Shown here: positions 1 through 40,131 of the stretch, piece after piece
How the letters are laid out: the number at the start of each line of letters is the position of its first letter
Position numbering within the stretch: the first letter of the stretch is position 1
Origin: Candidatus Brocadiia bacterium
GTDB lineage: Bacteria > Planctomycetota > MHYJ01 > JACQXL01 > JACQZI01
Length of the DNA: 40,131 nt
Assembly: GCA_020051675.1 (NCBI GenBank)
Contig: JAGVQN010000037.1
Location: 1-40,131, forward strand
Direction of reading: 5' to 3'
Notes under the pieces: model-generated
The model's input: only the letters and a program-made list of their open reading frames with translations
What the model was told of the DNA's origin: nothing
Database searches by the model: none
Program-made: the position numbers and the translations under genes

Positions 1-261
1 AACAGGGAACGCACTGCCCTCAAGGCGGCTGTTCTTAACCGGTTGGTTCAGGGCGTATTGATGGCCATCAAATCAAGTTTTGATGCGGCTACAATCTTGG
101 CCGAGAACACGGTTAATGCGGCGCTTTTGAGCGGTCTGCGCGACCCGGCAAAGTGCGATGCATTTGTAGCGGCTCCGGCGGCTGACAAGTGCTACTGCTC
201 ATGGGAAACGGATGAGGAAGGTAACTTCTATCTCCACGTCCAGGTTGGACTAACGGTCTGA
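1..261 (+). CDS. Hypothetical protein, 3' part (frame is open from the window start)
   Basis: Frame 1 is open from base 1 (NRERTALKAAVLNRLVQGVLMAIKSSFDAATI...) to TGA at 259-261; followed by strong palindromes. Confidence 0.5.
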   Translation, partial: NRERTALKAAVLNRLVQGVLMAIKSSFDAATILAENTVNAALLSGLRDPAKCDAFVAAPAADKCYCSWETDEEGNFYLHVQVGLTV

Positions 262-315
262 TCCCGACTGGTCGGGATTGCGTGGATGCCCCGCTGCAGC
301 GGGGCCCGACCACGC
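261..315. repeat. Two adjacent perfect palindromes nested in GCGTGG/CCACGC; terminator-like or REP-like
   Basis: ATCCCGACTGGTCGGGAT (261-278) and GCCCCGCTGCAGCGGGGC (288-305), the second flanked by GCGTGG (280-285) and CCACGC (310-315), immediately after a stop codon. Confidence 0.6.
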
Positions 316-337
316 TTTTACAAGTAGTTAGAAAGTG

Positions 338-413
338 TCATTGCGAGTCCCGATTTTATCGGGACGTGGCAATCTCAATTAGATTGCTTCGTCGCTAAGC
401 TCCTCGCAATGAC
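338..413. repeat. REP/MITE-like palindromic element (TCATTGCGAG...CTCGCAATGA)
   Basis: Terminal inverted repeats TCATTGCGAG/CTCGCAATGA, internal hairpins GTCCCGAT-TT-ATCGGGAC and GCAATCT...AGATTGC, and GAAAGTG on both sides (331-337 and 415-421). Confidence 0.65.
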
Positions 414-436
414 GGAAAGTGAAATGAAGGTGCTTT

Positions 437-1471
437 ATGACATTCAGAAGAAGATATTTTGATGGTGAAGTAACATCTCCGTTAATCGTTCCGAGTGCGG
501 TGACCGAGGAGAAGATTGCCGATGAAGCAGTCACTTCACAGAAGATTAAGGATGAGACTATCCAGAGCGTTGATATCGATGCCGGACAGGTAAAGACCGA
601 AGATATCGCCGATGGCGCGGTTACCTTAAGAAAGTTAGCGGATGATATTTCCATTATCCCGCTGGAGGATGATGCAGTTACAGCACCGAAGATAAAAGAC
701 GGCGCAGTTGTCAGTAGTAAGTTAGCAGTGGACAGTGTTGAAGAAGAAAAGATAAAAGAGGGCGCGGTTTCGTTCATGAAGCTGAAGGATGGCGCAGTGA
801 CCTCTGAAAAGTTACAAGCTAACGCTGTTACATCTACGAAGTTACAGGCTAACGCCGTTACAACTGAGAAGTTACAGGACAAAGCGGTGACAGGTGCGAA
901 GATAAAGGATTACGATATCGGCTATACGCAAATCGCTTCCAACAGCATTAACCGGGAAAAGATTATTAATGGGGAAGTTACCTCTGAGAAGTTACAGGCT
1001 GACGCCGTTACAACGGATAAGTTACACGCTGACGCGGTTACAACGGAGAAGATAAAAGACGGAGCAGTCACACCGGAGAAATTGTCTTTTACGCCCGGCG
1101 GCGGCGCGCAAATAGTCAATTTCAGCCAGAACCTGCCGGTCTACCAAAACGCGGGCAGTGATGATTTCGGTTTGCAGGTTGATTTGTCTTCATTCGTGCC
1201 GGACGGGGCAAAGGCAATCTTCGTCGAGCTGGAGCATCAGGCGGGCGAAGCCGTAACTTTCGGGGCGATTGCCTCAGTCGGCGGGCCGGGCAATTACTAC
1301 GCGGTCAGGACGACTCTGCACGCCGGAACGACGGCGGATGGTTACCCATCCTGCAATGCGGGCAAGGTGGAGCTGGCCGTGAAGACGCCGACAAGGAAAG
1401 TTTTCGTCAGCGCGGAAAGGAATGGGAAACTTACAACAGTAAATGTCTATCTGTTGGGATGGATAGTTTAA
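437..1471 (+). CDS. Decapeptide-repeat fibre-like protein (AVTxEKLxxD/G repeats) with C-terminal globular domain
   Basis: About 18 tandem 10-aa units (AVTSEKLQAN AVTSTKLQAN AVTTEKLQDK ...) followed by a non-repetitive C-terminal domain. Confidence 0.75.
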   Translation: MTFRRRYFDGEVTSPLIVPSAVTEEKIADEAVTSQKIKDETIQSVDIDAGQVKTEDIADGAVTLRKLADDISIIPLEDDAVTAPKIKDGAVVSSKLAVDSVEEEKIKEGAVSFMKLKDGAVTSEKLQANAVTSTKLQANAVTTEKLQDKAVTGAKIKDYDIGYTQIASNSINREKIINGEVTSEKLQADAVTTDKLHADAVTTEKIKDGAVTPEKLSFTPGGGAQIVNFSQNLPVYQNAGSDDFGLQVDLSSFVPDGAKAIFVELEHQAGEAVTFGAIASVGGPGNYYAVRTTLHAGTTADGYPSCNAGKVELAVKTPTRKVFVSAERNGKLTTVNVYLLGWIV

Positions 1472-1733
1472 ATGAACTATTCCCACTCCCCCCGCTTAGG
1501 CGGGGTGCGGGGACGGCTAATTGTATCATTATAGTAGAGCCGGAAGTATCCCGACAGAAATTAGGAATCAGTCCCTGCCTACGGCAGGGATGGTTGATTA
1601 TACTTTATTATTGTAGAACCAGGACGCCCGATTATTTATCCCACCTACGCTATCCCCCTTCGCTGCGCTACGGGGACTCCCCATTTCATAAGAGTTCAGG
1701 ATTTTAAATAAACGCAAAGTGTTTGATTTTCTG

Positions 1734-1761
1734 TTGACTAATCAGCCGCTTTTACTATAAT
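1734..1761 (+). promoter_or_regulatory. Sigma70-like promoter for ppdK
   Basis: TTGACT (1734-1739), 16-nt spacer, TATAAT (1756-1761); AGGAGG ribosome-binding site before ATG 1798. Confidence 0.65.
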
Positions 1762-1797
1762 ACAATGTTTTGAATTATAATTTTATAGGAGGCTTAT

Positions 1798-4512
1798 ATG
1801 GCTAAGTACATTTATTTCTTCGGCAAAGGAAAGACAGAAGGCAACGGCAAGATGAAGGATACGCTCGGAGGCAAGGGCGCGAATCTCGCCGAGATGGCGA
1901 AACTCGGTCTGCCCGTCCCGCCCGGATTCACCATCTCCACGGAACTGTGCCGCCTGTTTTATAAAAGCAAGATGCAGTTCCCGAAATCGCTCAAGAGCGA
2001 ATTCAATAAATATGTAAAGAAACTGGAAACAGCCGCCGGCAAGAAATTCGGCGACGCCTCTAATCCGCTTCTGGTTTCGGTCCGCTCCGGCGCCAAGTTC
2101 TCCATGCCCGGCATGATGGATACCATCCTTAACCTCGGGCTTAACGATAAAACCGTCGAAGCCATGATTAAGCTTACAGGCAACGAGAAATTCGCCTATG
2201 ATTGCTACCGACGGCTATTGATGATGTTCGGTGATGTCGTCCTGGACATCGAGCGCAAACTCTTTGAAGCCATCCGGGATCCGAATCCCAAGACGGTGGT
2301 GGAAAAATATAAGGAACTAATACAAAAACATTCGGGCAAACCATTCCCGCAAGACCCGATAACCCAGCTCGAAATGGCGCGCGACGCGGTCTTCAAATCT
2401 TGGAATAATCCGCGCGCGATTACCTATCGCAACCTTTATAAAATTGACCACAATATCGGCACAGCCGTAAATATCCAGACGATGGTCTTCGGCAATATGG
2501 GAAATGATTGCGCCACCGGAGTAGGCTTTACCCGCAATCCGGCAACAGGTGAAAAGATGTTCTACGGCGAATACCTGACTAATGCCCAGGGCGAAGACGT
2601 GGTCGCCGGCATCAGAACGCCCAGGCCTATTTTGGAACTGGCGAAAGAAATGCCACAACCGGCAAAGGAACTGCGCGATATCACCGACCGGCTGGAAAAA
2701 CATTATAAGGACGTTCAGGATTTTGAATTCACCATAGAAAAGAACAAGCTCTACATGCTCCAGACGCGCGTCGGTAAACGCACCGGGCTTGCCGCTATCA
2801 GGATTGCCGTTGATATGGTAAAAGAAAAGCTGATTAAACCGGAAGAAGCCGTCAGCCGCGTCGAGCCTTTGCAATTAAACCAGCTCATGCACCCGATGTT
2901 TAATCCGACCGAACGTTCCAAATTCAAGGTAATCGCCAAGGGCTTGAACGCCTCGCCGGGCGCCGCCGCGGGCAAGGTTTACTTTGACCCGGATAAGGTA
3001 TGTGAAATGGCTGATAAAGGCGAACGGACGCTTTTGGTCAGAAGCGAAACTTCTCCCGATGATATCCACGGAATGTATAAGGCAGAAGGCGTCCTGACCG
3101 CAACAGGCGGGATGACATCCCACGCCGCAGTAGTCGGCAGGCAGATGGGCAAGCCCAGCGTAGTCGGCTGCAGCGCGCTTAAAGTGGATGAGCACAATAA
3201 ATTATTTAGGGTAGCCGATAAAACCGTAAAAGAAGGCGATTATATTTCCATTGACGGCGCCACCGGCGAAGTAATGCTCGGCGATGTGCCGACCATGGAA
3301 TCCGAAGTGATGCAGGTGGTTAAGGGAACGCTCGCTCCGGAAAAAGCGCCTCTTTACCAATACTTCGACCAGATACTTAAATGGGCGGACGGCATCAAGC
3401 GGCTTAAGGTAAGGGCAAACGCGGATATCCCGCGCGACGCCCAATACGCCATGAAGTTCGGCGCGGAAGGCATCGGTTTATGCCGGACTGAGCATATGTT
3501 CTTTGCCGAAGACCGACTTCCTATCATGCAGGAAATGATTCTGGCAACTAATCTGGAAGACCGCCAGAAAGCGCTGGATAAACTGCTTCCTCTCCAGAGA
3601 GCTGATTTTAAGGGATTGTTTGAAGCAATGCGCGGCAGACCCGTGACCATCAGGACGATTGACCCGCCACTCCATGAATTCCTGCCCAAGCGCGAGGATT
3701 TGATGGTGGAAGTCGCCACCCTAAAAGCCAAGAATGGTCCCGTAGAAGAAATCAAGAAGAAAGAACAACTCTTATCAAGGGTAAACGAGCTCCATGAATT
3801 TAACCCGATGATGGGACACCGCGGATGCCGGTTGGGAATAGTCTACCCGGAAATTACCGTCATGCAGGTGCGGGCGATCCTGGAAGCCGCGACAGAGGTG
3901 GCAAAATCAGGGGAAACGGCGTTCCCTGAAATAATGATTCCGCTGGTCGGACATGTCAATGAGTTCAATCACCAGGCGGCAATCGTCCATAAAGTGGCGG
4001 ATGAAGTAGCCAAAGAAACAGGCATAAAGATAAAATACATGGTCGGAACGATGATAGAAATCCCGCGCGCGGCGGTGACGGCGGACGAGATTGCCAAGGA
4101 GGCGCAGTTCTTCTCTTTCGGCACGAACGATTTGACACAGATGACCTTCGGCTTTTCGCGCGACGATGCCGGCAAGTTCATACATAATTATGTGGATAAT
4201 AAAATACTGCCCAGCGACCCGTTTGTCACGATAGACCAGGGCGGCGTGGGAAAACTGATCCAATGCGGAACGGAAAAAGGCAGGAGCGTCAGGGCTGATT
4301 TAAAAGTCGGCATCTGCGGCGAGCACGGAGGCGACCCGGAATCCGTCATCTTCTGCCATACGGCGGGCTTGAATTACGTAAGCGCTTCGCCATTCAGGGT
4401 GCCGATTTCGCGTTTAGCCGCGGCCCATGCGGTACTAAGGGAAAAGGCGAAGCGACCCCATTCTGGGACTCCCTATTATCGGGTGTCCCCGAAACGAAGT
4501 GGAGCGGGGTAG
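1798..4512 (+). CDS. ppdK: Pyruvate, phosphate dikinase
   Basis: KGANLAEMAKLGLPVPPGFTIST N-terminus, GGMTSHAAVVGRQMGKPSVVG phosphohistidine motif, and PEP-utiliser C-terminal motifs (GTMIEIPRA, SFGTNDLTQMTFGFSRDD, GICGEHGGDP). Confidence 0.97.
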   Translation: MAKYIYFFGKGKTEGNGKMKDTLGGKGANLAEMAKLGLPVPPGFTISTELCRLFYKSKMQFPKSLKSEFNKYVKKLETAAGKKFGDASNPLLVSVRSGAKFSMPGMMDTILNLGLNDKTVEAMIKLTGNEKFAYDCYRRLLMMFGDVVLDIERKLFEAIRDPNPKTVVEKYKELIQKHSGKPFPQDPITQLEMARDAVFKSWNNPRAITYRNLYKIDHNIGTAVNIQTMVFGNMGNDCATGVGFTRNPATGEKMFYGEYLTNAQGEDVVAGIRTPRPILELAKEMPQPAKELRDITDRLEKHYKDVQDFEFTIEKNKLYMLQTRVGKRTGLAAIRIAVDMVKEKLIKPEEAVSRVEPLQLNQLMHPMFNPTERSKFKVIAKGLNASPGAAAGKVYFDPDKVCEMADKGERTLLVRSETSPDDIHGMYKAEGVLTATGGMTSHAAVVGRQMGKPSVVGCSALKVDEHNKLFRVADKTVKEGDYISIDGATGEVMLGDVPTMESEVMQVVKGTLAPEKAPLYQYFDQILKWADGIKRLKVRANADIPRDAQYAMKFGAEGIGLCRTEHMFFAEDRLPIMQEMILATNLEDRQKALDKLLPLQRADFKGLFEAMRGRPVTIRTIDPPLHEFLPKREDLMVEVATLKAKNGPVEEIKKKEQLLSRVNELHEFNPMMGHRGCRLGIVYPEITVMQVRAILEAATEVAKSGETAFPEIMIPLVGHVNEFNHQAAIVHKVADEVAKETGIKIKYMVGTMIEIPRAAVTADEIAKEAQFFSFGTNDLTQMTFGFSRDDAGKFIHNYVDNKILPSDPFVTIDQGGVGKLIQCGTEKGRSVRADLKVGICGEHGGDPESVIFCHTAGLNYVSASPFRVPISRLAAAHAVLREKAKRPHSGTPYYRVSPKRSGAG

Positions 4513-4582
4513 CGGAGTCCCCCGACGCCCCCTACGGGGACTCCCTATTATCGGGTGCCCCCGAAACAAAGTGGAGCGGGGT
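4465..4582. repeat. Direct repeat, two 46-bp copies
   Basis: GGGACTCCCTATTATCGGGTGTCCCCGAAACGAAGTGGAGCGGGGT (4465-4510) and a copy at 4537-4582 with 2 mismatches; related sequence at 23001-23045. Confidence 0.8.
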
Positions 4583-4699
4583 AACGTCGGGGGGCGAAGT
4601 AGATAGGCGGATGAATTGGTAAAGCAGAGTTTTCTTGTGGTATAGGACAATAGTCCTAACCACTGCAAATCGTATCAAAGTCATCATGGAATTATTTCC

Positions 4700-4727
4700 T
4701 TGACATTTCCTCAATATCTGCTATCAT
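4700..4727 (+). promoter_or_regulatory. Sigma70-like promoter for rpsA
   Basis: TTGACA (4700-4705), 16-nt spacer, TATCAT (4722-4727). Confidence 0.6.
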
Positions 4728-4813
4728 AAGCAATTCGTATTTTTTAGTTCTAATCGTAGTTAATAAACCATGCCCTGTGCGATAACGGGGCACGAAGAAG
4801 GGAGTTAACGAAC

Positions 4814-6478
4814 GTGGCAGAAAATTTGTTCCTTAAGGATATGGGGATTCTCGATAAGAATATCGAGAAAGAAGTAAGCGGCCTCATGAAGTCTTTCTCC
4901 GCCGAAGACCTTTCCAAGCTTTACAAAGAATCAATCAGGGAATTCAAGCCCCACACCATCGTCAAAGGCAAAGTCATTTTAGTTCAGGATAAACAGGCCG
5001 TCGTGGATATCGGCTATAAATCCGAAGGGCTTATCCCCTTGCAGGAATTTGACAAGCCGGCCGAGGTCAAGCCGGGCGATGAACTTGAAGTATACCTGGA
5101 AACGGTTGAGGATGAATCAGATTTAATCGTCCTTTCCAAGAGCAAGGCGGATTACATCCGCGGATGGGAACGGATAATGCAGGCTTACAAAGAAGGCGAT
5201 CCGGTAAAAGGCACGGTTACCCGCAAAGTGAAAGGCGGGCTTATCGTCAATATCGGCGGACCGGCATTCCTGCCGGCATCACAAGTGGATATCAGACGGT
5301 TAGATGATATCGGCAAATTAGTCGGCAAGGAAATAGAAGCCAAGATTATCAAGCTTGATTCCGAAAGGATGAGCATAATTATCTCCAGGCGCAAATACAT
5401 GGAAGAACTGCGCGGCGCCCAGAGGGAAAAGCTCCTGAAAGAATTAAAAGAAGGCGACGTCCGCGAAGGCATCGTCAAGAATATCGCCGATTACGGTGTC
5501 TTTGTTGACCTGGGCGGAATAGACGGCCTCCTGCATATCACCGATATGGCATGGCGCCGTGTCAGCCATCCTTCTGAAATGTTTACCATGGACCAGAAAA
5601 TACAAATAAAGATACTCAAAATAGATACCACCACCAACCGTATTACGGTCGGATTCAAGCAGCTCACCCCGAACCCGTGGGAAAAGGTGGAGCTGAAATA
5701 TCCGGCTAATACGCGCATCAAGGGCAAGGTGGTTAATATTATGCCTTACGGGGCGTTTGTCGAACTGGAAAGCGGAGTCGAGGGGCTCCTCCATATTTCC
5801 GAGATGTCCTGGACCAAGCGTATCTCACATCCTTCCGATATGCTCGCCATCGGCGATATCGTCGAAGCGATGATACTTAAAATAAGCAGCGAGAAACAAG
5901 AATTGCTTTTAGGGATGAAACAGCTTGAGGTAAATCCCTGGACAACCATAGAAGGCAAGTATCCGCCGGGAACACGCATCCAGGGCAGGGTGCGTAACCT
6001 GACCACCTACGGCGCATTCATCGAAATAGAAGAAGGGATTGACGGACTTCTCCATCTTTCCGATATTTCGTGGACCAAGAAAATTGTAAAGCCGGCAGAT
6101 GTAATCAAGAAAGGCGACAAAATAGAAGCCGTGGTTCTATCGGTTGATCCGGAAAAGAAAAGGGTTTCATTAGGACTTAAACAACTAGCGCCCAATCCAT
6201 GGGAAACGACCATCCCGGAAAAATATAACACCGGCGCGGTTGTTCCCGGCAAGGTATTAAGGCTGACCAAAGACGGCGCAGTTATCGAACTTGCGCCTGA
6301 AATAGAAGGCTTCCTAAGATTAACCAAGGAACCGGAAGCAGCCGGCGCTGAAGGCGCACCGAAAGAAGAAGGCGAGAAAATCCATCTTAAGATAGATGAT
6401 GCCGTAACCGTGGAAGTAATCAAAATTGACCCGGTCGAAGGCAGGATAATGCTGAAAATGGGTTCCCAGCTTTCTTAA
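4814..6478 (+). CDS. rpsA: 30S ribosomal protein S1 (about six S1 domains)
   Basis: Repeated S1/OB motifs (VREGIVKNIADYGVFVDLGGIDGLLHITDMAWRRVSHPSE etc.); GTG start preceded by GGGAG. Confidence 0.95.
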   Translation: MAENLFLKDMGILDKNIEKEVSGLMKSFSAEDLSKLYKESIREFKPHTIVKGKVILVQDKQAVVDIGYKSEGLIPLQEFDKPAEVKPGDELEVYLETVEDESDLIVLSKSKADYIRGWERIMQAYKEGDPVKGTVTRKVKGGLIVNIGGPAFLPASQVDIRRLDDIGKLVGKEIEAKIIKLDSERMSIIISRRKYMEELRGAQREKLLKELKEGDVREGIVKNIADYGVFVDLGGIDGLLHITDMAWRRVSHPSEMFTMDQKIQIKILKIDTTTNRITVGFKQLTPNPWEKVELKYPANTRIKGKVVNIMPYGAFVELESGVEGLLHISEMSWTKRISHPSDMLAIGDIVEAMILKISSEKQELLLGMKQLEVNPWTTIEGKYPPGTRIQGRVRNLTTYGAFIEIEEGIDGLLHLSDISWTKKIVKPADVIKKGDKIEAVVLSVDPEKKRVSLGLKQLAPNPWETTIPEKYNTGAVVPGKVLRLTKDGAVIELAPEIEGFLRLTKEPEAAGAEGAPKEEGEKIHLKIDDAVTVEVIKIDPVEGRIMLKMGSQLS

Positions 6479-6541
6479 AGAGCGTACAATTTTACCCACG
6501 TCCCGACGGGGTTTCGATTTATAAGGTATTGAAGCTCAAAA

Positions 6542-8383
6542 ATGTGCGGAATAATTGGCTGTGTCAGCAAGCGCAATGTCAGCGAGATTATTATCAACGG
6601 ATTGAAACGGCTGGAATACCGCGGTTATGATTCCGCCGGACTTGCCGTTATTCCCGATAGCGGCCATAAAAAATCATTTCACTTTAAAAAGACAGCCGGC
6701 AAGATTTCCGCGCTTGAAACATTAATCAACCACGCTGATTTTACCGGGACTATCGGCATAGGACATACCCGCTGGGCGACACACGGGATTCCCGCCGAGA
6801 AAAACGCGCATCCACATTTTTCCTGCGATAAAGAGGTGGTCGTGGTTCATAACGGCATTATCGAAAACTACGAGGAGCTAAAAGAAGGATTGCTCAAACG
6901 CGGGCATAAGTTCAGTTCAGATACCGATACCGAAGTTGTCGCCCATCTTCTTGAAGAGTATATCAGGAAATATTCACCTCTAGGATCATTGCAACGGGTA
7001 ACACGCATACTTACGGGCAGTTTCGCGCTGGGGGTTATTTTCCTCAAAGAGCCGCAAACCCTTTACGGCGCGCGCTGTAATAGCCCGCTGATTATCGGCG
7101 CCGGAGACGGCGAAAACTTTATCGCCTCTGACGTGCCGGCAGTCCTGCCATATACCCGTAAAATCATTTACATAGATGAAGGTCAGGTTGTCCGCCTGAC
7201 CGCGGATAAGATTAATATTTTCGGGTTTGACGGACACCCACACCGGGCGCTCCCTACGGAAATCAAGTGGGATATCAAGGATGCGGAAAAAGGCGGTTAC
7301 CCGCATTTCATGCTTAAGGAAATATTCGAACAGCCGTCCGCCGTGGAATCCTCCATCAGCTATTATATAAATAGCAAAGGATGCGGCGAATTTAAAAGCC
7401 TCGCCAATCTTAAGGAAAGAATTAAGAAAATCAACCGGATTGTAATAACCGCCTGCGGAACCGCCTGGCACGCCGGACTGGTCGGCAAATACGCTCTGGA
7501 GGAATTGTGCAGAGTGCCGGTTGAGGTAAGCATCGCCTCTGAATTCCGTTACGGCAACCCGGTGCTTGATAACCATACTTTGTTTGTAGCCATAAGCCAG
7601 TCTGGGGAAACAGCCGACACTTTGGCGGCCTTGCGCGAGGCTAAGTGCGCCAAGGCATTGACCATAGCTCTCTGCAATGTTGTCGGTAGTTCTATTACGC
7701 GGGAAGCCGATTCAACCGTTTACACCTATGCCGGCCCGGAAATCAGCGTTGCTTCGACAAAAGCATATACCTGCCAGATATCGGTGCTTCTCCTTTTTGC
7801 TGTCTACCTCGCCCGTTTGCTCGGAAACCTTTCAAGCAAAAAGGAAAAGCAATTACTAAAGGAAATAAAAACGATTCCGGGCAAACTCAAAACCGTGCTG
7901 AAATCAAGCGACGAGATACGTTCCTTTGCGCACAAGTATAAAAACGCACCTAATTTTATGTATATCGCGCGGCGTTATAATTTCCCCAACGCATACGAAG
8001 GCGCCTTAAAGCTTAAAGAAATATCCTACACCCACGCCGAAGGCTACGGCGCCGGCGAAATGAAACACGGACCCCTGGCATTGGTCGATAACACCTTCCC
8101 GACTGTGACAATCGCCGTTAAAAGTCTTGTCTATGAAAAGATGCTTTCCAATATCCAGGAAATAAAGGCACGCCGGGGAATTATTATCGCGGTCGCCACT
8201 GAAGGCGATGAATATATTAAGCATATGGCGGATGATATTATCTATGTGCCGGAAACCCAGGAGATGTTTTCCCCGTTGCTTACGGTGCTTCCTTTGCAAT
8301 TACTGGCTTACCATACAGCCGTTGCCAAAGGGCGCAATGTCGACCAGCCGCGCAACCTTGCCAAGAGCGTTACGGTGGAATAA
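6542..8383 (+). CDS. glmS: Glutamine--fructose-6-phosphate aminotransferase (isomerizing)
   Basis: MCGIIGCV N-terminal Cys glutaminase, RLEYRGYDSAG, two SIS domains, C-terminal NVDQPRNLAKSVTVE. Confidence 0.98.
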   Translation: MCGIIGCVSKRNVSEIIINGLKRLEYRGYDSAGLAVIPDSGHKKSFHFKKTAGKISALETLINHADFTGTIGIGHTRWATHGIPAEKNAHPHFSCDKEVVVVHNGIIENYEELKEGLLKRGHKFSSDTDTEVVAHLLEEYIRKYSPLGSLQRVTRILTGSFALGVIFLKEPQTLYGARCNSPLIIGAGDGENFIASDVPAVLPYTRKIIYIDEGQVVRLTADKINIFGFDGHPHRALPTEIKWDIKDAEKGGYPHFMLKEIFEQPSAVESSISYYINSKGCGEFKSLANLKERIKKINRIVITACGTAWHAGLVGKYALEELCRVPVEVSIASEFRYGNPVLDNHTLFVAISQSGETADTLAALREAKCAKALTIALCNVVGSSITREADSTVYTYAGPEISVASTKAYTCQISVLLLFAVYLARLLGNLSSKKEKQLLKEIKTIPGKLKTVLKSSDEIRSFAHKYKNAPNFMYIARRYNFPNAYEGALKLKEISYTHAEGYGAGEMKHGPLALVDNTFPTVTIAVKSLVYEKMLSNIQEIKARRGIIIAVATEGDEYIKHMADDIIYVPETQEMFSPLLTVLPLQLLAYHTAVAKGRNVDQPRNLAKSVTVE

Positions 8384-8502
8384 CGCTAACGGGATTGAAC
8401 CTTTTCGGCGCTTTATACGTTTATATAGTATAGATAATAAATTTACTTGACCATACGGCGATTTATTTATTATATTGAATCAGTCTTAAAAGGAGATATT
8501 TC

Positions 8503-9771
8503 ATGAGAAAAGGAAACGCGCTTTTGGTGATTGTGCTGATACTGCTTGCCGGGGTCATTGTTTCCGTATCTATTTATTTTACGGCGAAACAAACACCTCC
8601 CACCAAAAAGGAGGGAACCGATTCTCCGGTTGCCACCACAGGACAGTCTAACCAACCCAATGCCCTGACGACCCCTGAACTCCTGGAACAGACTTTTGAA
8701 AAAGGGCTTGTCTGGCTCATGAAAAGACAGCAGGATAACGGCGCCTGGGCTACTATGCCGGAAGCCGGCAGCCAGCCGGATATTGCTTTCACCTCTTTAG
8801 CGCTTATTTCGGTCGGCAAAGCCCCCCTGAAATACCGCGAGACTTACAAGGACCGGATAGAAAAAGGAATTAAGTATATCCTAAATCATGTTCAGGAAAA
8901 CGGCGCGGCAATAGATTCTGAAAAACCGCCTACCTACGGGACTTACAAGACATCCCTGGCGATAGTCGCCCTTGCCACGATAGACAAGGAAAAATATAAG
9001 GATTCCATCAAGAAAGCGATGGATTACCTCGTGAAAAGCCAGTTCGGCCCGGAAGACGGGGATGCCCAAAGCGGCGGATGGGGCTACCAGGAAAAAGGGC
9101 CGACCCTGGAGAAAAACGCCAATCTTTCCACCACCCAGTTTGTCATGACGGCTTTAAGCGAAGGCGGCCTGCCGCAGGATAGCGAAACATGGAAACGGGC
9201 CGTTGAATTCCTTAATAAAATCCAGAATTCGAGCGAAAACAATAAATTCCGGGTCACTTCCAATGACGGAGGCTTTTTCTATTCGCCGATAGAAAGCAAA
9301 GCCGAAAATAAAGAAGTCCTGCCGGACGGGACCGAAGTATTAAAATCATACGCCTCCATGACCTATGCGGGGCTTTTAAGTTTTATTTATGCCTATGTGG
9401 ATAAAAAGGACCCTCGGGTACTGGCCGCTTATAGCTGGCTTAAGCAGAAATATTCGCTTGAGGAAAATGTGGGATTAAGAACCGATGACAAACCTAATTT
9501 AGGAAAACAGGGTTTGTTTTATTATTACCACACTTTTGCCAAGGCGCTGGATGCATACGGGGAAGCCACCATCGTAACCATGCCCGATAAAACCGAGCGT
9601 AATTGGGCAAAAGACTTAACGGAAAAACTTGCTTTCCTACAGAAACAGGAGGGGTTTTGGGTTAACGAGTTTGAAGAACGCTGGTTTGAGGGTTACGAAG
9701 GCCTTTCCACCTCATTCGCGCTGATATCGCTTAATATATGCCGTAAATGGGTAAGTCCGGAAACAAAATAG
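8503..9771 (+). CDS. Membrane-anchored prenyltransferase/squalene-cyclase-repeat (alpha/alpha toroid) protein
   Basis: N-terminal TM helix, then repeats such as LVWLMKRQQDNGAWA, GIKYILNHVQENGA, AMDYLVKSQ, GGWGYQEKG, LAFLQKQEGFW. Confidence 0.7.
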   Translation: MRKGNALLVIVLILLAGVIVSVSIYFTAKQTPPTKKEGTDSPVATTGQSNQPNALTTPELLEQTFEKGLVWLMKRQQDNGAWATMPEAGSQPDIAFTSLALISVGKAPLKYRETYKDRIEKGIKYILNHVQENGAAIDSEKPPTYGTYKTSLAIVALATIDKEKYKDSIKKAMDYLVKSQFGPEDGDAQSGGWGYQEKGPTLEKNANLSTTQFVMTALSEGGLPQDSETWKRAVEFLNKIQNSSENNKFRVTSNDGGFFYSPIESKAENKEVLPDGTEVLKSYASMTYAGLLSFIYAYVDKKDPRVLAAYSWLKQKYSLEENVGLRTDDKPNLGKQGLFYYYHTFAKALDAYGEATIVTMPDKTERNWAKDLTEKLAFLQKQEGFWVNEFEERWFEGYEGLSTSFALISLNICRKWVSPETK

Positions 9772-9852
9772 CCGATATTGATATAGCAGAAAAGATTGAC
9801 ATTACGGATTAAGTTCATAAAATAGGTAATTACTAAGTGGGGGTAACTCAGC

Positions 9853-9874
9853 CCCCCGACGTAACCGTCGGGGG
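9853..9874. repeat. Palindrome CCCCCGAC-GTAACC-GTCGGGGG
   Basis: 8-bp perfect stem upstream of tRNA-Gly; related GTAACGTCGGGGG string near 4582-4596. Confidence 0.6.
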
Positions 9875-9894
9875 ACGAGAGATTTGATTTGCAA

Positions 9895-9967
9895 GCGGGC
9901 GTAACTCAGTTGGTAGAGTACAACGTTGCCAATGTTGTTGTCGCCGGTTCGAACCCGGTCGCCCGCT
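9895..9967 (+). tRNA. tRNA-Gly (anticodon GCC)
   Basis: 73-nt cloverleaf: acceptor GCGGGCG/CGCCCGC, anticodon arm CAACG-TTGCCAA-TGTTG, T-arm CCGGTTCGAACCCGG; no encoded CCA. Confidence 0.93.
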
Positions 9968-10071
9968 CTTTTTATTCACTATCAGTCAGTAGAACATCCT
10001 GATTTAATCGGGATTGCCGCCGCTCTTATTATTTTCGCTTTTACCGACCTTTTAAAAAGGAGCCTCTTTAA

Positions 10072-11217
10072 ATGAAAGGCAAAATGAAAGGCATTCTGAT
10101 AGTTTTCATCATCCTGATTATCGGAATGGCCTTTTTCTGGCAATCTTTCCTTACCGAGCAAACCCCTTCCGGACCGGATAATGGAAATAACACTGATCCA
10201 TCCGATACCGGCGATAAAACTGTTCCCCAAAACCCGAGTAATCCAGACACCCCGCCTAAGCATATTCCGTCAAATATCAAAAGCCGTGTGGTTATAGTCC
10301 GTAATCCTAAAATATGGGGCGATAAAAATACGATTAACCCGGTGCAGATGCAGCGGATGATCAGCGTCGCATTAAACGAGCTTTTCGTGCTTGATTCATC
10401 CAAAGAGGCTTTGAAGAAAATCATTGCGGAACAGGATAAAGTCGGACTTAAAGTCAATACTTACCTGGGACAGAAGGCAAATGCAACCCACCCGGAATTG
10501 GCGGAAGCGTTATCAACGCTTTTAATCCAGGCAGGCATCCAGGAAAACAACATAATCATTTGGGACCGAGCCAAAAATGAACTGGAAGATGCCGGTTACA
10601 AAATAAATACTTCCGGGCAAGGTAAACGCTGCCTGTCAACCATGACTCACCGGGTGGAAAGGCTGGCACAACCTTTTATGGGTTATGAGGACGCGGCTAT
10701 CGCAATAGGAAAAACCTCCTCACGGCTTTCTTCCATCCTGACTAAGTTCACCACTGTTACTATCAATATGCCGGTATTACGCACGGACAAGTTTGCCACC
10801 AACTACGGCATTAACGGTGCGATTCAGAATATGTACCACGCCATTGAAATAACACCGCAGAATACGAAAGCTTTATACGCCAATGAATGCGACCCGGGCG
10901 CGGCTCAGGTTTACGGGATAGCCGCGATAAAAGATAAAACCAGGTTAATCGTTTGCGATGCGCTTACCCCGCTTTATAACGGCGGACCCATGGACGACCA
11001 GCAGTACCACACTAATTACAACGGAATAATCGTCGGAATCGACCCGGTCGCGGTGGATGCTGTCGGGCAGAGCGTGCTCCAGAAAATCCGCGATAAAAAA
11101 GGCGGCAAGGAATGGCCCAAACTGGTCTCAAATCACCTGATTACCGCCGAGAAATACAACCTGGGCGTAAGCGATCTCTCCCGCATTCAAATCATCGAGA
11201 AAGATTTGGATTACTAA
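10072..11217 (+). CDS. DUF362-family membrane-anchored protein
   Basis: N-terminal TM helix and DUF362-like sequence (VGLKVNTYLGQKANATHPELAEALSTLL, GIDPVAVDAVGQSVLQKIR). Confidence 0.7.
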   Translation: MKGKMKGILIVFIILIIGMAFFWQSFLTEQTPSGPDNGNNTDPSDTGDKTVPQNPSNPDTPPKHIPSNIKSRVVIVRNPKIWGDKNTINPVQMQRMISVALNELFVLDSSKEALKKIIAEQDKVGLKVNTYLGQKANATHPELAEALSTLLIQAGIQENNIIIWDRAKNELEDAGYKINTSGQGKRCLSTMTHRVERLAQPFMGYEDAAIAIGKTSSRLSSILTKFTTVTINMPVLRTDKFATNYGINGAIQNMYHAIEITPQNTKALYANECDPGAAQVYGIAAIKDKTRLIVCDALTPLYNGGPMDDQQYHTNYNGIIVGIDPVAVDAVGQSVLQKIRDKKGGKEWPKLVSNHLITAEKYNLGVSDLSRIQIIEKDLDY

Positions 11218-11235
11218 GCTTTCATGTCTTTTTAC

Positions 11236-11263
11236 TTGACTTGTTGCGTTTTAAAAGTATATT
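11236..11263 (+). promoter_or_regulatory. Sigma70-like promoter for rpmF-plsX-fabHD
   Basis: TTGACT (11236-11241), 16-nt spacer, TATATT (11258-11263); AGGAG before ATG 11293. Confidence 0.6.
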
Positions 11264-11292
11264 GACGCATTTAATATTTAAGGAGAACAATT

Positions 11293-11466
11293 ATGCCTAA
11301 TCCTAAACGAAAACTGTCAAAATCATGGCAGATGATGCGCCGTTCTCATCTGGCGCTGAAGGAAACTCACTTAGCTGTCTGCCCTCGTTGCCACCAAGCT
11401 AAACTGCCCCACCGCGTTTGCGGCAACTGCGGGTATTATAAGGGTAAAGAGGTCATTAAGTTATAG
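11293..11466 (+). CDS. rpmF: 50S ribosomal protein L32 (57 aa, not in the supplied ORF track)
   Basis: Manual translation MPNPKRKLSKSWQMMRRSHLALKETHLAVCPRCHQAKLPHRVCGNCGYYKGKEVIKL; CxxC...CxxC zinc motif; conserved position before plsX. Confidence 0.95.
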   Translation: MPNPKRKLSKSWQMMRRSHLALKETHLAVCPRCHQAKLPHRVCGNCGYYKGKEVIKL

Positions 11467-11494
11467 TTGTTATCTTATAATAAGGCAAAAGACA

Positions 11495-12544
11495 GTGATA
11501 AAGATTGCTTTAGATGCGATGGGCGGTGATTTCGCCCCGGCCGAAACCGTCCGAGGAGCCGTGCTGGCCGCGCAAAATAACCCTGATATAACCATCCTTC
11601 TGGTAGGCACTCCGGATGCGCTGGAAAAAGAATTTGCGTCCGTCGGCGCTAAACCCAAAAATATCGAGATCATAGCTTCATCCCAGACGGTGGAAATGTC
11701 CGAATCGCCGGTGGATGCCATCAGGCGCAAGCCGGATTCTTCTTTATTTAAAAGTATTAACCTGGTTAAAAGCGGGGAAGCCTCTGCCATAATTTCCGCC
11801 GGTAATACGGGCGCCGCGGTCGCCGGGGCTACCATGATACTCGGGTTTCTCCCGAATGTAAAAAGACCCGGAATCGCCATACCGGTCCCCGCCAAAAACG
11901 GGGTTTGTTACGTTATTGACGCGGGGGCCAATATCTATTGCAACCCGCTTCACCTTTTGCAATATGGAATCATGGCCTCTGTTTACTGCCAGCAGGCGAA
12001 AAATATTCCTAACCCACGCGTCGGTGTTTTGAATATCGGGGAAGAGGATTCCAAGGGCAACGAGCTTGTCAAGCAAACTATCGAGCTCTTTAGGAAAACG
12101 AAACTCAACTTCGTGGGAAGCGTCGAGGGGCGCGGTATCTTTGAAAGCCTATGCGAGGTGGTCGTCTGCGAAGGGTTTGTCGGGAATGTCCTTTTAAAAA
12201 CGGTCGAGGGGTTAGCCGAATTCATACTGCAATCCATTTTCGCGCAGGCGGAAAATTATGGCAAAGACAGCGCCAATGCGGAAATGATAAAAAAGATACT
12301 GGGCAAACTGAAAGAACGGACCGATTACGCCGAATACGGCGGTGCACCGCTTTTGGGCTTGAACGGAATAGTTATAATTTCCCACGGCCGCTCCAACGCC
12401 AAAGCCGTTGCCAACGCCATAAAAGTGGCCGCGGAATCCTCGCGCCATAACCTTCCGGAAGAAATCAACAAAGGCCTGAACGAGGTCCAGCAGCATATTT
12501 CCTGGATGGATATACTGAAAAGCTGGCGAGCTACCCGCAAATAA
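11495..12544 (+). CDS. plsX: Phosphate acyltransferase PlsX
   Basis: MIKIALDAMGGDFAPAETVRGA, SAGNTGA, GFVGNVLLKTVEGLA; GTG start. Confidence 0.96.
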   Translation: MIKIALDAMGGDFAPAETVRGAVLAAQNNPDITILLVGTPDALEKEFASVGAKPKNIEIIASSQTVEMSESPVDAIRRKPDSSLFKSINLVKSGEASAIISAGNTGAAVAGATMILGFLPNVKRPGIAIPVPAKNGVCYVIDAGANIYCNPLHLLQYGIMASVYCQQAKNIPNPRVGVLNIGEEDSKGNELVKQTIELFRKTKLNFVGSVEGRGIFESLCEVVVCEGFVGNVLLKTVEGLAEFILQSIFAQAENYGKDSANAEMIKKILGKLKERTDYAEYGGAPLLGLNGIVIISHGRSNAKAVANAIKVAAESSRHNLPEEINKGLNEVQQHISWMDILKSWRATRK

Positions 12545-12555
12545 TTATATTAAAT

Positions 12556-13539
12556 ATGAACCAGAAAGTTTCTATCGTTTCAACAGGCTCATTTCTCCCG
12601 GAAAAAATCCTCACCAACGCTGATTTGCAAAAGCTGGTGGATACCAGCAACGAATGGATTCTAGAGCGCACCGGCATCAAGGAACGCCATGTCATAAGCA
12701 ACGGCGAAGCGACTTCCGATCTGGCGGTTAAAGCCGCCCAAAACGCTCTCACCCAGGCAAACTTATCTTCGGAAGCCCTGGATTTAATCATCGTCGGCAC
12801 GGTTACCCCGGACCAGCTGGTCACATCAACCGCCTGTTACGTCCAGAATAAATTAGGCGCGCGCCAGATCGCGGCTTTTGATGTTTCCGCCGCCTGCACC
12901 GGATTTATTTATTCGCTTACCGTCGGCCGTCAGTTCGTGATGGGCGGAAATCACAGAAACGCGCTGGTCATCGGCGCGGAATCGCTCACCACCGTGACGA
13001 ATTACACAGACCGCAATACCTGCATACTTTTCGGGGACGGCGCAGGGGCAGTTATCCTGCAGCCGGGCGACCACGGACATGAAATACTTTACACCAGCCT
13101 CTTTTCAGACGGCTCAGGGAGTGAAATGATGAGCCGTCCTTCGGGCGGTTCGAAAATGCCCAATACAGTAGAAACCATCCAGAACCGCCTGCAGTATCTC
13201 CAGCTCAGGGGCCGCGAAGTCTTTAAGTTCGCGGTCATAAAAATGGTCCAGCTTGTCAAGGATTCACTTTCTAAAACGAATCTTTCAATGAAAGATGTTG
13301 CGTTGATAATACCACATCAGGTTAATATGCGCATTCTGGAAGCCGCTGCGGAAAAGCTGGAATTCCCCATGGATAGGATTGTTATCAATATCGAGCGTGT
13401 CGGCAATACCTCAGCCGCCTCCATCCCAATCGCCCTTGACGAAGCCGCCCGTAAAGGCATGATGAAAAAGGGCGATATCATTATTATGGTTGCCTTTGGC
13501 GGAGGGCTCACCTGGGGCTCGGCCGTTATCCGCTGGTGA
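12556..13539 (+). CDS. fabH: Beta-ketoacyl-ACP synthase III
   Basis: SNEWILERTGIKERH, active-site Cys region DVSAACTGFIYSL, PHQVNMRI, NTSAASIPIAL, GGGLTWGSAVIRW. Confidence 0.97.
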   Translation: MNQKVSIVSTGSFLPEKILTNADLQKLVDTSNEWILERTGIKERHVISNGEATSDLAVKAAQNALTQANLSSEALDLIIVGTVTPDQLVTSTACYVQNKLGARQIAAFDVSAACTGFIYSLTVGRQFVMGGNHRNALVIGAESLTTVTNYTDRNTCILFGDGAGAVILQPGDHGHEILYTSLFSDGSGSEMMSRPSGGSKMPNTVETIQNRLQYLQLRGREVFKFAVIKMVQLVKDSLSKTNLSMKDVALIIPHQVNMRILEAAAEKLEFPMDRIVINIERVGNTSAASIPIALDEAARKGMMKKGDIIIMVAFGGGLTWGSAVIRW

Positions 13540-13628
13540 AGCTCCATAACGCCCCCAAAGTATGTCGGGGCGAGATAATATAATGGGTTACGGGATTTCG
13601 TGCCTTAATGCCGGCAAACAGGAGCGAA

Positions 13629-13655
13629 ACCCCGCACCCCATAGTGGTGCGGGGT
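13629..13655. terminator. Hairpin between fabH and fabD (ACCCCGCACC-7 nt-GGTGCGGGGT); possible terminator or dispersed palindrome
   Basis: Perfect 10-bp stem followed by GATTTT. Confidence 0.45.
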
Positions 13656-13691
13656 GATTTTCAAATAATACAATTAATAAGGATATTAATC

Positions 13692-14603
13692 ATGAAAACA
13701 GCATCTTTATTCCCGGGACAGGGCGCCCAGTTTGTCGGAATGGGCAAAGACCTTTATGAAGCGTATCCGGCAGCGCGGCAGATGTTTGATAAAGCCAACA
13801 AAATCGTCGGGTTCGATATTACCAAAATATGCTTTGAAGGGCCGGATACCGAGCTTAATAAAACCAATATTTGCCAGCCGGCTATTCTTATTATGAGTTT
13901 AGTTGCCCTTGAAACGCTTCGCGCCAATCCACAATCCGCAATACACAATCTACAATCTTTTGATGCCTCAGCCGGTTTAAGCCTTGGCGAATACACGGCG
14001 CTGGCTGCTAACGGGGCGCTTTCTTTCGAGGATGCCGTCCACATCGTCGAGCGGCGCGGGACTTTCATGCAGGAGGCTTGTGATCAGAACCCCAGCGGGA
14101 TGGTTTCCGTCATGGGATTGGAACGCGTAAAGCTGGAAGAAATATGCAAGACCGCCGCTGGGAAAGGCGGCGTGGTAAATATCGCCAATCTCAACTCGCC
14201 CGGGCAGATTGCGATTTCCGGCGATAACGAAACATTGAAAACCGCTTCGGAAATGGCCAAGGCCGCCGGGGCGCGCAAAGTTATCCCGTTAAAAGTCGCC
14301 GGCGCTTTCCATTCGGCTTTGATGAAACCGGCCGAGGAAAAACTAAAAGCGGAACTCGACAAGATAAAAATAAATCCACTTCCCAAGCCGGTTGTCTCCA
14401 ATGTCACAGCTGATTACGTCCGCACTCCGGATGAAATAAAAAGCTGCCTGGCCAGACAGGTAACCAGTCCGGTTTTGTGGGAGGATTCAATGAGGCGTTT
14501 GATTAAAGAGGGCGTCAGGGAATTCTATGAAATCGGCCCGGGCAATGTCCTGACCGGATTGATGCAGCGTATTGATTCAACCGTTGCCTGCCGCAAGGTT
14601 TAA
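13692..14603 (+). CDS. fabD: Malonyl-CoA--ACP transacylase; ATG 13692 preferred over the 13608 start in the track
   Basis: MKTASLFPGQGAQFVGMGKDLY, AGLSLGEYTALAANGAL, GAFHSALM; the upstream extension runs through a hairpin. Confidence 0.95.
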   Translation: MKTASLFPGQGAQFVGMGKDLYEAYPAARQMFDKANKIVGFDITKICFEGPDTELNKTNICQPAILIMSLVALETLRANPQSAIHNLQSFDASAGLSLGEYTALAANGALSFEDAVHIVERRGTFMQEACDQNPSGMVSVMGLERVKLEEICKTAAGKGGVVNIANLNSPGQIAISGDNETLKTASEMAKAAGARKVIPLKVAGAFHSALMKPAEEKLKAELDKIKINPLPKPVVSNVTADYVRTPDEIKSCLARQVTSPVLWEDSMRRLIKEGVREFYEIGPGNVLTGLMQRIDSTVACRKV

Positions 14604-14663
14604 GGATAGCATCTTAATTATATCACGCTAAGGGTAAAGCCGGTAGTTTGGAAGACTGAAAAA

Positions 14664-15758
14664 TCACTTATTTTCTTCAGCCGGCGGAGTCGGTGCCGAA
14701 GGTGGAGTTTCCGCAGGCGGAACCGGCGGAATCTGTATTTCCGGCGGAGGTGTCGGCGGAACCAGCGGTGCGGGCGGAGCCGGCGGCATTGGTATCAGTA
14801 TCTCGGAAGGGTCTTTCATGATGCGCTTCGGCTCGTAAGCGTGGCCACGTTTGTGGTTTATTGTGATGCCGGTAATCTGGACTCCCGGGGTCAGTTGGTT
14901 CACCACTTCCATGCCTTTCAGCACTCTGCCGAAAACGGTGTATTTGCCGTCTGAATCGGTATTGGGATGGAGGCAAATATAAAACCTGGTGGTGGCGGAA
15001 TCCGTGTATTTTTCCTTTTCGGGCATGCCTTTTTTCGCTTCCGGGTCAATCGCGCGCAGCATACCGAGTGAGCCTGCTTCATGCTTACAGTCATTCTTCT
15101 CAAAAGGCACGGTAAAAGTCTGGGTAATTCCGTTGGTGCCGATGCATATACCCAGATCGCCCCGCAGTTCAAAGAAAGGCGTCTGGTTATAGAAATTTTC
15201 CTGGGCCAGCGCGATAAAGTTTGCCACGGTGTTGGGTGCTTCATCCTCAAAAAGTTCCACTTCAAAGTTGCCCTTGGTTGTCTGGATAGTTAAATGCGGC
15301 ATATTCCTTTTTACCAGCAGTTTCTTTTTCTCATCGGTGCCCGCCCATTGCAGATTCTTTTCCGCTTCCGCCAGGTTTTCTCTCGCCTGCTGGATAAAAG
15401 GATGCTCCGGATATTTATTGAGGAAAGCCTTGTAAGCGTCAGCCGCTTCCTTATAATTGCCTTCCTGGGCTAGGGCATTGCCCAGCCGGAATTCCAAAAG
15501 CGGTACGATTTCGGTTAGCTTGTATTTATCTATCAAAGCCCTTAAATTGGCTGAATTGAAAGGCACCCTCCCGATTTCACTCCAGGCGGCGTTGTTCATC
15601 TTGTTGATACGGTAATTGCGCCAGGCCACCAGCAAAACCACCAGGAAAATGATTAGCAGCACGAAAAAGATGATATTCTGGTAAGGCTGAATCTTGCGGT
15701 AAGTTTCTTTTAACCCATCCGGTTTTTCTTCTAGTTCATTATACGGCATAATGAGCAT
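14664..15758 (-). CDS. Membrane-anchored TPR plus cyclophilin-type peptidylprolyl isomerase with proline-rich tail
   Basis: N-terminal TM helix, TPR-like region, cyclophilin core (TTKGNFEVELFEDEAPNTVANFIALA...YTVFGRVLKGMEVVNQL), C-terminal PMPPAPPAPLVPPTPPP. Confidence 0.85.
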   Translation of the reverse strand: MLIMPYNELEEKPDGLKETYRKIQPYQNIIFFVLLIIFLVVLLVAWRNYRINKMNNAAWSEIGRVPFNSANLRALIDKYKLTEIVPLLEFRLGNALAQEGNYKEAADAYKAFLNKYPEHPFIQQARENLAEAEKNLQWAGTDEKKKLLVKRNMPHLTIQTTKGNFEVELFEDEAPNTVANFIALAQENFYNQTPFFELRGDLGICIGTNGITQTFTVPFEKNDCKHEAGSLGMLRAIDPEAKKGMPEKEKYTDSATTRFYICLHPNTDSDGKYTVFGRVLKGMEVVNQLTPGVQITGITINHKRGHAYEPKRIMKDPSEILIPMPPAPPAPLVPPTPPPEIQIPPVPPAETPPSAPTPPAEENK

Positions 15759-15812
15759 CTAATATAGCGAAAATCGGATATAATACAAGAAAAAACCGAT
15801 TTTGTGATGGTG

Positions 15813-16667
15813 TTATAATCCTTTATCCCGCGCCACTTTAATAACCGCCCCGCCTATTAATATGCTCATGGCGAAAAAATACACCCATAATATAATGTAG
15901 ATGAAAATGGCGAAAGAGCCGTAAATAAACTGGTAATGCAGGACCTGTTTTGCCAGGTACCACCCCATGAATCCGTTAATGACCTGCCAGGTGAACGCGC
16001 CGACCAGCGCGCCTAGGAGAGCGGATTTCGCCGAGAGCTTACCGTCCGGCAGTATCCGGTAGATGAAATAATAAAGTATTGCCGAAATAACCAGGGCAAA
16101 GACGTAGGATAAAAAACCGCCCAGCGCTTCCCATAAAACCATGGAAAACTCGCTTGAACTTGCCAGCGCCGTGGCGTAATTGGCAACTATCATTAATCCC
16201 ATGGAAAAGGCGAAAAGCCCGATGACGATAAAAAGCATGATGACGCTGTCCAGCAGTTTCTTGAAATATGATTTACACGTGGCAATCCCCAGCATGTGGT
16301 CCAGGGCGTATTCCAGCGCAAAGACCATGCCTTTGGAAGTCCACAAAAGCGCCAAGAGCCCTATAATGCCCAAAAGGTCGCGGTTTATTGTGGCGAATTC
16401 GATGCACTGTTTGACATAATCCACCAGTATCGGCTGGTTAACGCTGACAAACCGGATAATCCGGGAGCTGAAAGACGTGTCAATTCCGCCCAGGATAAAG
16501 CCCAGGGCAGATAATGCCACCAGTAAAAACGGTATCAGGCACAGCATCATGAAATATGCGATGGATGCGGCCAGCGGCGAGAGGTTATTATCCCGCAGGG
16601 TCTTATAGACCTCCTTTATAAAGCCGAAAACAAATCTTATTTTATACAGCACTTTTTTCCCTCTCAC
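15813..16667 (-). CDS. YihY/BrkB-family inner membrane protein
   Basis: Multiple TM helices; DNNLSPLAASIAYFMMLCLIPFLLVALSALGF and GALVGAFTWQVINGFMGWYLA motifs. Confidence 0.85.
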   Translation of the reverse strand: MRGKKVLYKIRFVFGFIKEVYKTLRDNNLSPLAASIAYFMMLCLIPFLLVALSALGFILGGIDTSFSSRIIRFVSVNQPILVDYVKQCIEFATINRDLLGIIGLLALLWTSKGMVFALEYALDHMLGIATCKSYFKKLLDSVIMLFIVIGLFAFSMGLMIVANYATALASSSEFSMVLWEALGGFLSYVFALVISAILYYFIYRILPDGKLSAKSALLGALVGAFTWQVINGFMGWYLAKQVLHYQFIYGSFAIFIYIILWVYFFAMSILIGGAVIKVARDKGL

Positions 16668-16733
16668 GCAAATCAGTTATTGTTGGATATTATCATGCCG
16701 AGCTTTAAGCGGTCAAGGAAATCAATTAAATGC

Positions 16734-16762
16734 TTGACACAAGGCATCCTTGGAATTATCCT
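16734..16762 (+). promoter_or_regulatory. Promoter with -10 box 7 nt before the start codon
   Basis: TTGACA (16734-16739), 17-nt spacer, TATCCT (16757-16762), ATG at 16770. Confidence 0.55.
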
Positions 16763-16769
16763 TTAGGCT

Positions 16770-17525
16770 ATGAGATTTATTATATGCATAGTCCTGGCAA
16801 CAGCGTCCCTGATTGCCGGATGTGGAAAAAAGGAGGCTGACCCGCAAACGCTAAAGCAGGTGGTATTGCACCTTGAACGCGGCATGCTCTTCCACAACAA
16901 AGGCCAATTCGAGCCGGCGCTGGCCGAATTCAATAAGGCGATTAAGCTTGACCCCTACCGCCCCGATGCATATTTCCAGCGCGGGCGTATTTACGGGAAT
17001 ACCGGTAAATTCGATAAAGCTGTCGAGGATTTTACCCGCACCATCAAGCTCGATCCAAAGGTATCAATCGCCTATGTCAAGCGCGGGCTGGCTTACCTCG
17101 CCCTGCAAAAGCCGGATGACGCGCTTGCCGATTTCAACAAGGCGATAGAAATCAACCCGAAAGAAGCAGAGGCGTATTTCAACCGCTCGATTGTTTATAT
17201 GACGAAAGATAACAAAGTGGAAACTTTTAAGAACCTGGATATGGCGATAAAAATAGACCCGCAATACCTGGAGGCATACACTTCCCGCGCGGCGCTTAAT
17301 AATTCCATGCGCAAATACGACGAGGTCATCAAAGACCTTGACAAGGTCACGGCAATCGACCCGAATAATATCAATGCCTACGTCGGAAAAGGGTATTCCT
17401 ACACCTACAAGGCGGAATTCGATAAAGCCTTGTCCGAGGTCAACAAAGCCCTTAAAATAAGCCCCAAAGACCCGCAGGCGCTGGAACTCAAGGCGAAAAT
17501 CCAGAAAATAAAAGAGCTTCAATAG
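16770..17525 (+). CDS. TPR-repeat lipoprotein
   Basis: Lipobox LIAGC; tandem TPRs (FNKAIKLDPYRPDAYFQRGRIYGNTGKFDKAVEDFTRTIKLDP...). Confidence 0.85.
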   Translation: MRFIICIVLATASLIAGCGKKEADPQTLKQVVLHLERGMLFHNKGQFEPALAEFNKAIKLDPYRPDAYFQRGRIYGNTGKFDKAVEDFTRTIKLDPKVSIAYVKRGLAYLALQKPDDALADFNKAIEINPKEAEAYFNRSIVYMTKDNKVETFKNLDMAIKIDPQYLEAYTSRAALNNSMRKYDEVIKDLDKVTAIDPNNINAYVGKGYSYTYKAEFDKALSEVNKALKISPKDPQALELKAKIQKIKELQ

Positions 17526-17528
17526 AAT

Positions 17529-18281
17529 ATGAAGGATTCTGTTTTCGTAATATCCCTCACACTCGTTTTGGTTTACTGCATTACCGGCTGTGCCTCCGAT
17601 AGGGCGCTCAAAAACATGGATGCTTCCCCGCATTTCAAGCTTGGCATCCAATACGCCTCCGAAGGCAGGGATTACCAGGCTATCGATGAATTCAACAAAG
17701 CCATCGCCTTAAGCCCATACTTCACCGCCGCCTATTTCGAAAGGGCGAAAGTTTATTTCAATATGGGCAATTTCGACAAAGCCATCATGGATTTCAGCGT
17801 GGCCATAAAGCTGGAAAAGGAAAATACGGATGCCTATATCGGGAGGGGCAATTCATATAATAACAAGGGCAATATGGAAAAAGCGGTCATGGATTACACT
17901 TCGGCGCTCGCCTTAAATCCGAGGAATACCGAGGTCCTCCTGGCGCGCGGGCTTGCCTGCCAGGCGTTGAAAAAATACGACAGTGCCGTCAAGGATTTCT
18001 CCCAGGCGATTGATTTAAAGCTCGGATTTTCACCGGCCTACGTGGCGCGCGGGATGACTTATTACCTCTGGGGCGACCACGAAAAAGCGATAGCCGATTA
18101 CGTAAAAGCCATCGAGCTCGCGCCGAAAGATCCAATCCCGTATATCTATCGGGGCATGATTTATTACGCCAAAGGCGATTACGAAAAAGCCCAGACGGAT
18201 TTCGAAAAAGCGCTTGAAATAGACCCCTCAAACCGGGACACCCGCGAGGTCATGGAAAAACTGCTGGGCGGTAAGAAATAG
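17529..18281 (+). CDS. TPR-repeat lipoprotein (tandem paralogue of the preceding gene)
   Basis: Lipobox ITGC; TPRs (FNKAIALSPYFTAAYFERAKVYFNMGNFDKAIMDF...). Confidence 0.85.
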   Translation: MKDSVFVISLTLVLVYCITGCASDRALKNMDASPHFKLGIQYASEGRDYQAIDEFNKAIALSPYFTAAYFERAKVYFNMGNFDKAIMDFSVAIKLEKENTDAYIGRGNSYNNKGNMEKAVMDYTSALALNPRNTEVLLARGLACQALKKYDSAVKDFSQAIDLKLGFSPAYVARGMTYYLWGDHEKAIADYVKAIELAPKDPIPYIYRGMIYYAKGDYEKAQTDFEKALEIDPSNRDTREVMEKLLGGKK

Positions 18282-18420
18282 CTTTCACGACTACATTTCC
18301 CTGCAGCTACATTTCTCTGTAGTCGAGGCCTTTAGACCTCGCATATTCAAATAAACCATCCCGCCTCCGGAGCGAAGCGAGTGTGACCGAAGGGAGCCTC
18401 CCGTGACCGTAGGGATCAGC

Positions 18421-18467
18421 GACGTCCCCGAAGTGCCCCATTCTGTGTAATATTGATAGGGAGTCAC
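18421..18467. repeat. 47-bp dispersed repeat, inverted relative to 19812-19858
   Basis: Reverse complement matches 19812-19858 at 40 of 47 positions by eye. Confidence 0.65.
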
Positions 18468-18550
18468 CGTAGCGCAGCGAAGTTGGATAGCGGAGGTGGA
18501 ATTAACTAATCAACTTATCAACGCATGAACTTATAGATTTTTAGCGAGGC

Positions 18551-19315
18551 TTACTTCACCACGAAATAGGTTTCCGGGACGGGGTTCGTTTTTAGCCAAT
18601 CAGCGCGTTCGCCTTTTGCCGGAAATTTAAAAGCTGGAAAACGTTTTAGGATTAAGGCTTCGCAATCAGCGCAGAGCGGAGTCACCCGGCTCCTCGGGTC
18701 CATCACGCATTTCTTAACCGGCTTATCCGTCTGTCCCTTGTAAGGATATTCATCCGGCAGATAGAACATAGAATGGTTAAATTCATGGAGGATTCCCGCG
18801 CCGAATACTTTTAATCCGATTTCGGTGGCTTTGTCCCCGCCTATATCCAGAAGGTTCACGCCGACGGTAATCAATCCGCCGAAATAAGCATATCCGCCTT
18901 CACTCTGAGCCATCTTTTCCAGGGCAAGATAAGCCTTATCAGATTTATTGAGGAGTATCACTTTCTTTATGAACATATTGCCGTAGGTGTTGTTCCAGAT
19001 TAGCTGGGAAAACCTCTGGAGTCCTTTTTTAAGCTTATCGATATTTTCCGGGGTGGCGTTGTATTTTATGGCGGCGGTCATGCATAACCCGATAGGAGCG
19101 GCTTGCGAGTAGAAATTCTTAGGGATGCCTTTATCATCCAGGGCAAAGCCGTTTAATTCCTCATTTGCCATCCATTCCCTATTGACCATTTGGAAACCCC
19201 GTTTTTGCATAGCGGTGTATTCTGGGCTTACGACAGACTCGGCAGTATCCCCAGAAATACAAGCATTAAGCATCAGCAATCCGCCTAATAAAGGAAGCAA
19301 CATAAACTTTTTCAT
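18551..19315 (-). CDS. Lipoprotein with HExxH motif, putative metalloprotease-like
   Basis: Lipobox LNAC; GAGILHEFNHSMFYLPDEYPYKG followed by KKCVMDPRSRVTPLCADCEALI. Confidence 0.55.
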   Translation of the reverse strand: MKKFMLLPLLGGLLMLNACISGDTAESVVSPEYTAMQKRGFQMVNREWMANEELNGFALDDKGIPKNFYSQAAPIGLCMTAAIKYNATPENIDKLKKGLQRFSQLIWNNTYGNMFIKKVILLNKSDKAYLALEKMAQSEGGYAYFGGLITVGVNLLDIGGDKATEIGLKVFGAGILHEFNHSMFYLPDEYPYKGQTDKPVKKCVMDPRSRVTPLCADCEALILKRFPAFKFPAKGERADWLKTNPVPETYFVVK

Positions 19316-19381
19316 GTAGCATATCCTTTCTATTGGAATTTATAGTAATTATTAACTAGAAGTTGCCCACGCTTTAGCGGG

Positions 19382-19450
19382 GTCATTCCTGCGAAAGCAG
19401 GAATCCAGACAACTCAAGGCATCCTGGATTCTCGTTTACACGGGCATGAC
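19382..19450. repeat. REP/MITE-like palindromic element (GTCATTCCTGCGAAAGCAGGAATCCAG...CTGGATTCTCG...GGGCATGAC)
   Basis: Perfect ATTCCTGC-GAAA-GCAGGAAT hairpin plus outer inverted GTCAT/ATGAC and AATCCAG/CTGGATT arms. Confidence 0.7.
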
Positions 19451-19811
19451 AGTAACGGTGTTGATGACAACTTTTGAATAATAGCCACTATATTCACGTA
19501 TTTAATATAGATTCGGTGAGTATCTGTGTCAATAGAAATGCTTGGGTTTGCGTGGAATCTTAATAGTGGGCAGCACATCGTATGGGATTAACCTTCTCCT
19601 AATTCCCAATTAAGCTGCTTTTTAAAAAGGGGGATGGTATCTTTAAACCCATACAGGGGGTTATCTTTACGGCCATGGGGGGTAATCTTTACGGCTATGG
19701 TGGTCACTACATAACTATGTGCCATTCGGGACGCCTTACTTAATTGTCACGAATTTTACTCACAAGGAGAAGTTTAGTTCCACTCCATGCCCACTCTCCA
19801 CTTCGCTCCGG

Positions 19812-19858
19812 GGGACTCCTGATCAATATTACGCAGAATAGGGCATTTCTGGGACGTC
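19812..19858. repeat. 47-bp dispersed repeat, partner of 18421-18467
   Basis: GGGACTCCTGATCAATATTACGCAGAATAGGGCATTTCTGGGACGTC. Confidence 0.65.
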
Positions 19859-20030
19859 TAAAATATAGCATTTTTATTGGTGGAGACGCAAGAAATAAAA
19901 GAAGGTGGGGGATGATGTTGAGGATGAGAATTATCCCGGAATGGGGTGCTTCCCTGTCCCGCGCTTTGCCCCGCAGGCGAAAACAGGCGGGTTATGAGGC
20001 GCGCCTGCGCCGCTTTTCATTTCAATCCCT

Positions 20031-20231
20031 TTATTTGCTTTCAATGGCCTTTGCTTGCTCTTTCTTGGCGTCTTTCATGGCAATCCAAATGCAAACAGCC
20101 AATCCCCCGAAAACCAGCCCGAACGAAATCACTCCCATTAAAATGGCGGGCCAGCCCAAACCGCCCGGACTGTCACCCGCTACGATAATAGGCGCTTCCG
20201 ATGTAAATGCGATGAGCGATAACCAATCCAT
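20031..20231 (-). CDS. Small single-TM protein, MetS-like small subunit of the NSS transporter
   Basis: 66 aa, one TM helix (GWPAILMGVISFGLVFGGLAVCIWIAM); start lies 1 nt after the NSS transporter stop. Confidence 0.65.
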   Translation of the reverse strand: MDWLSLIAFTSEAPIIVAGDSPGGLGWPAILMGVISFGLVFGGLAVCIWIAMKDAKKEQAKAIESK

Positions 20232-20232
20232 A

Positions 20233-21951
20233 TTATTCCTCCTTACGGCCTTTAATCAAACTAAAGACAACGGCAAGCACCGCCACGATAATCAGCATCA
20301 GCCATCCGCCCAGGAAAAGCGCCTGCCAAGAATATCCTCCATACCTTGGTTTCAAGCGAATAAGCGGCAAACTCTTTTGCACACTGTCGCCTACTTTAAC
20401 TTTAACTTCGGCTACTATCCCATCACAAGACGATTTGACTTCTGTTTGCTTATCAGTTTCTTCTAAAATAAATAACACCTGCCCATTTGCGACTTGATCA
20501 TCAGGCTTAACATTAACAGTAATAACTTTGCTTGGCGACTGCGCTTTGATGTCTTTCGGAAAAGCTAAATCCATTACAGTAAGCGTTCCCATGACGCCTA
20601 ACATTGCCGGTGCAATCAGCATAATCATTACGTTCCACCATTTGCCTATTCGGAAATCCGATAGTTCATTGACATATTTTCTTATTTTACCGGTGCCAAA
20701 GAAATATCCAATGGAGATACATTCCAAAATACCAACTAGAATAAGCAAAACCTCGCTGTTAAACTTATCTACAATATCCAACCACCAATAACCTGTCTGT
20801 GTTGTGAACAAAATCCCGGCCCCAAAACCGATGATGCCGATAATGATATTAACCAGCGGGCGGTTTTTCGCCCATTTATCCAGGACGCCGGCGGTAAACG
20901 CCTCGACCAGAGAAAACGCCGAATCAATCGCCAGTAAAACCAGCATGACAAAAAAGAGCACTCCGAATAGCGGCGCCAACGGCAGGGTGCTGATAATCGC
21001 CGGGTAAGTGACGAACATGAGCGAGGGGCCGCCTTTAGCCACCTCCGCGACCGATTTGCCGGTTTCGTGGGAAAGGTAACCGAGCGCCGAGAAAACAGCC
21101 AAGCATCCCAGGAACGAAAATGCCGTATCGCCCAGGCAGATGATAAAGGCATTGTTAACGATATCGGATTTCCTCGGCAGGAAACTGGCATAGGCAATCA
21201 TTATGCCGAAGCCGATGGATAAGGAGAAAAAGACCTGCCCGTAAGCCGCGACCCAGACCTTGGGCTCAAGCATCTTGCTGAAATCCGGCGTGAGCAAATA
21301 CCTCAGGCCGTCTACCGCGCCAGGCAAGGTTAAACCTCTTACGACGAAAATCAATAAAATACCGATAGGAACGGTGGCCGTAATATAAACCACTTTGCTG
21401 ACGGTCTTGGCGCCTTTCCAGATGGAAAGGATAATCCAAATCCACATCGCGAAAAGGATTCCGACCAATAGCCAACTGACCGTTCCGACAGAAAGGATAT
21501 CAGCGGCGGGAATCTTGTTTAGGACGTTATTAAAGAAAAACCCTTCCGTATCTTTTCCCCAGGAAAGGTTAAACGAATACCCGATATAGAGCGTGGACCA
21601 GACCATGATAACGGCATAATAGGTGACCAGGACAAACCCGCAAAGGATGGCGAGCCAGCCGACCCATTCAACGCCTTTCTTGACGCGGGCAAAGGCGCGT
21701 GGCGCGCTGGAGTTCATCATATGTCCCAAGCCGAATTCCAGAATCATCAACGGTATGCCGGCCGTAAGCAGGGCAATCAAATAGACCAAAAGGAACGCGC
21801 CGCCGCCGCCTTCATAACAGACAAAAGGAAAACGCCAGAGGTTGCCCAGTCCGATTGCCGAGGCGACCGAAGCGAGGATAAAAGCCCGCCGGCTTGTCCA
21901 GCCGTCTGCTAAACGCCCGTCATCCGCATTGAACTGCCCTAATTCTGCCAT
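20233..21951 (-). CDS. Sodium:neurotransmitter symporter (NSS/SNF) family transporter with lipoyl-like domain
   Basis: WTSRRAFILASVASAIGLGNLWRFPFVCYEGGGGAFLLVYL; about 12 TM helices; residues ~472-535 resemble a biotinyl/lipoyl domain. Confidence 0.92.
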   Translation of the reverse strand: MAELGQFNADDGRLADGWTSRRAFILASVASAIGLGNLWRFPFVCYEGGGGAFLLVYLIALLTAGIPLMILEFGLGHMMNSSAPRAFARVKKGVEWVGWLAILCGFVLVTYYAVIMVWSTLYIGYSFNLSWGKDTEGFFFNNVLNKIPAADILSVGTVSWLLVGILFAMWIWIILSIWKGAKTVSKVVYITATVPIGILLIFVVRGLTLPGAVDGLRYLLTPDFSKMLEPKVWVAAYGQVFFSLSIGFGIMIAYASFLPRKSDIVNNAFIICLGDTAFSFLGCLAVFSALGYLSHETGKSVAEVAKGGPSLMFVTYPAIISTLPLAPLFGVLFFVMLVLLAIDSAFSLVEAFTAGVLDKWAKNRPLVNIIIGIIGFGAGILFTTQTGYWWLDIVDKFNSEVLLILVGILECISIGYFFGTGKIRKYVNELSDFRIGKWWNVMIMLIAPAMLGVMGTLTVMDLAFPKDIKAQSPSKVITVNVKPDDQVANGQVLFILEETDKQTEVKSSCDGIVAEVKVKVGDSVQKSLPLIRLKPRYGGYSWQALFLGGWLMLIIVAVLAVVFSLIKGRKEE

Positions 21952-22071
21952 AAAAATATCCTTCTAATAAATTATAATCTAGGGCGTATTTTAACCTTAT
22001 CCGCAGTCAAGTCAATAATTTACGCAGGTTTTTCGCGGAGAGCATAGCGTGCCGAATAGCCAGTGCCGCAA

Positions 22072-23133
22072 TTATTTTTTCTCTGTTACTTTGAGCCGCC
22101 AGAGGGATATTGCGCCATCGGTGCCGGCGGTGGCGAGGATAGTGCCTGCCGGATTAAAGCATAATGAATGGAGCCAGGACTGTTCATGCGCCAGGAAATT
22201 TTGTGTCTCCACTCCGGTGGTTGCGTTCCAGAGCCTTAAGACGCCTTCCTGGTCGCCTGAGGCAATAAGATTGGCCGTGGGGTGATATTTTACCGTCCGT
22301 ACCCAAGCGGTGTGTCCTTCGATGGTGCGGATATTTTTCCTAGAGGCGATATCCCATAGTTTTAAGGTGGTATCAAAACTGCCCGAAGCAAGTGTTTTTC
22401 CATCCGGGGAGAAATCGAGCGCGAAAACCAGGTGATTGTGGCCGGAGAAGGCGCAAATCTTAGAGGCATCGGCGAGATTCCATAGGATGATAGTATTATC
22501 ATGCGAGCCTGAGGCGAGTGTTTTGCCGTCAGGCGAAAAGGCAAGGACAAAACATTGCGCGCTGTGCCCTTTTAGCACCGCGGTTTCTTTTCCGGTAGCC
22601 GCATTCCAGAGTTTAACCGTTCCATCATTATTGGCGGCAGCAATTATCTTGCTGTCAGGGCTAAAACAAACCGCCCAAACAATAGATTGATTTTGGATGG
22701 TGCTGATTTCTTTTCCGCTGGCCGGGTCCCATATTTTTATCATGGAATCATCTCCGCAAGAAGCCAGCATTTTCCCGTCCGGGCTGAAAACAACGGACCA
22801 AATGCGTTTGGTATGGCCTTTCAAGGCGGCTTTTGCCGTATCGGTGGTGATATCCCAGAGCATTACCGTGGCATCATCGCTGGCTGAGGCAATGGTTTTG
22901 CCATCCGGGCTGAATGCGATTGAACGGATAGAGCCTTCATGTCCGGTTAAAGTGCGCAAAAGCGCATCGGCAACTGGCAACTCTTTAGCGGCCTCCTTCG
23001 GGGACTCCTTATCATTAGGTTCACCCGAAACGAAGGGAAGCGGTGTTAAGACGGCCGCGCAGCCGATGGCAATAATGATTAATCCGGCAACTATACCGAA
23101 TAAAGCAGGTTGTTTTTTACATATATATAGCAT
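22072..23133 (-). CDS. WD40-repeat protein with N-terminal membrane anchor
   Basis: About seven WD repeats (LTGHEGSIRSIAFSPDGKTIASASDDATVMLWD...); TM segment LFGIVAGLIIIAIGCAAVL. Confidence 0.92.
   Translation of the reverse strand: MLYICKKQPALFGIVAGLIIIAIGCAAVLTPLPFVSGEPNDKESPKEAAKELPVADALLRTLTGHEGSIRSIAFSPDGKTIASASDDATVMLWDITTDTAKAALKGHTKRIWSVVFSPDGKMLASCGDDSMIKIWDPASGKEISTIQNQSIVWAVCFSPDSKIIAAANNDGTVKLWNAATGKETAVLKGHSAQCFVLAFSPDGKTLASGSHDNTIILWNLADASKICAFSGHNHLVFALDFSPDGKTLASGSFDTTLKLWDIASRKNIRTIEGHTAWVRTVKYHPTANLIASGDQEGVLRLWNATTGVETQNFLAHEQSWLHSLCFNPAGTILATAGTDGAISLWRLKVTEKK
23001..23045. repeat. Copy of the GGGACTCC...CCCGAAACGAAG dispersed repeat, inside the WD40 CDS
   Basis: GGGACTCCTTATCATTAGGTTCACCCGAAACGAAGGGAAGCGGTG aligns with 4465-4510. 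Confidence 0.65.
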
Positions 23134-23138
23134 AGATT

Positions 23139-24098
23139 TTATCCTTTTCTCCCCAAGATATGTCGGGGCAGGTTAGATAAAACGCCCCATCTTAATAAGG
23201 GCAGCATGATTTCATGGTGGCCGGTCAGGTTTATCCCGCGGGAGACGGTTCGGCCGGTTACGTTCATTACCGGGCGGTAATGCTGGAGCATATCCAGGTT
23301 GGCGGTGGTTATTTTATCCAGCTTATACCCGAGGTTTCTGGCGGCAGAAACGGCTTTCAAGAAAACTTCAGGCAGTATAACCGCCGAGCCGATATTGAGC
23401 CAGATGCCGTTATTCATTCCGGCGACCAGCGAGGCGAATGTTTTGAAATCCGAAAGGCTCGCCGCGCCCAGATTGGCCCCGGAAACCAAGGGGTGCATAT
23501 GGATGGTATCGGTTCCGATGGCAATGTGGATGGTCAAGGGGATATTTAAACGGGCGGCGGCCGCCATGATGCTGTATTTCGCATAGGGAGTTTTTTCTTT
23601 CAGGAGCAGCCGTCCGCAGGTTTTGCCCAGCCCTTCCTGCCTTTCGATAGCCGCCTGTCCGGTTTTTGCGAAGAACGCGGCGGTTTCTTTTGCCATGCCG
23701 AATTTGCCGCTTTTGATATTTTCGCGGACGTCTTCCGAGGTCGCGCCGATAAGCGCTATTTCGAAGTCGTGGATTGCCCCGGCGCCGTTCATGGCGATAA
23801 ATTTTATGATGCCTCTTTCCATCAGGTCTATGATAACCGGAGAAAGCCCGCATTTAATCACATGTGTGCCGACACCGGCGCCGATTAAGTATTTGCCCTT
23901 ATAGGAGCGGACTATTTCGCCGACCAGCTGCCGGAAGGAACTGCCGGCCAGGATATCCGGCAAACCAGCGGTAAAGCTTTTGAATCCCTTGGGCGGTTCG
24001 GTCAGCCGGCAGAATTGCTTTACGTTAACCAGGTTTTTACGGCTCTTGATGGAATATGTTTTCAGCCGGTTGAAATCTAATTTATTTGTCGGTTCCAT
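23139..24098 (-). CDS. Deoxyhypusine synthase-like family protein
   Basis: GAGVGTHVIKCGLSPVIIDLMERGIIKFIAMNGAGAIHDFEIALIGATSEDV resembles bacterial DHS-like proteins. Confidence 0.6.
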   Translation of the reverse strand: MEPTNKLDFNRLKTYSIKSRKNLVNVKQFCRLTEPPKGFKSFTAGLPDILAGSSFRQLVGEIVRSYKGKYLIGAGVGTHVIKCGLSPVIIDLMERGIIKFIAMNGAGAIHDFEIALIGATSEDVRENIKSGKFGMAKETAAFFAKTGQAAIERQEGLGKTCGRLLLKEKTPYAKYSIMAAAARLNIPLTIHIAIGTDTIHMHPLVSGANLGAASLSDFKTFASLVAGMNNGIWLNIGSAVILPEVFLKAVSAARNLGYKLDKITTANLDMLQHYRPVMNVTGRTVSRGINLTGHHEIMLPLLRWGVLSNLPRHILGRKG

Positions 24099-24168
24099 AG
24101 GGGTGATTATAAATAACAGCGGTTATAAATACAAATAAAATAATTATTTGAAATACGCCGTCAGGCGG

Positions 24169-25878
24169 TTAAATTGTTCCCTGGAGAGCTTCGTCCATGG
24201 AGATTATTCCGGCGGCGACTTTTGCCAGGGCGTATTCGCGCAGTGTCTGCATGCCCAGCTCTACGGCTTTAATTTTTATCAAGTCGAAGGTGGCCGCTTT
24301 GGCAATCAGTTCTTTAATCGGGTCGCTTATGGTCATTACCTCCATGATGGAGGTTCGGCCTTTGGTGCCGAGCATATCGCAGCGCGAACAGCCGTTTGAC
24401 CGGAACAATTCCTTAGGCGGTTCCCGCAGGTTCTTGAAATACGGGAGCAGCGAGTTTGGCGTGGGATAAGGCTCTTTGCAGTTTTCGCATAACCTTCGCA
24501 GCAGGCGCTGGGCGATAATAATTTCCAAAGAAGAAGCGATAAGATAAGGCTCGCCGCCCATATTAATTAATCTCGAAATAGTGCCCGGCGCGTCATTCGT
24601 GTGGATGGTGCTTAAAACCAGATGGCCGGTAAGAGAGGCTTTTATGGCGATATCCAGGGTTTCCCTGTCCCGGATTTCCCCGATCATGACGACATCCGGG
24701 TCCTGGCGCAGGATGGATTTTAACGCGGCGGCAAAGGTTAATCCGGCATCGACATTGACATTGACCTGGTTAACCATGGACAGTTCATATTCGACCGGGT
24801 CTTCCACCGTGACGATATTCAAATCCGGCTTATTAATATGATTCAATGAGGCATAAAGCGTGGTGGTCTTGCCGCTGCCGGTCGGCCCGGTTACCAGTAT
24901 CAATCCGTAAGGCAATTCAATCGCCCGTTTTATCTGGCTGATAATATTATCGGAAAGCTGGAAATCGTCAAGCCGGAGGCTGATAGAGCTTTTATCAAGT
25001 ATGCGGATGACTATTTTTTCCCCGTGCCTTACCGGCAAAGAGGAAACCCGCAGGTCGACTTCGCGGTTTTCGAAGACGATTTTTATCTGGCCGTCCTGCG
25101 GCAGGCGCTTTTCGGAAATATCGAGTTTGGCCATTATTTTCAGGCGGGAAATAACCTGCAATTGGATTGATTTGGGGAGCGGCTCCTGCTCGACCAGCAT
25201 GCCGTCAATGCGGTACCTGACCCCGACCATTTTCGGGCGCGGCTCGATATGGATATCGCTGGCGCGTTTGCGCACGGCCGAGGCGATAATATGGTTAGCC
25301 AGTTTTATGATGGGGGTTTCGTCGATGAATACCGCCTGGCTTTTTTCGGTATTTTCCGGGGTGATGTTTATTTCGTAATTGCCGTCGGGTGATTTCGCAT
25401 CTTTATTCGGCCCGGATTCGGAAATAATCTGTTCGACGTTTACCTTATTGCTGTGGCAGCGGTTTATAGCTTCCATTATTTCGGATTCTTTTGCCAGGAC
25501 GGGGGTTATTTCGCATCCGCTTATCAAGGCGATTTCATCCATGGTGATAATGTTCAAGGGATCGGTCACCGCGACCGAAAGCGATTTGCCCGCCAGCGAG
25601 ATAGGGATGACTTTATATTTGCGGCATTTATCAGCCGGTATTTTATCAAGCGCCTCTTTATCTATCTGATAATCCTGCAGGCGGATTGCCGCGACCCCCA
25701 GGATGGTAATCAAAGCGCCGGTTAATTCCTCCTCGGAAAGTAATTTCAGCCCCAATAAAGCGTCTTTCAGCGAGATGTTTTTAAGCACCTGGTGTTCATA
25801 AGCTGAAAGGACCTGGTTTTCGGTTAAGAAACCTTCTTTAATCAAATCCTGCCCGAACTTTTTATCAGAAAGCAGCAT
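24169..25878 (-). CDS. GspE/PilB-type secretion or type IV pilus assembly ATPase
   Basis: Walker A GPTGSGKTTTLY, Asp/His boxes, ILRQDPDVVMIGEIRD, MshEN N-terminus, zinc site CENC...CSRC. Confidence 0.93.
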   Translation of the reverse strand: MLLSDKKFGQDLIKEGFLTENQVLSAYEHQVLKNISLKDALLGLKLLSEEELTGALITILGVAAIRLQDYQIDKEALDKIPADKCRKYKVIPISLAGKSLSVAVTDPLNIITMDEIALISGCEITPVLAKESEIMEAINRCHSNKVNVEQIISESGPNKDAKSPDGNYEINITPENTEKSQAVFIDETPIIKLANHIIASAVRKRASDIHIEPRPKMVGVRYRIDGMLVEQEPLPKSIQLQVISRLKIMAKLDISEKRLPQDGQIKIVFENREVDLRVSSLPVRHGEKIVIRILDKSSISLRLDDFQLSDNIISQIKRAIELPYGLILVTGPTGSGKTTTLYASLNHINKPDLNIVTVEDPVEYELSMVNQVNVNVDAGLTFAAALKSILRQDPDVVMIGEIRDRETLDIAIKASLTGHLVLSTIHTNDAPGTISRLINMGGEPYLIASSLEIIIAQRLLRRLCENCKEPYPTPNSLLPYFKNLREPPKELFRSNGCSRCDMLGTKGRTSIMEVMTISDPIKELIAKAATFDLIKIKAVELGMQTLREYALAKVAAGIISMDEALQGTI

Positions 25879-25886
25879 AATTATTA

Positions 25887-26792
25887 TTAAATTGAAGTAA
25901 AGAGGTTAAATTCGTCGTCCTGGACTTTCTCGGCCATTTTCGGCTTAATCCGGTTATCAAAATTCTTCCAGGTAAAAGATAAATTATTGCTTAACGAGCG
26001 CAAGGCGTGCCGGAATTCGTCATCGGTTACCGTGCAGGCGGCAGGCGCCGTTTCATCCTTAGGCTTTACCGGGCTGGGGGCGGTTTTATCAAACGGGATA
26101 TCCGAGACATGTATCCGGTCGCTTTGTTCCCTGGGCGGTTCTGCCGGGGCGGGTGCCGGCGCCATGGTTTTTGCCCTGGAAGATAAAATGGTTATTACTT
26201 CTTTAAATTCGCTCAGGCGGCAGATGACCGGCTTGACTTTATATCCGGTCAGGTTTTCCAAATTAGAGATGGAATCTTTGTTGTTCGGGTTTACCATGGC
26301 AACTATCAAAACCTTTCCGATTTTATCTATGGGCATCAGCTGGTTAGTTTCGATAAAAGACAAAGGGATTTCTTTAAGCAGTTCCTTAGGGACCATATGG
26401 GCGTTAATCTTGATATACGGCAGGCGGCTTTGCTGGGAGAGATAAGACACCAAGGTTTCTTCCGAAATCAGGTTCATTTCAATCAAGACCTCGCCGAGAA
26501 ATTTACGCGGCTTGGTTTGTTCCTGGACGGCCAGCGCTTTCTGAAGGGTTTCCCAGCTGATAAGCTTTGATTCGAGCAGCAATTCGCCTAATCTGGAATG
26601 TTCTTTCCCTTTTACGTGGATAAAAGTGGTTGCCGGTTTGGCCTGGGTTTCGCCGGCAGGCGGAACGGCCGCAGCCGGTTTCGGGTGTTTCGGCGGAGCG
26701 GACATGTTTTTTGGAGCGTGCGGCGGCTTCAGCGTTTTGAGAAGGGGCTTTTTCCCCTTTTCTTTCTTCTTAGAAAACAAGTTCCAGAACAT
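25887..26792 (-). CDS. MshEN (GspE N-terminal) domain protein, no ATPase domain
   Basis: LGELLLESKLISWETLQKALAVQEQ...LVSYLSQQSRLPYIKI...IPLSFIETNQLMPI; no Walker A. Confidence 0.8.
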   Translation of the reverse strand: MFWNLFSKKKEKGKKPLLKTLKPPHAPKNMSAPPKHPKPAAAVPPAGETQAKPATTFIHVKGKEHSRLGELLLESKLISWETLQKALAVQEQTKPRKFLGEVLIEMNLISEETLVSYLSQQSRLPYIKINAHMVPKELLKEIPLSFIETNQLMPIDKIGKVLIVAMVNPNNKDSISNLENLTGYKVKPVICRLSEFKEVITILSSRAKTMAPAPAPAEPPREQSDRIHVSDIPFDKTAPSPVKPKDETAPAACTVTDDEFRHALRSLSNNLSFTWKNFDNRIKPKMAEKVQDDEFNLFTSI

Positions 26793-26851
26793 TTTGCTCC
26801 TTTAATCAGATAGCATTATATATCCTTATCGAGATTATGCAATATTTTTTG

Positions 26852-26879
26852 TTGACTTAATATGCGGAAGTTGTAGACT
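26852..26879 (+). promoter_or_regulatory. Sigma70-like promoter for the HU/HATPase gene
   Basis: TTGACT (26852-26857), 16-nt spacer, TAGACT (26874-26879). Confidence 0.5.
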
Positions 26880-26917
26880 TATCGCATAGGTATTAATTTT
26901 CGGGAAGACGAATTTAT

Positions 26918-28042
26918 ATGCCCAAGCCGGTTAAAAAGAATTTTTCTGAGCTGGTTGCCAAAAGAATCGGGAAGGATTCCAAGGAAGCAAGCGAGCTATT
27001 AAAAGGGCTGGCGGATGACATCATGGAAGAGCTTGCTTCAGGCAACGCGGTTTCCTGGCAAAACATGTTTTCGCTGCGGTTAGCCCAAAAACCGACCCGG
27101 ATGAAGCAGAACCCGCGAACAGGCAAAAAGGTCATTATTCCGCCCAGCCGGTCGATGCGGATAAAAATAGGCAAACAACTGAAGCTTGATTTAAATTCAA
27201 TGGTGCTTGCCAAAAACGTTGTTTTAATTTCCAAGAATGCCGGACAGTGGGATAAAATAAAGGAGCGGCTTGCCGGGCAGCGCGTTTTATGGACGAATAT
27301 CGGCTCCATCGAAGAATTGGAAAAGCAGGAACCGGTCCATGCCCACCTGGTTATTTTGGATTTTATGCCCGATAGCGATGAGTATGACCGGTTGATGGAG
27401 GCCATAAAACTGGGGAATAAGTTTTTCTCCGCGCGTGTTTTAGGCGTTATCAGTGATGGCCATGGCCTTAACGGATTCGAAGCGGCCAAGATAATGTGCG
27501 ACGAATGGGTCAGGATCCCGTTTGATGAAGCGGAGCCCGAAAACACAATCATGAATGAATTGGCAAGATTCGAGGAGGAAAACATCTTCTTTAAGTCGCG
27601 CATGGCTTTAAAATCGCCGTCCGACCACCCAAATATCGAGAAAGCCCTTGAAATGATCAGCCGCCTGGTTGAGCGCCTGCGTTTTCCCGAAGAAAAGCAT
27701 GCGGAGCTGGTTTCGGCGGTGACCGAAGCGGTGGATAATTCAGCCCGGCACGGCAACAACGGGGAAAAGGGGAAGTTTCTTCTTATAGAAATGATTGTTG
27801 ATTCGCAAAGATTTATTTGCCACCTGCATGATGAGGGGAAAGGCTTTGATTACGAAAAGCACCTTAAAAACGTTGTTGACATGGAATCCGCGCTGAAAAC
27901 TTCCAATCAACAGACGCCGACAAAGCATAAGGGCGGCGGATTGGGGATTCTTCTTATGCGCCGCATTATGGATGAGCTGATTTACACGCCTCCGGGAAAC
28001 AGGCTCAGCCTGGTTAAATATTTCAAGGGCAAAAAGAAATAA
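26918..28042 (+). CDS. Multidomain regulator: HU/IHF-like domain, receiver-like domain, RsbW-type HATPase
   Basis: HU-like NPRTGKKVIIPPSRSMRIKIGKQLK; middle domain with LVILDFMPDSDEYDRLMEAI; HATPase motifs EAVDNSARHG, DEGKGFD, GGGLGILLMRR. Confidence 0.8.
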   Translation: MPKPVKKNFSELVAKRIGKDSKEASELLKGLADDIMEELASGNAVSWQNMFSLRLAQKPTRMKQNPRTGKKVIIPPSRSMRIKIGKQLKLDLNSMVLAKNVVLISKNAGQWDKIKERLAGQRVLWTNIGSIEELEKQEPVHAHLVILDFMPDSDEYDRLMEAIKLGNKFFSARVLGVISDGHGLNGFEAAKIMCDEWVRIPFDEAEPENTIMNELARFEEENIFFKSRMALKSPSDHPNIEKALEMISRLVERLRFPEEKHAELVSAVTEAVDNSARHGNNGEKGKFLLIEMIVDSQRFICHLHDEGKGFDYEKHLKNVVDMESALKTSNQQTPTKHKGGGLGILLMRRIMDELIYTPPGNRLSLVKYFKGKKK

Positions 28043-28050
28043 AACCGTGT

Positions 28051-28953
28051 TTAAGCGGGCAGTTCTTTCGTCAGCCTTATGAGTTGCCCCTTGGGCGCGA
28101 GGGTGTTCAAGTCTATCTTGTCAATATTGGATTTGATTTTTTGATATTCAGGCCGGTTTAGCATTTCAGCGGAAAATAAAATCGTGTCGTAAATAACGAA
28201 GCCGATGATTAGTTTTTGTTTCTCAGAGATGATGACCAGCCGGTAGTTGCTGATTGATTTCCCGGTGTTATTTATCAGCGAGCAAACGGTCATGACCGCC
28301 GCGTTAATTTTTGAGATATCTTCTCCGTTGAAGTTTAACAGGAGCGCCTGGTTTTCAATCGTTGATTTAATCCATTCGCTGTTATCCGTATTGGTGGAGA
28401 GCCGCGCTTCAAGGATTTTAGGGACTTTTGACATGAAAGCCTTAACCGCGCCGGTTTCCTCGGCGGAAAAATAAGTGCTGCAATGGACACAACGGTATTT
28501 TCCGGGATGGGCTATTTCCAGGATTCCTTCGCATGACGGGCATTTGAATTTAGCCGGGTAATGCTGTTTGGTGATGGGCTTATAATTGGCTTTTTCGGTT
28601 ATATTGCCCAGGGCGTCTTTTTCGGAATCAAACATTTCCAGGGCCGACCCCAATCCGATAAGTTTAAATATCGCCCAGATCGAAGGCGGGATGCAGGCGA
28701 TTTGGATATCTCCACCGGCATCCCGGTATTTTTCCACATATTTGATCAGCAATCCCATTCCGCTGGAACTTATATAATTCAGCTCGGAAAGGTTGATAAT
28801 CAGCTGGTTAGTTCCTTCAGCCAGGAATTGAGAGAGATGCTGTTCAAAAGGCACAATCGTCGCCGCATCGATCCTGCCTTTCACCCGGCTGATTGCGCAA
28901 TAAGAATTATTCGGAAGGGCGAATTTTTCCGCTTTGAAGCTTAGGTTAGCCAT
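28051..28953 (-). CDS. STAS (anti-anti-sigma-like) protein with zinc ribbon and C-terminal extension
   Basis: LIINLSELNYISSSGMGLLIKYVEKYRDAGGDIQIA (STAS phospho-site); CPSC...CVHC zinc ribbon at residues 138-158. Confidence 0.85.
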   Translation of the reverse strand: MANLSFKAEKFALPNNSYCAISRVKGRIDAATIVPFEQHLSQFLAEGTNQLIINLSELNYISSSGMGLLIKYVEKYRDAGGDIQIACIPPSIWAIFKLIGLGSALEMFDSEKDALGNITEKANYKPITKQHYPAKFKCPSCEGILEIAHPGKYRCVHCSTYFSAEETGAVKAFMSKVPKILEARLSTNTDNSEWIKSTIENQALLLNFNGEDISKINAAVMTVCSLINNTGKSISNYRLVIISEKQKLIIGFVIYDTILFSAEMLNRPEYQKIKSNIDKIDLNTLAPKGQLIRLTKELPA

Positions 28954-29045
28954 ATTTTTTATTTAAATTAGGCGCTTTGTATAGTGCTATAGTAAATATT
29001 TTTCTTATTAAATCAAGCATTAAATATCTAATTATCTTAAGATTT

Positions 29046-29075
29046 TTGACATTGATGCCCGGTTAGTGTTATAAT
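29046..29075 (+). promoter_or_regulatory. Promoter overlapping the annotated MFS start
   Basis: TTGACA (29046-29051), 18-nt spacer, TATAAT (29070-29075). Confidence 0.55.
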
Positions 29076-29085
29076 GAAGTTATTT

Positions 29086-30465
29086 ATGGCTGCCGAGCAA
29101 CCTGATAAACACAAGAAAAGCCTGAAGTATTCGATTATAGACGGCAGCGCCTATTCTATAATGACCGGATTTGGGGAAACCAATATCCAGGCTTTTGCTA
29201 TTAATGTCCTTAAAGCCAGCAACTTGTTCATAGCGCTTTTGGCTTCTATTCCGCAGTTAATCGGTTCTCTTGCCCAATTGTTTTCCGCGAAATTATTGGA
29301 TAAGACGGGCAATCGCAAAAAAATAGTCGTTACATCCTCATTTTTCCAGATGCTTACCTGGGTGCCTATTTTTTTATTGCCTTTCAGTTGGTTTGAATAC
29401 GGTGCTTTATTACTGATTATATACGTAGCGGTTTATTTTGCTTACCTTCATCTTACTGTTCCGGCATGGAACAGTTGGATGGGCGATTTGGTCGCGCCGG
29501 AAAAGCGCGGTGATTATTTCGGGCAACGCAACCGCTTGGCATCCGTATTTAATTTTATTTCCATATTGGTTGCCGGATTGATTCTTGAATTGTGGAAGCC
29601 GATAAACGAGTGGATAGGATTCGGGATTATTTTCGGCATAGCTTTTATTGCCCGAAGCGTTTCTGTTTATTACCTGAGCAGGATAGACGAACCCGTTTAC
29701 AAGGCGACTCCCAAGGACCGGTTTACTTTATGGGATTTTATCAGGCGTTCTCCCAAGTCTAATTTTGCCAGGTTTGTTTTTTATATTACGTTCATTAACT
29801 TTTCTCTGATGGTTTCCGGCCCGTTTTTCGGGGTTTATATGTTGCGCGAGCTTAACCTTTCCTATGTCCAGTTCACGATTGTTAATGCTACCAATGTCAT
29901 AACTCTTTTCCTGGTGATGCGTTACTGGGGGCGGCTTGGCGACCGGTTTGGCAATAAGAAAATACTATCGATTACCGGATGGCTGATTCCTTTTCCTCCG
30001 CTTCTCTGGCTTGTTTCCTCTGATTTTTACTGGATACTCTTTTGCCAGGTGGTAGCCGGGCTTATCTGGAGCGGTTTTAACCTGGCGGCGGCGAATTATT
30101 TATTCGATGCGGTTTCTCCGCCCAAGCGTGCTCGCTGCGTGGCCTACCAGTCTTTGTTTAATAATAACGGTATCTTCTTGGGCGCGCTAACCGGCGGTTT
30201 TATTTCACACTATCTTTCAAGCGACCTGCTCTTATTCGGCAGACATTTTAGTTTGATATCGGCATTCATGAACCTGTTTATACTGTCTTCTTTAATGAGG
30301 CTTTTAATATCGGCGGTTTTCCTGCCGCATATCAAAGAAGTCCGGGAAAAAGTGGAACCGGTCGGCACCTGGAAGCTTTTCTTTCATGTGCTGCATGTCC
30401 GCCCGATTATGGGCCCCCGTTTCCAGGCTTTTACCGGTGATGAGGATGAAAACAGCCGTTCCTAA
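29086..30465 (+). CDS. MFS transporter; start 29086 preferred over 29074
   Basis: About 12 TM helices, GRLGDRFGNKKIL MFS loop motif; the 29074 ATG lies inside a TATAAT box. Confidence 0.88.
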   Translation: MAAEQPDKHKKSLKYSIIDGSAYSIMTGFGETNIQAFAINVLKASNLFIALLASIPQLIGSLAQLFSAKLLDKTGNRKKIVVTSSFFQMLTWVPIFLLPFSWFEYGALLLIIYVAVYFAYLHLTVPAWNSWMGDLVAPEKRGDYFGQRNRLASVFNFISILVAGLILELWKPINEWIGFGIIFGIAFIARSVSVYYLSRIDEPVYKATPKDRFTLWDFIRRSPKSNFARFVFYITFINFSLMVSGPFFGVYMLRELNLSYVQFTIVNATNVITLFLVMRYWGRLGDRFGNKKILSITGWLIPFPPLLWLVSSDFYWILFCQVVAGLIWSGFNLAAANYLFDAVSPPKRARCVAYQSLFNNNGIFLGALTGGFISHYLSSDLLLFGRHFSLISAFMNLFILSSLMRLLISAVFLPHIKEVREKVEPVGTWKLFFHVLHVRPIMGPRFQAFTGDEDENSRS

Positions 30466-30489
30466 TGGACGTATAAACGATAAATACCT

Positions 30490-30518
30490 TTGACAAACGA
30501 GGCAATATTTCGTAAACT
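30490..30518 (+). promoter_or_regulatory. Promoter with -10 box 8 nt before pyrF start
   Basis: TTGACA (30490-30495), 17-nt spacer, TAAACT (30513-30518), ATG 30527. Confidence 0.5.
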
Positions 30519-30526
30519 AACCTATT

Positions 30527-31432
30527 ATGAACAACTTTGCGGATAGATTGATAGAGGCAATTCGGAAGAAAAAATCATGCGTTATCGTCGGGCTGGACCC
30601 AAGGCTAGACCTGATTCCTAAAGCATTTGCCGAAAAATACACCGGAACCGATGCGGATGATAATAAGTCAATCAGCCGAATATTACTCCAGTTTAATAAA
30701 GCGGTTATTAAAATAATTTCCAAGCACGCGATCGGGGTGAAGCCGCAGTCGGCTTTTTACGAAAAATACGGATGGTGGGGTGTAAAGGCGTTTTGGGAAA
30801 CACTTGTCTATGCGAAAAAGAAGGGGTTGTTGACCATTGCGGATATAAAACGGGGCGATGTCCCTTCTACAGCCGAAGCTTATGCCGAAGCCTATCTGGG
30901 TAAAAACGCGGGAGCGATAGATTCGATTACCGTGAATCCTTTTTTAGGAGGCGATAGTTTGGTGCCGTTTATTAAAGCGGCCAAGGAAAACGGGAAAGGC
31001 ATCTTTATCCTGGTAAAAACTTCCAATCCTGGTTCAAAGGATTTTCAGGATAAGATATTGGATGACGGAAAACCTTTGTACAATTTCCTGGCAGGGAAAG
31101 TCGGTGAATTAGGCAGGGAATTAATAGGAGAAAAAGGGTATAGCGGTGTCGGAGCGGTGGTCGGAGCGACTTTTCCCCAGGAAGCCAGGACATTAAGGGA
31201 GCTGATGCCCAAACAGTTTTTCCTTGTTCCCGGTTACGGGGCGCAGGGCGCGACCGCGGACGATATTAAAATCTGTTTTAACAGTGACGGATTAGGGGCC
31301 CTGATAAACGCTTCCAGAAGTATTACTTATCCTTCCGGGCATGGGAAGGAATCTTCCGTAAAAGATTGGGGCGATGCGGTTCGTTCGGCGGTTCTGGAAA
31401 TGAAGCAATCTATCCGCAAAATAATCAAGTAA
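30527..31432 (+). CDS. pyrF: Orotidine 5'-phosphate decarboxylase (type 2)
   Basis: VGLDPRLDLIP, KPQSAFYEKYGWWG, TIADIKRGDVPSTAEAYAEAYLG, PGYGAQGATADD. Confidence 0.95.
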   Translation: MNNFADRLIEAIRKKKSCVIVGLDPRLDLIPKAFAEKYTGTDADDNKSISRILLQFNKAVIKIISKHAIGVKPQSAFYEKYGWWGVKAFWETLVYAKKKGLLTIADIKRGDVPSTAEAYAEAYLGKNAGAIDSITVNPFLGGDSLVPFIKAAKENGKGIFILVKTSNPGSKDFQDKILDDGKPLYNFLAGKVGELGRELIGEKGYSGVGAVVGATFPQEARTLRELMPKQFFLVPGYGAQGATADDIKICFNSDGLGALINASRSITYPSGHGKESSVKDWGDAVRSAVLEMKQSIRKIIK

Positions 31433-31440
31433 CAGGATGG

Positions 31441-32259
31441 ATGATAATAAAACCATATGGTATCATTTCCTTCATCCCGGCGCTGGCGGGATTCAGGATG
31501 TTCCTGCGTGTTCTAATCGCCTTTTTTCTCGCACTCATTATTTATCACTCAGGTGTTATTTATCCGCAAGGGGCTAAGCCTAAACTTCGGGAATTAACCA
31601 CGCCAAAATTATCCGTCGGCCAGTGGGCCTTATACGAAATTAATATCAGCAAGCATTCTCCATTGGGAAGCCGTTCTTATCTGTTTAAAATAAGCCTGAC
31701 AGGAGAAGAGCAAATAGAAGGCGAGCCGTATTTCTGGGAAGAGGTCTCGCTTATATCGGAAGGCGTATCTATTATAGCATTAAAGAAAAATACTTATGAT
31801 AAACCGCGGAAGGTTATTTTTAAGCGCGATGGTTTCCCGGCCCTGGAAATAGATCCCGCTGATATAGAACGCAAGCTGAAAATCGATATAAGCAATATTA
31901 TTCCGGGATTTATTGCGCCTGATATCGGTGTGAATACGGATGGAAATGTTTTAGGTTCCCGCCGCGACGGTACGTCGGGACGAGGCTCGCCAAAGGCGGC
32001 AACCGAAAAGGTAAAATATATCGTCCCAGCAAACAGCGAGAAAATAACATGCCGTGAGTTTACGTATAGCGATGGCCCTGAAAACCGCCAGGTTATCTCG
32101 CTGGTTTCGGATGATATCCCTATAATCGGGTTAGCTCAGTCAACATGCGTGGGCAGGGATTCTATTATTACAATCAAACTGGTGAACTTCGGTAATCGCG
32201 GGGCAAAGTCGGTTATCGATGGCAAGGTTTTAAAATTCGGTGAAATAAACAAACAATAA
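31441..32259 (+). CDS. Secreted hypothetical protein (start uncertain: 31441 or 31498)
   Basis: Hydrophobic N-terminus FLRVLIAFFLALIIYHSGVIY; its TAA at 32257-32259 overlaps the next start by one base. Confidence 0.65.
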   Translation: MIIKPYGIISFIPALAGFRMFLRVLIAFFLALIIYHSGVIYPQGAKPKLRELTTPKLSVGQWALYEINISKHSPLGSRSYLFKISLTGEEQIEGEPYFWEEVSLISEGVSIIALKKNTYDKPRKVIFKRDGFPALEIDPADIERKLKIDISNIIPGFIAPDIGVNTDGNVLGSRRDGTSGRGSPKAATEKVKYIVPANSEKITCREFTYSDGPENRQVISLVSDDIPIIGLAQSTCVGRDSIITIKLVNFGNRGAKSVIDGKVLKFGEINKQ

Positions 32260-35200
32260 TGAAAACCGGAAGACGTTCTAATGGGCTTTTTACCGGTGCG
32301 TGCCTGTGGCTGGCATTTATGCTGTTTGTTTTCCCGGCGGTTGCCGGCACACCTAATTTGGTTGAAATTATTTATAATTGGATTAAGCCGGAGTCTCCCG
32401 CTGTCGAGAAGTTTCATAATGCCTGCCTTGATTCCTTTGGGGATAAATGGGGGAATTATTACTTTACCGAACTGCAATATTACCGCCGGGCGCAATCCGT
32501 AATTAATACTTTGTACAGCGATATCGCAGGCGGCCCGGCTGGGTTAGGGAATGATATATCCGGTTATGATAAATTAAATAATCAAATTAACGAGATTACC
32601 CCTCAACATTATGTTAATGGGATGGCGGTTACACCTGAGCAGTTTCAACCCACGGATTATCCTGATTATAATGTTACGTACCATCAAAATACCCCGCAGG
32701 GTATTATCCAAATAAGCCGGGCGCATTTTAATAATATAGGCGAACCGATCGCCGGTATAACGGATGTTAAATATATTAAAAATGAAGAATTACTTTTAAA
32801 CCAGCCGGATAAAATTCCTTCGTCCATGACGTACATTGCGCAAGGCGCCGGTTATATCGTGAAAACGTCATTGATTCTTGTTGCCGGTGTTAGTTTAGCC
32901 TCTTTTATAACCAGCCGTGAAATAGAGAAAGAAACAAATAAGCCTCCGGTGGCTGGTTTTATTATTACTCCTCCCAGCGGAACTTTGACTACAATTTACG
33001 AGGCGAATGCGGAAAGTTCTTCTGACGAGGAAGATGATTTTCTCGATATTCTGCTTCAATACCGCTGGGATTGGGAAAACGACGGGGTTTGGGATACCGG
33101 CTGGGCAACCGTTGTTACCGCCACTCACCAGTACGCCTTCGGCGGCGATAAAACCATCAAGCTTGAAGTTATGGATAGTAAAGGCGCTGTTGCCTCTACC
33201 ACCAGGCTTCTTGGGGTGATAAGCGCGCCGATAGCTGTTTTTACGATTACGCCTACCGCCGGTGTTTTGAGCACGGTATTCCAGGTAAACGCTGAGGATT
33301 CTTATGATGTCGAGGATGATTTCAACGGCATTCCGCTTCAATACCAATGGGATTGGGAAGATGATGGTGTTATTGATATTGCTTGGACAACGGTAGCGAC
33401 CGCAACGCATCAATATGCCACTACCGGGAACAAGATATTAAGATTGAATGTAAAAGATGATGATGATAATTTTTCATCTGTTACCAAAATAGTTCCTGTC
33501 GGGGCGGCTTTAGGAAATACGCCATGGCCAAAATTCCGTTATAACTTAAAGCAAACCGGACAGGTGCCGGTGGTTGGAACAACAGAAGGGTCGGCAAAAT
33601 GGGAGCAAACATTTTTTACAAGTCCGGTTAATGGCTCTCCTTCCATAGGAATGGACGGGACTATTTATATCGGATGTGATGACCGCAGATTGTATGCTAT
33701 TCGCAGCACTAAGACAATAAGATGGAGCTACCTGGTCGGTAATATTATCCGTTCTGCGCCGGCGATAGATGACGAAGGCACTATATATTTTGGATGTAAT
33801 GACGGAAAGCTTTATGCGGTAAAAGATAATGCCTTTAGTGCTTCCGCTAAACCGGGATGGCCTTTTGTAACCGGTGCGCCGATAGTTTCCTCTCCCACGA
33901 TTAGCAATGACGGGATAATTTATGTCGGCTCTGATGATAGGAATCTTTATGCCATTACTTCAGGAGGAGCCCTTAAATGGTCTTTTCTTACCGGCGGTGA
34001 AATAAAAGGGTCGCCTGCTATCGGAGATGATGGAACAATATATACGGCGTCTTTTGACGGCAATTTATACGCGGTAAACGCCGATGGAACTCAAAAATGG
34101 AAGTATGAGACAATATCTCATGCTGCGATTTATTCATCACCGGCAATCGGGGCTGATGGAACCATCTATTTCGGAAGTTCCGATGGTTATTTATACGCGG
34201 TTAATGATAACGGCAGCGTATTGCCGCCGACTCTTAAATGGCGGTTTGATACAAAAGGGACTATTTTCTCGTCTCCGGCAATCGCTCCATCCGGAAGGAT
34301 TTATATTGGGACCAGCCCGCTTTTTTCAAGCGATGCAAGTATTTATGGCATTACAGATACGGGAGTGGCGCCAGTTGAGGTAATCAGCACTTCAACAGGG
34401 GCTGCTGTGCGGTCTGCTCCCGCTATAGATAGCCATGGCAATGTGTTTTTTACTTCGGATGACGGGAAAGTTTATATGGCTATGGGGCCTGATGGGTTTT
34501 GGTCTTATTCTTTTGCTCCCCCGGGAACAGAACTTATATCTTCCCCGGCAATCGGATCGAGTGGGGTTGTTTATGTCGGAGGCGCTAATCAAAACAGGGT
34601 CATTGCCATTGGATCTATTATTGACCCGGCAGATATCCAGATAACCAAAAAGGCCAATAAGCAAAAAGCCATGGTCGGGGATATCGTTACATATAAAGTT
34701 ACTATGGTTAATAGAGGAATTGATCCGACTTACATTCCCAATCCGACCCAGCTGATAGACCGCATCCCGCATGGGTTTAAATATGTAAAGGGTTCGAGCA
34801 TTTTAATGGACGGTGCCGGCAATATTACGCGCACCGATCCAAGCGGTATGGATACCAATATGCTTACATATGATGTCGGCTGGTTCGGGATAACGCCGAC
34901 CGCCACGACCAAGGTATTATCATATCAATTAGTCGTTGGGAGTGGTGTTTCCTTTGGTAAATACGAAAACCGCGCTTATGCCAGATATTGGTATAACAAG
35001 CCCCCGGTTACCGAAGGCGCTTCAAATATCGCACGCGAAGAAGTCCTGGTCGTGCCGGACCCGATATTCGACCTGGGCACGATTATCGGCAAGGTGTTTT
35101 ATGATAAAAACGGTAATGGCATTCAGGATCCCCCCTCCCCTTTCCCCTCCCACAGTGGGGAGGGGTTAGGGGAGGGTGAACCCGGTATTGCCGGTGCGAG

Positions 35201-38200
35201 AATCGTCATGGAAGACGGCACTATTATCACCACGGATAAAGACGGCAAATACCACGTGCCGGGAGTGGCGCCCGGAACGCATCTAATGCAAGTTTCCCTC
35301 CAAGGCGGGACGTCGTCCCCTGGAGGGGTCTCCGCAAGTGACAAGTTGCAAGTGAAAGGAATCCCTAAAATAGTGAGGGTAACCGAAGGGTTGTTATGCA
35401 AGGTAAATTTTCCTGTAAATTCCAAAGACTCTTCAGACTCCGGAGCAGCAGCGACGTCCCCGAAGCAAAGCGTAGAGGGATTACACTTATTAGTCTTAGG
35501 TGAAGGTATAGCGGGGCATAACCGGACCTCCGGTAATATTGATATCGTAAATACAAACAAAGTTAATGACGGATTTGATGACGGATTCACCGCCCGCGGG
35601 AGATTGGCATATTATATGTCAGGCACGTATAATAAAGACTATACGATTACTTCATCGTTCGACAGCAAGCGCGATAGATATCGGGTGATGTCGCGCTATA
35701 TCGACCCGGATAAATACTACCCGATATACGGTGATGATTCAAGCGTGGCATGGGACGCGATCAATACGCAAGGGTTATTCTATTTATCCGCCGGGCATAC
35801 GCCTTCGGCATCACAATTAGTGGTCGGCAACTACCAGACAGACCTGGCTTATAACGAGCTCTTTGCCTATAACCGCACCCTTTACGGAGCCAAGATGGGG
35901 TTGAATACTAATGGTAACAAGGATAATTATCTTTTGATACCCAAGACAGAAGTAAAACTATTCGGAGCCAGGGCATATCAGGTGGCGGCGCACAATGAAT
36001 TCCGCGCCACGGGCGGCTCGTTCTATTACTTGAAACACAAAAACGTGATAGAAGGAAGCGAGCAGGTAAAGCTCATCTCACGCGACCAGCTGACCAATCT
36101 TTCCATCCAAACTATTACCAAGGTTAGAGGGGTTGATTACGAGATAGATTATGATATGGGTTGCATCATATTTAAACAGGTAATTAATTCAGTTGACCCG
36201 TCAGGCAGTATTATATCAACTAATATCCTAAGCGGCAACGGGATGTATATCGTCGTGGATTACGAATACGAGCCTGACCGGACGCATTTCAATGAAGGCG
36301 TCTACGGAGGACGTGTCGCCTATTCACCGGTTGATTCCGTAACCATCGGTACCGGCTATGTATCCGAGGAAGAGCTTGATAAGGATTATACCTTGGGTGG
36401 TGCGGATTTGACGGTAAAACTGCCGCTTGAAACCAAGGTCAAGGCGGAATATGCCCAGTCGGAATCGCGCGGTATTCCGAACTATGTTTCGCTTAACGGA
36501 GGATTGACCTTCAATGAAGTGACTGATTTATCATCTTCAGAGGGCAGCGCCTATTATATCAAGGCGGACTCCAAGCCGGTTGATAATATAACCACGGATG
36601 TCTATTACCAGCGCCTGCGCCCCGGCTTTATGTCATCCAATTCGGTAATACAGCAGGGCACGGCAAAATACGGAACGGCTATTTCAAGCCGCATTACCGA
36701 CAGTTTAAACCTGAACGTAAGATACGATGTTCAGGAATTACTCAAGAATTACAACCTTGTTTCAGGCGCATTGGTCGGCGGAGATAAGACCGAGGTAACC
36801 AGCCTGCATGGCAATTATAATATGACTAAAAAGCTCACCATTTCCGGAGAATATCGCTACCAGAGCGTAGAAAATAAACTATTCAATATTACCAGCGAGA
36901 CAAACTCAGATACGGCATTGGGCGCAATCAGGGCGAATTATGCCTTGAGCCAGCGTATTAGTATGTATATGTCCCAGCAGACGACCTTTAAAGGGCCGAC
37001 CAATCACCAGACGAGTTTGGGCTCAACCGTTATATTATTGGATTCCGCCAAACCCCGAACGCGTTCGGGGTCCGGCGGAAATCTGTCCGGCAATATCCAG
37101 GGTACCAGCGGCACGACCGGCAATTCGGCTTTATTAGGTTTGAGCTCTGTTAACAAGGTAGGCGAGAAAACGCAGTTAACATCAGGTTTTAGTTATGGCG
37201 TTACACAGGATACAAACAATGATAAGACCAGAACCGCCGCGACTACGGCCGGAGTATCAAGCCAGGTAACGGATTCGACCAGATTATATGCATCAAAACA
37301 ATATCAAATAATATCCGGCGGAGCGAAGCGAAGTCCCGATGAACATCGGGGCGGCGCGGTATCGACCGCCGATGCCATCGGCCAGGATACGAATTTGGCC
37401 AAGAATTGGATTGTCGGATGCACCTTTGAAAGAGGTGTGTTAAATAACTTCGATGGAACGGAAACGGTCAGGAAGAATGCCTCTCTTTCTTTGGGAACGA
37501 GAGGCATACCGGATTTAAAACTGTCAAGCCGGGTTGAAGGAAGGATAGATAGCGGAGACGCAACGGATAGGAAACAATATACCACTGCCAATGATGTCAC
37601 TTATAAGCTGACAAAGGATATTTCGATTCTTGGGCGATTAAACTGGTCAAGAACGGAAAACGCCCTTAGGTCCCGAGACCTTCAAAGTCTCGGGAAAAGC
37701 GCCTACCAAACGGAATCATTGTTTAAGGAAGCCGGTTTCGGATTTGCTTTAAGGCCGGTAAAATGGGATGACCTTAATATCATTGCCAAATACACCCATT
37801 TGATAGACCATCATCCCCTGAACCAATCGCTTAGCTCTGGTTCAGGGCAAGCCCTTGACCCATTAGATATTACTAAGGAAAGGGCGACGGTATATTCGCT
37901 GGAAGGGATATATGATTTCGCATTATTCCAGCTGGTTGGCAAATACGCCTTTAAGAACGGCCAGGAAAAGGTCGGTCCGCGCGATTATACGGATAGCGAC
38001 ACATCGTTGTGGTTGAGCCGGATTAATTATCACATCATAAGCAACGTGGATGCGGGATTAGAGTACCGCATGCTTAAGCAGGAACTGGCGGATGATAAGA
38101 AGTCAGGGATACTGGTGGAAGGGATGTATAAGTTTAACGACTACGCCTATATCGGAATCGGATATAATTTCACCGATTTTACCGACGACCTGATAAATGA

Positions 38201-38258
38201 CAATGATTATACTATAAAAGGCCCCTTTATCCGCTTTGTCGGGACATTCAGCAGGTAA
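32259..38258 (+). CDS. Giant surface protein: signal peptide, 2 PKD-like, PQQ-like propeller, DUF11, SdrD-B-like, C-terminal outer-membrane beta-barrel
   Basis: PKD-like RWDWENDGVWDTGW/QWDWEDDGVIDIAW; PQQ-like repeats (GTIYIGCDDRRLYAI...); DUF11 (ADIQITKKANKQKAMVGDIVTYKVTMVNRG); SdrD-B (IIGKVFYDKNGNGIQD...GEPGIAGARIVMEDG); long beta-strand-rich C-terminus. Confidence 0.85.
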   Translation: MKTGRRSNGLFTGACLWLAFMLFVFPAVAGTPNLVEIIYNWIKPESPAVEKFHNACLDSFGDKWGNYYFTELQYYRRAQSVINTLYSDIAGGPAGLGNDISGYDKLNNQINEITPQHYVNGMAVTPEQFQPTDYPDYNVTYHQNTPQGIIQISRAHFNNIGEPIAGITDVKYIKNEELLLNQPDKIPSSMTYIAQGAGYIVKTSLILVAGVSLASFITSREIEKETNKPPVAGFIITPPSGTLTTIYEANAESSSDEEDDFLDILLQYRWDWENDGVWDTGWATVVTATHQYAFGGDKTIKLEVMDSKGAVASTTRLLGVISAPIAVFTITPTAGVLSTVFQVNAEDSYDVEDDFNGIPLQYQWDWEDDGVIDIAWTTVATATHQYATTGNKILRLNVKDDDDNFSSVTKIVPVGAALGNTPWPKFRYNLKQTGQVPVVGTTEGSAKWEQTFFTSPVNGSPSIGMDGTIYIGCDDRRLYAIRSTKTIRWSYLVGNIIRSAPAIDDEGTIYFGCNDGKLYAVKDNAFSASAKPGWPFVTGAPIVSSPTISNDGIIYVGSDDRNLYAITSGGALKWSFLTGGEIKGSPAIGDDGTIYTASFDGNLYAVNADGTQKWKYETISHAAIYSSPAIGADGTIYFGSSDGYLYAVNDNGSVLPPTLKWRFDTKGTIFSSPAIAPSGRIYIGTSPLFSSDASIYGITDTGVAPVEVISTSTGAAVRSAPAIDSHGNVFFTSDDGKVYMAMGPDGFWSYSFAPPGTELISSPAIGSSGVVYVGGANQNRVIAIGSIIDPADIQITKKANKQKAMVGDIVTYKVTMVNRGIDPTYIPNPTQLIDRIPHGFKYVKGSSILMDGAGNITRTDPSGMDTNMLTYDVGWFGITPTATTKVLSYQLVVGSGVSFGKYENRAYARYWYNKPPVTEGASNIAREEVLVVPDPIFDLGTIIGKVFYDKNGNGIQDPPSPFPSHSGEGLGEGEPGIAGARIVMEDGTIITTDKDGKYHVPGVAPGTHLMQVSLQGGTSSPGGVSASDKLQVKGIPKIVRVTEGLLCKVNFPVNSKDSSDSGAAATSPKQSVEGLHLLVLGEGIAGHNRTSGNIDIVNTNKVNDGFDDGFTARGRLAYYMSGTYNKDYTITSSFDSKRDRYRVMSRYIDPDKYYPIYGDDSSVAWDAINTQGLFYLSAGHTPSASQLVVGNYQTDLAYNELFAYNRTLYGAKMGLNTNGNKDNYLLIPKTEVKLFGARAYQVAAHNEFRATGGSFYYLKHKNVIEGSEQVKLISRDQLTNLSIQTITKVRGVDYEIDYDMGCIIFKQVINSVDPSGSIISTNILSGNGMYIVVDYEYEPDRTHFNEGVYGGRVAYSPVDSVTIGTGYVSEEELDKDYTLGGADLTVKLPLETKVKAEYAQSESRGIPNYVSLNGGLTFNEVTDLSSSEGSAYYIKADSKPVDNITTDVYYQRLRPGFMSSNSVIQQGTAKYGTAISSRITDSLNLNVRYDVQELLKNYNLVSGALVGGDKTEVTSLHGNYNMTKKLTISGEYRYQSVENKLFNITSETNSDTALGAIRANYALSQRISMYMSQQTTFKGPTNHQTSLGSTVILLDSAKPRTRSGSGGNLSGNIQGTSGTTGNSALLGLSSVNKVGEKTQLTSGFSYGVTQDTNNDKTRTAATTAGVSSQVTDSTRLYASKQYQIISGGAKRSPDEHRGGAVSTADAIGQDTNLAKNWIVGCTFERGVLNNFDGTETVRKNASLSLGTRGIPDLKLSSRVEGRIDSGDATDRKQYTTANDVTYKLTKDISILGRLNWSRTENALRSRDLQSLGKSAYQTESLFKEAGFGFALRPVKWDDLNIIAKYTHLIDHHPLNQSLSSGSGQALDPLDITKERATVYSLEGIYDFALFQLVGKYAFKNGQEKVGPRDYTDSDTSLWLSRINYHIISNVDAGLEYRMLKQELADDKKSGILVEGMYKFNDYAYIGIGYNFTDFTDDLINDNDYTIKGPFIRFVGTFSR
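35133..35176. repeat. Palindrome within CDS: CCCTCCCCT-TT-CCCCTCCC...GGGAGGGG-TT-AGGGGAGGG
   Basis: 9+8-bp arms, encodes PSPFPSHSGEGLGEG. Confidence 0.85.
37043..37080. repeat. Palindrome within CDS: TTCCGCC..CCCCGAACGCGTTCGGGG..GGCGGAA
   Basis: Nested perfect arms; encodes SAKPRTRSGSGG. Confidence 0.8.
37335..37350. repeat. Palindrome within CDS: CCCGATG-AA-CATCGGG
   Basis: 7-bp stem preceded by the dispersed string GGAGCGAAGCGA; encodes part of SGGAKRSPDEHRGG. Confidence 0.7.
37672..37694. repeat. Palindrome within CDS: CCCGAGAC-CTTCAAA-GTCTCGGG
   Basis: 8-bp perfect stem; encodes RSRDLQSLGK. Confidence 0.75.
37816..37847. repeat. Palindrome within CDS: CCCTGAACCA...TGGTTCAGGG
   Basis: 10-bp perfect stem; encodes PLNQSLSSGSG. 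Confidence 0.75.
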
Positions 38259-38387
38259 AACTGTTCGTCAAAACATTAATTATACGATTCACTCTGAAGA
38301 GTGCAACTACATTCTTTCTTTTAACACGAATCACACTAATGGAACGAATAGCACGAATTACATCCCCCTTAACCCCATTCTGCCGAA

Positions 38388-38406
38388 AGTCCCGATTATC
38401 GGGACT
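38388..38406. repeat. Palindrome AGTCCCGAT-T-ATCGGGACT
   Basis: 9-bp stem downstream of the giant gene, next to a CCTGTGCTACGGCAGACAGG hairpin. Confidence 0.65.
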
Positions 38407-38558
38407 GCCTGTGCTACGGCAGACAGGTGTCCCCCGAACTCATTAGGAATTGACCATATTATCAGGTCGTAAATCTTTGTAATGACGCTTAAGTCACCAG
38501 CCATAAGCCCTAAATTTTGTCGCGGAAAAGAGTAAAAGCGTAAAAGTTCAAAGAATAA

Positions 38559-39370
38559 CTATTTCAAATCCCGGACGCAACGGAAACCGCCGCCGTTGCT
38601 CCGAACAGCAGGCCTGACCCTGAAGCGGTCCGCAGAACGGCCGTAGCCCGGATAGCCGAACCAAGAGCCGCCGCGCAACACATGCCATTCGCTGGTCCCG
38701 ACGGATTATTTTTAGGGCTGTCTTTGTAATAATTCTCCCCATACCAATCCTGGCACCACTCCCAGACATTCCCGCTCATATCATACAACCCGAATCCATT
38801 CGGTTTTTTCCCGCCCACCGGATGAGTGGTATTGCCTGAATTATCATTATACCACATATAATCACCGTCTTCTTTATCACCCCAGTAGAATTTAGTATTT
38901 GTTCCGGCTTTGCAGGCGTATTCCCACTCCGCCTCAGTCGGCAACCGTAATCCCGCCTTTTTGCAAAACCCCTGACAGTCATCCCACGAAACCTGTTCCA
39001 CCGGATAATCATCGCCCGTCTTGAAGCGAGCGGGATTATTATTCATAATCTTCTGATAAACGCCCTGTGTTACCTCGTATTTGGAGATGAGGAAACTATC
39101 TAAGATTACCTCGTGGACCGGTTTTTCATAACCAGACTTATTTGAGCCCATCTTGAATGTGCTTCCTTTAATAAGCACAAAGAGCATTCCCGTCCGTTCA
39201 TGTCTATATTCTTTGTTGCCCTGTGGATTAGTGCCGATAAAAGCCATTCCTTTAACTTCGCCAACGGGTTGGGTTGCCTCACCTGTATTTTGCCCCATTT
39301 CCGATTTTCCGCATCCCCACCCTGCCATAATGCCAGCTAAGATAATTCCGCTGATTAAAATCTTTTTCAT
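38559..39370 (-). pseudogene. FGE-sulfatase (SUMF1)-family lipoprotein with apparent frameshift near 38691-38699
   Basis: KYEVTQGVYQKIM...LRLPTEAEWEYACKAGT...GLYDMSGNVWEWCQDWYG in one frame; the expected C-terminus SEWHVLRGGSWFGYPGYGRSADRFRVRPAVRSNGGGFRCVRDLK* in another. Confidence 0.85.
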
Positions 39371-39452
39371 AGATACTCCTTTATTTTACTTATTCCCAAA
39401 CGTGCTGGTATTCAATAATCAAATCAGGCAGGTCTTTTCAAGTATTAATCCA

Positions 39453-39481
39453 AGTATATAATAGAGTCGTTCTCTTGTCAA
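39453..39481 (-). promoter_or_regulatory. Promoter for the FGE-family gene
   Basis: On minus strand TTGACA (39481-39476), 17-nt spacer, TATACT (39458-39453). Confidence 0.5.
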
Positions 39482-39620
39482 CAATCTTGTATTCTTGCCA
39501 ACCGGGAGCCTTCAGCCTGCTTAAGACGTGGACGCAATGCAACCGTGGAGTTTGAATTGGTTAGATTGTTCAAAGTCAGCGCATTTGAGAGTAAGGAATA
39601 AGGGAAAGCAAGTTGTACAT

Positions 39621-39650
39621 TCAAGGACTTTGGGGGGAGAAAGTCCTTGA
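39621..39650. repeat. Hairpin upstream of transposase: TCAAGGACTTT-8 nt-AAAGTCCTTGA
   Basis: 11-bp perfect stem overlapping a possible -35 box of the orfA promoter. Confidence 0.7.
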
Positions 39651-39699
39651 AAAAAATCGGCTCGACTCCGATATAATCCTTACAGAAAGGAGTCAAGCT

Positions 39700-40035
39700 A
39701 TGGTTACACCGAACGACGTGGTAGCAGGTATAAAGAGGGCCACCAAACGGCATTACGCAGCCGAGGAAAAGATTAAAATCGTCCTGGAAGGGTTACGGGG
39801 CGAAATGCCTGTTGCGGACCTATGCCGCAGAGAAAACATATCAACCGCGATCTATTACCGCTGGAGCAAGGATTTTCTTGAAGCCGGCAAGAACGGGCTT
39901 ACCCGGGATACCCAAAGAAACGCCAATGAAGACCAGGTTAAAAGTCTTCGTAATGAAAACGAACACCTTAGATACGCCTTGGCAAACAGCGTGTTAGAAG
40001 CACAAAGGCTTAAAAAAAGTCTTGGGTTGTTATAA
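39700..40035 (+). CDS. IS3-family transposase OrfA (HTH); start 39700 preferred
   Basis: RHYAAEEKIKIVLEGLRGEMPVADLCRRENISTAIYYRWSKDFLEAGK; AAAGGAG site upstream of ATG 39700. Confidence 0.88.
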   Translation: MVTPNDVVAGIKRATKRHYAAEEKIKIVLEGLRGEMPVADLCRRENISTAIYYRWSKDFLEAGKNGLTRDTQRNANEDQVKSLRNENEHLRYALANSVLEAQRLKKSLGLL

Positions 40036-40131
40036 GGCGGAGGTATGTCAGAATGAGCGTAGAAGAAAAACTTAATGTGTTAAGGGCTGTAGAATGCTCC
40101 CCCTTTACGGTGGATGAAACCTGCGCTAAAC
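39700..40131 (+). mobile_element. IS3-like insertion sequence, truncated by the window end
   Basis: OrfA plus the start of a downstream ORF (ATG 40053, MSVEEKLNVLRAVECSPFTVDETCAK...); boundaries not determined. Confidence 0.65.

Follow-up and report, generated by a model that had tools for sequence, protein, structure and literature searches.

MetP-type transporters of the NSS/SLC6 family combine an SNF core of 12 transmembrane helices (TM) with an adjacent gene for a MetS-like small subunit, and they carry a YxxY motif in the loop EL6. In the LeuT fold that these proteins share, TM11 runs from the inside of the membrane to the outside, as seen in NSS structures. EL6 has known roles in human relatives: in hDAT, Y548 and Y551 of this loop anchor TM10a together with Y470 (PMC4890318), and EL6 makes up the top of the allosteric site in SERT (PMC8635421). 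A second described group bears on the present locus. The biotinyl/lipoyl fold (Pfam PF00364) is found in the biotin carboxyl carrier domains of pyruvate carboxylase, oxaloacetate decarboxylase and BCCP as well as in E2 lipoyl domains. In a lipoyl domain the two termini are close neighbours (PMC6270654).

We describe an NSS transporter that shares the SNF core, the 12 TM, the EL6 YxxY motif and the adjacent MetS-like gene with MetP-type proteins but differs from every relative examined by holding a biotinyl/lipoyl domain in EL6. The window, a stretch of 40,131 nucleotides from Candidatus Brocadiia bacterium (GCA_020051675.1, contig JAGVQN010000037.1, positions 1-40,131 of the forward strand), is one contig of a MAG that is 57% complete. 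On its minus strand, an open reading frame at 20233..21951 encodes a 572-residue protein with 12 TM that matched the Pfam family SNF (PF00209) at E 3.5e-122. In the full-length AlphaFold model the NSS core is predicted with confidence (pLDDT above 90 at most positions), and a Foldseek search with this model retrieved DAT, NET and the glycine transporters GlyT (E 1e-27 to 1e-25). Family profile and LeuT-type fold agree in placing the protein in the NSS family. The next gene downstream (20031..20231, minus strand) encodes a 66-residue MetS-like NSS small subunit that scored 29.6 bits against NF033493 (cut-off 25), and a MetS-like gene also adjoins the orthologue in a sister species (L003 1170-1370). 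The locus thus has the adjacent small subunit that marks two-component MetP/MetS systems, and its 572-residue protein is a predicted sodium-driven amino-acid-type transporter of the MetP-like kind, judged by sequence and model. In five NSS relatives (L012, L053, L019, L062 and L069), extra hydrophobic stretches follow the usual TM12. Some of these C-terminal stretches end in sequence resembling the MetS-like protein, which suggests that the small subunit has fused with the transporter.

The loop between TM11 and TM12 contains a complete biotinyl/lipoyl fold. Profile match, alignment, model and Foldseek place the domain at about residues 467-535 (20347..20553, minus strand), and in the full-length model it is bordered by TM11 (residues 437-463; 20563..20643, minus strand) and TM12 (residues 542-565; 20257..20328, minus strand). 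An earlier sequence-only reading had noticed a lipoyl-like domain in this NSS transporter, between its last two helices; it gave the peptide and coordinates exactly (residues 472-535 at 20538-20347 on the minus strand, with the K501 codon at 20449-20451), and its domain and placement both withstood profile and structural analysis. Biotin_lipoyl (PF00364) matched residues 468-533 of the full protein at E 1.5e-9, with 38.0 bits against a curated cut-off of 22.1, and the isolated domain at E 6.2e-11. An AlphaFold model of the isolated domain, built with biotinyl homologues from the phylum in its alignment, reached a pLDDT of 84.5 and showed the flattened barrel of the fold. In Foldseek this model matched BCCP structures with TM-scores of about 0.83 (query-normalized) and 0.90-0.97 (target-normalized), and it superposed on most BCCPs at 0.7-1.0 A. 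The full-length model places the domain poorly (pLDDT 35-54), because the domain is absent from all homologues in that alignment.

Sequence and structure comparisons agree that the domain is nearer to the biotin carriers of pyruvate carboxylase and BCCP than to E2 lipoyl domains. In a phmmer search of the PDB, a biotin carrier protein came up with E 1.2e-7, and E. coli E2p reached E 5e-9 when summed over three repeats; scored per domain, P. horikoshi BCCP gave 34.7 bits against 13-17 bits for single E2p lipoyl domains. The top Foldseek matches were biotin carriers and carboxylases, with lipoyl domains lower in the list. The domain also aligned without gaps along its whole length, at 29-43% identity, with ten biotinyl-type domains from the same phylum, among them the genus's own pyruvate-carboxylase-type protein. 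The lipoyl/biotinyl pattern first recognized by eye stood as to fold, with the closer kinship on the biotinyl side. The biotin carrier encoded in this genome was rejected as a recent source, being only 35% identical to the domain, and a tree of the domain gave no resolution as to the donor.

The domain has kept its core and lost its attachment site. At 25 columns, eight or more of the ten biotinyl domains share a residue; the window domain retains 14 of these, including V481, D485, V487, L493, I495, L496, E497, E504, G511, V513, E515 and G521, and the core hydrophobic and glycine positions are preserved. The lost columns include P471, M472, G474, A498, M499 and K500, replaced by Q, S, S, E, T and D; these belong to PMPG and AMK, the two motifs that lie at the attachment end. 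The sequence-only reading had aligned the lysine of the motif E-T-D-K (positions 498-501) with the lipoylated residue of E2 domains, and here it erred by one position. In ungapped alignments, the modified lysine of both E2p (VEGDKAS) and biotin carriers (LEAMKMQNE) falls on Asp500 (20452-20454), and K501 (20449-20451) lies one residue beyond; the two codons occupy 20449..20454 on the minus strand. The domain model agrees, with one strand ending at E498, the next beginning at K501 and T499-D500 forming the turn. The domain thus differs from biotin carboxyl carrier domains, its closest structural matches, in having Asp in place of the hairpin-tip lysine of (A/V)MKM, in lacking PMPG and in sitting in a membrane-protein loop. 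It shares its fold with E2 lipoyl domains, and ETDK resembles their DK(A/V) turn, but its per-domain similarity to them is lower and its lysine is shifted out of register.

The topology of the NSS family puts the domain on the outer side of the membrane. We take the TM11-TM12 loop to be EL6, and the TM10-TM11 linker and the C-terminus, on the opposite side, are rich in Lys and Arg. The domain-bearing loop is accordingly predicted to be extracytoplasmic, as first proposed, with support from homology. Directly after the insert, the motif Y537-G-G-Y540 (20332..20343, minus strand) is preserved, and relatives that lack the domain share this EL6 YxxY; Y537 and Y540 are nearly invariant among 42 NSS sequences. 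Their spacing equals that of hDAT Y548 and Y551, and we infer that the two motifs are homologous. By its position relative to the TM10 Asp, Trp389 in TM10 (codon 20785-20787; Tyr in the sister) may be the counterpart of hDAT Y470, with which the YxxY motif pairs. Long TM11-TM12 loop insertions of about 90-130 residues, with no Pfam match, also occur in more distant NSS proteins of the class and phylum (L027 1384-3312, L030 1423-3393 and L028 1078-2970).

Comparison with the sister species reveals the same gene without the domain. Our searches reached just one other genome of the genus, that of the sister, which is 97% complete. Its orthologue has 502 residues, is 91% identical over residues 1-460, lies between the same WD40 and MetS-like neighbours and lacks the domain. 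The sister loop reads LKQIKEGYEGYLPKALFLGG, whereas the window protein carries the domain between TVMD and RYGGYSWQALFLGG. The region is syntenic with the sister at about 80% DNA identity. No second NSS-domain fusion appeared in 24 genomes of the class, in 395 sampled genomes of the phylum, among the 80 best NSS loci from a collection of species-level genomes or in 14 genomes representing the closest of those loci; the class and phylum searches used a TM11-domain-TM12 query with set E-value limits, at which a very divergent fusion could be missed. Plasmid NSS matches extended only to about residue 462 among the ten matches listed, and we found no literature on a combination of NSS and lipoyl domains. 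The rarity claimed from the letters alone thus held within these samples. The outgroups lack the domain, so it was most simply gained in the window's lineage. Lower third-position GC and identity had hinted that a recombined tract spanning codons 385-536 was imported recently; this was not supported, since in a control with 212 windows from seven orthologous genes, other genes reached equal values. Elsewhere in the window, about 5 kb at 24078-29102 is absent from the syntenic place in the sister (L152 11737-11916). This segment encodes a type II/IV secretion ATPase with MshEN, a second MshEN-like protein, an IHF-RsbW protein and a STAS protein. The IHF-RsbW protein (26918-28042, plus strand; 374 residues) joins an IHF/HU-like DNA-binding region (6-95) to an RsbW-like anti-sigma kinase (247-372), an unusual combination.

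We give about an even chance to the account in which the attachment site of a captured carrier domain has gone and any role left to the domain is that of an unmodified cap or docking module at the outer face. A biotin-carrier-type domain of the pyruvate carboxylase/BCCP kind would have been inserted in frame into EL6 of a MetP-like NSS protein in this species' lineage. The domain is complete, its attachment residues are gone and those of its core are kept, and both the core of the transporter and its YxxY motif in EL6 are intact. Since a lipoyl domain has its two ends near each other, such a fold would be easily accepted in a loop, with TM11 and TM12 undisturbed. The domain would fold outside the cytoplasmic membrane and remain unmodified. 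It may sit beside the outer vestibule, on the TM10-TM12/EL6 face, where it could modulate the transporter or contact a partner. The periplasmic HlyD/AcrA adaptors offer a likeness in use, not in descent or layout: they carry unmodified lipoyl (barrel-sandwich) domains outside the cytoplasm in transport proteins. Those are separate adaptors whose lipoyl domain is split around a coiled-coil hairpin, whereas the window domain is continuous, has no hairpin insert and lies within a transporter loop; HlyD families matched the full protein weakly (Pfam, E 0.04-0.08).

A working swinging arm, in which K501 is lipoylated or biotinylated and performs redox or carboxyl chemistry at the transporter, is very improbable. 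Its lysine does adjoin the hairpin tip, and the genus encodes LipA, GcvH and BPL/LplA/LipB-type ligases; the case for non-modification therefore rests on register and location rather than on absent enzymes. Biotin and lipoate ligases are cytoplasmic, and the loop is predicted to lie outside. No E2-type lipoyl domain was recognized in the 97%-complete sister genome. In B. stearothermophilus E2p, lysines placed beside the true site stayed unlipoylated (D41K, A43K and D41K/K42A; PMC6270654). The register and the loss of PMPG and AMK led us to reject lipoylation at K501. With the attachment lysine lost, the domain probably has a structural or docking role and does not work as a cofactor arm. An artefact of assembly or binning that joined two genes, which the sequence-only reading had named as a threat to its claim, is hardly credible. 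The source is an incomplete MAG and the GC content of the insert (0.40) falls below that of the rest of the gene (0.50), but the insert is in frame and comprises one whole domain, the sequence on either side of it comes from a single gene that is syntenic with its sister counterpart, and dips in third-position GC like that of the flanking codons occur in other window genes too.

The main rival to a cap or docking module, and nearly as likely, is a neutral passenger: a functionless domain, tolerated in a permissive loop thanks to its close termini and now decaying. This would fit an NSS domain fusion seen in one genome only, the unrelated insertions of roughly 90-130 residues in EL6 of other NSS proteins of the class and phylum, and changes at further family-typical positions (G484 to D, P508 to S). 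Against decay, the open frame and the hydrophobic and glycine pattern of the fold are kept domain-wide despite only 29-43% identity to biotinyl domains. This retention is weak evidence because the insertion may have happened at any point after divergence from the sister, whose DNA is now about 80% identical. A bolder version of the cap or docking reading strikes us as unlikely: selection would have favoured the domain as a functional module outside the cytoplasm for regulating or docking the transporter, and this protein would be one of a broader, so far unsampled group of NSS proteins that carry such folds in EL6.

The locus presents a clean case of domain capture, in which two species of one genus have the same syntenic gene with and without the domain. 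It also cautions that a look-alike motif is insufficient for calling a lipoylation site. For the NSS family, it means that EL6 of the LeuT fold, a loop of pharmacological importance in human relatives, accepts a whole folded domain, and the orthologues with and without that domain form a natural pair for probing the role of EL6.

Follow-up and report, generated by a model that had tools for sequence, protein, structure and literature searches.

A planctomycetal protein family joining an HU domain, a probably inactive receiver and an RsbW-type serine kinase, with linked STAS and MshEN neighbors

In a 40,131-nucleotide stretch of a Candidatus Brocadiia bacterium genome (contig JAGVQN010000037.1 of GCA_020051675.1; hereafter the window), we confirmed that one gene product, P0001, carries an HU domain truly fused, via a probably inactive receiver, to an anti-sigma-type serine kinase. 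This HU-receiver-kinase fusion is a design kept across much of Planctomycetota. We consider it moderately likely that P0001 acts as an HU-anchored partner-switch (RsbW-type) serine kinase that phosphorylates a STAS partner. The features of the locus are collected in Table 1. Elsewhere in the window, both on the plus strand, lie genes for a 344-aa protein built of AVTSEKLQ-type repeats (437-1471) and for a 1999-aa protein with repeated segments that look PKD-like and PQQ-like by eye (32259-38258).

Table 1. Features of the HU-receiver-kinase locus, in window coordinates
Feature	Position	Strand	Basis or remark
MshEN + T2SSE (GspE/PilB-like) ATPase	24169..25878	-	L105/L023 and L119 likewise have it next to the MshEN gene
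MshEN protein without ATPase, divergent neighbor (125 bp)	25887..26792	-	in most relatives, its orthologs immediately precede the kinase gene
HU - pseudo-receiver - RsbW-type kinase, 374 aa (P0001)	26918..28042	+	ORF, Pfam, AlphaFold2, Foldseek
HU/IHF domain, residues ~6-93, arm motif QNPRTG	26933..27196	+	PF00216, own-genome family search, model, arm charge
Probable pseudo-receiver, residues ~97-225; retains D148 but neither the Lys nor the Thr/Ser	27206..27592	+	alignment, model, Foldseek
Serine-kinase domain (HATPase_c_2), residues 236-367, with intact N, G1 and G2 boxes	27623..28018	+	Pfam, alignment
STAS (~5-122) - zinc ribbon (C138, C141, C155, C158) - degenerate HATPase_c_2 (~179-297)	28051..28953	-	profile, alignment, AlphaFold, Foldseek

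The P0001 reading frame runs from ATG to stop without an internal stop. Residues 6-93 match the Pfam family Bac_DNA_binding (PF00216; 58 bits, E 1.1e-15, curated cut-off 22.4) and residues 236-367 match HATPase_c_2 (PF13581; 69.7 bits, E 3e-19, cut-off 27.4). The segment between them has no receiver match in Pfam at E<=0.1, and the receiver profile PF00072 gives weak scores in some relatives. In an AlphaFold2 model built with 35 family sequences (pLDDT 86.5, pTM 0.76), HU topology at residues 9-94 (alpha-alpha-beta-beta-arm-beta-alpha, TM to HU chains up to 0.86) is followed by a receiver of beta-alpha type at residues 99-221, and residues 225-368 adopt a Bergerat fold. A Foldseek search of the PDB ranked the receiver-Bergerat protein LvrC first, then SpoIIAB/RsbW and many HU/IHF chains, with target TM values of 0.7-0.86 for most matches. 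Pfam, AlphaFold2 and Foldseek agree on the three-domain reading proposed in the initial annotation, whose domain limits (1-95, ~97-225 and a C-terminal kinase) were correct to within a few residues; structure prediction, which it had named as a check, does give the N-terminus an HU fold.

The kinase boxes had been described as intact, and across 61 relatives they are near-invariant: E270, N274 and H278 of the N box are kept in 61/61, and D305, G307, G309 and F310 of the G1 box and the GGLG of the G2 box in 60-61. The N (ExxxN), G1 (DxGxGF) and G2 (GxGLG) signatures within a HATPase_c_2 fold place the domain among RsbW/SpoIIAB-type kinases, as does a nearby STAS domain that keeps its Ser/Thr. 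The receiver has the PF00072 fold and lacks the complete set of acidic pair, Asp, Thr/Ser and Lys. Its phosphoacceptor D148 is present in 59 of the 61 relatives; the Lys position holds E, Q, D or I in every one, and the Thr/Ser position is taken by a hydrophobic or aromatic residue. Because the Lys and Thr/Ser are lost, this domain is probably a non-phosphorylatable adaptor, or pseudo-receiver, in keeping with the degenerate receiver first suggested.

An ordinary anti-sigma factor that acquired its N-terminal fusion by chance or through misassembly might be suspected, given how common HU and RsbW domains are and given that the genome of P0001 is an incomplete planctomycetal MAG (57% complete). 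We give this explanation practically no credence. A genome of the same order, G007, encodes a full-length relative 47% identical to P0001, and dozens of independent genomes carry the complete architecture, among them the single-contig chromosome of Candidatus Uabimicrobium amorphum; together, these observations refute an assembly accident. P0001 is absent from G001, a near-complete (97%) genome of the same genus. Scanning genome contigs with P0001 alone gave no match, and a family alignment (A1) was required. In an alignment of 12 relatives, all 12 of which match both PF00216 and HATPase_c_2, we had a query that recovered 68 loci from the GTDB genome set. The strong matches were nearly all titled Planctomycetota, and the weak matches outside this phylum covered the kinase part only. 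Among 392 Planctomycetota genomes, 113 match the family alignment at E<=1e-30, with many matches spanning HU to C-terminus and others the receiver and kinase only. We found no full-length match in 297 Acidobacteriota genomes, which held a single partial match over the receiver end and the kinase, and none at E<=1e-25 in 297 Desulfobacterota genomes, an absence that is suggestive only, as that search had no positive control.

The receiver-kinase core is common to all 61 distinct proteins in the comparison, nearly all of which are titled Planctomycetota, and 45 of them carry one or two HU copies. Their N-terminal forms comprise 15 with a single HU, 30 with tandem HU, 9 with STAS in place of HU and 7 reduced, meaning that there is no arm or no clear HU; in 20 of the 30 tandem proteins the profile picked out the first copy separately, and we classed the others from their length and alignment. 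A tree of the core requires just 4 changes among these N-terminal forms, and the proteins with STAS in place of HU occupy one side of a well-supported branch (98/92). A long branch (2.35) carries a divergent pair, the window protein and its relative L105, which makes their exact position uncertain and means that the function of the window clade may have shifted. At nine loci (L054, L055, L057, L058, L060, L062, L064, L065 and L087), tandem-HU kinase genes lie upstream of MraZ-like/MraW-like genes, which we named by eye as a cell-division cluster; several of these kinase genes also lie downstream of a pheT-like gene.

The gene that converges on the P0001 gene encodes the STAS protein of Table 1. 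Its relatives align over the whole length, and the four Cys, the STAS glycines and S63 (16/16 aligned) are invariant. The AlphaFold model (pLDDT 86.9) contains the STAS domain, the ribbon and a third domain, whose relative placement is unsure because the pTM is 0.46. The PDB structures that Foldseek matched to the third domain include both RsbW/SpoIIAB and STAS chains, and homologs score up to 33 bits against HATPase_c_2. We rejected a plain anti-anti-sigma identity for this protein, since its STAS domain is accompanied by a zinc ribbon and by a domain with a degenerate kinase fold. The STAS-zinc-ribbon-pseudokinase family occurs in 94/392 Planctomycetota genomes at E<=1e-25 and has no Pfam or NCBIfam name for the whole protein.

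Kinase and STAS partner tend to be found together. In the Planctomycetota sample, the partner is encoded in 53/67 kinase-bearing genomes versus 18/325 others (Fisher p 9e-37, a value that overstates independence because genomes share ancestry); the kinase list for this comparison held 69 full-length matches and 3 that start at profile positions 93-99. Where the two genes lie within 400 bp, as they do for 21 kinase genes, the partner is always on the downstream side, in 4 cases convergent, as in the window, and in 17 co-directional. The STAS linkage, together with the occurrence in a sister clade of STAS fused to this core, makes the neighbor the predicted substrate or partner of the HU kinase, a pairing that we regard as the best-supported step of the mechanism proposed below. 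Eleven genomes of one family, f18 (G031, G061, G080, G096, G111, G139, G153, G166, G187, G197 and G207), have the STAS-zinc partner without a full-length HU-receiver-kinase, and several of the f18 genomes show no more than an RsbW-like match over profile positions ~204-365.

On its other side, the kinase gene usually adjoins a gene for an MshEN protein. This is so in 57/65 loci, in 54 of them on the same strand and immediately upstream; of the 8 loci without such a neighbor, 2 end at a contig edge, and three pairs among the loci are near-duplicates. The arrangement is divergent in the window and in its relative, for which two records cover one gene. In four genomes of one family (G076, G175, G150 and G093), the order MshEN - HU kinase - STAS - MshEN runs along one strand, and Candidatus Uabimicrobium amorphum encodes the kinase and MshEN proteins as well as STAS relatives. 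In the window, L105/L023 and L119, the MshEN gene is followed by one for an MshEN-T2SSE assembly ATPase. At L088, L089, L091-L093, L102, L112-L115 and L118, the gene just past the STAS gene encodes a second MshEN protein, which is longer and has a low-complexity tail. Very large Ser/Thr protein kinases (up to ~1,400 aa) are encoded next to the module at L112, L113, L114, L118, L066/L120 and L047, that of Uabimicrobium with WD40 repeats; a large Ser/Thr kinase is near only 7/65 loci, and we rejected it as part of the core module.

The MshEN c-di-GMP receptor is defined by two 24-residue RLGxx...LxxxLxxQ motifs (PMC5013675). None of the 57 MshEN neighbors has the strict motif and 13 have a relaxed version. 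The window protein at 25887-26792 keeps most of the motif positions, but motif I (RLGELLLESKLISWETLQKALAVQ) has Lys replacing Gly and motif II (FLGEVLIEMNLISEETLVSYLSQQ) has Phe in place of Arg; the spacer is 7 rather than 5. Motif II is eroded in most of the ATPase-less MshEN neighbors. The 25887-26792 protein is perhaps a c-di-GMP receptor, and many MshEN neighbors may no longer bind the nucleotide. As no strict motif occurs among the 57, a c-di-GMP step would be a weak part of any model of this locus.

How does P0001 relate to systems already described? HU and IHF nucleoid proteins are stand-alone proteins of ~90 aa. The HU domain of P0001 shares their fold and NPxTG arm, whereas it is embedded in a 374-aa protein and, across the family, is often duplicated or armless. 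RsbW and SpoIIAB are likewise single-domain proteins; they resemble P0001 in the kinase fold, the N, G1 and G2 boxes and an RsbV/SpoIIAA-like STAS partner with a conserved Ser, while the multidomain P0001 falls far below the NCBIfam equivalog cut-offs for RsbW (43.6 versus 145) and SpoIIAB (34.5 versus 135). LvrC of Leptospira (PDB 9QIH) is a receiver-Bergerat anti-sigma response regulator whose canonical receiver is phosphorylated by LvrB (PMC13269768). It is the top Foldseek match over the receiver-kinase part of P0001 (E 2.6e-13), and in both proteins the receiver lies directly N-terminal to the RsbW-type/Bergerat domain. However, LvrC has a working receiver and no HU, whereas P0001 has lost the key receiver residues needed to be of the phosphorylatable LvrC type and carries HU in front. 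No histidine kinase that might feed the receiver came to light beside P0001, in searches of the neighborhood not aimed at one in particular. CapK, an HTH-STAS-GHKL kinase, is directly activated by single-stranded DNA and phosphorylates a STAS partner, CapS, a STAS-wHTH DNA-binding repressor; the pair is encoded beside immune operons (PMC13373217). Like P0001, CapK sets an N-terminal module of DNA-contacting type on a GHKL serine kinase, with the STAS partner encoded adjacently. The two nonetheless belong to separate groups: CapK has HTH and STAS where P0001 has HU and a receiver, CapS is a DNA-binding repressor in contrast to the STAS-zinc-ribbon-pseudokinase partner of P0001, and CapK/CapS lacks MshEN. 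Because of CapK, a DNA-sensing RsbW-type kinase is no longer without precedent (PMC13373217). SypE of Vibrio fischeri is a receiver-containing RsbW-type kinase that acts on a STAS partner, SypA, with no sigma factor output established (PMC3610818). Its receiver is central, between kinase and phosphatase domains, and SypE is not known to contain HU.

The open-access journal literature searched yielded no description of an HU plus HATPase_c_2 architecture. Partner-switch kinases are already known; the HU form and the three-part module appear new. The novelty suggested in the initial annotation survives to this extent, with the correction that the fusion is not a one-off. It belongs to a Planctomycetota-wide family with single, tandem and armless HU and STAS-for-HU forms.

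The coupling of STAS/kinase signaling to DNA binding, also suggested at the outset, holds up unevenly. Its STAS link is strongly supported, with the STAS family directly downstream in 21 genomes, while the DNA-binding half depends on the clade. The arm of P0001 has a net charge of +11 and the tip QNPRTG; L105 (+10) and Candidatus Uabimicrobium amorphum (+12) share the NPRTG tip, and genuine HU arms range from +6 to +12 (six proteins of G000, the genome of P0001, and of the related G001, G007 and G105). With an arm as basic as that of genuine HU, DNA binding by the HU module is likely in the window clade, and it is plausible in Uabimicrobium. Most relatives lack the combination of basic arm and RNPxTG tip: their arms carry net charges of -2 to +7, no more than 24/61 family members retain the Pro at the arm tip, and one clade has only an armless HU remnant. 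DNA binding is thus doubtful for most of the family and would not be its general role; the HU of neutral-arm or armless relatives may serve only for dimerizing or docking. Extended to the whole family, this idea would make HU a dimerization or docking module throughout, on a soluble partner-switch kinase whose input comes solely from MshEN and other proteins. The near-neutral arms point that way, as do weak matches of some members to the HU-CCDC81 and HU-HIG profiles and the replacement of HU by STAS in another clade, part of which retains the MshEN neighbor. Set against the strongly basic, NPRTG-tipped arms of the window protein, L105 and Uabimicrobium, we find it a possible account that we lean away from. 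A further alternative makes DNA the input, such that DNA on the N-terminal module would activate the kinase, as in CapK, and report DNA damage or nucleoid state. The overall plan is indeed that of CapK (DNA-binding module, GHKL kinase, STAS partner), but HU is a duplex- and bend-binding fold rather than an HTH, the basic arm is lost in most relatives, and we saw no defense or repair genes beside the module. This alternative therefore seems improbable. PADLOC gave no match for P0001 or the MshEN protein, and we rejected a defense-system reading.

Our preferred reading, a partner-switch kinase with an HU anchor, could work as follows. P0001 would dimerize through its HU and kinase domains, both of which dimerize in known structures, and the dimer may be held on duplex or bent DNA by its basic HU arms in the window clade. 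The conserved linkage suggests that the pseudo-receiver passes on a protein signal from the neighboring MshEN protein. The kinase would then phosphorylate the conserved Ser/Thr pair in the STAS domain of the 28051-28953 protein, a step predicted from conserved adjacency, STAS fusion in the sister clade, the intact kinase and the kept Ser. Phosphorylation would determine whether the STAS protein associates with the kinase or with a target, which may be a sigma factor or a pilus/secretion ATPase. The genome encodes 3 GGDEF proteins, 1 SpoIIE-type phosphatase and several sigma factors. We looked for a linked sigma factor and saw none beside the module; 9 sigma-70 region-2 matches lie elsewhere in the genome. 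The SpoIIE-type phosphatase gene lies beside a different RsbW-type gene on contig C94 (G000:C94:13958-15039), and this separate pair is a second partner-switch in the same genome. A non-transcriptional output, in which the STAS/kinase pair controls a GspE/PilB-type assembly ATPase of pili or secretion via MshEN proteins, would fit the missing sigma neighbor, the MshEN proteins that flank the module in nearly all loci and the MshEN-T2SSE gene at three of them, and SypE/SypA offers a parallel that controls a process other than a sigma factor. Yet the neighboring MshEN proteins lack an ATPase domain in most genomes and we saw no pilus operon beside the MshEN genes, leaving this output rather unlikely. 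We hold modest hopes for the fullest version of the preferred reading: it is unlikely, on present evidence, that a Planctomycetota-specific module joins a nucleoid-anchored kinase, a c-di-GMP-responsive MshEN protein acting via the pseudo-receiver and a STAS partner so as to read both a second messenger and the state of the chromosome.

Planctomycetota signaling is poorly explored, and this module offers a linked kinase, predicted substrate and predicted input, found in at least one complete named genome, that of Candidatus Uabimicrobium amorphum. If the HU module does not bind DNA, the family would be a clear example of HU having been remade, within bacteria, as a module for protein interactions. 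If it does bind DNA, anti-sigma-type switching would be physically tied to the chromosome and, together with CapK, DNA-contacting RsbW kinases would be a recurring theme.
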